DNA of 64,000 nt from NCBI GenBank assembly GCA_951394045.1, contig OX595992.1:310001-374000 (forward strand), given 5' to 3'. Origin of the DNA: Nitzschia sp. DOCU1 (lineage: Eukaryota; Bacillariophyta; Bacillariophyceae; Bacillariales; Bacillariaceae). A program made the translations under genes and the position numbers. How positions within the stretch are numbered: the stretch's first letter is position 1; each line of letters opens with the position of its first letter. The notes beneath the pieces are model-generated. The model searched no databases. It saw only the letters and a list, made by a program, of their open reading frames with translations, and was not told the DNA's origin. Positions 1-64,000 of this stretch are shown piece after piece.

Positions 1-367
1 CTACATCTCTCGCTCTCGCACTATCTAAGGTACAGTAGTACCTGGTATCCGCCAAATTCTCTCTATCACTTGCTAGCTACTATTAAATTCTCTCTCTATT
101 AGCTAGCTAGTATTAAAGCAGCTATCCGGATAGAAGCTAGTGGAGTAGAGAGTTTTTAGTCCTTGATGCGATGCTACCCAGCGTATGCAGTTTACCCACT
201 TGGGGTACTAGACAACAATGCCTTTGCTAGTCATAATTAGTGAATGTCTCTAGCAGCTACAGTACAGTATTCTTCTAAAGAACCGAGCAAGAAATATAAG
301 TACTTGGACTATTCCGTATGATAGTAGTTTGTAGTTCTTCCATGTATTAAAATCCCCCGCCATTTTC

Positions 368-2927
368 TTACGAACTGCGAATGGTAAAGTCTTCCAATCC
401 CAGCGATTCTAATTCCAATCCTTTTTCATTCGCCAAGTGCAAGACACAAATAAAGTAAAATGATAGAGTCACATCGGCTTGGCTTTGAGTCGTTTGCATT
501 TCGCGTACAGTATCTTGAAAGGACAACAATGGTGGAGGAGCGTCTTGGTCGGCTTCCGTAGTGGTAGGAGAGATCGTGGAAGGCTCTGGATCCAAACTCT
601 TCTCGTCGTCTTCGTCCATGAGCTCCCCCTTTTCTTCATCAGCAGCCAACGACTGTCGACGCGCCTTCAAGGTGCGCTCAAGTTCGTCCCAAAGATCCTT
701 CTTGAGACGCTTGACATCGACCTTCTTCGCAACCGTAGCATATCCGACGCTGACCTTTTCCACCTTGCGAACTCCCTCCAACTCTGGTACCACAAAGTCG
801 CCAACATCGTCACCGTCATCGTCGCCTCCAAAGGCAAATCCAAAACCATCATCATTATCATCCCCATACGACTGGTCATCGCCGCCACCGTTGCCCCAGG
901 TTTCGACGCCTCCAAAGCCGACTTGACGTGTCGGGGCAGCAGCGGGCTGAAAGGCCAAAACGTTCGTGTTGGGACGCAAAAAGAGGGATGTAAAGTTCTC
1001 CACTTGGATACCAGCGTCCATGGGCAGGAGATTCTCGTTCTTGGCGGCCTTGGCAATGGCCGCCTTGGTCATTTGCAATGGTTCGCTGCCTTTTTTGCCC
1101 TTGGGTGGCTTCTTGAGCAATTCTTTGATATCTGGGGTGGGCTTGGACGTGTCTACCGCTAAAAGTAGTTGAGCAATCGCATTGTTTCCCGCCTTGGCAG
1201 TAGTACGACCTTTGCGCTTTTTGGTAGAAGGAGCCGCATCGGCCTTGTTGTCCGAAAGCACCGCCTTTGGTTTGCGTTTGGGCTGCATCTTTTTCCAATG
1301 CGCCGCTCCGGCCCATTGATTATTGCCCTGAATGGTCTCGAGTGCCTTCTTGTTGAAATATTCATAGTTGGATTGCGATCCCGAAATCTCACCTGCTGCA
1401 ATGGCATCCAGCAGAACCGTTGCCTGAGACGGAGGCCGGGACGCCTCAAACGTAGTTTGAAAGCTGTCTGACGAGTAACGATGATCTCCATCGTGGACGA
1501 AGCTGACCGGAAAGGCATTGTCGTTGAAATCGTCGTCATCGTCATCATCTCCGCCGCCAAAGTCAACCGGGGCAAAGCCACCTCCATCATCATCGTCGGC
1601 ACTGCTATCATCAGCTTGTTCCGCCATGAGCGATCGTCCCAAGTCGGCTTGAGATGCTCGACTACGTTCAATCGCCTCGACATGAATGGAACGCTCGGCT
1701 TCCGCTTCTTCTTCCTTAGGAGCCGCATATCGGTTCGACTGCCACGATAGAAGAAAGAAGTGTAAACAAGAATGAGACCACGCTCGGCATTGTGCAAACT
1801 ATCGTTCCATTATTCAAACTCTTACCGGCTTGACCTTTTCCACAAATCCCTCTTCGTTTAACTGGGCAAACTCGGCCCGCAACGGAGCCAGTTGTGGAAC
1901 GAGAGGCAACTGATGGACAGCTTGTCCGTTCAAGGAAGCTTCCAAACGGGCCACCAACGATGACACATCAATCATGGTGTTGCTTGGTTCTTCTGTTTCT
2001 ACCCCCGTCTTGGCTTCATCTTCTTCAGTATCATTATCCAAGGTGGAATCAAAGACAATGTTACATCCCGTCTCGCTGACGCCCAAGTTAGCCAAGAGCA
2101 ACCCCTTGGCACCACCTTCATCAAAGGTCTTTGACATTTTGTGGAACAGAGGATCGATATCAAAGGCTGCATCCAACTTATGGATGTTGATATTGGCTGT
2201 GTGATTTAAGAATAACAAGGGATGAGTGAGCGCTCTTTGCACCAAAGTCAATGAAGGTAGTGCTCAGAGCTTAGCAGTCGTACTCACCCAGATTGGTTTC
2301 TAGAGTCTCGGCGTTGTTGTTTCTAGCAGCAGCACGGCGTTCTCCAGCAGCCGTACCACGTTCACTGGATCCTCGGGCGCCCGCCTCTTCGCCGTCATTA
2401 TCGTCCTTATTCGACTTTTTGTTCGTTTCAGTACGATTCAAGTTCGCCAGCACTTTGTAGGACGTCAAGTGCACATCATCGACACGATACGAATAAATCT
2501 TGACCGAAGCATCCAAGGTGCAACTTGCTTTGGTAAAGTTGACGCCCGTGACGGGTCCCAGCGTGTCTTCCATAGCCGCACTGCCAGCGGAGGGCATGAG
2601 AAAGCGGTCCATGTGATCAATCAGATTCAAATTCCACGAGTTGCTCGCATTGATACGATTTTCCGCATTCATTCGAATCGCATTTTGATACACTTCTCCC
2701 AAGTTTTCCGAGGGTGGGGGCAACGCATCGTCCTCCTCGTCGTCGCCATTGGGTTGCGAGAGCTTCAAAAAGCGAGCGGAACTACGGCGGCGGCGACGCG
2801 AGGATTGCTGCTTGGCGACCGAGAAACGACGCAACGGAACGCTGGCTACAGCGCCTTTTTCGTCGTCGTTGTAATCATCGTCGTCGTCCAACAGGATATT
2901 AGCGGTACGTTCCGTCAAGACATCCAT
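368..2927 (-). CDS. CAPH: Condensin complex subunit 2 (kleisin CAP-H / Barren)
   Basis: This is the kleisin subunit that bridges the SMC2-SMC4 heads of condensin in mitotic chromosome compaction. Three exons (2288..2927, 1826..2196, 368..1738) with GT-AG introns give 793 aa. Family hallmarks are visible: an N-terminal block with NLIDHMDRF and CTLDASVKIYSYRVDDVHLTSYKVL, the central WAGAAHW (compare WAGPDHW in other CAP-H proteins), and a C-terminal winged-helix end with FICVLHLANEKGLEL. Exon 3 begins SNRYAAPKEEEAEAERS, which joins exon 2 in phase 0. Long Asp/Glu-rich linkers fit the disordered middle of kleisins. The ATG of MDVLTERT was chosen; another in-frame ATG lies 14 codons upstream. Identity is firm; the exact start is less so. 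Confidence 0.93.
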
Positions 2928-2969
2928 TGTTTTAGGTAGGTTTGGATGGATCAGATCAATCAATCTCAA

Positions 2970-4458
2970 AAAGAGAGTGTTGCTGCTGCAATGGTGAACC
3001 TTTCTCTCGATGGTGCTTCACAAAAATCACGGGATGATTTGCGCGGCTAAATATTTCAAACTCGGCAGGCATGCATAGCCGTTGTTGTCGAGTTGGTGGG
3101 CCGCGCAGCGCGAAAAGGGGCAATAGAATCTGACGTGTCGTGACTGGTTCGGGAGCAAACACGGTCGAACAAGTCAATTCTAGCGGAAGCCGCGGCGGCT
3201 ATGATAGCTATCGTACTCGAGCAGCACAACGCTTTCGTTTACTACTTCCGAACAATATAAAGTCATAGAAAGTAATATTAACCACATGGGCTGCTGTGAC
3301 AGGTACGGTACTCCAAGCTATCCTTCCCCCACCATGTATGTACGTGGCAATAACACAGCACCATGATAAACGGTTGCTGATTTCCAACAGCACCCATCGT
3401 TGATGATCTCGTCGTCGTTGTTGCCCCGCCGCCCCTGCAAATCTGAAAAACGAGCATTGCCTTGAGCACGGAAGAACGACACAACCAGATATCCCATGCC
3501 TGAGCCCCAATATTATCTGGGACAAACGGCTGCTCCTAGTAGAAAAATCAAGTAGGCTTTTCGCTCCTGACTTGGCCTTTATCTCGATGCTTGTTAACAC
3601 AACAAGACCATTTTAATGGCAAATCGGATCAGGCTGGTGGTGAGGCGGAGCGGGGGAATGATGCTGCCGCCCGCCCTGTGACTACTAAATGATGCACCAT
3701 CATTGTTAGTGGTTTGCTACCATGAGTAAGGCAATCCGAGTATCGACATATCGACATGTTTGGCCAAAGCCGACTGCGTGACACCAGCTAAGTGACAGGT
3801 CGTCACGACGATGGGCGCCAAACGCAACAACATCATGTGGTCCATTTTTTGGTGGAGTGGATGCAAAAGCTATACCTTGTCTAAAGAGATAGGGTCGGCG
3901 GGCTGTTGTCGATCGTTGGCTGTCCGTTGCGGAATGACATCAACTATTCTTGCTTATCATTATGCCTCAAAGCTCATTCCACGTCATAATGACACCATCT
4001 GGTAAGCCCTTTTTTAACTCTTGTATGGTGAAATGTCGCCGTTGGACAACTTCGCTCACCATTCAACGTATGTATAAGGCGACAATACTAGAAAAATAGC
4101 GTAGGCTCCGCGCCTAATTGTCGCGCCCTCGCTCGCCGTTCTGCAACAAAACTACCGATAAGACAAATTCAACGGCCTGTTCCGATCGCTACTTAGATGC
4201 GAAACTTCCTAATTACCATATTCATTTACAGAGCATTGCAGCTAGAAATCTCAACATCTGCATCGCCCGAAGTGCGAAACTCCAGTCCCCACAAAACACT
4301 CTGGGGCGAAAAGCGCGGGACGAGAGGTCGAAAGTGGACTGCACCACTTACCCCCAAGATCTGCATCCAATCTCACGAAAAGAGCAGTGGCACTATCTCG
4401 GGCAATGCAAACCTGGAATGCCCACTGCGTCATTGAACATTAGATCCATCTTGTGGCA
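2970..4458. other. Intergenic, no supported gene
   Basis: Only short overlapping ORFs on both strands, without recognisable motifs. It should hold the CAP-H promoter (right of 2927) and the 5' region of the gene starting at 4459. An open stretch upstream of 4459 on the + strand lies in another frame and looks like leader sequence. Confidence 0.5.
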
Positions 4459-6284
4459 ATGGCGGTTGATTCAATGACAAATTTAGAACATGTAGAAGTG
4501 GTCGCTACTGTGGCTGACGATGGAACCATACGGACGCGGTCCTTATTAATGCCAGATTCTTATTCAGTAGCTACTTCGAGCCTAGTCGACAGGCCTGACG
4601 GCCCATTGAGTTTCAAGCAAGAGGCTCCTCTTCAACCATGCCTGGTGCCTGCTAGTAGCATGTCGGATTCAGAGGAATCGTCATTGTGTGGGTCCAATGA
4701 TGAGAAACCTGGCAACAATGCGCTAGTTCTATCAAAGTGTTCCACGTGCCCAACAGAAGCCGCATTGGCTGGAAACGAGATAACAAAATCGGAGGAAGGG
4801 GCCGTGGAAATGTACGATTGTCTTTCGGATCAGCTTACGAACTTCTTTTGTCCAGTGGAGCAACCAGCAAACTTCTGCGTGGAAAAGTCCGCGCCGTCAA
4901 CTCCTCCTCGAGCATCTAGCGAGAACCAACTTACAGTTAACTGCGCAGATGCCGGCTGTTCAGAGTATCAGTTCCGAGACTTTTTCGGACCACAAGACGG
5001 GGTAGACGTCCTTAGCTCGCTGCAGTTTTGGATGAACCCCGGCAAGAAAGAGGGATTGAAAGGTGGCACGAGACAAAAGCCACAAAATCGGTCCTCTTGC
5101 ACTCGACGGCGCCGATCACAACGCGTTCAAAAGGTTTGGAACTCGTGGCACGCAGTAGCAAGCATCCCACTTGCGCGAGCAAGGAGTTATCCGAGCGAAC
5201 CCCGATCACCTGCAATGTCCATGTCGGAAGATGATGATGTTTGCTATGATAGTGACCCGGGACAGGAGTATCCACAGAGGATACAGCGAGGGGAAGTGCT
5301 GGAGAATCCTCCCCCCAAGCCACACGAGGGCTTTCGGACACGCAGACCACCGCCCATCAACACAACACCCGAATTTGAAAACTGCTATGTGGGAGTCGCT
5401 AAGGTGCCCAGTGCACCACGAAATGACTCAACAACTCCCAACAAATTCAACTTTTATCCCCGCCGACGTGATACTTTTGTCGGCACTCATCAAAAGAACC
5501 GAAGACGTTTCTTCGACGCGCCTATTGCACCGACAGAGTTTGATTTGATGAGTCCGGAAGGGGAACACGTGCTTCGAACATTTATCCAGGTAAGATCGCA
5601 GATGGCATGGGGGCAACTCAGTCGTGACGCATTGCGAATAGGTTCTGACATTTTGACGCATGATTGATTCATCAGGAGGCTACCAATACCAAGATTCCAC
5701 TGGTGTGGCATCGCAGAACCAAGGGCGAGGATACTATCCAACGCAAAGCTCCTATCTCGGTAAACTGTGCCTTTGAGGTCGGCGCCCATTTGGATAACTT
5801 GGTGGTACAACCCAAGTTCACTTGGAGTCCGACCTATGAACCTCACCTGCCACAGCGCAGAATCCAGCTATCTGGAGCAGAGCCTGATTCGATAGAACTT
5901 TTGAGCATTATTCGGGTTGTGAAACCCACGCATCTCAATCGGAACTTGTACCCCTATGCTAGATTGGATCGTACTTGCTGCATCACAACGAACGATGAAG
6001 AGTTTCCGTATTTGGTCTTTGAGGCCCCCAGTACTCGCGAGCGCGATTGGCTAGTCAATGCTATGAAGATGATCGTGGCTCGGTTGGCTTCGATCATTAT
6101 TGTCCGGGACGAAGCCATGCTGTTGGAGTTCTTTACGCCGTATGCGGCGCTGATGCATTTGGAACCCCCGCCCAAGAGCAGCAGCAAAACTCAATCGACA
6201 CAAAAGGACGACGACGAAACAGCCGCACCCGTTCTTGATCCCAATGGAGAGCTTCAGCTCGTGTCATATGGGGGAGGTAAATAG
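4459..6284 (+). CDS. Unknown protein, disordered N-half and folded PH-like C-half
   Basis: Two exons (4459..5589, 5676..6284) joined in phase 0 across a GTAAG...CAG intron encode about 579 aa. I do not recognise the family. The first 330 or so residues are Ser/Pro-rich and low-complexity. The second exon is well ordered, with alternating beta-like segments (KAPISVNCAFEVGAHLDNLVV, IELLSIIRVVKP, YPYARLDRTCCITT) followed by a helix (STRERDWLVNAMKMIVARLASI). That pattern resembles a pleckstrin-homology-like fold, which is only a visual inference. A GTG six bases upstream is in frame, but the ATG is preferred. Presence of the intron supports a real gene. Confidence 0.7.
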
Positions 6285-6526
6285 ACAGAAATAGATGACA
6301 AGTTGCTGATACCACGACCGGGCTGTATGAAGCCAGCATGTTCTAAAGAATTTGTAAGAGGGTCAAGATAACGCATATAGGATATTTTCTACTCTGACAG
6401 CTTCTACTTGCAAACTAGCTAGAGAAATTTCCGCTAATGAAACTTCCACAGTGTCGATCATTGCCGGCGACGACAGAGTCCAACTCCTTACCACAATTAA
6501 ACTTGAATACAGCTAACAACACAATC

Positions 6527-7093
6527 TTACTTTTGTTGTTGTTGCAACAAAAATGCCGCAGGCGCTTGTTGCAACGCAGAAGCAGGTCGCACGATGGCTT
6601 GCATATGTTGTTTCTGCACTTCTTCTTTCCACTGACGCTCCTGGCGATACTCTTGGAGTGGCATGACATTGAGGCCATCCTCGCGCGTGATGGTGTATCC
6701 AAAGCCACAGAAGTTCAACAAAATCAGGCAGGAAATGCCGACATAGCAGAACACACACGTGTAATCCCAGAACTTGTTGTTGATGTCCTTGGCTTGTTTC
6801 CAAAAAGCCGCGCGCTTTAACTCTTCTGCAGATTTGGTTTGCAAAACAGGAACATCGCTAGTGTCGATCTCGTCCTCGAAGAAATCTTCTTCACGCCCAT
6901 GATTCGATACCCCCAGTGCAGTAGTGGAAAGGAACTTTTGACTCTTCTTGGCCCGTGTCAATGCTGCGGACTGGGGTGTCAACGACTGAAAGGCCGTGGC
7001 ACCCGGGCATTCAATGACAAAAGTCAAGGCAAAGAGCGCCACTACCAGTGCAAAAACTCGAGTGAGCTTGAGAGCAGGATTCATTGAAAACAT
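6527..7093 (-). CDS. Small plastid-targeted membrane protein, unknown
   Basis: 188 aa, single exon. The N-terminus has a hydrophobic signal (residues about 8-30, VFALVVALFALTFVIE) ending in GATAFQSL, an ASAF-like motif with Phe after the cleavage site, as expected for import into a diatom complex plastid. A single transmembrane helix follows (about residues 115-140, FWDYTCVFCYVGISCLILLNF), then a basic and Gln-rich tail with QQAPAAFLLQQQQK. Either of two ATGs (7093 or 7084) could be used. No family recognised. Single-helix proteins of this size are often photosystem or thylakoid accessory proteins, but nothing here proves that. Confidence 0.72.
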   Translation of the reverse strand: MFSMNPALKLTRVFALVVALFALTFVIECPGATAFQSLTPQSAALTRAKKSQKFLSTTALGVSNHGREEDFFEDEIDTSDVPVLQTKSAEELKRAAFWKQAKDINNKFWDYTCVFCYVGISCLILLNFCGFGYTITREDGLNVMPLQEYRQERQWKEEVQKQHMQAIVRPASALQQAPAAFLLQQQQK

Positions 7094-8783
7094 AGATACT
7101 GTGTAAGGGATAGATGCAATCGATGTTTTTCTTTTATGCTTGCAATGGAAAGGACGTAAAGGTGAGTCTTTGCATGAAAACGAAGAAACGATTCAAGTTT
7201 GGATCTGGCTCGCTTGGCATTTTCTGCAGATCGGAAGATCAGAAGGTGAAGGCGCGTTCGGGCGTGTCAACTCGATGCGTCATCTACGTAGACCTGCGTA
7301 GATGATCTACCACATCAAAAAAGAACTTCGTTCTTCGCTTCATTGAGTCATGGTTGAACTTTAGTTCACGAGTGAGGGAAGAAGGGGATGAAATCTGTTT
7401 CCGAAAATATAGAAGGGAAAATAATCCCCTTCATTTCACCTACAGAACCCGGGCTCTGGATGAAACACTACGATGCGTTGAGGTAGCTCTACTGTAGCAG
7501 GGCAGCTTCGACGATTATTGAGTGCAATTGGTCGTTCAGCATGACGATCATACTATTACCAGTCCTCATCATGTACGTGTGCTGTTGCTGGTATACGCGA
7601 GGACGTTCTTTGCTGATGGCACTGCTTACCTAGTAGTGCTGGTAGCACCACCGGTAACAGCGCCGGGGTAGAACACTCCTGTTGTCAAGTACAAGAATGC
7701 CAAAATACGAACAACAAAAAGAACAAACGGTAGATTGATTTTCATGGTTTAGTTACGGTAGAGTGGTATGATAACCGCCCACCATGGGGAGTTTCCTTTC
7801 TTCTTCCGTCGATAGTAGTATTAGTGACTGGCGGAGCGCGCAGCGCCAATCTACATACAAGAAGGTACTATTGCTATAGTATGAGTAATAGAGAGTGTTG
7901 TATGATACGATAGCTAGTTTCAGGCGAACCCGAATGACTGCTTCTAGTGACGACGACCAAACCATGAAGTAGCGTTTTGCCGCGCTTCCATGCTACCGGT
8001 AGTACTGGACGCCACCGTTGTGCCGCCGAAACAAGAATAGAGGTAAAAGCCCGTTGACGCAGCACATCGATGAGCGGCGGTGGATCTGTGAAATAGCAGA
8101 TGTGGTCGTATGCCAGCCAAGCTAACAAACAACAAAAGCATGGCAAGCAAAGCCAATTTCGGTGGTCGTAAAGCGATGGATGGAGTTTGCTGGGCTGACC
8201 GCAACACTTTCTCCGACCACGATGGCCTGCTTGATATTGTGCTTTTGATGGTCCCGTACCAGGTACCTGGTACGTAACGAGAGAAGCAAGCTACTGTATT
8301 GTTTCGCGAATGAGAAATGGAATAGTTCGGATTTCACGACAAAACGACGTGTTTGCTTGCCACGCACGAGACCGAAGGGTAGGAATACTCCTGTAAAGCG
8401 TGAAATGTGCCTTCCCGGCCCAGGATGGATTTTCCCATTTACGCCGCTTTAAATAAGCCGAAGCGGTCCAGTCATCGTTTCGCGAACGCAGAGAATACCT
8501 GGTTCTACTACAACCTACCCCACAATGGGGAGAGTTCTGCCCTACCCAGGCCTAATTGACATTTTCAGGACCAAAAAATCACATAGGGAGACGACGCGAG
8601 TAGAACCACATCACTATTTTAACCCAAAATCGCCCCTGCAAACGTAAGGACGGATTCTCCACCGCGTGGGAACAACCGACGTATGCGCTTCTCGCTCCGC
8701 AAATTGATGTTACGGAAGGCTTTATCGTTTTCCCACAATTTTGTTCCTAAACATCAAGGAGACTGCAACTCCTTTAGACGACT
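7094..8783. other. Long intergenic region with short palindromes
   Basis: No convincing gene; the several overlapping minus-strand ORFs between 7750 and 8370 lack motifs. It contains a 9-bp inverted repeat (7280-7288 and 7297-7305) and a perfect 20-bp palindrome at 8255-8274, and a related TACCTGGT site at 8496. Confidence 0.5.
8255..8274. repeat. Perfect 20-bp palindrome
   Basis: CGTACCAGGTACCTGGTACG reads the same on both strands. It is two inverted copies of the TACCAGGTA motif that recurs in other intergenic regions of the window. Confidence 0.9.
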
Positions 8784-9560
8784 ATGAAACACCATTTTTA
8801 CCCATCAGTTCAGACCAATCTTGCAGGCATGCATGAAATGACAATGACAAAGCGGAAGCGTCCCATTGCAGCGACGGGGCTATCATTCTCCTACATCTCG
8901 AAGCATGCTCTGAAATCTCATTCACTTCCAGTCATGGAGATGCGGAAGTCGAAGAGCACCACTGTCATCGGCGGCAACATGAAGAATGCTGGTTGGACAA
9001 ACACCCCCAATCCACAAAGCTGCTTGGAGGAAATCTTGCAGTCTAAGGGTGGAAAGCTCTACAAAGTTCATTCCTTTGACTCCCTCCCCAACTTCTTTCA
9101 GGACCTCAAGCAGGAAGAGGTAGATGCTTACGGTTTCGATGTGATCCGCGCCGTGCGAGAATCAGATATTGATACTCTGCGGAAGTACCACAAGGAAGGA
9201 CGGCCTCTCAAGTGCAGCAATCGCTTTGGAGAAAGTCTGTTGCACCTAGCCTGCCGTAAGGCCTTGGTAGAGGTGGTGGATTTCCTTGTTAACGAAGTGG
9301 AGGTCCCACTTTGCGTCAAGGATGACATGGGGCGAACTCCCTTGGCGGATGCCTTCTGGACCACTGAACCCAACATGGAGTTGGTAGACATCATCATTCG
9401 AAAGTGCCCCGATCTCCTGTTTATCAGCGATAAGCGAGGTCATACCCCCCTTGCCTATGCGCGACAACAACACTGGGACAAGTGGAACGAGTACCTGAAG
9501 AGCCGATCTGACCTGGTTCTTCCCAAGATCCTGAACCAAGAACTGGATTGCCATGCATAA
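8784..9560 (+). CDS. Ankyrin-repeat-like protein (copy A)
   Basis: 258 aa, single exon, ATG start. After a basic N-terminal extension (KRKRPIAATG), the C-terminal two thirds carry ankyrin-type units: GESLLHLACRKALVEVVDFLVNE, MGRTPLADAFW, and RGHTPLAYARQQHWDKW. The organisation FDVIRAVRESDIDTLRKYHKEG...LKCSNRFGESLLHLACR is shared with the gene at 13049-13867, so the two are paralogues in opposite orientation. Ankyrin folds mediate protein-protein contacts; the basic N-terminus could be a nuclear signal. Specific function unknown. Confidence 0.85.
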   Translation: MKHHFYPSVQTNLAGMHEMTMTKRKRPIAATGLSFSYISKHALKSHSLPVMEMRKSKSTTVIGGNMKNAGWTNTPNPQSCLEEILQSKGGKLYKVHSFDSLPNFFQDLKQEEVDAYGFDVIRAVRESDIDTLRKYHKEGRPLKCSNRFGESLLHLACRKALVEVVDFLVNEVEVPLCVKDDMGRTPLADAFWTTEPNMELVDIIIRKCPDLLFISDKRGHTPLAYARQQHWDKWNEYLKSRSDLVLPKILNQELDCHA

Positions 9561-10087
9561 CAACTTTGCTACCACTAGCCACCGTACCGACTATACCCAA
9601 AACCGCTATCATTTAACATCTAAATCATACAAAGTCGCTTCGATAGCAACAAACGTACCATTATTTGTCAAAGTGCATCAGGAGAATCCCAACCGTATCG
9701 ACATGTATTCCTTTGTTCCTGCTTGAACGAAAGGTACTCCAAGTAGTCCCTCCGATTGACTTCTCCTATTTCCCCGTTTCCTGGCGTGGTGCATGTTCTC
9801 AAGGAAGCACCTTGGTTCTCCATCGGCATTTTCGACCCTTACTGGCAAATTTCGCGACTCACCCCAAGTCCATGTGCAATGGTGTATATTATCATCGATA
9901 TCTAGTAGCTAGTACGAGCTTCATGTCAGCAATGACGATAGCTATTAGCAGTAGTGGTAGTAGTAGTAGTAATCATTATTGGATGATGAACAAATGAAGT
10001 TGATGGACTATGACGTTGCTCTACTGTTTAGTATTGAACGTTGTTACGGCATACAACAAAGGGTATTGCAGTGGTCGTTCAGTTAAG
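9561..10087. other. Intergenic, short GTA microsatellite
   Basis: No gene seen. A run of GTA/GTG triplets lies at about 9953-9970. The region is the 3' flank of the ankyrin gene and of the minus-strand ORF on its right. Confidence 0.5.
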
Positions 10088-10381
10088 TCACTTCTTGCGC
10101 ACTAATCGGGCGCTGGGATAAATAGGTCTTTCAAAATGTGGAGCCTCTAGTACATACGGCCTCTCGGGAGACTCTGTCATCCAAAACTTCATCGGCAATG
10201 GCACTCTTGTGCGAGACGCCGGCTCGAACCTCTTTACTATGCGGTAGTGGATTGATCGAAACTCCCGTGGTACCTTTTTCCCCGCGACCACATTCCATTT
10301 ATCGTCTACAGGAATGAATGGTGTCGCCAAACTTCCTTCTTAGTCTCGGCGAAGAATGCCGCCGCCTGCCCGTATCGCCAT
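10088..10381 (-). other. Possible small gene interrupted by an in-frame TAA
   Basis: An open frame from 10339 to 10088 encodes about 83 residues, basic and proline-rich (WNVVAGKKVPREFRSIHYR, RVPLPMKFWMTESPERPY), with no recognised family. It has no early ATG. An in-frame ATG at 10381 (MAIRAGGGILRR, resembling a mitochondrial presequence) lies 13 codons upstream of a TAA at 10342-10340, which separates it from the rest. It begins 22 bp after the stop of the RPA12 gene. It may be a sequencing error, a missed exon, a pseudogene, or spurious. Confidence 0.3.
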
Positions 10382-10402
10382 CTCCTCCGCCTGCTGCTCT
10401 TT

Positions 10403-10756
10403 TTAGTTGTTGACACTCCAGTTGTGTTTGCACTTGGGACATTCATAAAAGACAGTTTGTCCTTCATCGACCGATCTCAATTGAACAGTATAATAGCCAA
10501 CTTCCCCATGTCCACACTTGACGCAAGGCTCTTCAATAGTCGCACGGACTGGTGCCGACGATTTTCGTAGAGCTGCTTGTTCCTCGTCACTCTTGGCCCA
10601 CAAGGGGGCAGGACGATCTGACGAATATGTAGTCGACTCGGGTAATTTGGGCAGTTCCGACAAATTGGAACGATATGGACAAACATTGCACTCAATGGTT
10701 CCCGAATTGTCGACCGTCAGTGTTGCACGACAAGAAGGACAAAAGGGCCACACCAT
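10403..10756 (-). CDS. RPA12: DNA-directed RNA polymerase I subunit RPA12 (A12.2)
   Basis: 117 aa, single exon. An N-terminal zinc ribbon (FCPSC...CNVCPYR) and a C-terminal TFIIS-type ribbon (CVKCGH...RSVDEGQTVFYECPKC) fit the Pol I small subunit, which supports RNA cleavage by Pol I at rDNA. The acidic hairpin DE in RSVDEGQT is conserved, as expected for the cleavage-stimulating tip. GQTVFY favours RPA12 over the Pol III subunit RPC11 or the longer RPB9. Length is normal for the family. It lies head-to-head with the kinase gene to its right, so the roughly 230-450 bp between them likely holds both promoters. Confidence 0.93.
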   Translation of the reverse strand: MVWPFCPSCRATLTVDNSGTIECNVCPYRSNLSELPKLPESTTYSSDRPAPLWAKSDEEQAALRKSSAPVRATIEEPCVKCGHGEVGYYTVQLRSVDEGQTVFYECPKCKHNWSVNN

Positions 10757-10983
10757 GATGATAATAAGGAATGAACGATGATGTCACACTGCAAAGAAGA
10801 TAGGAAACAGAATTCTTGCGTCCGAGAGGACGACGAGCAACAGAGACCTGATCAACAACAAGCTTTTATACTTTGGATGCCGAAGATCCAACAACCTCCA
10901 TTTTTTTGATTTTTGATGGCCGAAGTTTTCCCGCTAGTAGAAGAGAACGACTGGCTGGCGAAAGAGCGCGCCAAATTCCCACT

Positions 10984-12929
10984 ATGTCACTTCTGGTACA
11001 GATTCCACGTGAAGGCACAGGAGCGATGGACAGACGAAGGCGAATCTTTGCGGGAATCTTTTCGAGTCGACCGCTCCAAAAGCTTGCAGCAGACACAACA
11101 AACATCGAGGCTGCGATCGACGATTCATTCATTCTTTGCTCACCTCATTCACTCCTCACATCTGGCAGCAGAGTAGCAGCGACATGCTCTCTTGATGATT
11201 CGATGATGAGTGAGAAAAAGAAAGCTAAAGATATTTTGGATAAGGCCGATGAGACCTTGCGAGTCCTCGATGCGGCTTCAATTTTTTCTACGATCCAAGT
11301 GCGCCAATTCCCTCAGTTTGAAGTTGCCGAGATTGTAGCGGGAGCATTATTGGGCAAGGGTGGCTTTTCCGATGTCCATGAAGTGGAAGCTATCCATCTA
11401 GATGCTGCCAAAAAGAATAATACAGAACAAAACGCCCAAGAAGGACCGATCAGCACGGGCACCGAAGCAACGACCAGCAAGGAAAACAAAAAAGTCCTTG
11501 ATCATTCCGAATCGTCTGGGATTTCTCCTTTGGATTCAGCGCATGCTGAAGGTACCAAAAAGGAGCACGATGAGCACTATGATGTCGAGACGGCACGAGA
11601 TTTCATGAGCAAGAACTATCTGAGAAATGGATCGGCGCGATATGCCATCAAAAGTTTGAGGCCCGATTTGAGTGTGGTGGATCGAGCTCGTGGTGCCCTC
11701 GACTTGGCCATTGAAATCAAATATCTGACTGCCATTTGGCATCCAAACATCAGTAAGTGAACGACAGCATGTCATCCCGGAAACTGTATGCTCTAATTAG
11801 GCAAGTGATCTCATTGTTGTTGGTCCGCATTCGTTGCTTGGTTTCACAGTCAAAATGCGCGGGTATTCCGAAACTCCTCGAGTTAGCGAGAAAACCTTTG
11901 TGATTTTGGATCGATTGTATGGGACTCTGCACGACAAGATTGAAGAATGGGCACAGGCAACAGCCGGAACAAAGGGTTGTTGTGGCGTTTCCGAGAAAGA
12001 TCCAGAGATGCTAGAAATTCTCAAGCAACGACTTTTGGTGGCATATGATTTGGCGTCTGCATTTAACTATCTGCATGGCCACAGGTATGTACAAGGCGGA
12101 TAACTTTGCAACGTTGACAGTGTGTCCTTTTTACAGCATTCTTGCTAACTTTATGATCTATGATTGTCATTTCACATACTAGACTTTTGTATCGAGATAT
12201 CAAGCCTGAAAACATTGGCTTCGATATCCGCGGAGATGTCAAACTGTTTGACTTTGGCCTCTGCAGGAGTTTGGAGCGAAAAGATAAGGTGAAAGATGGT
12301 TATGGATACAAACTAACAAGAATGACGGGGAGCATTCCTTACATGGCGCCGGAGGTTGCAGCGCCTGGTACGTTGCCACGACGAGCGTCGCATGATGATT
12401 GAGATCGTCTCAAATAGATTCTCACCTGTGTTCCATCCACAATTAAGGCGGGTCTTATGGGTTGGAGGCCGATGTCTATTCGTTTGCGGTGCTCTTGTGG
12501 GAAATCATTTCGCTAGAATGGGCTTACAATGGATATGACATGAGGCAGTATTTTGTCCTTGTCTGTCAGCGAAACTTTCGAGCACCGATTAAGCGCTCGT
12601 GGCCAGCCATGGTTCGGGTCGTGATTCAAGAAGGATGGGACCCAAATCCGGAAAAGCGGCCTGCCATGAAACGCGTCGGTACTCTGTTGCGAGGAGAGCT
12701 GCAGGACATGACAACAGATAGCACAGTTATGAATCGGACGCAACACATGATGAACAGATCCCGGCGATCATTCAGGGGCATCATGGACGGAAGCCGTGGC
12801 CGTCAAATGGATGGCAGTCGAGGGCGACGATCAATGTTGAGCTCTCGTTCCACTCGCAACATGTTCGTGGGAGGTGATCAGGTTGAAACAGGAGAAGGCG
12901 CTGCTACCGAAGTCGCCACTGAAGGTTAG
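10984..12929 (+). CDS. Protein kinase, TKL-like
   Basis: Four exons (10984..11752, 11850..12084, 12183..12367, 12448..12929) with GT-AG introns encode about 556 aa. The kinase motifs are in order: glycine loop LGKGGFSDV (about residue 124), YAIKSLR lysine (about 223), catalytic loop LYRDIKPEN (HRD is YRD), LFDFGLC, MAPEVAAP, and ADVYSFAVLLWEI. The last two fit TKL or dual-specificity kinases. Roughly 95 low-complexity residues separate the glycine loop from the VAIK lysine, where a handful is normal. The C-terminus is Arg/Ser-rich (SRGRRSMLSSRSTR). The start is uncertain: ATG at 10984 or the MMSEKKKAKD ATG at 11203; a TTG at 10873 is in frame but unlikely. Confidence 0.85.
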
Positions 12930-13048
12930 TTCGTTGCGTGCTACGGACCGACTGATGACTAACGAGTTGATAGTTTGGGCTGGTAAGAATGGAGTTGGTA
13001 ATGGGTGTCTTCTATATTGTTCTATATGTGTTGTATTGTAGCGCTAGT

Positions 13049-13867
13049 CTATTGGGAACGGGCGTTCAGGGTGTTGAACTGGATTCGATCCATTCGCTTT
13101 TGTAGGTAGTTGTTCCAGGTGTCCCAGTGAGACTTTCGAGAGTATTGCAATGGGCAATGTCCTCGCTTGTCTTGGACAAAAAGCATATCGGGGCATTCAG
13201 AAAGCATCAAGTCAATGAGTTCCTCGTTGGGTTCGGGAGTCCAAAAGGCATCGTGGAGGGGAGTGCGGCCAGTATCGTCATGAATGTTGACGGGCATACC
13301 AACTTCATGAACCAAGAACTCAACAACTGGAATGAAGGTCTTGCGGCAAGCCAAATGCATCAATGTCTCTCCAAATTGGTTGCTGCACTTGAGGTTGCGT
13401 CCCTCGTTGTGGTACGCTCGGAGTTGTTCAACGTCTCCGTTGCGAACAGCGGCCAAAACCTCGAAGTTCCAGGCGCTCAAGTCTTTAGGCATGGTTTCAA
13501 ACGCATCTTCGACTTGTTGGTAAGAGTGGGACTCGGTTGTGAATCCTCGTTCCTTAGCAAGAGACATCAAAGTTTGTTGCGGGTCCTGAATGTTTTGGTT
13601 GGGGCACTTCGAGGGAGTCTGCACTACTCGAACAATCTTTCGTGGAGGTAGTGTAACATCCAAGTTATCCGTGATATTGCGGCTAACGGTCTCCCCCGCT
13701 CGCTTGCGCTTTAGGCTACCAGTAGGTTCCATGTTGCTTCTAGAGTTGTAAAGGCAAGTCATGATGATGGTTTTGTTGATTGGAAAGTTGGAAATTGTGA
13801 GTTTCCCACTTCGCTTCCATATCACGGTCAAGCCCGATTCTCTTGGGCATTGCGTGTTATTGGGCAT
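13049..13867 (-). CDS. Ankyrin-repeat-like protein (copy B)
   Basis: Paralogue of the gene at 8784-9560. Shared blocks include FEVLAAVRNGDVEQLRAYHNEG, LKCSNQFGETLMHLACRK, DDTGRTPLHDAFWTPEPNEEL and RGHCPLQYSRKSHWDTWN. The longest reading is 272 aa, but the first ATG sits inside a 17-bp tandem duplication (13844-13877), so the ATG at 13762 (MTCLYNSR) or 13732 (MEPTGSLKRKRAG) may be the true start. The basic KRKRAG near the N-terminus parallels KRKRPIAATG in copy A and may be a nuclear signal. The two copies flank RPA12 and the kinase in an inverted arrangement. Confidence 0.85.
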   Translation of the reverse strand: MPNNTQCPRESGLTVIWKRSGKLTISNFPINKTIIMTCLYNSRSNMEPTGSLKRKRAGETVSRNITDNLDVTLPPRKIVRVVQTPSKCPNQNIQDPQQTLMSLAKERGFTTESHSYQQVEDAFETMPKDLSAWNFEVLAAVRNGDVEQLRAYHNEGRNLKCSNQFGETLMHLACRKTFIPVVEFLVHEVGMPVNIHDDTGRTPLHDAFWTPEPNEELIDLMLSECPDMLFVQDKRGHCPLQYSRKSHWDTWNNYLQKRMDRIQFNTLNARSQ

Positions 13868-15850
13868 TGCGTGTTATTCTGGCCAACACTGTTTCGCTCC
13901 CCTGAACGTGGCGGACTTTTTTAATCCACCACCGCAGAATCCCCAGACATATGTGCCATTGACAATTTCCCCGTGTTATGTAATATCCCTCCGAGGTTTT
14001 AAACAAAGTTGATGCGAATGATTGTTTTATTTAACACTTTCAAAAAAGTTAAGCCGAGTTATGTCACTATCCGCATCCAAAGTGGTACGTGGTGGACATT
14101 GGGCGAAACCTCAACTAACCCGAATTGCGGAAGAATATTCCAAGCACTGCACGATTAGCAAAGCTGCATACGGTAGTCCAAAAGCACAGAGTACAGTTAG
14201 TAATCAGTGTGCCGGCTATCGCATGACGACGAAAGACGTCCCCAAAAAATGGGCCCATTCGTGCCACCACATCGACAGTAGTAGAGTGAGAGAAACTACC
14301 CATAGAGAATGCCGCGGTTGCTGATGTGTTGTTAACTTGTGAGGCAGCTATGATAGCGGCGTCGATGTTCTTGAGTCATCGCATTGGCGAGGACTTTTTT
14401 AAACTTCCAGAATGGTGCGAACGTGAGGAACAGAGGCGACTCGCGACTGCGTTGGAGCGAACAGCAATGTGATGGGTTGCTATCATGCTGCTGATGGATG
14501 GATGGATGGGTAGGTAGCGGGTCCAAAAACGGCACATTAGCGCATCAAGTCGATCAGCCTCTATTGGAGATATGATAAGGTGTGATGTTTCGCCATCGTA
14601 GGCACATTTCCGCAATGATTCATTCGGGAAAGTACGTCAGTCAGGGGGGCGGCCATTTTCACCTTGCCTTTTGGCTATCGTCGACGATGGGTCTTTCGAC
14701 AGGCGCTATTGTGGCAACTTTGGAGGCAATCAAAGACCATCCCTCGTGCAATGTATACTTTGTTAGCTGGGGCTCGCGCCCCCGATATCCCCATGTGACA
14801 ATCAACTGCGATAGTTCTCATGGAGAAGCTTGAGAATCGCTCATCTCTTGCAAGCGCGATGGTGTTCTTGACGAATGATTCATGGTCAGACTTACCCGGC
14901 GTTGATAGAAGCTGCTTTACTATCTTGCCTCCCATGACGGAATAGCTTACCTGGTAGCTCTCTGGTCTATCGTAGCAACAGCCACAATCTTGTTGCTTAG
15001 TCTTGGGGGGTTCATCATGATAATCCAGCCAAGAAGTTTAACAACAAACCCAGCTACATACTCAAACGCAATGCTTCGCCTGCATAGAAGAAACGCCCCT
15101 GGCGGACACTGCAGCAAGATGCGGTAGAGAGGGCAGCCTTTGTTGTCCACTGCTAGCTAGGATAGTGCGTACTCTATGCTGCTTTAACTATATAGCTAGG
15201 GAGATGTTAATAGTAGAGCTGCAGTTAAAGCAGCGTATCGTACCGGTCCCATCGGGCAACACCGCAACTCCTAGCTGCTCTAATAGTAGTACTCTCTAGT
15301 AGTAGCTAGAGTACCTGGTACGATAGTAGAATTACCGACGCACGTATGGATGAACAAGTTACTTGTAGACCCCTCCGACCCCGGCTACCGTAAGTGAGCA
15401 ACAAGAAGGAGAACCTGCTTCCAACCTTCGTATTTCCATCTTCAAGCCTGTTGTTTTGGATTGATTTTCAAAGCAACGGATATATTTCTCGAGTGCTTCC
15501 AACCCAACATTTATGGATCTTCGAGTTGTAGTTTTGCATTGGACGGCAGCGAGCCTGTCCGGCTTTTGAACGGATGATTCTGCGCGCTGGGCGTCACGCA
15601 CTCCTCGCCTCACAGCGCGGTCAACAGGATGATGAGAGTCGCAGGCAATGCTTGCGGTTGCTACATGATATGCTTGCCAACAAGCAAGCAAGACGACACA
15701 TCTACACGACCCGCCCTCCTCTCGTGTGTTGCGGTCCCTTTCTTGCAGCCTCATCTCGACTAATCAACGCGATCATCTTTATTCTTGTTGCTGTTGTGGG
15801 TTATCGTGTCTGCATCTGTCGTCTGCCTTTGTTGTTAGAATCATCACAAA
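13868..15850. other. Long intergenic region
   Basis: Nearly 2 kb without a supported gene. It holds a GGAT/GATG microsatellite (about 14492-14509), TACCTGGTA motifs at 14948-14956 and 15312-15320, and an inverted repeat of GCTGCTTTAACT (15178-15189 and 15223-15234). The open frames on both strands just left of the Rab gene have no homology I can see. Confidence 0.5.
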
Positions 15851-16534
15851 ATGTCCCGCGCAACTTCTGCTGGTGGCAAACCGCCGTTGTATAAAATCGT
15901 CATGCTGGGCGACTCGGGCGTCGGTAAAACCTCGCTGGTCGCCCGCTTGACGAATCCAGAACGCCCCTTGAATCACGATATTTCCGCCACCATGGGCATT
16001 GAGTTCGACACGCAAATGCTGGACACTCCCCAGGGCAAGGTCAAGGCGCAAATCTGGGACACGGCCGGCCAAGAACGATTCGCCCGAGTCCTCTTGCCGA
16101 CGTATTTCCGCAAAGCCAAGGGCGTCATTTTGGTGTACGACATCACCAACGCGAAATCATTCGAATCGCTTAGTGAGCGCTGGATGGCACAACTGAACGA
16201 CCACGCGTCGAGCGACGATCTGGCGAAATTGCTGGTGGGCAACAAGAGCGATTTGGAGGCGAGTCGGGAAGTCACCAAGGACAAGGCGGAGCAATTTTGT
16301 CAGGAGTACGGCATGGACATGCTGGAGACTTCGGCAAAGAGCGGCGAAAACGTTTTGCAGGCATTCGAGAAGCTTATTGGTATTGTGCACGATCGAGCGC
16401 TGGCGGCGAGTAAAAACAAAACTGGAATCAAGGGCATGAACACTCCTTCGTCCAATAATCCGGCGGGAGGAACGGTCAAGTTGGATGAGCCGGGTGCGGC
16501 CAATGAGTCTGGCTCGGATGCTTGTGGATGCTAG
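15851..16534 (+). CDS. Rab-family small GTPase
   Basis: 227 aa, single exon. All G motifs are present: GDSGVGKTS (P-loop), the effector region with TMGIEF, WDTAGQERF, NKSD and ETSAKSG. The C-terminus ends CGC, a double-geranylgeranylation signal typical of Rabs, after a hypervariable tail. Rabs act on vesicle membranes as GTP-controlled switches. Compared with Rab1/5/8 the effector loop (NPERPLNHDISATMGIEF) is unusual, so subfamily is left open. Confidence 0.93.
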   Translation: MSRATSAGGKPPLYKIVMLGDSGVGKTSLVARLTNPERPLNHDISATMGIEFDTQMLDTPQGKVKAQIWDTAGQERFARVLLPTYFRKAKGVILVYDITNAKSFESLSERWMAQLNDHASSDDLAKLLVGNKSDLEASREVTKDKAEQFCQEYGMDMLETSAKSGENVLQAFEKLIGIVHDRALAASKNKTGIKGMNTPSSNNPAGGTVKLDEPGAANESGSDACGC

Positions 16535-16902
16535 ACTGCAGCAGGTTACGTCTACTTTCTCTCTTCTTTTTTATATTTCCCCACCCCTGTCACGATAACA
16601 CGTTCAAAGTAGTCTCGAGGTCATTACATGCATCAGTAGAGTCTCTCTAGTGTGGAATGTATCAACCATAGTAATAGAAAAAAGAAAATGAATCTGGAGT
16701 AGCTGTTGTACTAGTAGTAATGGACAGAATCGGGAATGCAGATGTGTAAAACGATGCTTAACTATAAGTAGGAGGCCTCGGTAGCTACCGGTAGTCTACT
16801 GTAGTCGATCTGCTTCCTCTACTAGAATAGTCCGATAGTTCGGGGTAGATAGAGATAGCGACACTCTCGTCCACAACTAGGATGCCGGAAATGCTAGCCC
16901 TA

Positions 16903-19053
16903 CTATACGTAATCACTAATCGTCTGGAATCTCGTGCGACGCACCCGCCATCGATAATCATCTTGCTTGTTATTGCTGGATGCCGAAGCAGCAGCCGAGG
17001 CTCCGCTGGGTGTCGTGGCTTTCATAAAGGCCACATCTACCAAACAAAATTCACCACGTTCACGCAACGATCCTGGAAGTACAACACGCATAGTGGGTCC
17101 CTTGGGTAGTTCCATTGGACGTACTGCCTTGCCCTGACTGTTTCGCCCGGCGGCAATCTCGAGCAGGACGTGTTCTTGAATATGGGGTAAAGCACAAAAG
17201 GGCTCGTGGGCAGGTGGCCAGGGTGGATCAAACGATTCATCCTCTTCTTCGTCGCCGTCCTCTTCATCGAGATCATCATCGTAGTAGCCGTACGGATCGT
17301 TGTTACCATTTCCGAAAAAGGCATCATCCGAGTGCTGTGTAGTACTCATCGTATTGGTCGGATCGTCATAGTCGTCTGGTTCCAAATGATGAAACTGAGT
17401 CACCAAAATACTTTGAAAACGTTCTGTTTGCAAGAGTTCTGTAATTTGAGCATGAGAGGGCGGGGTCTCGGATATGGCAGCAATAGGAGGTGCCAATTGG
17501 ACTAGATTTTGCAGTTGGTGACAAAATTCGGAGCTGCATCCAGGCAAACAATAGTAGAACGAACAAAGCAAGCGTCGCGTGAGATAAACAACTTCAAAAT
17601 ATAAGTCATACTAACGAGCTCCAATATATATCTTTGCGTACCCATATTCCTGAACCCGCTCTTCAAAGGTAGTGGAAATATCGTTATTCGTCGTCAATGG
17701 TGGTGGCTGCGAGCCAGGTGATGCTGGTGACACCGCTCCAGGGTCTTCGGGATGATACGAAAAGCTCGAATCATCTCTTAGCAAATTCGAAGAATTGGAT
17801 GCCGAATCCTCCTGATCGTCGTCATTGTGATCTTCATCGTCATCGTCATCGTCATCTTCCTCTTCGTCATCATCGTCTTCTAGAGGCGGCGGCTCTTGCT
17901 GTAACTTTTGACCGTCCAAGTATAACAAGCCTGCACATCCTAGTCCAGGACAAAGTGGAATCCAATGTTGATGAATGTTGCGGGAATTGGGTGTCAAGCG
18001 CCGTTCTTTGGTATAGGAGACAGACGTGGAGGACGATGTAATGGTAGTTAACGGATCCGATTTCCCAGGCACAAAGACCACGCGACAGACGATGGACTCC
18101 AGTTGCGATATTGCGGCCGTCATGAGCCCTTCTAGAGCTGCCGTCTCCTCTCGTGTTCTTTTGAAAGGATAGGGCGAGGATGAGGCAGCAGCAGCCCCAG
18201 CGGCATACGGAGCTTGCGTCGATTGCGAGGTGGCACCTGCCCCTCCTGATTGATGGTGATTCTGTTGTGACCGGCGTCGAGAAGAAGCCGGTGCATGCGA
18301 TCGTGGATGTGGCATGGGTGGTAGTGGCAACAAGGCATTGACCGTCCCACTACCTCCCCGTTTACTCCAAATGGGCGCCGCCGAGTGCGTTTGAGCATAG
18401 CCAGCGGCATGACGGGTCATGTGCCGACGCCGCTGCCGTCCTTGGTAATAATTTCGTAAATCATCTTCTTGACAAAAAGGACCGCAAGCAATACATAAGT
18501 CGACGCGTTGTAAAGGATTTTCTTGGGATGCATCGGTGGTAGATGACAAAGCGGATTCTGCCAAGGCGGACGCCGACTCCAAATCAATATCGGCCACAAC
18601 TAGAATTCGTATTGTAGGCGGCTCGGAAGGAGTATTCTTGTATGAGGACCTCCGGGGGGATGCAGTGTAACTGTTGGTCGAGGAGTCCCCGTCGTTCATA
18701 GAAATATGCGGGAGACCTGCTTCAGCCTCAGAAAAGGACATGATGGAAGCAGGCATGTGGGGCAATTGCAGACTAGCCAGCTGACGATTGAGCTCCAGTT
18801 GTGCAGCGGCAGCTTCGGCTTCTCGCTTCTTGCGGGATGAACGTCTCGATGCATTGCTTCTTCGACTCGAACTGCCAACGCTGCGATTAGAAAGTCGACT
18901 CGCTTCACTCATTCGCCTTCGGGGAGGTCGTGGATTTGCAGAAGAAGAAGAATTCTGGGCGGGAGGCGGAAGAGGCATGCGACCATCGTCACTTCGAAGG
19001 GGGACCGACACCAAGGGAGGTGGAGGCAGAGTGTCATCTGGGTCGATATTCAT
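16903..19053 (-). CDS. Divergent metallophosphoesterase-like protein
   Basis: The N-terminal 140 residues are Pro/Ser/Arg-rich. A calcineurin-like phosphoesterase core then appears: IRILVVADIDLESA, VDLCIACGPF, VFVPGKSDP, and far downstream LPGSLRERGEFCLVDVAFM. In active enzymes these sites read DxH, GD, GNHD and end in PGS. Here the His and Asp ligands are partly replaced (ACGPF, GKSDP), so catalysis is doubtful. The reading frame is interrupted by a single TAG at 17613-17611. Both halves are in the same frame. A 108-nt intron (17534-17641, GTACGC...GCAG) removes the stop and gives exons 17642..19053 and 16903..17533, 680 aa. Long Asp/Glu runs lie in both halves. Confidence 0.72.
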
Positions 19054-20297
19054 GTTCTGTCAGTGCCGCGAGAAAAGGACCCCAACTCTCAAACGAACCT
19101 CTTCGCCCTGCCGCCCTTTTTGCTCCCTCGGCTTGTTCGTCGTATCAAGCTAGCAAGCGACTCTTCCCACAGAAAACTGGACGCAAAAGCCTTCTAGACG
19201 AGTACGAGTACCCCTATCTGAAGCTTGGAAGGTGTCTTCACAACGTGGAACGGGGGAGAAGTAGATACAATCGGTAGATGTAATGCTTCGGCAAATAAGG
19301 CTCATCCGCCATTGGAACGTCATGGCGGCGATCCACCCGCCACTGAAAAATCCATGGCAAAATGTCTGTCTGTCGATGCTGGGTCCGGTCATCGTCGGGA
19401 GACACGTTTTTAGTCCTGCCTTGGTCCGTCCTTCGCCCATAGCTTTCCTTCCAATCGCGGAGTCAGTCGTGCACCTTCCGTCCAGCAAGCCTTCTTCCCA
19501 CAATGCCATCTCACAAGCCAAGTGAGGCATCGAGTCTATGTCCTTCTAGCTTCCCTTCTATAATGCCGTCTCATCAGCCAAGTAGGACGAAGAACCTTGG
19601 GCCTTCCGACATGCCTTGTTCCAGTGTGCCGTCTGCTGACGTGCTGCCAAGAATAAGAAGTAGTCATGTTATTGAACCATCATCCTATTCGACAATGCTG
19701 CCGACGGAGGACGAGCCATCCTCGATGCCACCCAACTAAAACAACTTCGATGATTCTTGTTTCCTGTAACTAATAAAAGAAGATACAGAATGCCCAGAGG
19801 ATATAAGAACTTGGCGCAAAGATCCGAGTCTGACGAAGGGGGGGAGGACATTCTATGCGCTGCTTTAACAACACTATAGTACTAGTTGCTCATTGAATAA
19901 TGCGCACCCCATTACGCTGCTGTAACTATTATCCGTCTTCTGGTAGTAGCAGTTGACTCCGTACGAGGACGACATCATGGTTCCGCCACGAATGGTCCAC
20001 CCGTAGTTTTGAGGACTGGTCTTTATGAATCTCCCAGCAAACATTTGATGGCTGGCCCTCGAGCCGGTCTACATCTGCGGTAGTAGTATCCGCCGTTGTA
20101 CAGCAAAAGCAGCGTATATAATACGCACTATCCAGTTAGCAACTATCTTGACGATCGAAGATAGCTCTCTCGTCGCCGCCCGCCGGAGTGATATCGCCAC
20201 CTAGGACAGTAATAAGGAGAGAGGTACCGATAGCGAATATGACCAGTATCTGACCAATCAAAAACTTCCTGAATGGTGCATATCGCTCGTTTCGGTT
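19054..20297. other. Intergenic with decayed repeat-protein fragment
   Basis: Contains the PSxxPS relic annotated separately, then AT-richer DNA with GCTGCTTTAAC motifs near 19859 and 20104. No intact gene seen. Confidence 0.5.
19440..19739 (+). pseudogene. Fragment of a PSxxPS-repeat protein, frameshifted
   Basis: Translation gives LPSSKPSSHN in one frame and, one frame over, MPSHKPSEASSLCPSSFPSIMPSHQPS and SDMPCSSVPS. This is the low-complexity PSxxPS pattern common in secreted diatom proteins. The pattern runs across a frame change near 19500, and no signal peptide or partner domain adjoins it. It therefore looks like a decayed remnant, though a short real gene cannot be excluded. Confidence 0.5.
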
Positions 20298-21035
20298 TTA
20301 GTACATGAAACAATACGTCCAGGAAAGATAGGATCGATAGGTCTTGTACTGTTCCGCAGTCAGTTGAAGCCACGGCCTGACCAACGTTTCTTCCTCCAAT
20401 TGAAGATGTTTCTCTAGATCTTCCACATATCCCTTCAAAAGTTCTAGCAGAGAGGCCGAAGTACAGCTCGAAGGATCCGTCAACGCTTTGGCAAACTCAT
20501 TCTCAATGGCTTCCACCGTCCTTAAGTCTTCATGTTGGCCCTGAAGAGTTTGGAGATTCTCCAAATTTCCTATTTTGGCATCCACAAAGTACTTGAAAAG
20601 TTGCGTATCTTCAAACTCGGAATGCGCTTGAATCTTTTTGTGAAACTTGGCAAATGCGGCTTGCCACGTGCCATAATCACCTTTGTTTGGAGGTTCCACT
20701 AGCAGGGCCTTGGCTTGATTTCGATAGCGACTGTGGATCCACAACCAGTTCTTAACACGGCCCGCGTTGGGATGCAATGGAGCATGTTTCGGCCAGAATG
20801 AAGGATGAGACAGTCGCTTTGTCGCGGTTAGCAGCGTTGCTTGATCCGCAAGCTGCGAATCGTCTATTCGAACTCCATTGGCCCTCAGGTAGGCGGCAAG
20901 CTCCGAGGCCTCGGTACTGCATGCTGGTAGCTCATCAACCGAACACTCTTCTTCGGTAAGGCCGAGCAAGTACTCGATAGTCAGCTCTGTAGGCAGTGTC
21001 ATGTCGTCTGTTGCTGTCAAGCAAGTATGAAACAT
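20298..21035 (-). CDS. Hemerythrin-like HHE domain protein
   Basis: 245 aa from the ATG of MFHTCLTATDD. The helical C-terminal half carries the spaced His/Glu pairs of the HHE cation-binding fold: FHKKIQAHSEFEDTQLFKYF (HxxxE), LQGQHEDLRTVEAIENEF, and LEKHLQLEEETLVRPWL (HxxxE). Hemerythrin-like domains bind di-iron and sense or carry oxygen, nitric oxide or iron; in eukaryotes roles vary. An in-frame GTG at 21143 would extend the N-terminus by 36 residues but is unlikely as a start. No targeting signal is obvious. Confidence 0.82.
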   Translation of the reverse strand: MFHTCLTATDDMTLPTELTIEYLLGLTEEECSVDELPACSTEASELAAYLRANGVRIDDSQLADQATLLTATKRLSHPSFWPKHAPLHPNAGRVKNWLWIHSRYRNQAKALLVEPPNKGDYGTWQAAFAKFHKKIQAHSEFEDTQLFKYFVDAKIGNLENLQTLQGQHEDLRTVEAIENEFAKALTDPSSCTSASLLELLKGYVEDLEKHLQLEEETLVRPWLQLTAEQYKTYRSYLSWTYCFMY

Positions 21036-21143
21036 GCTTCGAAGGGGGATGTGTTGTTGTGAAATGAGAACTCTCGGGCGCGCCGTATCTTTTTCTTTGG
21101 AAGATTTTTGGTCAAAGGAGTCAATAAGGTCATGGCCATCCAC

Positions 21144-21580
21144 CGCCCACCGCCACGTGTAGGCAGGCGCGCAGGCGTACGCACAGTAAAGCCTGGGAAT
21201 TTTGCATTTGGCCTGCCGCTTGCAGAAAAAGTAAGGAAGTCATGCCGGTTTTCTTTCCGTAGCTACAGAAGCTAAGAAAACGTCCACACGGCCATCGTTA
21301 GATGCTACTTTCTATCTAGCGCCCATGATACTTGAGTCGCTGGCTTTGCAATAGTGGTAGCATCCATTTGCAACAAGATGTGTAGGTTGAAAAGAAGCCT
21401 CTATAGTCGCATTGTCGTTTGTCATGGACAAGCATGAATCAGATTTTGACGGTATCGTCGTGGAATGGGCCACTGGCAAACAAGGAATCATTGTTGTTCT
21501 TGTTCGGGCCCATGTATCAAAAATCGTTCTTTTGATTTTGGTGGTCAAGTCCTTTTTCGTAGTAGCAGCATTTTAGCGAC
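21144..21580. other. Intergenic, nothing seen
   Basis: Between two minus-strand genes; contains the 3' flank of the transferase and the promoter side of the hemerythrin-like gene. No motif or RNA gene recognised. Confidence 0.4.
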
Positions 21581-23095
21581 TTAGCAATTGAATCCGGGTG
21601 GAGTTGTAACGTGCTCTGGCGTCCAATCGACCAGTCCTTGCGGGAGATACTTGTAGTTTTCTTTGAGACCCCGAAAGAATCGCGTCGCTAACAAGTCGTG
21701 TGAATAACTCGAGACTTCGGTGCCAATGAAAATTTTAGCTTGAATGCCAATAAAGAAATTGAGCATGGCACCCGGCGTACTAGGTTTCTTCTCATACACA
21801 GTCCCCACCAAAGAATTGGCACCAAATTCGTACACTTTGACACGACCATTCCACAGTCCAAAGTCTCGAGCCCAATTCAATGCTTTCAAATTCTCTACTG
21901 CTATCCAGTTGACTCGTTTCTTGGGGTGTGCGTTATCCAATAGACCTTCCTCTTCGAGATATTGTCGATTAATGGGTAAAAAGATTTTAGAAACGGGAGG
22001 ATCGGACCATTTGGCTTGGATAAAGTCAAAAATATCGGTCAAATTCAATACCTTTTTCTCTCGACACATGACGTGACGTTGCATGTCTGGTTCGACTCGT
22101 GCATGAAGCGTGAGATAGTCTTGTGGTTCTGTGGTTGTAGTAGTATAGGCCACCCCAAGCATCTGTTGTAGCTTTTCATTAATAATGGCTTGTAGATTGG
22201 GATGGGGTCGGAGCGCCCCTTGCAACATGAGAATTTCGATTGGATTCCGATGTCCTCCTTCGGCAGCATTGATTCCATTGCCCTTGGCATAGGCTATGTA
22301 TCCCGCCATGAGTTGATGTTGCTTTCCAAAGGCATGTGGTCGAACAGGCTTGTTGGTCAAGAGACTACCGTCCGCGTTTTGAAATTGCGTATCATTTCGG
22401 AACCATGGAGGATTGGCCCGAAGATTGTATTGATCATGCAAGAAAGGATCATGTTCTACTAGCCGGGGCAAGGTGGGATAATGCGAATTCCAATGAGGAA
22501 CATCCCATAGTTTCTGGAAGGGAATGAATCGGTAGCTTCCATAGGTATCCTTCTGGGCGAGACTGGTAAGAAGTAGTTGCCCGTGCCCCTGTCGAAGTGT
22601 GACAAAGACTAGAATGGTAAACGCCATCATTTGATTCCGATACCCAGAGCGAAAGCGACCTTCATAAAAGGCTTGTGTTGTAATGTTGGGCCAAGGTGCC
22701 AGGGACGTCATGGGTTGAAGCGAAAGATTGTGGAGATGAGCTGCCAATGCCGGAGTATCTGGCTGGAGTAGACCTAGTTCCGTGTTGCGTTGGCCATGTT
22801 CGAGGTCCAGCTGGACAATGGTCTTCTTCTTTGGCTGGCTACCGGTAGCAGCGACGACGACAGGTGCAGGGACCCATTCTCGAACAGGCTTGGATTCTTG
22901 TGGACCAAGATGGGATAGAAGGGCTGTAGAACGATTGAACCCATGCTCGAGCGGCATGATCATGGCAGCATCTGGCAACTTCTGGGGGACCCAGAGCGTT
23001 GTCTCGGTCCGTGACACCAGTGATACCGCAACGACCACGAGAACAACCAGCAGATATACAAGCCTCACATTGTGGCTTGGAGCTCGAAGACTCAT
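21581..23095 (-). CDS. Type II membrane protein, O-fucosyltransferase-like
   Basis: 504 aa, single exon. A short cytoplasmic N-terminus is followed by one signal anchor (LVYLLVVLVVVAVSLV, about residues 12-27) and a luminal domain, the layout of Golgi glycosyltransferases. The domain has YEGRFRSGYRNQMMAF near its start, and toward the end FIGIQAKIFIGTEVSSYSHDLLATRFF, which resembles the C-terminal donor-binding region of GT-B O-fucosyltransferases and related plant and algal enzymes. Several NxS/T sites are present. The donor and acceptor cannot be told from sequence. Confidence 0.65.
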   Translation of the reverse strand: MSLRAPSHNVRLVYLLVVLVVVAVSLVSRTETTLWVPQKLPDAAMIMPLEHGFNRSTALLSHLGPQESKPVREWVPAPVVVAATGSQPKKKTIVQLDLEHGQRNTELGLLQPDTPALAAHLHNLSLQPMTSLAPWPNITTQAFYEGRFRSGYRNQMMAFTILVFVTLRQGHGQLLLTSLAQKDTYGSYRFIPFQKLWDVPHWNSHYPTLPRLVEHDPFLHDQYNLRANPPWFRNDTQFQNADGSLLTNKPVRPHAFGKQHQLMAGYIAYAKGNGINAAEGGHRNPIEILMLQGALRPHPNLQAIINEKLQQMLGVAYTTTTTEPQDYLTLHARVEPDMQRHVMCREKKVLNLTDIFDFIQAKWSDPPVSKIFLPINRQYLEEEGLLDNAHPKKRVNWIAVENLKALNWARDFGLWNGRVKVYEFGANSLVGTVYEKKPSTPGAMLNFFIGIQAKIFIGTEVSSYSHDLLATRFFRGLKENYKYLPQGLVDWTPEHVTTPPGFNC

Positions 23096-23471
23096 TCTTC
23101 TAGAGCCAAGTCATTGTGTCTTTTCTGGCTGGTTGAATATGTGCCTGGAGAGTGTTCTGTCCTTTGGAAGGAAGTAACTAACGGGCGGGGCCGTCATGGT
23201 CGTCGCTTTTCCTATCGGCGGGAAAGATTTGGCGGGAAGAAAAGTGGGGGAGGGGCGGCGAGAACGAAACGAACCCCGTCCCCGGATATTTTTCCCAATC
23301 GCGCGCCACGCAATGTGAAGGGTCGACTCGTGCGACTACCACCTGTGACTCAACTCGGCGACGAAGTCCGATGCAGCCAACCAAAAGGAACGAAAAATAA
23401 CTTTTCTTCCCATCATCATCGTCATAGAAGAAAGATTCACTCTTTTGTTCTTGTCAAGGCACCTTCCCACA

Positions 23472-25694
23472 ATGAATTCAAGCTCTGTTGTTGCTTTGTC
23501 CAGAAAGTCCTCGCTACTAGTCGTCAGTCGGATTCGTCGTCAATTGCGGCATCGTTCCACGATCCAATGGCATTCTTCCCATCGTCGGCCGACGAACTTT
23601 CCCGATTTGTCGATCCAAAAGCCATCTTGTCGATGTGCCTCGTCGATGGCACCTGCAGCTGCTTCGAACGATGGCCCTGCCAAGGCATCGACAGCTACTC
23701 CTCTTGGGTCCAACGACAGCAGCAGCAACGCTTCTAGCAAATTGCCACCGTCCCGAGATTCTCTGACGCGGCTCATGGAATTGTCACGACAAGAGTGGCC
23801 GCTGATTGGAGCATCCGCCTCGACTTTGCTGGTGACGAGCTCTGTCACGTTACTCATGCCCTATGCTTCGGGGTCGGTCATTGACTACACTATCAATGCA
23901 GGATCCAATGGCGTCTCTCCCATGCTCTTGGCGGGTGGATTGTTTGGTCTCAATGCCGCCGCGGCCGGTGGCGTGTATTTGCGGACGCTGTGGCTGGCAC
24001 GAGCTGGAAATCGTATTGTAGCGCGACTCAAACAACGACTTTATGCGTCTCTACTCAAGCAAGATTCTGCATGGCTCGATCAACAAACGACTGGTGATTT
24101 ATTGTCACGATTAACGGCCGATGCGCAAATGGTACAGTCGGCTGTCACCACTCAGGCAGTGGCAGGATTGCGGGGCATGGTCATGTCAGCAGGATCGGCT
24201 CTCATGTTGGTCTATACATCTCCCTTACTGGCTGCGATATCGTGTGGGACCTTGCCACCGATTTTTATTTTGGCTCGTCATTTTGGGCGCAAGCTATCCA
24301 AGGAACAAGAACAAGTACAAAAATTGTTAGGAGAAGCAACCACCTTGGCAGAGCAATCGCTTTCGTCGGTATCGACTGTCAAACAATTCAACGCAGAAGA
24401 CTTTGAAGCCTTTCGTTATCGCAATAGTATCGCGGATGCTCATCGCAAGGCGGTCGATACCTCACATATGCAAGCTCAACTGGAAGCGGGGGCGCACATT
24501 TCGGGAAACGCTGCCGTTTTGGCCGTATTGGGATATGGAGGCACCATGGTCTTGGAGGGAGCCATGACCGCGGGAGACTTGACGGGATTTGTCATGTACT
24601 CGTTTCTATTGGCGGGCAACGTTAGTAATTTAACGTCAGTGTATTCCGATGTGGTCCGGGCTGTGGCGGCTTCGGATCGGATTGTTACCATTTTGGATCG
24701 ACCACCAGTGATCATGGCATCGTCGGCATCGATACAAGCAACGGAACTTGGAAATGCTAAGGATCCATTGAAAGAGGTACCATATCTTGACACGATACTT
24801 TCTGCCAGTTCCACTACCGCCACGACGTCTGCCAAACAAAAAGTCCTCCAAGCACCTCTCATTGAATTGAAGAATCTAACATTCCAATATCCAGCAAGAC
24901 CCAATGTCGACGTTTTGAATAATTTGTCGCTGACTATCGAACCAGGTGAAGTTGTGGCCTTGGTGGGTGGAAGCGGGAGTGGCAAATCGACCGTGGCTAG
25001 TTTGTTGACGCGATTATACGACCCTGAAGATACAACCTCCATTCAATTGGACGGTAAACCTCTCGCGGACTATGATTTGGAAGATGTTCGGCGGCAAATT
25101 GGTGTCGTTTCGCAAGATCCAGTTTTGTTTCGAGGAAGTATTCGGGACAATATTCGATATGGAGAATGGGATAGAGTGTCTGACGAGGATATTATCGAAG
25201 CAGCGCGACAGGCCAATGTCTTGGATTTTGCCCAACAATTCCCAGAGGGCCTCGATACCATGGTAGGTCCCCGAGGTATGCAACTATCCGGTGGGCAACG
25301 CCAACGGATTGCCTTGGCACGTGTCTTGGCCAAGAATGCACCCATTCTGATTTTAGGCAAGTTGATGCGAGCGTATTGGATGACAAGGGCATGGACCGAA
25401 GATCTAACCAAATCCTTTTCGTTATTGTTGTTATCAGACGAGGCCACTTCTGCTTTGGACGCCCAAAGCGAACATTTGGTGCAGACGGCGCTGCAAAAAC
25501 TCTTCGTCGACAATAGCGGTCGTACGATTTTGTCGATCGCCCATCGATTGAGTACAATACGCCATGCGTCTCGCATTGCAGTGGTCCAAGACGGATCTAT
25601 AGTACAGACTGGGACCTTTGATGAGCTACGCTCTAAGGAAGGCCCTTTCCGAGAGCTAATGAAGACTCAACTGGTTGGCGACGTGAATGGCTAA
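23472..25694 (+). CDS. ABCB-type half ABC transporter, probably mitochondrial
   Basis: Exons 23472..25356 and 25438..25694 give 713 aa. The N-terminus is Arg/Ser-rich without acids (ALSRKSSLLVVSRIRRQLRHR), like a mitochondrial presequence. One six-helix membrane domain is followed by one nucleotide-binding domain: Walker A GGSGSGKST, Q-loop VVSQDPVLF, signature LSGGQRQR, Walker B LILDEATSALD, and H-loop IAHRLSTIR. Layout fits ABCB8/ABCB10-like exporters that act as homodimers. The Walker B appears intact only after removing an 81-nt GC-AG intron (25357-25437), which is open in frame and would otherwise insert 27 residues before DEATSALD. The first ATG is at 23472; a TTG nine codons upstream is in frame. 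Confidence 0.9.
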   Translation: MNSSSVVALSRKSSLLVVSRIRRQLRHRSTIQWHSSHRRPTNFPDLSIQKPSCRCASSMAPAAASNDGPAKASTATPLGSNDSSSNASSKLPPSRDSLTRLMELSRQEWPLIGASASTLLVTSSVTLLMPYASGSVIDYTINAGSNGVSPMLLAGGLFGLNAAAAGGVYLRTLWLARAGNRIVARLKQRLYASLLKQDSAWLDQQTTGDLLSRLTADAQMVQSAVTTQAVAGLRGMVMSAGSALMLVYTSPLLAAISCGTLPPIFILARHFGRKLSKEQEQVQKLLGEATTLAEQSLSSVSTVKQFNAEDFEAFRYRNSIADAHRKAVDTSHMQAQLEAGAHISGNAAVLAVLGYGGTMVLEGAMTAGDLTGFVMYSFLLAGNVSNLTSVYSDVVRAVAASDRIVTILDRPPVIMASSASIQATELGNAKDPLKEVPYLDTILSASSTTATTSAKQKVLQAPLIELKNLTFQYPARPNVDVLNNLSLTIEPGEVVALVGGSGSGKSTVASLLTRLYDPEDTTSIQLDGKPLADYDLEDVRRQIGVVSQDPVLFRGSIRDNIRYGEWDRVSDEDIIEAARQANVLDFAQQFPEGLDTMVGPRGMQLSGGQRQRIALARVLAKNAPILILGKLMRAYWMTRAWTEDLTKSFSLLLLSDEATSALDAQSEHLVQTALQKLFVDNSGRTILSIAHRLSTIRHASRIAVVQDGSIVQTGTFDELRSKEGPFRELMKTQLVGDVNG

Positions 25695-25794
25695 GATTAT
25701 TGTGCCGACCCGACAACAATATGCTGCGTCGTTCTACTCTAACAATGAATTAGATCAAATTTGGTGTTATGCAGTCTGTATTCTATTAGTTCAA

Positions 25795-28700
25795 TCATTT
25801 CTTAAAATGCAAGCCTGGACACGACGCATTCAATTTGGCGTTGATTCCCTTTTTAGTCGGTTTGGGGGTCAAGAACTCGTCTCCCGCGTCGTCCAGATCT
25901 ACATTTTCCAAATACTGCGACAAGAAATCGTTGACAGCGCTGCGTCGGGTTTTCGAAGTCTTCACTTCTTCCGCGCTCTTCATTTTGGCGTAATAACCCA
26001 ACCCCTTCTTGCGTGGTGTCCAGTATTTGATTGTTTTTGGTGCGCTGGGGTTGTACTCCTTGGGCGTGGGGCTTTCAGTAGGAGTGTCTTCTTTTTCAAG
26101 TTCGTCTGCATCAAATAACGTGACGTCGTGGTCCGAAAAGCGCCTCTTCATGTCTGATGGTTCAATCTTGGGCGGGACGTGGTCTTCCAAAGATTTAGCG
26201 CGTACGCTTTTGGTCTTGGACTTGCGAACGAGATCGTCGGGCAAGTCGAATCGAAGGTCCCGCAATGGCATTTGCACATCATTCAGATTGTCCTCTTCGA
26301 CATCGGCAAATGAATCGTCATCTGCATCTGATGCATACTCTTCAAAAATAAGTTCCGAACATTTCTTGGGATCGACGCGTTTGGCGTGAATGTCACACAT
26401 GGGCGGCATACCAATGAACCAGGCGTGTTCCAAGATCTCATGCACACCCTGACAGCCCAAACGCTCCTCGGGGTCCTTGAGAAACAGCAAGTCCGTCAAT
26501 TCCCGAACTTGATCACTAGCCGACACATCAGCGGACATCTCATAGGGATCTTCTTCGGTAATGGCTTGGTACAATGCAGATTGTTCCATGCCATCAAAAA
26601 AGAATGGATTTTCTCCCGAGACCATTTCGTAAATGACCACACCCAAAGCCCAATAGTCCACTTCTTTGGAATGCCCCGCATTGGAGATAATTTCAGGCGC
26701 CACATAATTGGGCGTTCCACAAAACGTAAACGTCTTTTCTCCTGGCAACAGTTTCTTGGCGAACCCAAAATCAACAATGATGGGATACCCATCCGCATCG
26801 AGCATGATATTCTCCGGTTTGAGATCGCGAAAGATATAACCCCGTGAATGCAAAAATCCTAGCGTATCCGCCACGACATAGGCATAAAATCGAGCTTCTC
26901 CTTCAGGAATGCCCGATTTCCAATTTCCATCCGCATCTTCCTTGTGGACTTGTTCCCACAATTCCCCGCCAGGAATCAATCCCAATAACATGTCCATGGA
27001 ATCGGCTGATTCATATGTGTGGACCAAATTAACGAGGAAGGGATGGTGTAATTCCTTGAGCGCTTTGATTTCATTTCGAATCGCGTCCTTGGATTCATCG
27101 GCGGAGAAACCATCTTCGTCGTCGTCGTCTTCACCTCCCAGCTTCTGAATTTTGAGTGCAAATTCATGGCGTGATGGATCATGATCTGGTAGCGTTGCTG
27201 CTACTAACCAAACTTCACCGAATTGACCTTCTCCCAGGACTTTGATAAACTCCAAATCGTCCTTTGAAGCCGCATACTTTTGCGTTGACTTTCGCAACCT
27301 TTCTTGTTGTTGAAAGATGGGCGAGTCTTCAAAATTAAAGATACCGGGGGACTTCTTGGACTTTTTCTTGGTAGCCTTTGTGGAAGGAGAGGGTGTTGTT
27401 TGCTTGCCGCTGGCAGTGCTAGCCGCAACGCTGGGCTTTGAGACCAAGGCCGAAGACGACGTCGTTTGCTTATGGACGGGTTTTACAATTTCTTCTTCTT
27501 GGAACGATACTAGGTCGTCATCATCGTCCGTACTGGCATCTTGAGAGACGAAACTTGCCTCATCGTCGCTAGTTTCTCGTTGATGTCGAGGCTGCGGTCC
27601 TCCCCCTCTTGTCATGATGGTTTCATAGTTATTGTAAATGTTATCATTCCACGTCGAACTTGCAGTTGACATGCGCGTTTTGGATTTGAGCTCTTCCATT
27701 ACCGATTGATATTGTTTCTGCAAAAGCGCACGAAAGGTTGTTTGACCCAATTTAAAGAGTTTCGTCACTCCACTCCCTGCGGAGATGGTAGCTTCGTTTT
27801 CTTTGCGAAGCAAGAGCCGTTCTTGCCCAAAGACGCCCCCGGCATGAATTCGTTCCACGAGTTTGCCGTTGATTTTAACATCGACGTGACCTTCTTCTAC
27901 AACATACATGTTGTCATCCTCTGCCCTATTTTCGCCTTGACGCTGCAAAATTTGCCCCTTGCGCATTTCGACCGGTTCCATGGCATTCAACAGAGTCTCA
28001 ACGGTAGACCCCGTATGACGCTTTAGAACATAGGTTTGGTTGGCCATGACGTTGCGAAGCAGATCCTTTTGTTGTGCTGTCTTGACGAACTTGGGCGCTT
28101 CAAAAGTCTTGATGTCCACTTTTAATTTGGGTGCGTGCACATTTTGAAAGGTTGTTTCGGTTGGCTTGAGTGGCACTGTGCCTTCAGGCAGCGCTGGTTT
28201 AATTCGATTCTTAACCTGGCGCAGGTTAAACGTAATGGCAAGGCGACCCCTGCTATGATGCGACCCCTGCATCATACGATTAGCTAATCGATGAGTACTG
28301 CTAGTCGCTAGCAGCTTCTTGTGCTCGGATGCCTCCAACAGAGCTTTCATTTTGGCCCCCATTGGTTTGGCTTGCGGTTTGGCACTGCCCTTGGGAATGA
28401 TGCTGAAATTCTTAGTCTTGCTGATTTCCCGGGGACGGTGAACTTGCTTGACCCCATCATGCACATTGGCTTTCTTTCGGTGATCCGAGGCATCCAACCG
28501 GGCATTTAAGTCTGCCGCATCCTTGATCCTGTCCGCGACAATCTCGCCGTCCAGACCTCTATTGTCGGCGTCGCGATAAGTTTTGCGACGCCCATGAATC
28601 ACCATGGATTCTTTACGGTGATTCGATTCATCTAGCAATTGCTGCAGATTATCTTCTTTTCGTTTGATAGAGTGGGGCGACGCGATATAACTCTTGTCAA

Positions 28701-28869
28701 AGACCCTGGCTCGATCGGCCAAGGAACGACGCTGGAACGAATGTCCTTCTTTGTTCGAAGACGATTCGGATGCCGTTGTAGAAGTCGTGGCATCGCTGCT
28801 TTTCTTGTGAGGGGGCGGGCTTTCCGATCTTCGCTGCTGCTGCTTGGATGGTCGGATTGAAGCTGGCAT
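25795..28869 (-). CDS. cNMP-binding-domain AGC kinase (PKG-like)
   Basis: 1024 aa, single exon. A basic disordered N-terminus holds three spaced copies of a short motif (LLDESNHRK at about 78, RLDASDHRK at 124, LLEASEHKK at 177). One cyclic-nucleotide-binding-like domain follows (about 270-395, GQILQRQGENRAEDDNMYVVEEG...FGQERLLL). A kinase domain (about 539-818) has LGEGQFGEVWLV, FALKIQK, FRDLKPENIMLD, DFGFAKKL, and CGTPNYVAPEII, all AGC features. The phosphate-cassette Arg (RxAT) reads NEAT, so cyclic nucleotide binding is doubtful. Most PKGs have two cNMP domains; this has one. Its gene converges tail-to-tail with the ABC transporter, about 100 bp apart. Confidence 0.9.
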   Translation of the reverse strand: MPASIRPSKQQQRRSESPPPHKKSSDATTSTTASESSSNKEGHSFQRRSLADRARVFDKSYIASPHSIKRKEDNLQQLLDESNHRKESMVIHGRRKTYRDADNRGLDGEIVADRIKDAADLNARLDASDHRKKANVHDGVKQVHRPREISKTKNFSIIPKGSAKPQAKPMGAKMKALLEASEHKKLLATSSTHRLANRMMQGSHHSRGRLAITFNLRQVKNRIKPALPEGTVPLKPTETTFQNVHAPKLKVDIKTFEAPKFVKTAQQKDLLRNVMANQTYVLKRHTGSTVETLLNAMEPVEMRKGQILQRQGENRAEDDNMYVVEEGHVDVKINGKLVERIHAGGVFGQERLLLRKENEATISAGSGVTKLFKLGQTTFRALLQKQYQSVMEELKSKTRMSTASSTWNDNIYNNYETIMTRGGGPQPRHQRETSDDEASFVSQDASTDDDDDLVSFQEEEIVKPVHKQTTSSSALVSKPSVAASTASGKQTTPSPSTKATKKKSKKSPGIFNFEDSPIFQQQERLRKSTQKYAASKDDLEFIKVLGEGQFGEVWLVAATLPDHDPSRHEFALKIQKLGGEDDDDEDGFSADESKDAIRNEIKALKELHHPFLVNLVHTYESADSMDMLLGLIPGGELWEQVHKEDADGNWKSGIPEGEARFYAYVVADTLGFLHSRGYIFRDLKPENIMLDADGYPIIVDFGFAKKLLPGEKTFTFCGTPNYVAPEIISNAGHSKEVDYWALGVVIYEMVSGENPFFFDGMEQSALYQAITEEDPYEMSADVSASDQVRELTDLLFLKDPEERLGCQGVHEILEHAWFIGMPPMCDIHAKRVDPKKCSELIFEEYASDADDDSFADVEEDNLNDVQMPLRDLRFDLPDDLVRKSKTKSVRAKSLEDHVPPKIEPSDMKRRFSDHDVTLFDADELEKEDTPTESPTPKEYNPSAPKTIKYWTPRKKGLGYYAKMKSAEEVKTSKTRRSAVNDFLSQYLENVDLDDAGDEFLTPKPTKKGINAKLNASCPGLHFKK

Positions 28870-30617
28870 GGTGCTTGTTCTTTATATCAACAGTGGAGTG
28901 AATGATCAAGATCAAGTGTCGACTTTGATGTCCCCCCTCTCCAACGGATGTGCAGATGAGAAGTAAAACTGGGTTACGGCAAATGCTGCTGATGACCACC
29001 AAGACCGCCAACAGCGAACATCGCGAATACTGAAGCAACATGGAATCGTACGGTATCGCCAACGATGAATGTGGCCGTTCCGAGTACAGTTGACTATCAC
29101 AAATGACCCTTTATGACTTTTGATTACCATAAATCTCAATCCTGCCTCAAGTTAGCCAAGTGTTGAAAGAAACCGGCAGCACGACTTGTAGCAAGACCAA
29201 CGATTCCGATTCATTTAACGGCGGGTTTGAAGGGCTATAGCGAAATTCTTCGTGGGGACAAGTCGACCACAAAAAAACTAGCGAATTGAGTTCACAGATC
29301 GATAAAAGCCCCTATTGGGGCTATTGCTACCATTGGGGCCCAACGAGGATTCATATCTTTCGCCACAGCGTCCACTGCTTTTTCGGGACAAGAACGATCA
29401 CTGTCAGCACGATCTTTCAGAGCAAAGCGAGCTTTACTATACTACGTTCAATGATGTTGTCATCGGCAACCACCTGCTGATGCTTTGCCACGATTCCTTC
29501 ATTATGATGGCAGCTACCAGCAGTACAAGCAACAAAATAAGTGCCTTCCCACTTTCCTTCCCCGTCGTGCTGCTGCTGTTCTCAGCATTCTTGCTATTCC
29601 GATAACAAGTTCGACCATCATGATTGTCCGACTATTAATTTGGTCTTTTGGAGTTTAAGGTTAACAAACCCGTTCCTAGCGGGCTTCGCGGCATGAAAGG
29701 GAATGCTGATGAATGGATGGCCCCTTTCCTTGTTTTCTCCCGTTTGCAAGGTCGAATGCCAAGCGGGTGCCTACTTTCCGCCTCATTATACGCCCAGTGC
29801 CTGCGGTGCAAATTTCCAAAAGTAAGGACCGTCCGACTAGCACATGAAGAGAGCGAAGAAGGCTAGGCCGTGGAAGGGATCCCCATCACTTTGTCGTGGA
29901 CTAAGGAAGGCGGTACTAATCGGTGCGGCCGATGACAGTCTTCTAGTACCGTCCCTGCTGCCGACGTTTCGAGATGCACGGTGCACTTCATTTGCGCCAG
30001 ATTCAGGCGGGATGTTATTTTTCGGGAAGAAGGATATGCCATAGAAGGTTTGTCCGTCACTTTGTCATGGGCTAAGGTGGCTAAGGTGGATGTTTGGCAC
30101 CGCCAGCAATCTTCAAATGATGCGTCTCTGCCGACGTTTCGATGTGGCATGGCGCAGCGCATCTTGATGACAGTATCACGCGGAGTGTTGTGTTTCGGCA
30201 GCTGGCATGATACATGGTGGCTGCCTCACCTAGAGGATTGTCGTGAAGGATTTACCGATTGTATGGTGTCATGATGGTTAGCAGTAGGCAGCGTTTCTGC
30301 TGCACAAATTGGAAAGAAGACGAGGTAATGCGTGTTGCACAGAGACTTACTGGTTTCTAGTGTAACCGCGAATGCCACTCGAACATGATCACTATAGAAA
30401 GTAGAGTTTTCCTCAAAGAAATAGTAGTTCTTGCGATCCCAACGTGTATCGAAGATTCGTATCTTATCTGGAAGCAAAAAAGATCGCTTTTTCGCGCGGT
30501 CATTTTCGAATCCACCATGGCCGTACCGATGCCAGCAAAACCTTCATAGCTCGTCGTGACGTTGACGCAATCATCGCCTTATCACAACACAGTCTACCTG
30601 TGCCAAGCTACATCAAA
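28870..30617. other. Intergenic with a degenerate tandem duplication
   Basis: No supported gene. It holds a roughly 170-bp duplicated unit (annotated separately) and the 5' flank of the EF-hand gene. Confidence 0.5.
29870..30215. repeat. Diverged tandem duplication, period about 170 bp
   Basis: Matching landmarks recur 170-171 bp apart: CTGCCGACGTTTCGA at 29958-29972 and 30128-30142, TCACTTTGTC at 29886 and 30057, and a CGGGATGTTATTTTTCGG / CGGAGTGTTGTGTTTCGG pair. A minus-strand ORF spanning it (29863-30162) contains two corresponding protein-level repeats (AHDKVTDKPSMA and VHDKVMGIPSTA). Confidence 0.65.
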
Positions 30618-31491
30618 ATGGGAGATGCAGATACGACCGACGCCCAGATCGAGGAGCTTCGACAGCAGTTTCACGTCTTTGATGCCAATGGTTCGGGCTT
30701 TATCGAGAAGGATGAATTGAAGGACGCCCTCAAGACATTAGGCTATCAAATCAGCGACGAAGGATTTGAAAATCTTCTGAAGATTGTCGGGTCGAAGGAT
30801 GATCGTCTCGATTTGACGAGTTCATCGCGTGGAATCGGGAATTGTACAAGGAAGAAATGAAACAAGAATTCAACTCGATCGACAGCGACGGAAGCGGTTG
30901 GATTAGCAAGGCTGAGCTCAAGGCATATTCCATGAATATGAAGTACAACTTGACTGAAGAGCAAATTGATGACTTTTTGTATGAAGCCGACGCGAATGGA
31001 AATGATCGGGTCGGACTGGACGAATACATATCCGCCATGGTATGTCACTGATTTACGTTTCAGCTGACGCGGCGTTTCTCGATGGAAGGCTCCTAACTTG
31101 TATCGCTTCTTTTACTTTACTCGCACAGGCCGCAACACAGTCTGGAAAGGCGTATTTTATCATAAATGGCGAACTGTACTTGGCCAAATTGAAGGCGGAT
31201 TTCAAAGATATGGATGCCGACGGTAGTGGGGTCGTTACGAAGGAAGATCTCCGACAAAAGGCTAAGGAAGTAAATTACTACTTGTCTGAAGACGAGCTCG
31301 AAAGCACAATTCAATCCTTGGATGAAGATGGGGACGGAAAGATTACTCTGGAAGAATTTATCGCTTCTATGGTGAGTACAGTAGTTTTGTCATCTGCCAA
31401 GTGGTCGGCATTGTCGCTGCCGAGATTGCTCATCTTTTCTGAAATCCTCTTCTGATCTACACCTTAGGCGAGAATAAAGGGGTCTATGTAG
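30618..31491 (+). CDS. Six-EF-hand calcium-binding protein, apparent 1-nt frameshift
   Basis: Exons 30618..31039, 31129..31371 and 31468..31491 would give about 229 aa. EF loops: DANGSGFIEKDE, a degenerate loop ending DDRLD(F)DEF, DSDGSGWISKAE, DANGNDRVGLDE, DADGSGVVTKED, DEDGDGKITLEE. Five are near-canonical, so the protein should bind several Ca2+. Exon 1 shifts frame in the second hand: at 30811-30820 the bases read GAT TTG ACG AG where a canonical loop needs GAT TTT GAC GAG, one T short. Exon 1 is 422 nt, one less than a multiple of three, consistent with a missing base. All later exons are intact, so an assembly error in the T run is more likely than true decay. Confidence 0.8.
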
Positions 31492-32526
31492 GGATATCTT
31501 CTGTCTAGCGGACTGGTTGTTTTTGCCTCCTCTTTTCTATGATTGTGCCCTAGGCGTTGCTTGCAGGGCTGAGATTTCGCTCTCACATTAGCTTCGATTA
31601 GAAGTCTACCGCCATCGAAGCAACCAAGCCAAACTTTGGTAAAGGATGATGATTATGCAGATGCGGATGAGCCTTTGACACCCTCGTAGGGTCAAACTTC
31701 ATTCTTGACGCACGGAAGGTTCCATCGGGGGGACGATTCTTAATGCCTAATACATTTGTGGTGTCTCCTAACAAGCACAAGCCATATTGAATGAACCTGC
31801 TTTGATCTTTACTGTGCAGTGTCCTTGTAGCACTCCAGGTGGTGCGGAGCGTCCCCTCATCATCGCATCCAATAAAGCAAGGACGCTCCTTTCTAATCGG
31901 GGCGCGCGCGCGCGTGCGTACGTGTTTTGTGCGATGCCCTCCGCAACTTGAACGGTACGGAAACTTTTGTGATTTTTCTTGTCCCGGATTTAAGGGTTTT
32001 TTGTCCGCGAAATCGCGCGCTGTGATTGGTGTAGACGTGTCACAACTTTATTTAAATTTGAATTTCAAGCGTATGTGTGATGATATGTAGTTTTATGTGT
32101 GTCGTCATTTAAAGGCGATGTGATTGGACCATTTTTATGTGCGCGCTGTCGCGTGCGGAACATAAGACACTATGTAGGACATCGATAATTATCGACGCTG
32201 CGAATGCTGGCGTGCGCGTGCCCGTCTGCTTGCGCACTTTTCGCGCAGTGGTGTTGATGAACCGATGGCGGATGGACGACGACGATGATCATGATTATCG
32301 ATACACAAGAGATGAGGATGATGACCCGACGGTTCGTTCGTTTTGGACCCGAAGAAACAAAGTAGGAACAACAGCTGCGCAGTAATCAATCATGCGCGTT
32401 GCAGATCAATTGACGCCGCGCGCTCGATCAGTTTGCCGACTGACTCTTTGTGGTCGAAGAAGTCGAATTGAAAGCTCATAACCTATTGATAATACAGGCC
32501 AACCGCGTCCGTGCGAAACGCATCCC
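31492..32526. other. Intergenic, no supported gene
   Basis: Contains a (GC)n tract around 31901-31914, possibly Z-DNA-prone, and short spurious ORFs. Confidence 0.4.
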
Positions 32527-33204
32527 CGAGCAATTCACTATCACCCGCAACGAGAAATCAACTAACACTCGTCTCTACCAACTTTTAGGTGCTGAACCCC
32601 CATGAGCAATCAACTAGCACCAGATTTGGGGTTTGGCTGCAGGTATCAATGCAGTAGTGTCCGTACATGACCCACCCTGAGCAATTCACTATCACCCGCA
32701 ACGAGCAATCAACTAACACTCGTCTCTACCAACTTTTAGGTGCTGAACCCCCACGAACAATCAACTAACATTAGGGTTGGGTTTGGGTGGGTTTGAACAC
32801 GGTTACTATCTAGTAGAATCAATGACAACGAGCATTCAACTAACACACGAAATGAGCAATCAACTATCACACGAAACGAGCAATCAACTATCACACGGAA
32901 CGAGCAATTTTTAGGTGCTGAACCCCCACGAACAATCAACTAACATTAGGGTTGGGTTTGGGTGGGTTGGAACACGGTTACTATCTAGTAGAATCAATGA
33001 CAACGAGCATTCAACTAACACGACATGAAATGAGCAATCAACTATCACACGAAACGAGCAATCAAGTATCACACGGAACGAGCAATTTTTAGGTGCTGAA
33101 CCCCCACGAACAATCAACTAACATTAGGGTTGGGTTTGGGTGGGTTGGAACACGGTTACTATCTAGTAGAATCAATGACAACGAGCATTCAACTAACACA
33201 CGAA
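32527..33204. repeat. Higher-order tandem repeat with G-quadruplex units
   Basis: Unit starts near 32527, 32679, 32854 and 33030 by the shared TTTTAGGTGCTGAACCCCCA block (about 32583, 32734, 32909, 33087), giving periods of roughly 150, 175 and 178 bp. Inside each unit is a 24-nt subrepeat (CGAGCAATCAACTATCACAC). Units two to four each carry GGGTTGGGTTTGGGTGGG (32774-32791, 32949-32966, 33127-33144), preceded by TTA so that a TTAGGG motif appears. On the minus strand the 24-nt period stays open (CSFRVIVD repeated), but I treat this as a consequence of the period, not coding. Confidence 0.85.
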
Positions 33205-33247
33205 AGAATGGCCCAGCGGCCCGAGCGCCCGCCTTACCGTGCCGGTA

Positions 33248-33293
33248 CGATAGAAAACGGAGCGCCAACCAACCCGCGCTCCGTTTTCTATCG
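33248..33293. repeat. Perfect 18-bp inverted repeat (hairpin)
   Basis: Arms 33248-33265 and 33276-33293 are exact reverse complements, with a 10-nt loop CAACCAACCC. It lies immediately right of the satellite array. It could be a foldback element end, a structured RNA, or a cruciform. Confidence 0.9.
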
Positions 33294-33983
33294 CTCCCGC
33301 GTTACACTTGTATGTTATCATATCATAGCTGCTCGTAGCGCAAATCGTCTGGTACTACTTCCAAAGGTATCAACGGATCGAAGTACAATACCCGGTTACG
33401 TGATTTGGTTTATTCGAATTGGCGCAGATCCAACGAACTTCAAGGAAGAAAAATCGGGAAGTCACGTACTTTCCCCGTACTAACAGCCTGATGTTTTTAA
33501 GTTCTCATCCGCTATGTCTTGACAGACACATTCTTAATTAACTTCACTGGGGCTCTTCTACGGGCTTAAACTCCGTGACACCAACATGTCAAGGAAATTC
33601 CGTCAGAAATGCAGTATACTGTGACTAGTGCCGGTATCAATAGGCAATCGTAATTCATGCGTGGCCGGAAGCCATCTCATTTTCTGCGACAGATAGTGCA
33701 GCCGGATAAAGCCTCTAGGCAATAGCAATTTCCACGTGGCCGAAATTTTGGATTTTGCGGCCTTACAATTGGGCGATTGAGGTAGTGCAATGTTGCCGCC
33801 AACAGGCTTTCTTTCCCCCGAATACGTTAGAAGCCGCAGTAGTGGAGCCATTTGATCCTTAGCCCACCGATGTCAGCCAATGTTTCTCGAATTCAACAAT
33901 TCGTTCTCTTCGTTTTTAGCAAGATACTATTTGGTAATTGTCCGCATTAAAATCTCCTCAAACCAAAATTAGTATTTGCGACA
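33294..33983. other. Intergenic, no supported gene
   Basis: Between the hairpin and the next coding sequence. One minus-strand ORF of 82 codons lacks recognisable features. Confidence 0.4.
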
Positions 33984-35429
33984 ATGGATGTGCTTGGTAC
34001 GACGTCTTTCACGCCGAGAATGTCGTCGAGGAAAGTCAAAAGGCATTCTTTGCAACCCCAGATATTTCTTCAGCTGGAGCTGGCTTCACCGCAAGGTAAA
34101 CATATCGATCCTTCAAAGGTTGGAGTTCTGAATAGCGACTGGAGAGATTCGCCCAATGCACTGGATTCCAGCGACCATCATCAGTTCTTAACCCATGTCA
34201 GGGTTGAGCACTGCAACATTTTGCCCGAGGAATGTGAGATCCGCAACGAAGGCCCTCTGCCCATTCCAGACGTTCCAGATCTCGAACATTCCGAATCGAT
34301 GGCAGATACGGAAGAGACCTCGGGGGAGCTCGAAATTTCAAAGGAGGAACTTGATCAAAGGATGTCACCTTCGTCTGTCATGAATGTCAAAGCACTCGGT
34401 AGACATGATCATTTGCTAGAGCCTCTCCCGAACGAGTTGTTTCCCGAGAGTTTTCCTCAGCTCGCTCCTTCCCAACAGGAGTCTGATCTCAGTGATGTTG
34501 TTCCACCTCCACCCCCTCCTGAAACTCCTGACACCAGCGAGGCCTTTTCACTTGGTGACGATATGACCGATGCGCTTACTCCTGACACTAGCGAAGCCTT
34601 TTCACTCGGCGAAGATGTTGTCGATGTGCGCACTAGCAGTCTTGATATCTTTGCCATGATCGAAGCCGACGATTCCGAGGAAGAAGAAAAAGACGAGAAG
34701 GATTCCAAGCAACGACGAAGGAAGTCAAGACGTGGCCAGCTTCGTAGGACGCATTCCGTGGGAGCAATCGAAGATCCAGAAGCACAGAAAGATGGTTCGC
34801 TAACCCCTAGACGAAACAGGAGAAAGTCTGTAAGCGCTGAAAGAAGGCGATCCAGATCTGGAGGCCGCAAGACCAAAAGACACTCAATCTGTGAGGTGAA
34901 CATGTCAAAGCAAAAGTCCAACCCGACGCGTCGCAACTCGGTAGCTGTTGTTGCTACCCCCGCAGGCAGCCGCCGCAGACGATCAGAGATTCTTGCTTCT
35001 TCCAAAGGACACAGTCCTTGTCGGCGCCCACATTCGGAGCGTTTGAATAAGCGTGCAGAATCCGATGCGCCGGTAGGCAAGTCTTCTTCTCATAGTACGC
35101 GCCGAAGGCATAGCGTCAGTATTTCCAACAGCGACCATGCCAAGCATAGTACTTCGAAAAGATCAACCTTGCATCATGCAGGCCCGTCCGGTCCATCCAA
35201 GATCAACAACAAAAGTTCAGTGGGGGCCACTCGGACAACGGACTGCCCCAGTAGCCCGGAGTCGAGCCGTCGCCACGTCCAGGCTGTTGCCGCTATCAAC
35301 TTTGCTGGAACAGTTGTTTCACCTATCTTGACCCCCGGCAGCGCTCGGGGAAAGCGACGAACCGTGGATCTTCCAAGCAATTGGAAGGACCTCGACACGT
35401 GCAATCCACTTGCACTTGCACGTGAATAA
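33984..35429 (+). CDS. Disordered RRxS-rich protein
   Basis: 481 aa, single exon. Low-complexity throughout. The acidic first half contains a perfect short internal repeat, PDTSEAFSLG twice (DDMTDAL / EDVVDV). The second half is very basic, with many RRxS/RxxS sites (RRTHSVGA, RRKSVSAE, KRHSICEV, RRNSVAVV, RRHSVSIS), the consensus for AGC kinases such as PKA or PKG. No globular domain seen. Similar in composition to the gene at 41618-43906, and may be a substrate class of basophilic kinases. Function unknown. Confidence 0.72.
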   Translation: MDVLGTTSFTPRMSSRKVKRHSLQPQIFLQLELASPQGKHIDPSKVGVLNSDWRDSPNALDSSDHHQFLTHVRVEHCNILPEECEIRNEGPLPIPDVPDLEHSESMADTEETSGELEISKEELDQRMSPSSVMNVKALGRHDHLLEPLPNELFPESFPQLAPSQQESDLSDVVPPPPPPETPDTSEAFSLGDDMTDALTPDTSEAFSLGEDVVDVRTSSLDIFAMIEADDSEEEEKDEKDSKQRRRKSRRGQLRRTHSVGAIEDPEAQKDGSLTPRRNRRKSVSAERRRSRSGGRKTKRHSICEVNMSKQKSNPTRRNSVAVVATPAGSRRRRSEILASSKGHSPCRRPHSERLNKRAESDAPVGKSSSHSTRRRHSVSISNSDHAKHSTSKRSTLHHAGPSGPSKINNKSSVGATRTTDCPSSPESSRRHVQAVAAINFAGTVVSPILTPGSARGKRRTVDLPSNWKDLDTCNPLALARE

Positions 35430-35833
35430 TAACAGTGATGGATGGTGTTTTGTTGCTATCGGATGAGCCGATGGCTTCACAACAGGCGCGCTGTTGCCAT
35501 TTCGGTTGGCCAATTTTAACATGGAATGGAGCATGAAGTGAAGGGTCGACATAGGAGTGCAAGGCGCTACTGGACTTCACTCCAGAACCACTGAGCGACA
35601 AGTTGTTAGCTCATAACATACAATAGGTACCTTATCAGTGATTCATTATCTTAGTCCACGGTCGTAACGATAATTGGTGCATATGAGGGATGGCGATGGG
35701 TACATTTGTGGATTAAATATTATAGTAGTACGTGTTAGATGGTGTATAGTATGTTCAGGAATCGTCCCTTCCCATGGATGATGTATAGCTGTGAAATACA
35801 AGCATGAGTCAAAATGCAGTCAGTCGTTAGTCC
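35430..35833. other. Intergenic between convergent genes
   Basis: Shared 3' flank of the RRxS protein (+) and the EF-hand protein (-). Nothing recognised. Confidence 0.4.
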
Positions 35834-36394
35834 CTACTGCTGCTTGGCTGTCGTATTGAAGATAGCTCTGGCCTCATAAATGAGGCTCTTGAGCTCGCCA
35901 ATCGAACTCTTGATGTTATCCTTTTTCAGTTTGGAGTCGGCAAAGAGGGCATCAATCTCAGCAGCTGTCTTCAAGCCAATGTTATTGTAGGCTTCTTGTT
36001 TCACTTGATAGGTTTCTTCCAACTCGGCCAAATGTTGTTCCAGTTTTTCGACGGTCGCCATCTTTTTGGCCAATCGTTCCAGATTCTCCTTGGCGTCCGC
36101 TTGTGCCTTCATAAACTCTTCGTACTTGACAAGTTGGAGTGCCATGAGAAACTCACGCTTGTCAATAGCGCCGTCCTTGTCTCCATCGACTTGATCAAAG
36201 AGCTTGCTGAGGTCCATGGGTCCAGTAGCCGCTTCGTCTCGTCGAAGGGCGGCCGCTGAGCTACTCAATCGATGGATTGCTCGGAAATTATGAGATACGG
36301 ATCGAGAGGCACCGCAGCGTGCGACAAGAGCTTTGATAACCACTGGCCGAGCAAAGCGTCGGACAAGGCTGGTGGAGGCTTGGAGGGGCAACAT
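35834..36394 (-). CDS. Mitochondrial-type EF-hand / coiled-coil protein
   Basis: 186 aa, single exon. The first 50 residues are rich in Arg, Ser and Ala without acids (LVRRFARPVVIKALVARCGASRSVSHNFR), a likely mitochondrial presequence. One canonical EF loop DGDKDGAIDKRE follows (about residue 70), then a coiled coil (AKENLERLAKKMATVEKLEQHLAELEETYQ). A helical C-terminus completes it. A single EF-hand plus coiled coil suggests dimerisation and Ca2+ sensing. No named family recognised. Confidence 0.78.
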   Translation of the reverse strand: MLPLQASTSLVRRFARPVVIKALVARCGASRSVSHNFRAIHRLSSSAAALRRDEAATGPMDLSKLFDQVDGDKDGAIDKREFLMALQLVKYEEFMKAQADAKENLERLAKKMATVEKLEQHLAELEETYQVKQEAYNNIGLKTAAEIDALFADSKLKKDNIKSSIGELKSLIYEARAIFNTTAKQQ

Positions 36395-37288
36395 GGTGAT
36401 GATTGATTGTTCGATGGTCAGTGGTGATGTCTTGCGTGGACGTTTTTGTTCTGTTGAAGAAACAATTTATGACAAAATGATTCTGCTGCCAAAGAAGAAA
36501 AGTGGATGGCACGAATCCAACAAATGAAAGGCCTGACGATTGGGTTCTCGTTGCAGGAACAGGTATCATCGACAAAGATACGAAACGACCTGGTATGATA
36601 AAAACCAAAATTCTTTGATCGCTGGCTCGCTCGGCGCATCGCCTTCGCTGCATCGAAATACCAGCTTCAGGCAATAGTGAAAATCATAGAGGGCACGAAT
36701 GCGATCATCGCTGATCCGATGATGCCACTGCAAAGCTCAACAGAATAAATGAGGCCAAAATGAGAAGCGCATTTTCAATCGCATCAGCGAACAGTATGAT
36801 ACCTGGTTCTGATACCCGGGGAAAAAACAGAGATGCGGGGTTGACGGGTGGGCTCATACGAAGCTTGGTTATGTGACGTCACTAGCTAGCGAACAGTACC
36901 AGGTATGATACCTGGTTCTGATATACCCGGGGAAAGAACAGAGATGCCGGGTTGACGGGTGGGCTTATACGAAGCTGGGTTTTGTGACGTCACTAGCTTC
37001 TGATGCGGGGCCGAAACGCGAATCGGAACCCATAACGTTCTGTTCTCTGATGTGGCGTGGAAAAATGGCGGGAAACCAGTATTCGAGTAAGTCGCAGTGT
37101 GTCAACCGATGGAGGACGGACTGCCTGCCACCGCTATCGGTTATTGAACTACCTTGCATCGAGACCACTCGATGTTTTCCCTTTAACACGCGATGACTAT
37201 GGACTCTCCCATCAGGACAAAGCAGAGATACCGACCATGAAAGTTACCATGCATCTCGTTTTGCTCGATTGCTAGGTCAGTGGCAGGC
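36395..37288. other. Shared upstream region of divergent genes
   Basis: Contains a tandem duplication with a CRE-like palindrome in each copy (annotated separately). It lies between the divergent genes at 36394 (-) and 37289 (+) and probably regulates one or both. Confidence 0.5.
36789..36998. repeat. About 105-bp tandem duplication with CRE palindromes
   Basis: Copy 1 at 36789-36890 and copy 2 at 36891-36998 share GAACAGTA, GATACCTGGTTCTGATA, CCCGGGGAAA, GGGTTGACGGGTGGGCT and TACGAAGCT. Each ends with GTGACGTCAC (36873-36882 and 36984-36993), the palindromic TGACGTCA core bound by bZIP factors. Copy 2 has an extra TACCAGGTA. Confidence 0.88.
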
Positions 37289-38800
37289 ATGGTGACTGTC
37301 AAGCGATTGAGCCAACGCCAGCTGGAAACGCGGCGGATCGCTGCCTATGCGATTCTTGGAACACTGGCGGTGATTTGGGCGTTGTTGTTGCTGTTTGCCA
37401 GCGATTTGACTGCTACCACGAAATCAAAAATACCGCCTATTTTTCGAGCTCCGAGAGGCATGAAAATATTGTACATTGTCACTTCCTCAAGAGAGTACAA
37501 CACTGGAGAGCGGGAAACAAAAGAAGGCCAAGATCGTTTGATGGAAATTTTGATGCCGGCGTTGTTGGATGGGGTTGAAACCATGGTGCCTTTCTATCAA
37601 GTCGATGTTTTCCTTATCCTGGGATATGAGCTGTCGGAAGAACGACGACGGATGGTACAAGATATGCTCCCCGTTGGAGTTGGACTAGAGGTGTGGAATC
37701 AAGCGACCCCATTGAGCTACGAAGTCTTGGCACACGATCGAAAGAACAAATACTTGTCGGAAGCTTCGCGGATACTGGCGCGTCAGCATCGCTACGTTAT
37801 CAAAGACAAACTCCCCTACTACGATTTCTTCATGGCTTGGGAGGACGACATGCTCATCAAGAAGGCCCACATCGACTACTATTTGCAGTTTCGCGAGGAA
37901 ATCAATCGTCTCAAGGATCAGGCCCCCAAGCCACCCCGTCAAGAAGGGCCCGTCATGTCGGATTCCATGACTTTGTATGATCGATCCCAAAAGCACTGGG
38001 GCAATGTGACCTGGGATCAACTAGACCACACCTTTCCGGGTTTCTTGAGGGTCGAGGTGTTGACAGATCCAAAGCGGCCTACGCAATCCAATCCAGGACC
38101 CATTCCCGTCAACCATCGAGCTCGTCCGGATCCCCGTGTTTGCTGCCATGGTCAGCATGTGGGGATCCAAGGAAAGCTAGCACCTCAATATCCACATTCG
38201 AATCAACTCTTGATTTGGGAAACCGCCATTGCGGGGCTGTCGGTGCGGAAAATGCCGTCACATTCAAAACTTCTCGACTGGGTCGCCCTTTTGAACATCA
38301 AAGCTTCTCCCACTCTACTAGCTGGCTATTGGACGGGGGCCGATGGTGCATTATTACCACAATTCACCAAAAAGCCTCCTACGAAGGATAACGAATACAT
38401 TGCCCAGCCAGCGGGGTGGATGGCAACGGGGCGGGAGGTAATGGACTTGGAAAATCGCATTTGTAAGGGATATTCTTTCATTCCACCGTTTCATCAACCT
38501 CAGATACGAAACGATGGTATTGCTTGGGGTACCGATTCGGTCGAGTTTTGGAGTGGGGGGCTACAAATGTGGGGACAAATGTGTGAAATCCAACGGCTAG
38601 TGTCATTGGATCCACATCAGTTTTCCAAGCACTTGATCTATCACACCGCCAACAATAAGCAGAAGGAATTGAACTCAGAGCGGCTGGTCAAAGTACCGAC
38701 TCTTCTGGGACAGCTTGATACGGTCAAACGCCGTGCGGATGCCGATATGCGACGGCGACTAGGGAAGGTATCCCTGTGGGAGCGACTATTTCGACGATAG
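37289..38800 (+). CDS. Type II membrane glycosyltransferase-like protein
   Basis: 503 aa from the ATG of MVTVKRLSQ. One signal anchor near the N-terminus (IAAYAILGTLAVIWALLLLFA) precedes a luminal domain. The stretch KILYIVTSSREYNTGERETKEGQDRLMEILMPAL looks like the first beta-alpha unit of a nucleotide-sugar-binding fold. YYDFFMAWEDDMLI holds an acidic EDD, similar to the DxD metal site of GT-A transferases. Later WMATGREVMDLE and YHTANNKQKEL are conserved-looking. Function is inferred from architecture only. A GTG three codons upstream is in frame. Confidence 0.65.
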   Translation: MVTVKRLSQRQLETRRIAAYAILGTLAVIWALLLLFASDLTATTKSKIPPIFRAPRGMKILYIVTSSREYNTGERETKEGQDRLMEILMPALLDGVETMVPFYQVDVFLILGYELSEERRRMVQDMLPVGVGLEVWNQATPLSYEVLAHDRKNKYLSEASRILARQHRYVIKDKLPYYDFFMAWEDDMLIKKAHIDYYLQFREEINRLKDQAPKPPRQEGPVMSDSMTLYDRSQKHWGNVTWDQLDHTFPGFLRVEVLTDPKRPTQSNPGPIPVNHRARPDPRVCCHGQHVGIQGKLAPQYPHSNQLLIWETAIAGLSVRKMPSHSKLLDWVALLNIKASPTLLAGYWTGADGALLPQFTKKPPTKDNEYIAQPAGWMATGREVMDLENRICKGYSFIPPFHQPQIRNDGIAWGTDSVEFWSGGLQMWGQMCEIQRLVSLDPHQFSKHLIYHTANNKQKELNSERLVKVPTLLGQLDTVKRRADADMRRRLGKVSLWERLFRR

Positions 38801-39426
38801 TGCTGATTTTTGTTGTTGTTTTAGCATCTTAATGGCAAAAGGCGATGCCCATGTAGTCACTACTGCTAGAATTCGGATTGTTAGTCCCGAATGCTAATTG
38901 AGCCTGGTCAGGGAAGAATAGTATTAGTCCGTTTCCTTTCCAATGAGGAAATCGAATGTGCACTTTAGCTAGTAAGCACGCCTGGGGTCGTCTTTGCATT
39001 AGTATTATTATATTAGAGTAGAGCACCGGTAGCTTATATCCGTGTTAGTACCGACAGCTGCTTTCATTTCATAGTGCCTCGGATCGAGGCGAAAGGGTGG
39101 GGGTAAGGAATTATAAGTAAGAAGCTATGCATGTGGCATACCTATTACTGCCAGACCTGTCGGCACGCACTGGGGGTGCCAAGTGGCACACGACGATTGA
39201 CTGACGACAAATGACGTTTGTCAATTTCGGACTGCCGGTGTTTTTTCCCCGAAAGATCGAGAGATAGCGATCGCAGGGTTTTGCGAAGACGTGTGCGTGG
39301 ATGGAATCAAGGATCGATGATGCCAACAAGTGCTTTCATCGAGCTAAACGCTTCTGGATCGGCAATAGCGAAACGGGCAGGGATCGAATCAAGAGTGCAA
39401 GTTTTGATTAAATTCTCACCATCAAC
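38801..39426. other. Intergenic, nothing seen
   Basis: 3' flank of the glycosyltransferase-like gene and promoter of the repeat protein. No recognisable element. Confidence 0.4.
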
Positions 39427-40176
39427 ATGAAGCAGTCGGCTACTTTCTTGGGGTTATTGTGCCTTACATCCCTCTCTCTGACGAGCGGATTCGTTGCTAC
39501 GACCGTAAAGGGAAATCAAGCGACCACCAGTGTCTTGCGCTCGAGTCAAGGATATTCGTATGATGACAGTTACACTTATCAACAAATGCCTGGCCCTAAT
39601 ATTGCGCCCCCGCAGCCCATGATGAGGGTAGAGGAGCCCGACATGCCACCTCCACCTCCACCTCCCCCGCCCGCTCCGATGGTACCGCGAACCCGGCAGG
39701 CCTTAAATATTGGCCCCTTGTTGGGATTGGACAAGGGTTATCCTTGGGAAGCAGTAGTGGGTCCCAACCACTTGGCAACGAGAACGGTTTACGTCGAACC
39801 AGGACCCATTCGCGTGGGCCAGGCGCTGAATATCGGCCCCTTGCTAGGCTTGGACAAAGGGTTTCCGTGGACAAAGATATTGGCTCAGCAACCCATCGGC
39901 CTTCGGGACAATTATGTCGAACAAGCCCCCGCACGCCCTACACAGGCTTTGAATGTCGGCCCGTTGCTAGGTTTGGACAAGGGGTACCCCTGGTATCAGA
40001 CATTTGCTAGTCTACCCCAAGCCCTTCGCAACAGTTATGTTGAAGAGTCTCCCGGAAGGCCCAAACGAGCCTTTGACGTTGGGCCACTCTTGGGACTTGA
40101 CAAAGGAATTAAATGGAAGGAGCTGGTTGGACCGGCTACTCGCGAGCGAATGAGAATGGAAACATTCGTCCAGTAA
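39427..40176 (+). CDS. Signal-peptide protein with four GPLLGLDKG repeats
   Basis: 249 aa, single exon. A signal peptide (FLGLLCLTSLSLTS) ends at SGFVATT, where Phe follows the likely cleavage site, so plastid import is possible. A Tyr-rich segment and an eight-proline run (residues 74-82) follow. The rest is four tandem units of about 42 residues, each starting QALN(I/V)GPLLGLDKG(Y/F)PW and ending with a YVE-P-P linker; the last is RAFDVGPLLGLDKGIKW. The repeated motif is almost invariant while the spacers differ, which is typical of short linear binding sites in a scaffold or linker. I know no family with it. Confidence 0.8.
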   Translation: MKQSATFLGLLCLTSLSLTSGFVATTVKGNQATTSVLRSSQGYSYDDSYTYQQMPGPNIAPPQPMMRVEEPDMPPPPPPPPPAPMVPRTRQALNIGPLLGLDKGYPWEAVVGPNHLATRTVYVEPGPIRVGQALNIGPLLGLDKGFPWTKILAQQPIGLRDNYVEQAPARPTQALNVGPLLGLDKGYPWYQTFASLPQALRNSYVEESPGRPKRAFDVGPLLGLDKGIKWKELVGPATRERMRMETFVQ

Positions 40177-41617
40177 ATCGAGAAAGACAAGAGTTGTAAT
40201 ATTGTAGGCATGTTGCATAGTAAGTTTTATGTATGATTGGTGACGTTTCTCAAAAGTCTTAGTCTTTGCTTGAGAACGAAGGGCAGTTTCTAGATAGCAT
40301 AGCGGGCGGGAACGGGACCATCCTAGTGCCTGCAATATTCCACCGTGGTACGGCACGGATTCAACGAGCGCCAAGAAAATAGGATATCCTCGAGCAGCAA
40401 AGACCAAAGTTGCATCATGATGCATATGCATCCCAAATAACCCAACTATCAGAGCCATTGCTCCGTCATCACATGTGCTAAACTGTCGATGAGGTGTGTC
40501 CCCACCTCGATGACAAGCTGATATTGACAGGCTGTTTATCAGTGGGGCCTCCTCTATCGTTAGTTAGTTTGCCCCCGTGAGGTAAATTTCGTCCTCACGT
40601 CGTCTAAACATCTGTGTGCACCGGGTATGTTCGTTGCATTCACTTAAGATCTCAGCCGAGCGTTCGTCGATTTGGCATGATCCCGATCGTTACTAGAAGC
40701 TGCTGTCGTGGTGGAGCAAGACGGTCGTCGAGACAACAGTCCAAGTATGGGGCATCATGCTGCTGTTGCATTATGAACCAGATAACAGCCTCGGGCCATG
40801 TCCATATCAATGAGCGTTCTACGCTCGTCAACGCTTGAATGCTCGACCGCTCTAGTAGCGAGAACGAGCACTTGGCAAATGATGCATGTCATCGAGCCGC
40901 ATCTCTGCGCCGTGGCTTTGCTGGTCGTCTGTAGCCATCATGATTCTTGTCTCTTCTTTCGGGATTCGGCCCTCGGGGTTGCAACGAACATTGGCAAGCC
41001 GTGGGTCTATACCTGGGAGTAGCTGACTGCTTGAATTTAGTGCTGGGGTGGTGGTGTGTTGGAGACTCGCATCGGAAGATTCTTTGGAGAGAAGAAGAAA
41101 AATGAGGATCAAATCGATGAGCGTCGGGAGCCGGCGCGGATAGGAATAGAGTGAAGTTACCGGTAGCTACCTAGGGAGAGAATCTCGCGGACGCATTCAA
41201 ATTTCTGGGGAGAGGTTCCCACCCTTTGTCTAAGCCCTTTCAGGCGAAAAATATCAACTGTTTAAGCATAGTCGGAAACGAAAGAAGGCGACATGAGTTG
41301 AGAACTAATTGTCCCGAATTATCGTGAGTAACGGTTCAAATAAACTGCTGTAACTTCGAAAGTGATCGGGGTTTTGGGCTGGAGGGCAATATTGGAAGCA
41401 CGTGTCGTCAGGAAAAAGGCGCTCCGCTCTTGCTATGCCCAAGGCTCGAATCGACCGCGGCAATACAAAAGGACACGGTCACCAAGATGGTCATGATAAA
41501 TCTGGACAGGAATGGCGCATCTTCCAGTGACGCAAACGAACTACCACGCACATTTTCTCCCACCATCATCCCACCCCTTCTTTTCAGTTTTCATCATATT
41601 ATTTCTTTCTCGTTACG
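40177..41617. other. Intergenic, no supported gene
   Basis: 1.4 kb without a convincing ORF. Holds TACCGGTAGCTACC at about 41159-41172, a short motif also seen in reverse near 16779. It includes the leader of the next gene. Confidence 0.4.
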
Positions 41618-43906
41618 ATGTTGCCACAATCCAATATGAAGACATCCAACTTTGACAAGCTCGTGAAAGTCGAAAGTGGGGAGAAACCTGTCGCAGAAAA
41701 ACTCAAGGACTCCTACGTTCAGTTCCAGCCGCTGGAAGGCGACAAGGAAGTCGTGGCCCGGATGATCCTCACCCCGGGCGAAGCATCGCCAGTTACATCC
41801 GAGGCATCCACCAACAGTTCTATTGCATCAATTTTCAACCGAGCTAATAAGGTGTTGATGACTTCAGTCGTTGACTCAAATCTTTTGGTGTCGTCGCGAA
41901 AAGAACGTCCGAAGGTGAAACGCTCCAACTCTTGGTCAGGAAGAGAAGAACGAACGCTCCCTCAGTCCTCCATCGGAGATGTCACCTATCCTCCAAAGCC
42001 GCAGTCCTCCCGCACTGCCTTTGAAAGTGGGAAAAGACGAAACGGAGATCTTTCTATATCAGAGCACGGTACTGGAACTATTCCTCTCAAGATGCCGCAA
42101 TCTTTCGAGCGTGGCCATAAGCTTCCTTTCCGGCAAACAAATGGGGGAGTTGAAAGACAAAACCGTAATCGTGAGCTTTCCATGTCGGAACACTCAACAC
42201 CCCGTAACTCGTTGGCTAAGCGTTTCACTAAGGGAACTGACTTACTTACGCAGAAAACGAGGAAAGCACTAGGGGTGGTAAAAGACAAGCTGAAGATGCC
42301 CCCATCGCGGAAGGAAACTGTCAAAAGAGAACTCCTAGAGAATTCGGCTGCGCTGTGTGAACAAACTGGGAAGCTCATGGAGGCACCTTCGGTGATTCAA
42401 ATCGATAAACTTTCACACAGTGGCATTTTGACTCGGTCGCTGTCGCTTACAGATCTTATGGTGGAATCGGATAGCGAGGATGGAACAGATAAGAACAACG
42501 CAGCAGAGAAAAAGGAGGACAAACCGCAGACGTCGAATATAGCTACATCGCAATCGCGTCCAAAGTCGAAGTCTCGGTCAAAGAACCACGACATGCTTTC
42601 AGCCTCCGAGCACGTTCCCCGGGTGACTTCGGTACGCTCACAAGTGCGACGAAAGCCCCGTAGATCGGGAACCTTGTTGCAAACTCGATCCACGATGGCG
42701 CAGCGAGGGTGTGCCTTGGAGTCGATTCCAACAGACAAACTTCCAACTGTCGCATTGACAGCTAACGAAGATCTAGATGCTGCACATACTTCCAAGGTCA
42801 AGAAAAGACGACCTAGAACCAAGGACGCCCTCATTCAATCAGAGCACATTCCCTCTCAGTCGAAGCAAGTTCGGCGGCCTTCTGGATCCTCATGGAGTGA
42901 CTTGACTCTGACATATGATTTCGCTGACGATGATGATGACGATGAATTTGCTTCTGACAAGCCGAGTTTCAATCCCCACTTTAGTTGGGACTTGGACCAA
43001 CTCGTGGACATGGAGAAACTTCTTGACGAGGAAGCTGAGAAGGTAGGAACCAAGAAAGACAAGCTGACGAAAGCTGTCGCGCAGGTCACGAAGAGAATCA
43101 GGGGATCGAGCAAGAACAAGCCGCCTGGGCAGAACTCTTCCTTCAACGACAGCACTGCTATTGTGTGCGAGTTTAACGATTCCTATCAAACAGACTTCGT
43201 CTTGGAAAGCATCGGATCTGGCCTTTCTGCGTCGAGACGATACTCGTGTTCGAGTGGGGGGTCGAATGAGTTGTTGGATCCGGCTGCACCGTTTGCCGAG
43301 GATGATGGAAGGCCTCCACTCTCTGGTAGGCGCTTGAGTTCTAGTGGAAGATCAAGCAGCAAACTCGATCAGAGCAGCGAGCTCATGGAGCGCCAGGGCT
43401 CGTCACGGAGCGTTTTAAGCCCTGCTAGTAGGCGTCCTTCGTCCTCCCGATCTCGGCGACCATCCGGTGGTCCTGATGGGGTGGATAATACCGTCTCGCC
43501 ACCTCTGACCCCTAGGACGCCAAGGTCATCCTCGGCCCGACGTAGGAGAAGCAGCATGGGACACGGTGATAGCCCTGACAAGAAGCCCTCTTCTTGGCGT
43601 GAGCTATACAACCAATCGCCCAGGCAAGGTGGAAATGCTCCCCAATCAAGCTCTCGTCCAAAGCGGTCACCACGGTCGAGGGGCACTAGACCTCCCAGTC
43701 GACAGTCAAGTGCTGAAAACATTTCATCGCCGGCGCACGAAGGACTTGCTGACGAACGTGAATCCAAAAGTGAGGAGTTCACAAGCCCAACCACCTCGTC
43801 CACGCAACGTCGCCCATCGAGCAGGCGCTCCTCGATGGAAAACTCCAAGCGACGCAGCTTGGCTCTCAAGCCCGGGGCCCCAGATTTGGAGTCGTTTCAT
43901 TGGTGA
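41618..43906 (+). CDS. Large disordered RRxS-rich protein with SEH motifs
   Basis: 762 aa, single exon. Largely disordered and basic, with dense RRxS sites (VKRSNSW, RRYSCSS, RRPSSSR, RRRRSSMGH, RRSSMENSKRRS). A short motif recurs four times: DLSISEHGT, ELSMSEHST, MLSASEHVP and LIQSEHIP, each preceded by basic residues. A short acidic stretch (DDDDDDEF) precedes a predicted amphipathic segment LDQLVDMEKLLDEEAEKV. No enzyme domain. Composition resembles the gene at 33984, so the two may be distant members of one family of phosphoproteins. Confidence 0.72.
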   Translation: MLPQSNMKTSNFDKLVKVESGEKPVAEKLKDSYVQFQPLEGDKEVVARMILTPGEASPVTSEASTNSSIASIFNRANKVLMTSVVDSNLLVSSRKERPKVKRSNSWSGREERTLPQSSIGDVTYPPKPQSSRTAFESGKRRNGDLSISEHGTGTIPLKMPQSFERGHKLPFRQTNGGVERQNRNRELSMSEHSTPRNSLAKRFTKGTDLLTQKTRKALGVVKDKLKMPPSRKETVKRELLENSAALCEQTGKLMEAPSVIQIDKLSHSGILTRSLSLTDLMVESDSEDGTDKNNAAEKKEDKPQTSNIATSQSRPKSKSRSKNHDMLSASEHVPRVTSVRSQVRRKPRRSGTLLQTRSTMAQRGCALESIPTDKLPTVALTANEDLDAAHTSKVKKRRPRTKDALIQSEHIPSQSKQVRRPSGSSWSDLTLTYDFADDDDDDEFASDKPSFNPHFSWDLDQLVDMEKLLDEEAEKVGTKKDKLTKAVAQVTKRIRGSSKNKPPGQNSSFNDSTAIVCEFNDSYQTDFVLESIGSGLSASRRYSCSSGGSNELLDPAAPFAEDDGRPPLSGRRLSSSGRSSSKLDQSSELMERQGSSRSVLSPASRRPSSSRSRRPSGGPDGVDNTVSPPLTPRTPRSSSARRRRSSMGHGDSPDKKPSSWRELYNQSPRQGGNAPQSSSRPKRSPRSRGTRPPSRQSSAENISSPAHEGLADERESKSEEFTSPTTSSTQRRPSSRRSSMENSKRRSLALKPGAPDLESFHW

Positions 43907-43955
43907 CGATGCTGCCTCTAGCTGAAATGCCGAAATGTGGTTCGACGCATGCACC

Positions 43956-44492
43956 TCATGCCGAAACCACGTCTTTCCATGAGATAGCATGGCAAATACT
44001 AGATTCTTGTAAAAAAACTTCCCCCAAAACATAGCTCATATGATGGGTCTGGCTGCAGTGTTGAAAATCGTGCTGATGCTCGTCGGAAAAGACCGCGGTC
44101 AGGTAAAGGAGGTACTTGAGTGTGCCTTCTTTCCGCCGCCCACCCCTGACACTGAGCGATGAAAGAGTGGCATTCCTCGTGAGTTGCTTTGCTGCCATGG
44201 GCGATTCCAACAATTGGGTGCCATCAGGGGCCATTATATCCTCCCGATCCATTTGATGTGCCAGTTGATACTGCTGAAATCCAAGCAGCACGATCGTGCC
44301 CAGAATGACAAATATTGTAAGATCCACCAGACGGTGCTCTATAGAATGCGGCTTTTTCCTCTTGAGGGGCTTTGAGGACATGGCAAAGGCGGCCTCGGGC
44401 GTTGGGGTAAGATCTTCCGCACGATGGGACGTCCACGTCAACAGCCCCTTTGCGGGTGCGTGCCACTTCGTTTCACCCTTCCTCACGACCAT
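43956..44492 (-). CDS. Small single-pass membrane protein, unknown
   Basis: Up to 178 aa. A basic segment (KPLKRKKPHSIEHR) precedes one transmembrane helix (LVDLTIFVILGTIVLLGF), then a luminal or outer tail with LSVRGGRRKEG. The start could be the first ATG or the inner MSSKPLKRKK. A protein-level match to a decayed copy at 50315-50530 (RAxDxxPxPEx...AMS...LRSQLPHSTVRRLLDF; SVRCCRRKQG) shows the frame has been conserved at some time, supporting coding. Family not recognised; the layout fits a type II membrane protein stub. Confidence 0.5.
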   Translation of the reverse strand: MVVRKGETKWHAPAKGLLTWTSHRAEDLTPTPEAAFAMSSKPLKRKKPHSIEHRLVDLTIFVILGTIVLLGFQQYQLAHQMDREDIMAPDGTQLLESPMAAKQLTRNATLSSLSVRGGRRKEGTLKYLLYLTAVFSDEHQHDFQHCSQTHHMSYVLGEVFLQESSICHAISWKDVVSA

Positions 44493-45268
44493 CCTCTTGG
44501 AACACTAGAATACGATTCTCATATTCAGAGGATCGGCCCTTCTGGTGCACTTTTGGAGGGTATAGATACTGTTTGCCATCGCCGACTCTTGTCACGATGG
44601 GCCTCAGAGATCTTTTACGCATCATCTTCCCCCATTGTTTGTTTCCAGCGAAAAACGTTCGATACTGGACAATACGTATGTCGCGTACATACGAACATCT
44701 CACTACATAGCCCCAAATCGAAATGCTGACGTCAAAGAAAGGTACGAACGTCGCACCCGGAGGAAAGTGAACGATAGAAAGATATGTCGAACCCGGAGGT
44801 GGGAGCCTTCAAGCGCCAATCGAAACACAGAAAAGATACTTCAACCTTTGAAGAACTGCCAGATCGGATATCTTCGGATCTGTCCCCAAACCCCCACGAG
44901 CAAGAACGAATCCTCATCGATGGTGGAGTCAATGGAAACACGTCGAAACGTAATCTTGGCGCCCCTTTTTCGCAACAGGCATGAATTCGAAATAGGAAAA
45001 CAGGGCTACAGTAATGCAATAAAGGTCTTGGTTGCTAGAAGTAATAATAGCGACATTTTAGCATATCCAATCATAGAATAGAACCAGCAAGAACGAGCGA
45101 TTCCGTCGACATTTCCGCACCACTTTGCGTTCGATGAAGCTAGCAGTTGACATTGAGGGAACGAAACCAAGACGTTTATAGGCAAACTTAGCTATTTGGT
45201 TTCGGCTTCCATACTTTAGTACTGTTTCGTAGTACTAAGTATGCTGCGTCCTCCTTTGCCTGGTCTGC
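44493..45268. repeat. Duplicated flank block downstream of FCP gene 1
   Basis: Sequence related to the DNA around the other FCP genes. ACCCGGAGG motifs at 44755 and 44791 match those at 46059, 47097 and 48531. The stretch 45060-45268 (TTCGATGAAGCTAG, GAGGGAACGAAACCAAGA, TTCGTAGTACTAAGTA) is the FCP 3' flank, also found at 46210-46400 and 48760-48945. No gene. Confidence 0.7.
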
Positions 45269-45856
45269 TTATTTGTAAAGGAAGGGAAGACCAGTGATCA
45301 AGTTTTCGAGGCCATCGTATCCAGGGTGGAAGAAGTTCTGGCTGTCGTGTCGGAGAAGCTCAAGGATCGCAAGCATGGCAAGGCGTCCGTGTTGGAGCTC
45401 TTGGGTCTTGCGTTCTTCTTCCTTGGCACCAAGGTCGGGCTTGCCGATATCAAAGTTTCCAAGAACGCCCCAGAAGTCAACGGCGCCAATGAAGAAAATC
45501 ATCTGGAGCCAGCCACCAGCTGGGATCTGGCCGATAGCGGCAACACCGTTGGGGATGGTGTCGGTGGAAACTCCTCCGGGGATGAACTCGTAGTGGGCAC
45601 GAGTGATTTCAGGGACAATGTATCCAATCACAGCAAGCTGGGCAACGCGGCCGTGCTTGAGTTCGGCGGCACGGTATTGATCGAACGTTTCTTGGTCGAT
45701 ATCCTTGGAAAGGCCCAAAGGATCCCAGAATCCAGTAGGGGGGAGGGCACCAAGCTCATTCTCGTAAGAGTTGATGGCCGTGGAAGTTCTGGCAACCTTG
45801 GCAGGAGCGAAGGCAGCGGCAGAGGCGACAAGGGAGGCAAGGACGGCGGTCTTCAT
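45269..45856 (-). CDS. Fucoxanthin-chlorophyll a/c protein (FCP 1)
   Basis: 195 aa, no intron. Light-harvesting antenna protein of the plastid thylakoid. The N-terminus MKTAVLASLVASAAAFAPAK is a signal peptide plus AAAF motif. Three membrane helices follow the LHC pattern: helix 1 ELKHGRVAQLAVIGYIV, helix 2 LQMIFFIGAVDFWG, helix 3 QELQHGRLAMLAILELL; the ExxHxR and related residues bind chlorophyll and pair helices 1 and 3. The ATG was set at MKTAV, as in the other copies. It differs more from FCP 2 and FCP 3 than they do from each other. Confidence 0.95.
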   Translation of the reverse strand: MKTAVLASLVASAAAFAPAKVARTSTAINSYENELGALPPTGFWDPLGLSKDIDQETFDQYRAAELKHGRVAQLAVIGYIVPEITRAHYEFIPGGVSTDTIPNGVAAIGQIPAGGWLQMIFFIGAVDFWGVLGNFDIGKPDLGAKEEERKTQELQHGRLAMLAILELLRHDSQNFFHPGYDGLENLITGLPFLYK

Positions 45857-45895
45857 TTTGACTGTTTTCGAAGATGAGCTCGGACGAATTGTGAG
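45857..45895 (-). promoter_or_regulatory. Conserved FCP 5' leader
   Basis: About 38 bp directly before the ATG, nearly identical in all four FCP genes (on the gene strand CTCACAATTCGTCCGAGCTC then CTTCGAAAACAGT). Probably 5' UTR or core promoter; the transcription start is not known. Confidence 0.7.
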
Positions 45896-46009
45896 GTCTT
45901 GAAGGAACACCCAACGAGGGCGCCGGATGATTTGGGAATTTTAGTCAGAGAAGTCATATGGCTTCGCCACGTCGCATATTGGAACGTTGCCAATTTGTTT
46001 TCGAAAGTT

Positions 46010-46400
46010 GTTGACGTGGCGAGCCTACGACCAATGGAAACACAGAAAGATATTGCACACCCGGAGGTAGGCGCTTCAACATATGACGAACTGCCCGGAG
46101 AGATCTTTGGATTGCTGTCCCCAGCTCCCCCCAAGCGAAAAAACGAATTCGAAATAGGAAAACAGGGCTGCAGCAATGGCTTGGTAGTTGGTAGTAATAG
46201 AAGCGATATTTACATATCCAATCCTATAGCATGAGCGATTCCTTTGATATCTCCGCAATCTGCGTTCGATGAAGCTAGTAGTTGGCATTGAGGGAACGAA
46301 ACCAAGAAGTCTATAGTCAAATTTAACTAGTTGGTTTCGGCGTCCATACTTCAGTAATGTTTCGTAGTACTAAGTAGGCCGCGTCCTCCTTTGCCCGCTC
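46010..46400. repeat. FCP flank block (upstream of FCP 1, downstream of FCP 2)
   Basis: Carries TTGTTGACGTGGC, CCAATGGAAACACA and CACACCCGGAGGTAGGCGCT, repeated near 48478-48545. The part from 46210 to 46400 is the FCP 3' flank copy. The GACGTGGC and CCAAT-like motifs are candidate FCP 1 promoter elements. Confidence 0.7.
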
Positions 46401-46403
46401 TGC

Positions 46404-46994
46404 TTAGTTTCCGTAAAGGAAGGGAAGACCAGTGATCAAGTTGTCAAGGCCATCGAATCCAGGCTGGACAAAGTTCTGGCTGTCGTGACGGAGAAGCTCA
46501 AGGCTGGCAAGCATGGCAAGGCGTCCGTGTTGGAGCTCTTGGGTCTTGCGTTCTTCCTCCTTGTCACCAAGGTCGGGCATGCCGAACGCAAAGCTTCCGA
46601 GGTAGCCATAATAGTCAACGGCACCAATGAAGAAGATCATCTGGGCCCAGCCAAGAGCGGGGATCTCGGCGATAGCGGCAACACCGTTGGGGATGCTGTC
46701 GGTGGAAACTCCTCCGGGGATGAACTCGTAGTGGGCACGGGTGAATTCAGGGACAACGTATCCAACCACAGCAAGCATGGCAACGCGGCCGTGCTTGAGT
46801 TCGGCGGTGCGGTACTGATCGAAAGTGTCTTGGTCGATATCCTTGGAAAGGCCAAGGGGATCAAAGAATCCAACCGGAGGAAGGACACCAAGCTCATTCT
46901 CGTAAGAGTTGATGGCGGTGGTCTTGGCGGCTTGCTTGGCAGGAGCGAAAGCAGCGGCAGAGGCGACAAGGGAGGCAAGGACGGCGGTCTTCAT
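46404..46994 (-). CDS. Fucoxanthin-chlorophyll a/c protein (FCP 2)
   Basis: 196 aa, no intron. Same design as FCP 1: signal plus AAAF motif, helix 1 ELKHGRVAMLAVVGYVV, helix 2 AQMIFFIGAVDYYG, helix 3 QELQHGRLAMLASLELL. It differs from FCP 3 at only four residues (three in the helix 1 region, one Ala/Glu before GMPDLG), and their 3' flanks are also nearly identical. That indicates recent duplication or gene conversion. Confidence 0.95.
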   Translation of the reverse strand: MKTAVLASLVASAAAFAPAKQAAKTTAINSYENELGVLPPVGFFDPLGLSKDIDQDTFDQYRTAELKHGRVAMLAVVGYVVPEFTRAHYEFIPGGVSTDSIPNGVAAIAEIPALGWAQMIFFIGAVDYYGYLGSFAFGMPDLGDKEEERKTQELQHGRLAMLASLELLRHDSQNFVQPGFDGLDNLITGLPFLYGN

Positions 46995-47033
46995 GTTAAC
47001 TGTTTTCGAAGGTGAGCTCGGACGAATTGTGAG
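46995..47033 (-). promoter_or_regulatory. Conserved FCP 5' leader
   Basis: Same leader as before FCP 1, with GGTGAGCTC in place of GATGAGCTC on the plus strand. An ACCCGGAGGT motif lies about 100 bp upstream of the ATG, at 47097-47106. Confidence 0.7.
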
Positions 47034-48948
47034 CATTTTGGAACCAATTTCTGTTTTGAAGATCCGTCCCAATTTCTGTTTTCAAGATAGGTTAACACCC
47101 GGAGGTGGGCACTTCGACCTATGACGTACTGGTACCTGGTACTGTCTGTACGATGACTGCCAGGTGATGACATCGGAATGCAATCCCCAAGTCCCCCGAG
47201 CGGAGCGGAAAGGGTGGACCGGCGCGTGCATTTAGAAAATACAGCTGACCGGCGATTCTTTAGCCAGGTTATGAGCCTGTATCTTCACTGTTTTGACTAC
47301 TTTTCGCGCCAAAATTTCGGAGGGAAAAACGCACCGCCGCCGCGAAATCTTTATCGCACATAAAAACACGACAGCACGATGGTCGACGATGAACAAACAA
47401 TGCCTCCACAATTCCATCCCTTCTGCAGCGAACAGGCTTGGATCTTGCTAGTCCCAACTTGATGCGCCTGGAGGGCAAACGAAACATCGGAGGCTTTAGA
47501 AAATGTGGGGGCTGCGTTGAAAGAGGGCAGTGGCAATGCATATCCGCCAAAACGATGCGGGCGGAAGCGTCGCAATCGAAGAAAATATACCACGATAGCA
47601 TTCACATGAGCCCATTTGGGCCTTGTCCATTTTGTAGGATACCTGTGCGAGCGGGCTGCAAATTTCTTCCTGGATCAGAGCGACAACGATTGGGCGGGGC
47701 ACAACTACTACATGATGGGCCAGGCGTTGTGCTATACGAAGACTCAGATGCTTTGTGCAAGGCGAGGCGGATGAAGAGGGAATATGCTGATTTGCTCAAG
47801 TGTAAAAATTTGTGGGGGAAAGCTACCACGTCTTTGAATGGGCGGGGTGGCCAAGATATACTTTGGAGCATGTCGACATGCTGAAAGAGATGATCTGGGA
47901 GGTTGTAATAGGCTGTTGACCTGCAAAATGCAATGTGTTGAATTCAAGTTTGGATTGGACTTGGAACCACAGCAATTCCACCCGGATACAATTTGATAGC
48001 ATCGAAATTTCCAGTCGAAGCGGGATCTGTTCATATCGAATAGTTGGAATAAGGTGTTTCGCATGTTTCATTTGTATTTGTGGCCGGCATTATACGCGAA
48101 AGGTATCAATGCTACGCTGAACATTTACTTGTGTAAACACTGAGTGTTATATTATTTGTAGCATTGTAAATGTAGAATCCCAATTCCACGGTATCCAGAT
48201 CAATAACCCAGCCCACAAAACTCACCAACAGACTGCCGGCAGAAGTAGCCATACTGCTGGTGGCTGCCACCAAAATAGCCCGAGACGATACTACTAAATA
48301 GAGCAGGACAATGACAGCTGGCTGCTGCCACTACTTCTACTAGCTAATACTAATACTTTGCATGCTGCCGCTGCTATGTATGGATCTAGTGATAAAACGC
48401 AGCCGCAATTCCCCGCCCCACGCCATGATTTCCCCATTTTCTTCTCCCCGGAAAGTTGCCAATTTGTTGTTTTCAAAAGTTGTTGACGTGGCCAGCCTAC
48501 AACCAATGGAAACACACCCAGATATTCCACACCCGGAGGTAGGCGCTTACCTATGACGAACTGCCAGGTGATATGGGAATGCCATCCCCAAATCACCCCG
48601 CGCGAAAGAACGAACTTCATCTGTGGTCGAGTCGATGGGAAACTCGTTGAAAATGAGATATCGGCAACAGTTGTTGTCATTGAAAAGGAATGACAGGAGT
48701 TCGAAATTGGAAAACCAGGGCTGGCTTGGTTGCTAGTAGTAATAGAAGCGATATTTGCATATCCAATCCTATACCATGAGCGATTCCTTTGATATCTCCG
48801 CACTTTGCGTTCGATGAAGCTAGTAGTTGGCATTGAGGGAACGAAACCAAGAAGTCTATAGTCAAATTTAACTCGTTGGTTTCGGCGTCCATACTTCAGT
48901 AATGTTTCGTAGTACTAAGTAGGCCGCGTCCTCCTTTGCCCGCTCTGC
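47034..48948. other. FCP intergenic region with an orphan promoter-like block
   Basis: 1.9 kb. 47097-47215 resembles 48531-48610 (CCCGGAGGT, TATGACG, GCCAGGTGAT, AATGC). The second copy has no FCP gene to its left at a normal distance. From 48690 to 48945 is the FCP 3 downstream flank. A plus-strand ORF at 47438-47884 (148 codons, several Cys) has no recognised domain and I do not call it. Confidence 0.55.
48478..48945. repeat. FCP flank block (downstream of FCP 3)
   Basis: Close copy of 46010-46400: GTTGTTGACGTGGCCAGCCT, CCAATGGAAACACA, ACACCCGGAGGTAGGCGCTT, then the 3' flank (GAGCGATTCCTTTGATATCT, GAAGTCTATAGTCAAATTTA). Confidence 0.8.
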
Positions 48949-49539
48949 TTAGTTTCCGTAAAGGAAGGGAAGACCAGTGATCAAGTTGTCAAGGCCATCG
49001 AATCCAGGCTGGACAAAGTTCTGGCTGTCGTGACGGAGAAGCTCAAGGCTGGCAAGCATGGCAAGGCGTCCGTGTTGGAGCTCTTGGGTCTTGCGTTCTT
49101 CCTCCTTGTCACCAAGGTCGGGCATGCCGAACTCAAAGCTTCCGAGGTAGCCATAATAGTCAACGGCACCAATGAAGAAGATCATCTGGGCCCAGCCAAG
49201 AGCGGGGATCTCGGCGATAGCGGCAACACCGTTGGGGATGCTGTCGGTGGAAACTCCTCCGGGGATGAACTCGTAGTGGGCACGGGTGACTTCAGGGACA
49301 ATGTATCCAATCACAGCAAGCATGGCAACGCGGCCGTGCTTGAGTTCGGCGGTGCGGTACTGATCGAAAGTGTCTTGGTCGATATCCTTGGAAAGGCCAA
49401 GGGGATCAAAGAATCCAACCGGAGGAAGGACACCAAGCTCATTCTCGTAAGAGTTGATGGCGGTGGTCTTGGCGGCTTGCTTGGCAGGAGCGAAAGCAGC
49501 GGCAGAGGCGACAAGGGAGGCAAGGACGGCGGTCTTCAT
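48949..49539 (-). CDS. Fucoxanthin-chlorophyll a/c protein (FCP 3)
   Basis: 196 aa, no intron, near-identical to FCP 2. Helix 1 reads ELKHGRVAMLAVIGYIVPE, which matches FCP 1 at the two Ile positions, suggesting patchy exchange among the three. Plastid targeting and chlorophyll-binding residues are as in the other copies. The near-identity to FCP 2 stops just upstream of the leader, where its upstream DNA differs. Confidence 0.95.
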   Translation of the reverse strand: MKTAVLASLVASAAAFAPAKQAAKTTAINSYENELGVLPPVGFFDPLGLSKDIDQDTFDQYRTAELKHGRVAMLAVIGYIVPEVTRAHYEFIPGGVSTDSIPNGVAAIAEIPALGWAQMIFFIGAVDYYGYLGSFEFGMPDLGDKEEERKTQELQHGRLAMLASLELLRHDSQNFVQPGFDGLDNLITGLPFLYGN

Positions 49540-49578
49540 GTTAACTGTTTTCGAAGATGAGCTCGGACGAATTGTGAG
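49540..49578 (-). promoter_or_regulatory. Conserved FCP 5' leader
   Basis: Same leader element directly before the ATG. Unlike FCP 1 and 2, no ACCCGGAGGT block is seen in the next 250 bp upstream. Confidence 0.7.
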
Positions 49579-51225
49579 CATGTTTTTAGAACGTTGCCAA
49601 TCTTGTTTTAAAGTCATGGCGTATCTTTACAAAAAGTATCTTCAAGAGCAACCGGAAAGGAGAGGCCCGGATGAAATCTATTCGACGGTTATAACGGCCT
49701 TCTAGCACCATGGTTGTGAATAGCGGTGCCGGATCGCTTACTTTTATTGATATTGTCCACCATCGGCGGAAGGCTTCCGAATTTATTCATGCTCGTACAG
49801 AAATTCTTTCAGGTGCATAGTAGTGTACAGTAGGAAGTCGTCGTGTCATTGACAGTCAACGCCCCTTTAGCCCGGTGGAGAATGCGTCGGAATACCAGCA
49901 AGTACCGGTATGGGGCTTCCTTCCGCGTTATTGTTCCGGGACAGCGTAGCGTGGTATCTTTAGCGCGCGCGATAAGTCCGAAAAATACATCTTGGACACA
50001 AAATCTCGATCTTCAACACTTGCATCCTCCCCACGACCATGACGTTTGCATTTTACCTTCCTGCGGACACATGGAAAGGAGTCACGTCAATGTAGGGGAT
50101 CGCTGCCCCATTCAGGGTGACATAAGCTGTATTTTCCATAGGTTGTATTATTCGCAAACAAGTTTCGAACAAATGAAATGATGTATTCGTCAACTTCCGA
50201 GTTGTTATTCGAAACGATGAGAACCTCGGAAGTTTTGGTCTACTCAACAAAGTTCGACAGTAGTGTCGCAACATTGCTGAAAGACCGTCATCGGGTAAAG
50301 AAGGCATTCGGCACTTAGGTATGTCCCTGTTTTCGCCGGCAACACCTGACGCTAAAAGAAAAATCCAGCAGACGGCGCACTGTGGAATGCGGTAACTGGC
50401 TCCTGAGGCAGTTTGGTGACATGGCAATGGAGACCTCGGGCGCTGGGGCAGAATCGTTCGCCCGCTGGAGCGTTCTTGACAACAGCCTCATCACGGGTTC
50501 GGACAGCTTCCTTCCACCCTTCCTCAGGAGAATCCCCTTGTCGGCACAGTGGTCTACGACCGATTCCCATATTCAGATATGTATTGCATTCATTGCATTT
50601 TTGCAATGTACATCAATCATTTCCCGACGCTGACATTCATCATAATGTGCTGTCGTCGGATGAATTTCAGAAAAGTTGGCAGGGGAAAAATGGGACCATG
50701 CCCAAAAATGCGGAAATATGCCGGCCCATGCTACGACGGCAGCAAGGAATCTATGTAGTCATTGAAGCAAGATGGATAGCATGCATACGTGGACCCAAAT
50801 CCAACAGCTGGAAGATAAAGATACTTTCTAACGGGAGGTCCCTTCAACCAATGAAACTGGTTCCAAATATCATCAGGACGTAACTACCGAGAAAAGGAAT
50901 CGCATCCGTCGTCGAGATAAGCAAAACCCGTCGAAAATAATCTCGTCGCCCCTTCTACCTCGCGACGAGTGGCAGCCAAGAGATTCTGTCGGACGGTCGT
51001 TGCTGGTGGATCAATATCATTTTCAAGGATGAATGAGATGGTCGTGCATGACATTTATTTGCAAATCCAACTACTACGGAAATAGATGGGTACCACTCCA
51101 CATGTTTTTACGTTCTTCGGCCGAAACAAAAGATAATGGGATGCAGTGAGTATAAGACATTGCCTAGAGCATCATTAAGCAGTGTATGTACCAATTCTCA
51201 ACCATCATGCCTTGCAAGCAGAAAC
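49579..51225. other. FCP intergenic region with a membrane-ORF relic
   Basis: 1.6 kb between FCP 3 and FCP 4. Holds the relic at 50315-50530. Other ORFs are short and unsupported. Confidence 0.5.
50315..50530 (-). pseudogene. Decayed copy of the membrane protein at 43956-44492
   Basis: Reading the minus strand through 50422 gives RANDSAPAPEVSIAM, then SPNCLRSQLPHSTVRRLLDFSF, then SVRCCRRKQGHT and a TAA at 50317-50315. This aligns with RAEDLTPTPEAAFAM, SSKPLKRKKPHSIEHRLVDL and SVRGGRRKEG of the 43956 gene. The transmembrane segment and about 50 residues after it are missing. Flanks also match (TTCACCCTTCCTCA / TCCACCCTTCCTCA). Confidence 0.65.
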
Positions 51226-51304
51226 TTAAACAAGGTGTCCGATGATGGGAAGCTCAGGGTCGTATCCAAGGGGAACAATTTCTTCGTGGACCATAAGTCC
51301 CAAA

Positions 51305-51339
<35 letters not shown>

Positions 51340-51571
51340 GATGGCACGCTTGGAGAGCTTGGCATCTTCGTCAAGGGAGTCCCATCCGAAATCGATGTAT
51401 CCGTTACGGAAGTCACCGACGAACTCGTTTCCGGTTCCCTCAATATCACGCATGACGGCAATTTCCAAAATACCAATGAAGGCAATCAATTGGACCAAGC
51501 CAGCGGTGGGGATGGAGTTGGGTCCGACAAGGGCAGCGATACCGTTGGGGAAGGAGTCGAAAGAGTCTCCA

Positions 51572-51604
<33 letters not shown>

Positions 51605-51951
51605 CCACGGGTGACGATCTGACCCAAGAAGGCCAACATACCTGCCAAAAGGAAGAAAATGGCGTTAGCGGGCTCAATTTAATCATATCATGATTTTGCA
51701 TACTTCTTGCCGACAGCTCCCTTGTACTTACTGATACGTCCGTGCTTGATCTCGACGTATCGGAGGCGATCGAATCGTTCTTCATCGGCACCGTTCAACA
51801 AACCAAGGGGATCCCAAAGTCCGAGAGGAGGCTGGGCACCAAGGACATCCTCGAAGTCAGAGGCAGCGACGGCAGTGCTCGTGGCGGCTTGCTTGGCAGG
51901 AGCGAAAGCAGCGGCAGAGGCGACAAGGGAGGCAAGGACGGCGGTCTTCAT
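51226..51951 (-). CDS. Fucoxanthin-chlorophyll a/c protein (FCP 4, Lhcf type)
   Basis: Two exons (51732..51951, 51226..51641) around a 90-nt GTAAGT...GCAG intron encode 211 aa. The presequence matches the other copies up to AFAPAK. The mature protein is a different type: FDRLRYVEIKHGRISMLAFLG (helix 1, split by the intron inside the Ser codon), LVQLIAFIGILEIAVM (helix 2), RAIELNNGRAAMMGILGLMVHE (helix 3). These are typical major Lhcf sequences. It is the only copy here with an intron. Confidence 0.95.
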
Positions 51952-51990
51952 GTTGACTGTTTTCGAAGATGAACTCGGACGAATTGTGAG
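51952..51990 (-). promoter_or_regulatory. Conserved FCP 5' leader
   Basis: Same leader as the other FCP genes, with GATGAACTC on the plus strand, although the mature protein is a diverged type. Presequence and leader may have been exchanged as one block. Confidence 0.7.
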
Positions 51991-52462
51991 AGGATAGAAC
52001 GTTTTTCACTTTCACCAAAGTTCGTTTGGATGGATGGGAGAAAGCATTTGTAGAATTTTAGTTTCAGAGTATCTTTGCAGAAGGATCTTCAAGAGCATCG
52101 TACTGTAGCACCTGATTACTTAATTCGCGGCGAAAGTCGCAACGTCATTTTCTCCTTCCGATTGTTGTTTTTCAGCATTTGGTCTCCGTGCTCCAAGATC
52201 CGAATGATTTGATTCGCTAATAACAAACGACGTGCCGGAAAATGACTGGTCCAAGACTTCCACGCGGACATGGGCGCCGCCGGGCGGCCAACCACAAGAT
52301 CTTTCGACTTAGTTGACCAAATCTGAGATCTTTCGGCCGAAGGCAAAGGCAGACGCTGCGACGCAAACAGAGAGTCCTCCCCATCCCACCTTCCGAGTTG
52401 GATATCCCCATCTATCGTCATCGTCTGTTGCCAACGAAGTTAGCGAATCTAGGTAGTCTCCC
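51991..52462. other. Divergent promoter region, FCP 4 / GH3
   Basis: About 470 bp between a minus-strand and a plus-strand gene. A minus-strand ORF of 101 codons (52116-52421) has no recognised motif and is not called. Confidence 0.4.
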
Positions 52463-54967
52463 ATGAGTATCCTTTACTCCTTGCCGAAACTTCAACTCGC
52501 TGTGGCTGTCGCTCTGGCTTTGTTCCCGAGTCGTTTCCATGCATCGGATGTAGTTGCATCAGCAATTCCTCGAGCCTGCGAGCAACCTGAAAAGTACCGC
52601 TTTTGCGATGCCTCGCTTCCGCTGGATGAACGGCTAGATGATTTGATCCACCAACTAGATCTAGAGGAGAAGCCTATTCTTCTAACAGCCCGAAAGTCTC
52701 CCAAGGGCAATATCAGCCGACTAGGAATTCCGGAATGTAAGTGATGGCAACACTCAACACATGCCATCAGGTTTCTCGGTCTCACATTCGATTTCTCAGA
52801 TAACTGGGGCGCGAATTGTATGCATGGAGTTCAATCACGATGTGCACCGGATGGCAGATGCCCCACATCCTTTCCTAATGCAAATACGCTTGGCGCAACT
52901 TTCAATCAGACAGTTTGGCGTCAAATGGGAGGTGTGATTGGAATTGAGTTGCGAGCTTTATGGTTGCAAAATGTCGGCGAGAACCATGACTCCGGCCTTC
53001 CACATTTAGGGTTGGATTGTTGGTCTCCAAACATTGGAATATTGAGAGATCCGCGGTGGGGACGATCATTGGAGGTGCCATCGGAAGACCCGTACTTGAA
53101 TGGACTCTTCGGGACTCAATACACACTGGGATTGCAAAACAATTCGGCTCTAGACGACCGCTATTTGCAAGGAGTTGCTACTATCAAACATTTCGTCGCC
53201 AATTCGTTGGAAGGAATTGGAAACAGAGGTATCACGCGGCATTCCGTCGATGCAAAGATTAGTCTCTACGATTTGGCCTCAACATATCTACCAGCATTCA
53301 AAATGTCCGTGGAGCAGGGCGGAGCAGCTGGGGTCATGTGTAGCTACAACCGTGTCAACGGAGTCCCAATGTGTGGAAACGAATTGTATCTCAAGCGTGT
53401 GCTTCGACGAGAATGGAAATTCCGTGGTTTCGTGAATAGCGACTCGGGAGCCCTTGACGACTTTGACAGGTACCACAATTACACAAAATCCCGCAACGAG
53501 ACTGTCGAGGTAGCTATTCAAGCCGGGTGCGATGTAGAAAGTGCAGCGTGGTCTCACAATCAGCCATGGGACACGGGTAGCAACTACATTGACTATTTGG
53601 TGGAGGCTGTCCGGAGTGGGCGGGTACCCGAGGCGGCCGTGGATCGGGCTGTCCGAAATGCAATGGAAATTCGTTTCCGACTAGGTTTGTTCGATCCCAT
53701 TGAAAACCAGCCCTTTTGGAAGGTCGCTCCCGAAGTTGTACAATCTGACTTTCATGTACAGGCCGCTCGTGACGCCACAGCACAGGGTTTTGTGCTCTTA
53801 AAGGACATGCCTTCCTTGTTGCCGCTAGATGCCAGTCAAAAGATTGCGTTGATTGGTCCCCATGTCTACGACCGCTACGCCATGCTGGGAAATTACCTTG
53901 GACAGATTTGTATCGAACCCCACTTTGAATGCGTGACGAGTTTTCAGGAGGGCTTTCAGAATGTGACGGAGGCTTTTGGTGGCACGCTGTCTACTGCCAA
54001 GGGTTGTGATGTGTACGGTACCAATACCTCATCGTTCGCAGCAGCAATACGTATCGCCCAAGAATCCGATGTGGTTGTCTTTATGGGTGGCCTGAATACT
54101 TCCATCGAAGCAGAAGCTAGGGATCGAACGGATATTTTGTTGCCGCAAATTCAGAAAGATTTGATATCAAAGTTGGCCAAGGTCAACCCAAACATTGTTC
54201 TCGTCATGATGCATGGAGGCATGGTGGCAATTGATGACATTATTGATTCTGTGGCTAGCGTCGTGTCGATCGGCTATCCTGGGCGCTACGCCGGTGACGC
54301 TCTACCCGCCGCCTTGTTTGGACTCACAGACCGAGCCTGGGGAAAGCTGGCGGTGACGTGGTACAAGCAAAGCATGATGCAAGAATTGGATATGGTGGAC
54401 TTTGATATGAGTCGACCTCCCGGGCGCACCTACCGATACTACACCGGGGATCCGCAGTTTGAATTTGGTTTTGGAATAAATCCACTGACGACTTTTCGGT
54501 TTGAAACAGTCCAGCTGACTGCCGAAGGGACGTCTTGTACTTCCGCTGCAGAGCGTACGACTCGGCAGCGCACCAAGCAGGCCGTGGTTGCCGCAACTCT
54601 GCGCAACACTGGAGATCGTTCCGGGGACGAAGTCGTGCTGGCGTACATGATCCCTCAAGATATTCCAAAGTCCGAACCAGCTTCTCGGCTTAAGAAGCAA
54701 TTGTTTGCTTTTGAGCGCTATCACTTGGAGCCCGGGGAAGCCGTTGAAGTGTCCTTTCCAGTGAACAGTACCGGCTTCCAACTGTTTGATACCGATGGTC
54801 TGCCCACTCTTTACTCTGGGCGATATCTTATCCGCCTCGATACTGGAACAATGGCGATTGAATTGCCATTGGATGTTCATCCAGAAGCCGAAGACCACAG
54901 CGGTTGTATCATTTCCATCCCGTCAAACGAAGGCTCCACATTCGGAACCCCCAAAGTACAGCTGTAG
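52463..54967 (+). CDS. Secreted glycoside hydrolase family 3
   Basis: Exons 52463..52736 and 52800..54967 (63-nt intron, GTAAGT...CTCAG) give 813 aa. A signal peptide (LQLAVAVALALFPSRFHA) predicts secretion. The (beta/alpha)8 domain has YNWGANCMHGVQ, PRWGRSLEVPSEDPYL, GVATIKHFVANSLE (KH), and GFVNSDSGALDD with the catalytic nucleophile Asp at about residue 306. The beta-sandwich and fibronectin-III-like C-terminal domains follow, with NTGDRSGDEVVLAYM. The closest textbook group is beta-xylosidase/beta-glucosidase of GH3; the substrate could be a plant-type or algal wall glycan. No transmembrane tail. Confidence 0.93.
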
Positions 54968-55554
54968 TATCTGGTTCCAGGCTTTTCGTCAAGAGAATCA
55001 GGATTCTTGCCGTCAGCGTGACAAATCTAATGAGAGATGCGGATGAGGCAGGTCGAAACGAAAGAATTTGCATAAGCCGATGTGGTGAGGTTAAAACAGG
55101 GCGTCTCTGTCACTTGGACTGCTCCACATCATTTAATCCTCGAACCGGACCGAGTCGAAGCCAAAGAGGCCGGAACTCAATGGTTTATCTATGATGGCTA
55201 GCAGAAACATAGTAGTCACGGCGCTCAAGGAGTTCCTACCCTAGCACTTGCTTTCAGTCTCTACTTTTACATCTTCGCTTGGCCAATAGGTTAATAACTC
55301 CGGAGTAGCTGCTGCACACTAGAATTTGACTTTTTCGCCATAAATAGATCGAGCATAAGCACATACATACTTACCCATTTCGACTTGCTGGACTTCTTTG
55401 GACGCTGCCGCGCCATCTTTTCGTTGGATGCGAAAGAGCGTGGACCGCGCTGTGGCCGACCGGCGCGTCGTGACCTCCCACCGAGAGGGCCGAGAGAGAC
55501 CATGATGAGAGCGCTCGTTGTCCCCAATGTCATTCTTCGCCGAAGCTTCTTCGA
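54968..55554. other. Intergenic, no certain gene
   Basis: Contains a minus-strand open frame across 55291-55590 with a GTAAGT site after KSSKSKW, but no homology. It overlaps the presumed 5' end of the MazG gene. Confidence 0.4.
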
Positions 55555-56508
55555 ATGCCATTGTCGCCGTGGACGAGGACTACCAGTCATCCCCTCCTCT
55601 TTGCATTATCTGTATCGGCCTTGGTTAACTTTGAGCATTGTACTGCTGCAGCTTTTGTCATTTTCTCCCGTCCAATGCCGTCGTCGTTATCGTCATCCTC
55701 CTCTCCCACCAGCGTCATTTTACCCGAACCGACCACGCCTCGAGGAATGACCATGAGTGACAAAATGGATGAACAGACCACCAAAAGGAAGAGTCCTCGT
55801 TCTTGCATCTTGCAAGTCGGTGTGAGTGCCGGGCGTTTGTGTGGCGTGGGCAACTCGCATTTCTTCTCCGACAAGCAAACTACCACAAATACAGCATTGG
55901 TGCTGGCCATGACGGACTTGCTCGTGGACTTGTATCGTACCTCCCGGTCACTCGATTTGAACTTGAGTGTATCGATTCGTCACAAACTAGAATTGAATAA
56001 CCGCAAGTATCCAGTGGAATTATGCAAGGTAAGTACCGCCAGAGAGGATCATTGATTCGGCGGGCGTCGACTCAATCTTCTTTTGCACTTGTAGGGCAAA
56101 GCGGGAAAGTACACGCAATATAGTAATGTCACGGGTGTGACGGTGGACAATCAATCCACGGCGACTGCCGAACAAGAACATGCCGTGTTGTCTTGGGCGG
56201 ACTGGGTGTCACAAGTCCCGGCTCTAGTGGACGAAATCCAAGACTTTGCTCTGGCAAGAGAGTGGTCTAAATTCCATACACCTCGCAATCTCATTTTAGC
56301 GTTGCTAGGAGAAGTGGGTGAATTAGCTGAATTAGTGCAATGGAAGGGTGATGATGACAATGAGGATTTGAAACTGGAACGAAAGGAACTGGACAAGCTC
56401 TCGCAAGAATTGGCAGATGTTTCTATTTACTTGTTGCGACTGGCGAGTGTTGTCAACGTGACAGCTCCACTGGTCGAGCAACTAGAACTAGTGGATAATG
56501 TAGAATAG
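55555..56508 (+). CDS. Rearranged MazG-type NTP pyrophosphatase (dCTPase-like)
   Basis: Exons 55555..56028 and 56095..56508 give up to 295 aa. The second half is a standard dCTP-pyrophosphatase start: LVDEIQDFALAREWSKFHTPRNLILALLGEVGELAELVQWKGD (ExxE) and LSQELADVSIYLLRLASVV (ExxD). It stops without the family's usual KYP...KY tail. That tail instead sits before it, in exon 1 and the start of exon 2: MTDLLVDLYRTSRSLDLNL, NNRKYPVELCKGKAGKYTQYS. The enzyme hydrolyses non-canonical or surplus NTPs. Start is uncertain: the first ATG gives a hydrophobic stretch and AAAFVIF, a possible plastid signal; an inner ATG at 55747 is also possible. A further 75-nt in-frame intron (GTGTGAGT...TACAG, 55820-55894) is possible. 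Confidence 0.75.
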
Positions 56509-56623
56509 ACGACGAATAGATACTAATCACAGTGTAGTTTACAACATATAGCTCTAAAGTGGTAGTGCATGCGCTGGGGTGCTTCCAGTCAGGCAGGGGG
56601 CTTCTAAGGAAAGAAGCAGCCAC

Positions 56624-59398
56624 TTATCTGGGCAGTCGGTGTTCCCCGTCCTTGCTCCAGTGAATTTCTTGAATCGGGAGTTCAAACTGATCCATAAAAG
56701 GAGCTGGGTCCTCACCGTCGTAGATAAAGTTCAACATTTTGTGGTTCGTCTCATCGATTTGGGCGCAGTACATTCCCATGACGACCCGGATCTGACCCTT
56801 TTGTTCATACTCGGCAGCCGACGTTCGATGGTATCCCCAGTCGGGAATGACCATGGCGCGGTCATGTTGATAATTGACGGCAACCACAATATCCCCATTG
56901 TCACTCTGAATGTCGAGCTCCGGCTTGGAGCCCTCCACTGTAATGATGGGAAAGATCAGATTGTAGCCAACTTCACCCGTCGCATACACGTCCGCATGCA
57001 TAAACGACTTGTCTGCTTCGGAAACGCCCATGAAGGACGTGTGGAAGCAAGTCAGCGTGTCCAACCCAAAGTACGTTCCAGTCGCATTCAATACTTGGTC
57101 ATAGCCACCTTGTCCAAACGCCCGAAATACGCTCGTGCGGGCATTTTCGTCCCAAGCAGCAATATAGTGCATATTAAAGTTCCAGTCCACGCTCTTGTAC
57201 CGCTGGGCAAACCACTGCTCGGGTGGACCATCATGCTGATCCGAGTCAAAGACGTACCATTCGTCACTTCCCAAAATGTCGTCTCCCAATAGTTGCTCGT
57301 ACAAGTTGATGATTCCGCGCTCGTCGGCATATTCGTAAACGTGTTTTGTAAGGTTTTGTGGAAGTCCAACGACAAAAAAGTTCTTGCCAACGGGTTGTCC
57401 GTTGTGCTTCCACATCAATTGACGGATTTCCCCCGGCTGGAGGCTCTCAATCGGTTCGACTTCATAGTCCATTAATTGATTGAGCCAGTTGGCTGGAAAG
57501 AAGCCGTCTGGTACGCCAATCTCGTGACGAAAGGGTTGGACATCTTGCTGTTGTCCATTGGTCACATGCTTTTCCCAAGCTGCTTTCCACGAGTGTCCAT
57601 AGTCAATGAAAATCTCTTCTCCGGGCTTGATGTCTCGTGTGGCCACAAATTCCAACAAAAGCTGCCCGCTTTGGTCTGTCACATCCAGTGGGTGCGCCTC
57701 CAACCAATCCTTGGGCGAGCGCTTCAACAGGGCTTGGGCCCGTTGGTCACTGGGCCAACGAATCTCTGCATTGACCTTGGATGGGTCGATCGCATGGTTG
57801 ATAAAGTTCACAATGGGCGAGTAGGGAACCAACAACAAATCTGACTCGGGGTGACCATAGCAGTAGTTCAACAGCAATTCCTGCCCGATGGGTTTGTTGA
57901 AATCGAGAGTATGTAGAATCTTGGAGGTTTCTTCGTCTGTCTCGTACAGGACCAAATCGGCTCGCTTGAGAGCCAGCAAGGGAGCAGTTGAAATGATTGA
58001 GTTTTCCGGTAGGGTTCGGGAAGCAAAGGCTCCACGACCGGCGCCTGGGATTGTGGATTTGCCAGCCCTGAGATTGTCTAGGCAAGCACCATGCTCCTGA
58101 AGCCACTCGAGTTCTCGGGAGGGAGGCTCCTCGTCGTCTTCGTCTTCGTCTTCGTCCTCCTCCTCGAAATCTTCACTTTGGTCTACAACGGGCTTGTCCT
58201 CGTCATCAACCCGAGAGTCAAGAATTCTTAGGGATGCATTCGCCTGAAGATCCGTGGTTGGAGCCACATATTGCTCGGGTTCCTTGTCCTTTTGAGCCAA
58301 GGCGGCTTGGCGAACGACTTCTTCCACATGCCGGCGTCGTTTCTCTTCCACTTGCTTCAGTTTCTCTCTTCGGGGCGCAATTTTCTTGTTCATGGCATTT
58401 TTCTTGTCCCGCTTGTCCATTTCACTGAGAAGTTCCTCGTAGACGATTTGATGGTCTTCCATATACGTATCCAACGTTTCATATTTCGGAATGCCCTTGC
58501 TGTTGTGGCTAAAGTCCTGTTCACTTTGCTTGACATCATATCGACTGTGCCATTCATCTCCATAATAAATTAGCAGTTCACTACCAGCTTCAATATCACG
58601 GCCAGCTACAAAGGCACTTCCTGGCGAGAGCTGAGTAAAATCCGATTTCTGTGCTACCTCACGAGGATCTTCCACTTCCAGGTCGTCCGCATCGCCCGTC
58701 TCCCAGTTCAATGTGACTCCTTCGATATCCAATAATCCCACATTGATCCAATCCGCATGAGAATTGACCAACGAGGCCATTCCTGGTGCAAATACATTAA
58801 TGGGAATTCGCTCTCCGTGATCCTTTTCGGCGAAAAAGTAGTAAAACAGACCGGCGTCAGCCCCATTCAAACCCAGAGGAGTCGGAAAGTGAGCCGGAGA
58901 CAGTTGGGGAAAGGTTCCATCATGATACGAATGATGGAATTCATCTGGTTGTGTCGGCCACACATATCCCAGCCATGACAAAAAGCGTTGATGGCCCCGA
59001 TACGGAATCGTCTTGTACTTGTCCACTATTGGAATCAACATATCCTGAAACCACGCATCTTCGTCGGCAATACCCGACCAGGAAATTGTCTCGCCGTGAT
59101 CTAGGTCGAATCCTGTAAAGATTCCCAGACCAGCATTGGGAATCGTAGAGCGGGCCATGTATAATGCACAAACTGGTGGAGGCGTTTGTTGCTGACTGTT
59201 TGTTTGGTTCGTCTTGAACGTTACAGCGCGAATGGATTCGTCGACTGAGACAATGGTCAGGGGAAGCTGCGACGATGACGACGACGACAGAGAACCATCA
59301 CAGGCAACGACAGTTTCTGCGGCTTCCGCAGCCAAAGATGCTGCCACAGCTCCCAGAGTGGTCGTTAGAAAAAGGAGTGCGAGACTTTGCTGTAGCAT
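56624..59398 (-). CDS. Secreted SET-SET-2OG-oxygenase-like protein (copy 1)
   Basis: 924 aa, single exon. A signal peptide (LALLFLTTTLGAVAASLA) starts it. SET-like domain 1 (about 75-300): STIPNAGLGIFTG, MASLVNSHADWINV, AGSELLIYYGDEW. A charged helical linker and acidic run follow (about 340-430). SET-like domain 2 (about 440-630): STIPGAGRGAFASR, VNFINHAIDPSKVNAEI, PGEEIFIDYGHSW. The C-terminus (about 740-910) has FMHADVY, GYNLIFPIITVEGS, GYHRTSAA and QIRVVMG, fitting the HxD...H...R of Fe(II)/2-oxoglutarate oxygenases. A secreted, double-SET protein is unusual since SET enzymes normally act on histones. Its divergent neighbour is a paralogue. Confidence 0.82.
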   Translation of the reverse strand: MLQQSLALLFLTTTLGAVAASLAAEAAETVVACDGSLSSSSSSQLPLTIVSVDESIRAVTFKTNQTNSQQQTPPPVCALYMARSTIPNAGLGIFTGFDLDHGETISWSGIADEDAWFQDMLIPIVDKYKTIPYRGHQRFLSWLGYVWPTQPDEFHHSYHDGTFPQLSPAHFPTPLGLNGADAGLFYYFFAEKDHGERIPINVFAPGMASLVNSHADWINVGLLDIEGVTLNWETGDADDLEVEDPREVAQKSDFTQLSPGSAFVAGRDIEAGSELLIYYGDEWHSRYDVKQSEQDFSHNSKGIPKYETLDTYMEDHQIVYEELLSEMDKRDKKNAMNKKIAPRREKLKQVEEKRRRHVEEVVRQAALAQKDKEPEQYVAPTTDLQANASLRILDSRVDDEDKPVVDQSEDFEEEDEDEDEDDEEPPSRELEWLQEHGACLDNLRAGKSTIPGAGRGAFASRTLPENSIISTAPLLALKRADLVLYETDEETSKILHTLDFNKPIGQELLLNYCYGHPESDLLLVPYSPIVNFINHAIDPSKVNAEIRWPSDQRAQALLKRSPKDWLEAHPLDVTDQSGQLLLEFVATRDIKPGEEIFIDYGHSWKAAWEKHVTNGQQQDVQPFRHEIGVPDGFFPANWLNQLMDYEVEPIESLQPGEIRQLMWKHNGQPVGKNFFVVGLPQNLTKHVYEYADERGIINLYEQLLGDDILGSDEWYVFDSDQHDGPPEQWFAQRYKSVDWNFNMHYIAAWDENARTSVFRAFGQGGYDQVLNATGTYFGLDTLTCFHTSFMGVSEADKSFMHADVYATGEVGYNLIFPIITVEGSKPELDIQSDNGDIVVAVNYQHDRAMVIPDWGYHRTSAAEYEQKGQIRVVMGMYCAQIDETNHKMLNFIYDGEDPAPFMDQFELPIQEIHWSKDGEHRLPR

Positions 59399-59982
59399 CG
59401 TGCTGGCGAGATTTGTCGTCTTTCAGCAGGTCGAATGAAAGCTTTCGACTTGGACGGAAACTGCACTGCGTCCTTTGTTGTTGTTCTTCGTTCAATCGAA
59501 TAGAATGGAGGGGGTGGAGGGACTTTCTTTCTATTTACTCCATGGTCGACATGCCAAAGGTCGGCTTGTTCGTGTGCAAGGATTGGAAGGGATGACTCTT
59601 GGGAGAAGAAAAATGGCTTCGGATTGTTGATCGCACCGACTATTTTGTTTCCGTTCACCGGCCAACAGATATCATAGAGAGAGTGGGTGCTTCCACAAGA
59701 TTTCCCGCCAAAAATTTAGACAATTGACGTTAACCAGACGTTCACATTGGATTTCATCCATTGGCCACCTATCTTCATTTATTACCCGCGTGACACGCTC
59801 TTTGCGGGGGCACATCATCCGTGCTCCAGATATGTGAAAACGTTCGTCCACTTGCCGGCTTGCTTTCTCGCTGAAAGGTGTTGGCTTCCGACTACCTTCG
59901 CATTTGTTTCGATGCTACTTGGCTTCATTATCTTCAGCATCTGTTGAGATTCCTATTCAGTCCATCAGGAAAGAGATCAAGG
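59399..59982. promoter_or_regulatory. Shared promoter region of the divergent SET pair
   Basis: About 580 bp between two ATGs that face away from each other. This suggests co-expression from a bidirectional promoter. No specific transcription-factor site recognised. Confidence 0.5.
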
Positions 59983-62715
59983 ATGATGGTTCAGTCTGCA
60001 AAGAACATCGCCATCGGTCTGATGCTGATGCCCTTTGTTCTTTCTTTGGTCCAATCGGCGGCGGCGACAAAAGAGACTGTCGTGGCCAGTGATGGTTCCT
60101 CCGTGCCTTTGATAAGCACCACCAAGGACTCTGTGTTATTAACTAACGCTAATAAGAACGAGACCGCCGCCCAGGAGCAAAGCCCACCGCCAGTTTGTTC
60201 CCTCTACATGGCTCGGTCTACCATTCCTGATGCTGGCCTGGGTATTTTTACCGGGGTTAACCTGGAACGGGGAAAGACCATTACGTGGGCGGACATTGCC
60301 GAGGAAGACGCCTGGTTTCAAGACTTGCTCATCCCCATTATGGATGGGTATAAGACCATTCCCTACCGTGGTCAACAACGATTCTTATCCTGGCTAGGAT
60401 ATGTTTGGCCCGCCCGTCCCGATGTCTTTTATCCCTCGTACACGGACAAGACATTTCCTCAGATCTCCCGAGCCCACTTTGGAACCCCCGAAGGCCTTAG
60501 TGGGGCAGATGCGGGTTTGTTGTATATCACGTATTCGCAAGATGGTCAAGACGCTTTTCTAGTTAGTTCCTTTGCTCCTGGAATGGGCTCGCTGTTAAAT
60601 TCGCATGAGGAGTTTGCCAATGTTAATTTGCGAGAAGGAGCCCCAATGGCATCGACCTTGCCACAAAACACTGCTGCTACCGTCACCGACTTGACCCATC
60701 AATCCGACTTTTCTCCACTAGCTCCTGGTAGTGGCTTTATTACCCAGACGAAGATTGAAGCCGGAAGTGAACTCTTGATTTACTACGGGCCGGAATGGCA
60801 TGAGCGTTACGACGAAAAGACGAGTGAGCAATTAGAAAAGTGCCATAAGATCAATTGTATCCCACCTGTGACAGGGGAGGAGCAACTGGAAGCGGTAACG
60901 GAGGCAGACTTGGAAAATTTGCCATCGGAACAGGATAAGCGCGACAATGAAAGGTTAATGAAAATCAAAACCATCGGTCAGAAAGAACAGATTGATCAGG
61001 TCGAGCAAAACCGCCGTCGGCAGGTACAAGAGTTTTTGAAGACAAAAAGTCAGGAAGCATCGTCGCTGCATGAAGAAGTCGCAGAAAGCGTGGCATCTTC
61101 TAGAAAGCTTGACTCTTCCAAGTACGTCCGTGAGGTCCCACCGACGCCATCGGAACCAGAAGAAGAAGATGATGATGATATTGTTGAGGAACAACCTTCC
61201 CGAGAAATCCAATGGCTTCAGGAACATGGTAGTTGCTTGGACAATCTCAAGGCTGGCAAATCCACAATCCTAGAATTTGGTCGCGGAGCCTTTGCCACCC
61301 GACTTTTACCTCGGAACAGCATCATTTCCTCTGCCCCCTTGTTGGCACTCAAGCGCGCCGATTTGGTCATGTATGAGGAGAATAAAGAGTCAACCAAGTT
61401 TTTGACAACACTCAACTTTGACAAAGTTGTTGGACAAGAACAGATCTTGAACTATTGCTACGGTCACCCCGAGTCGGATTTGCTGTTGGTACCGTATGCA
61501 CCGGTCGTCAATTTCATCAACCACGCGGATGATCCAGCCAAGGTGAATGCGGAAATTCGTTGGCCCAGTGACAAACGAGCTCAGGACCTGTTGAATCGCT
61601 TGCCCAAGGATTGGTTGGATGCGCACCCACTGGATGTGACAGACCAAAGTGGTCAGCTACTATTTGATTTTGTCGCCACACGAGACATCAAGCCCGGAGA
61701 AGAGATTTTCATTGACTATGGCGACAATTGGAAAGCCGCATGGAAGGAGCACGTTACTAGTACTACTGGGCAACAAAAACCATCCGGCGAAATGGGTTTT
61801 GCACAAGGGTTTCGTCACGAGATTGGGGTGCCAGATGGCTTTTTCCCAGCCAACTGGCTGAACCAATTAATGGAGTATGAAGTGGAACGGATTGAGCACT
61901 TGGAGCCCGGGGAAATCCGCCCATTGACGTGGAAGCACAATGGCCAACCCGTGGCCAAGACTGCGTTTGCGATTGGAATCCCACAAAATTTGACCAAACA
62001 AGTACACAATTTCGCTAACGAGCGCGGCATTCTCAGCGTGTACGAGCAAGTTCTGACGAACGAAGTGCTGGGAAGCGACCAGTGGTACGTCTTTGATGCT
62101 GACCAACACGAGGGAACCCCGGAACAGTGGTTTGTCCATCGTTACATGAATGTGGCCTGGGATTTTAACATGCACTACCTAGCTGCGTGGGATGAGACGG
62201 CTCGCAAGAACGTGTATAGAATGCTTGGGAAGTATGGGTTTGATCCGGTTTTGGATGGACTCGGCACCTACTTTGGCTTGGACACGCTGACCTGCTTCCA
62301 TACGTCTTTCATGGGTGTCTCGGAGGCCGACAACTCCTTTATGCATACCGATACATATTCGACTGGCGACGTTGGCTACAATCTCATATTTCCCATCATT
62401 AGCGTAGATGGTTCCAAGCCCGAGCTTGATATTCAAAGCGACAATGCAGATATTGTGGTTGCTGTCAAATACGAACACGATCGGGCCTTTCTCCTTTCTG
62501 ATAACGGATACCACCGCACATCCGCCGTGCAATACGACGACAAAAGCCAGATTCGCGTCGTCCTTGGCCTGTACTGTGCACAAATTGACGAAACGAACAA
62601 CGTCGTTATGAAACATCTCTACGACGGGGAAGACCCTGCCCCCTTCATGGATCAGTTCGAACTTCCTATTCAAGAGATTCATTGGAGCAAAACTGGAATT
62701 CGCTTACCGAGATAG
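59983..62715 (+). CDS. Secreted SET-SET-2OG-oxygenase-like protein (copy 2)
   Basis: 910 aa from the ATG of MMVQSAKN, which yields a clean signal peptide (IAIGLMLMPFVLSLVQSAAA). A GTG 35 codons upstream is in frame but would bury the signal. The order matches the paralogue at 56624: SET-like 1 (STIPDAGLGIFTG...GSELLIYYGPEW), basic coiled-coil linker, acidic run (EPEEEDDDDIVEE), SET-like 2 (STILEFGRGAFATR...VNFINHADDPAKVNAEI...GEEIFIDYGDNW), and the oxygenase-like part (FMHTDTY...GYHRTSA...QIRVVLG). The GxG of SET 2 reads FGRG rather than AGRG. Both proteins end in LPR; no ER-retention signal. Confidence 0.82.
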   Translation: MMVQSAKNIAIGLMLMPFVLSLVQSAAATKETVVASDGSSVPLISTTKDSVLLTNANKNETAAQEQSPPPVCSLYMARSTIPDAGLGIFTGVNLERGKTITWADIAEEDAWFQDLLIPIMDGYKTIPYRGQQRFLSWLGYVWPARPDVFYPSYTDKTFPQISRAHFGTPEGLSGADAGLLYITYSQDGQDAFLVSSFAPGMGSLLNSHEEFANVNLREGAPMASTLPQNTAATVTDLTHQSDFSPLAPGSGFITQTKIEAGSELLIYYGPEWHERYDEKTSEQLEKCHKINCIPPVTGEEQLEAVTEADLENLPSEQDKRDNERLMKIKTIGQKEQIDQVEQNRRRQVQEFLKTKSQEASSLHEEVAESVASSRKLDSSKYVREVPPTPSEPEEEDDDDIVEEQPSREIQWLQEHGSCLDNLKAGKSTILEFGRGAFATRLLPRNSIISSAPLLALKRADLVMYEENKESTKFLTTLNFDKVVGQEQILNYCYGHPESDLLLVPYAPVVNFINHADDPAKVNAEIRWPSDKRAQDLLNRLPKDWLDAHPLDVTDQSGQLLFDFVATRDIKPGEEIFIDYGDNWKAAWKEHVTSTTGQQKPSGEMGFAQGFRHEIGVPDGFFPANWLNQLMEYEVERIEHLEPGEIRPLTWKHNGQPVAKTAFAIGIPQNLTKQVHNFANERGILSVYEQVLTNEVLGSDQWYVFDADQHEGTPEQWFVHRYMNVAWDFNMHYLAAWDETARKNVYRMLGKYGFDPVLDGLGTYFGLDTLTCFHTSFMGVSEADNSFMHTDTYSTGDVGYNLIFPIISVDGSKPELDIQSDNADIVVAVKYEHDRAFLLSDNGYHRTSAVQYDDKSQIRVVLGLYCAQIDETNNVVMKHLYDGEDPAPFMDQFELPIQEIHWSKTGIRLPR

Positions 62716-64000
62716 CTCCTGCTGGAACGGCCGTTTCTTGATGTTATAGCTACAGAGATGGACTTTCAATGTCAGGGAATGGGACGATACATAGCTGTTA
62801 CTAGCTAATAATATTTACCATTGATAATACAGGGTTTTGTTGTTTTACTATCCCGACAGAAAGAACAAGAGCCCATCATTAAAGGACCATACTTCCCCCC
62901 ATGGCAATGACGATTCATCTAGTAGTATCTTCATGATGCCGTCGCTTGCAGACAGAAGAAGGGAGGAAGCTGCGGTCATCTGATTTCCGTAACCACAGAA
63001 GCTATAACAAAGGTTAGACAGGGGAGCTAGCAGAAGTCTGCAGTAGCAGCTAGTAGCCCACTATCTACGTACCTGGTACTATGCCATTCTTTGCGCTCTC
63101 GGCTATCGGTCGAGATTCGATACAGTGGTCAAAGAGGTCAAAAAGGTCATTTAAAGATGGGCCTGCGGGCACATGTAAATACATGTATTAGTGTACAAAT
63201 AAAATAGAAAGGAAGGCATCCTTGCCTTGGCGAAGCTTTGCCTCCGAGACGAGAACGAGAACCGGTCGGACTTTTTGCACTGGACGACGCCCAGTAGCTA
63301 GCGCACCTCTACAGCAAGAACCCCGACTTTTTGCTGGATGACCCATGCAAGCAAAACGAACAATCGATGACAATGGTAGATGGAGTAATCCAACAATCAG
63401 CCTGTAGACGCAACAAGAATCGAAGCAAGCGTGGAGTTTCAGTGGAGTTTCAGGCAATTCGGGGGATGATGAATGTGGATTACTTTCAGGGACCGTGGAA
63501 GCTTCATCGTGGGAAACATCACGAAACTGCTCCCAAACCACCGCAGAAACCGCTCGGATCTTGGCATTTTTTCCTCCAACAAATCCTTCACTTTTTCACT
63601 CAATCGAGCTGCTTCTTTGACGTAGGGGTGGGGCTTAGTAACTTTTTGTGTGAGAACACAAAAACGAAGCTAAAAGTTCGATGCATTGTAGACAATTCCT
63701 GGGGAGTGCTACGGGCAAAATAGTTTATCTACTAGCGCCGTCGGGCGGGAGACGATTGAATCGGGTCTCCCTCCCGTATGTGGGTAGGGGGGGCTCTCCT
63801 TTGGGCGGAGCAGGGGCGTAATTTAGAATACACGAAATGCTGCTTATGTAAGATCAAAAATAGCTAAAATCAAACTTCTTTGCTCCTGGGCTATACTGTC
63901 ATTGCCAACGCGTTTCTTTCGGATCGAACCTGGTTGCACACAATAGCCAAGACGACATGCAACGCCAAATCCGCGTCCTTGGCTATATGCAACTCCATCA
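62716..64000. other. Terminal intergenic region
   Basis: No gene recognised. A TACCTGGTA motif lies at 63070-63078. Overlapping ORFs on both strands at 63188-63723 have no domain. Confidence 0.45.

What the first reader, a model, noticed from the sequence alone, without database searches (positions are those of the whole stretch)
56624..62715. Divergent pair of secreted SET-SET-oxygenase proteins: candidate silaffin lysine-modifying enzymes
Seen: each protein has a signal peptide, two SET-like domains with GxG, NHxxxP-like and GEExxIDYG motifs, and a C-terminal block with HxD...H...R spacing. Known: SET domains methylate lysine; 2OG oxygenases can hydroxylate lysine; diatom silaffins, which are processed in the secretory pathway, carry N-methylated lysines, including trimethyl-delta-hydroxylysine. 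Inference: one polypeptide could perform or coordinate both steps on silica-forming or other wall proteins. I know of no described enzyme with this fusion.
Basis: partly seen in the sequence, partly recalled or inferred. Interest (0 to 1): 0.88.

Follow-up and report, generated by a model that had tools for sequence, protein, structure and literature searches.

The report
Secreted methyltransferase-oxygenase fusion in diatoms
Two neighbouring genes, apparently of a diatom, each encode a secreted-looking protein that joins lysine-methylating (SET) domains to an iron- and oxoglutarate-dependent oxygenase domain, a plausible but untested candidate for an enzyme that methylates and hydroxylates proteins of the diatom silica wall.

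Summary
Two divergent intronless genes (56624-59398 minus; 59986-62715 plus) encode signal-like N-terminus, SET1, linker, SET2 and a C-terminal domain. SET2 passes Pfam; SET1 is divergent. The C-terminal domain matches no Pfam, NCBIfam or PDB sequence, yet AlphaFold2 models it confidently and all 50 listed Foldseek matches are Fe(II)/2OG oxygenases. H801/D803/H857/R871 sit on the expected strands and are invariant in 35 chosen domains. The bare spacing is no evidence: 24% of shuffles have a loose version. Secretion is supported by hydrophobic N-termini (60 of 66) and a co-varying cysteine pair. The genome has 8 loci of this domain; every organism name shown is a diatom. The domain also follows a P4H-like oxygenase (63 of 244 retrieved proteins). 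Most likely the protein methylates lysines of secreted wall proteins and hydroxylates them or neighbours; trimethyl-delta-hydroxylysine is the obvious product. Fold and compartment rest on prediction; activity and substrate are inferred. A diatom-specific SET family tied to wall formation was published in 2020 (Nemoto et al., not held), so the methyltransferase half is not new; the oxygenase half I did not find in print.

The parts
56624..59398 (-). gene A, 924 aa, intronless: signal-like N-terminus, SET1, linker, SET2, 2OG-oxygenase domain
   Evidence: ORF; Pfam; model, mean pLDDT 85.7, pTM 0.84
59324..59398 (-). signal-peptide-like segment of A (residues 1-25; end point by eye)
   Evidence: hydrophobic 11-mer starting at residue 8, mean Kyte-Doolittle 1.95
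58514..59191 (-). SET1 of A (residues 70-295), divergent SET
57569..58111 (-). SET2 of A (residues 430-610), canonical SET
   Evidence: PF00856 46.8 bits; N534, H535, Y600 conserved in 66, 67, 65 of 70 rows
56627..57532 (-). 2OG-oxygenase domain (Ox) of A (residues 623-924)
56990..56998 (-). HxD metal-ligand motif, H801 and D803
   Evidence: 70 of 70 rows each; invariant in 35 rows
56828..56830 (-). distal metal ligand H857
   Evidence: 68 of 70 rows; invariant in 35 rows
56786..56788 (-). predicted 2OG-carboxylate-binding R871
   Evidence: 69 of 70 rows; invariant in 35 rows
59986..62715 (+). gene B, 909 aa (910 if ATG 59983), same architecture
   Evidence: for positions; 72% identical to A in Ox and 78% in SET2
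60193..60819 (+). SET1 of B
   Evidence: positions, alignment
61225..61755 (+). SET2 of B
   Evidence: PF00856 45.0 bits
61810..62712 (+). 2OG-oxygenase domain of B; H787, D789, H843, R857
   Evidence: alignment, positions
59399..59982 (.). intergenic stretch between the two divergent starts, possible shared promoter
   Evidence: position only; not tested

Best explanation
Each gene makes a secretory-pathway enzyme with two chemistries in one chain. SET2, perhaps helped by the divergent SET1, methylates lysine side chains of secreted wall proteins using SAM. The C-terminal domain is an Fe(II)/2-oxoglutarate oxygenase that hydroxylates the same or nearby residues. The most economical product is epsilon-N-methylated, delta-hydroxylated lysine, a modification known from diatom walls. 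Shown by sequence or prediction here: ORFs, SET2 identity, oxygenase fold, conserved catalytic residues, N-terminal targeting pattern. Inferred: catalytic activity, wall-protein substrate, lysine as the oxygenase target.
Against: No activity, localisation or expression data. SET domains normally work in nucleus or cytosol (recalled); SAM supply to the secretory lumen is assumed. SET1 lacks the canonical NH and often the Tyr. The same Ox domain sits behind a P4H-like domain without SET (63 of 244 proteins, some with only part of Ox), so its target need not be methylated lysine. Foldseek TM-scores are modest (0.27-0.44 by query length), as expected at 7-14% identity, so the fold does not point to a substrate. 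Some SET-type Ox copies have lost the quartet. The KXXK neighbour belongs to a multicopy family, and the adjacent paralogue seems split by a retroelement. No ER-retention tail was seen; both proteins end in RLPR.
Confidence: 0.45

Rival explanations
1. The Ox domain is a prolyl hydroxylase-type enzyme. Fused to a P4H-like domain it makes 3,4-dihydroxyproline; fused to SET it hydroxylates prolines next to lysines that SET2 methylates. The two chemistries then act on one protein but on different residues.
For: 63 of 244 retrieved proteins carry a P4H-like domain followed by Ox, some with only part of Ox; two such hits are named by UniRef, one prolyl 4-hydroxylase alpha subunit domain-containing and one Fe2OG dioxygenase domain-containing (P0176 and P0194); PHD1, PHD2, P3H1 and bacterial P4H are among the fold matches of Ox; 3,4-dihydroxyproline is known from diatom walls (PMC4557024 passage).
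Against: Fold matches do not give substrate; non-prolyl enzymes rank as high. The P4H-like label is weak: PF13640 matches the own-genome copy below its cut-off (22.3 against 27 bits), and no 2OG family was found in P0158 and P0169 or P0176, P0196, P0205 and P0226. Ox and the P4H-like domain show no profile similarity.
Confidence: 0.22
2. The SET domains methylate long-chain polyamines, free or already on lysine, and Ox modifies the polyamine or a protein carrier.
For: PMC11554505 and PMC11151724 (passages) cite Nemoto et al. 2020 as proposing that the SET family acts on substrate proteins and long-chain polyamines; PMC3820600 (passage) speaks of polyamine-synthesis enzymes fused to a histone-type methyltransferase domain that potentially N-methylates them; wall polyamines are N-methylated.
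Against: SET2 keeps the protein-lysine SET motifs; nothing here shows polyamine binding.
Confidence: 0.13
3. The SET part is inert or regulatory: SET1/SET2 bind substrate or SAM and the oxygenase alone is the enzyme, or the oxygenase removes the methyl groups that SET adds.
For: SET1 motifs are degenerate in many members; Ox occurs without SET; some 2OG enzymes demethylate (recalled).
Against: SET2 residues G456, N534, H535 and Y600 are conserved in 65-68 of 70 rows.
Confidence: 0.1
4. The proteins are plastid, nuclear or cytosolic lysine methyltransferases.
For: Best-known SET proteins act there (recalled); the SET fold matches listed are mostly histone methyltransferases.
Against: Hydrophobic N-termini in 60 of 66 rows, no plastid-type motif in 67 of 70 by a crude pattern, co-varying Cys pair.
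Confidence: 0.05

Closest known systems
[quoted passage not shown] 2020, Mar. Biotechnol. 22:551; seen only as cited in PMC11554505 and PMC11151724)
   Same: Diatom SET proteins linked to silica wall formation; every organism name shown among the listed homologues here is a diatom
   Different: No passage that I read mentions an oxygenase domain; direct identity of the genes could not be checked
Fe(II)/2-oxoglutarate oxygenase superfamily (SnoK, SnoN, OkaE, AsqJ, PHD2, P3H1, GriE)
   Same: Fold, HxD..H ligands and Arg on the last strand
   Different: 7-14% identity in the structural alignments, no Pfam, NCBIfam or PDB sequence match; fused to SET
SET-domain lysine methyltransferases (PFL0690c, MLL1, vSET, S. 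pombe Set7)
   Same: SET2 motifs and fold
   Different: Two SETs in tandem, secretory-type N-terminus, oxygenase attached
P4H-like diatom oxygenases with a cysteine-rich, sometimes ShK, tail
   Same: Share the Ox domain
   Different: No SET domains; the P4H label rests on sub-cut-off Pfam and two UniRef names

Membership tests
Fe(II)/2OG oxygenase superfamily | double-stranded beta-helix fold | tested here: met
Fe(II)/2OG oxygenase superfamily | HxD/E...H metal triad | tested here: met
   H801, D803 in 70 of 70, H857 in 68 of 70; invariant in 35 chosen rows
Fe(II)/2OG oxygenase superfamily | basic residue for 2OG on the last core strand | tested here: met
   R871, 69 of 70, on strand 871-879
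Fe(II)/2OG oxygenase superfamily | 2OG- and iron-dependent oxidation | not testable with these tools
   needs protein
SET lysine methyltransferase | SET sequence profile over cut-off | tested here: met
   SET2, 46.8 and 45.0 bits, cut-off 22.4
SET lysine methyltransferase | intact motifs in SET1 | tested here: inconclusive
   NS for NH in both window proteins, Asn212 in 39 of 70; Tyr279 is Tyr in 38, Cys in 22 of 70
SET lysine methyltransferase | methyl transfer to lysine | not testable with these tools
   needs protein
Nemoto 2020 diatom-specific SET family | SET domain, diatom only; ER-type signal (this last feature recalled from the abstract) | tested here: inconclusive
silaffin-modifying enzymes | activity on silaffin lysines | not testable with these tools
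   no activity data
prolyl 4-hydroxylases | P4H sequence family | tested here: inconclusive
   Ox matches no Pfam family above chance and shows no profile match to the P4H-like domain, but prolyl hydroxylases are among its fold matches

The most novel reading that the evidence does not exclude
A single secreted polypeptide both trimethylates lysine (SET2) and hydroxylates it at the delta carbon (a new 2OG-oxygenase family), making the trimethyl-delta-hydroxylysine reported in diatom walls in 1970; the same oxygenase module, swapped behind a P4H-like domain, makes 3,4-dihydroxyproline, so one diatom module supplies the second step of both unusual wall amino acids.
Probability: 0.22. Interest if true: 0.9.

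Novelty: new variant of a known kind. Interest (0 to 1): 0.72.

Why it matters
Modified lysines of silaffins influence silica precipitation (PMC4557024 passages). The passages I read propose candidates, namely the Nemoto SET family and a methyltransferase domain fused to polyamine enzymes, but report no demonstrated enzyme for lysine methylation or hydroxylation. This gives a concrete pair of genes, the catalytic residues to mutate, and an oxygenase family that Pfam and NCBIfam do not recognise. It links two chemistries in one chain, and the P4H-like version of the same module offers a matched comparison.

Tried and rejected
Motif spacing alone as evidence: rejected, since 24.4% of shuffles have a loose version. 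Plastid targeting: a crude motif in 3 of 70 rows only, none in the window pair. Homology of Ox to the P4H-like domain by profile comparison: none. Sequence search of PDB with the Ox profile: one hit, E 0.13, unrelated. NCBIfam: two chance-level matches among 8 members. Ox relatives in viral contigs: 8 pattern matches, none confirmed. Foldseek against predicted viral proteins gives many 2OG oxygenases, which adds nothing on function. P0232 (P4H-like by profile, SET by precomputed Pfam) was left aside as a probable gene-model fusion. Proteins with doubled SET1-SET2 units show no Ox core by the 8-row profile, though a 48-row profile finds weak partial pieces of 26-92 bits there. Quartet in all 154 profile hits (classes assigned by a hand list of ids): of 122 SET-type hits, 93 keep all four residues, 20 only have gaps, 9 carry substitutions (3 of them NNHY; one of the 9 also has a gap); of 32 stand-alone or P4H-type hits, 26 keep all four, 5 only have gaps and 1 has Tyr for the first His plus gaps. 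The second copies in Ox-Ox proteins were not examined separately. The 70 rows are 68 of the 120 proteins listed, picked by coverage, plus the window pair; the 35 rows were likewise picked. One search listed 120 of 389 hits; the rest were not seen. The architecture counts come from proteins fetched with these domains as queries and include fragments, so the proportions are biased. SET1 was not folded or fold-searched on its own (no structure jobs left), and one search does not show which SET domain its SET matches cover. No paper on this subject combining diatom, SET domain and 2-oxoglutarate was found (1 paper, unrelated by title and abstract start); other literature searches. Of papers I saw only search listings and passages.

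Full report
What is there. The window lies at 310001-374000 of contig C8 in a 52 Mb genome, inferred to be a diatom's from its named homologues. Two divergent intronless frames, 56624-59398 minus and 59986-62715 plus, encode proteins of 924 and 909 aa. They are 61% identical in SET1, 78% in SET2, 72% in the C-terminal domain, and 34-36% in the N-terminus and linker. dN/dS between them is 0.152 in SET2 and 0.066 in the C-terminal domain (NG86, dS 2.65 in the latter, so only the direction should be trusted; it was not computable for SET1 and linker).

SET domains. Pfam finds SET over its cut-off in both proteins, best at SET2. A profile of 70 homologues matches histone methyltransferase chains of the PDB with E down to 1.5e-5. 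SET2 keeps G456, N534, H535 and Y600 in 68, 66, 67 and 65 of 70 rows. SET1 keeps N219 in 68 of 70, but both window proteins read NS where NH is canonical, that Asn is kept in 39 of 70 rows, and Tyr279 is Tyr in 38 and Cys in 22 rows. The two SET profiles match each other over 34 N-terminal columns at 98% probability. I read SET2 as the likely methyltransferase and SET1 as divergent, possibly a helper.

Where it works. Of 70 aligned rows 66 begin with Met, and 60 of these have a strongly hydrophobic 11-mer starting within the first 45 residues; a crude test, not SignalP. A crude plastid-type motif was seen in 3 of 70. C77 and C439 are both Cys in 68 of 70 rows; C784 and C878 are both Cys in 45, neither in 21, mismatched in 3 and gapped in 1. 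This is the pattern of disulfides and fits an oxidising lumen; the distances in the model were not measured.

Family. The own genome has 8 Ox loci: the window pair, C14, C7, three on C6 within 33 kb, and C17. The C17 gene is different: a P4H-like 2OG oxygenase (PF13640, 22.3 bits, under the 27-bit cut-off), then Ox, then a cysteine-rich tail that looks ShK-like by eye but matches no Pfam family. It is apparently one gene with one intron, since homologues have both domains in one frame. ShK itself passes in P0132 and is precomputed for P0212. Pfam finds no 2OG family in six P4H-like-Ox proteins scanned, P0158 and P0169 and P0176, P0196, P0205 and P0226, so P4H-like is a provisional name. Of 244 proteins retrieved in three searches, 81 are SET1-SET2-Ox, 63 P4H-like-Ox (some with part of Ox), 36 Ox only, 21 doubled SET1-SET2 without Ox core, 16 P4H-like only, 14 SET2-Ox, 5 with two Ox after SET, and 8 of other mixtures (biased and with fragments). 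Organism names in the listed rows are all diatoms: Seminavis, Nitzschia, Pseudo-nitzschia, Thalassiosira, Attheya, Chaetoceros, Bacillariaceae, and by taxid Corethron and Entomoneis.

What it may do. Diatom walls contain epsilon-trimethyl-delta-hydroxylysine and 3,4-dihydroxyproline; in silaffin-1A the trimethylated lysines are hydroxylated at delta, and KXXK has been suggested as the recognition motif of the modifying enzymes (PMC4557024 passages; PMC3820600 passages). A secreted SET-oxygenase fits the first of these two-step modifications; a P4H-like-Ox protein would fit the second. One C6 paralogue lies about 250 bp, tail to tail, from a secreted-looking KXXK-repeat protein with 26 KxxK matches against a mean of 4.9 in shuffles, the highest excess among 126 ORFs examined in the window and L017-L024. 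That protein has ten clear relatives in the genome, four of them 46-51 kb away, so the neighbourhood is a lead only.

Prior work. PMC11554505 and PMC11151724 (passages) cite Nemoto et al. 2020 for diatom-specific SET methyltransferases thought to regulate wall proteins and long-chain polyamines; PMC11554505 reports 12 SET genes inhibited by salinity, in a study of salinity-induced wall changes. None of those passages mentions an oxygenase, and dioxygenase, hydroxylase and 2-oxoglutarate do not occur in the main text of PMC11554505. The 2020 paper is not held. So the SET half and the wall connection are known; the oxygenase identity and the P4H-like fusion I did not find in print.

Verdict. Oxygenase fold about 0.95, secretory location about 0.9, active lysine methylation by SET2 about 0.75, wall-protein substrate about 0.5, both steps on one lysine about 0.25 (my estimates).

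Noticed in passing
L018:3029-3730 (G000:C6:3623028-3623729): Secreted-looking protein with a KAP/KAT tandem tail, hence dense KXXK motifs (26 against 4.9 in shuffles), about 250 bp tail-to-tail from a SET-Ox paralogue; ten clear relatives in the genome, clustered on C6 and C1.
   Followed up: partly
L018:3990-9831 and L019:3-2642 (C6 about 3.624-3.633 Mb): This SET-Ox paralogue seems split by a copia-like retroelement (RVT_2 30.3 bits, just under the 31.6 cut-off): the SET1 start lies beyond it, and ORFs at both ends of it begin with the same peptide.
   Followed up: partly
L024:4120-6523 (G000:C17 about 1.104-1.107 Mb): P4H-like oxygenase, Ox and a cysteine-rich tail, apparently one gene with an intron at about 5034-5112; P0170-P0217 carry both oxygenase-type domains in one frame.
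   Followed up: partly
proteins among P0058-P0120 (for example P0060, P0074, P0083): Proteins with SET1-SET2 repeated twice and no Ox core, some with ShK domains by precomputed Pfam.
   Followed up: partly
P0010 (Seminavis robusta): A SET-SET-Ox homologue is named Guanylate cyclase in public records, probably a misannotation.
   Followed up: no
window 52820-54967 (+): Glycosyl hydrolase family 3 gene next to the pair.
   Followed up: no
window 25798-28869 (-) and 21584-23095 (-): Protein kinase with cyclic-nucleotide-binding domain, and a weak O-fucosyltransferase match below its cut-off.
   Followed up: no
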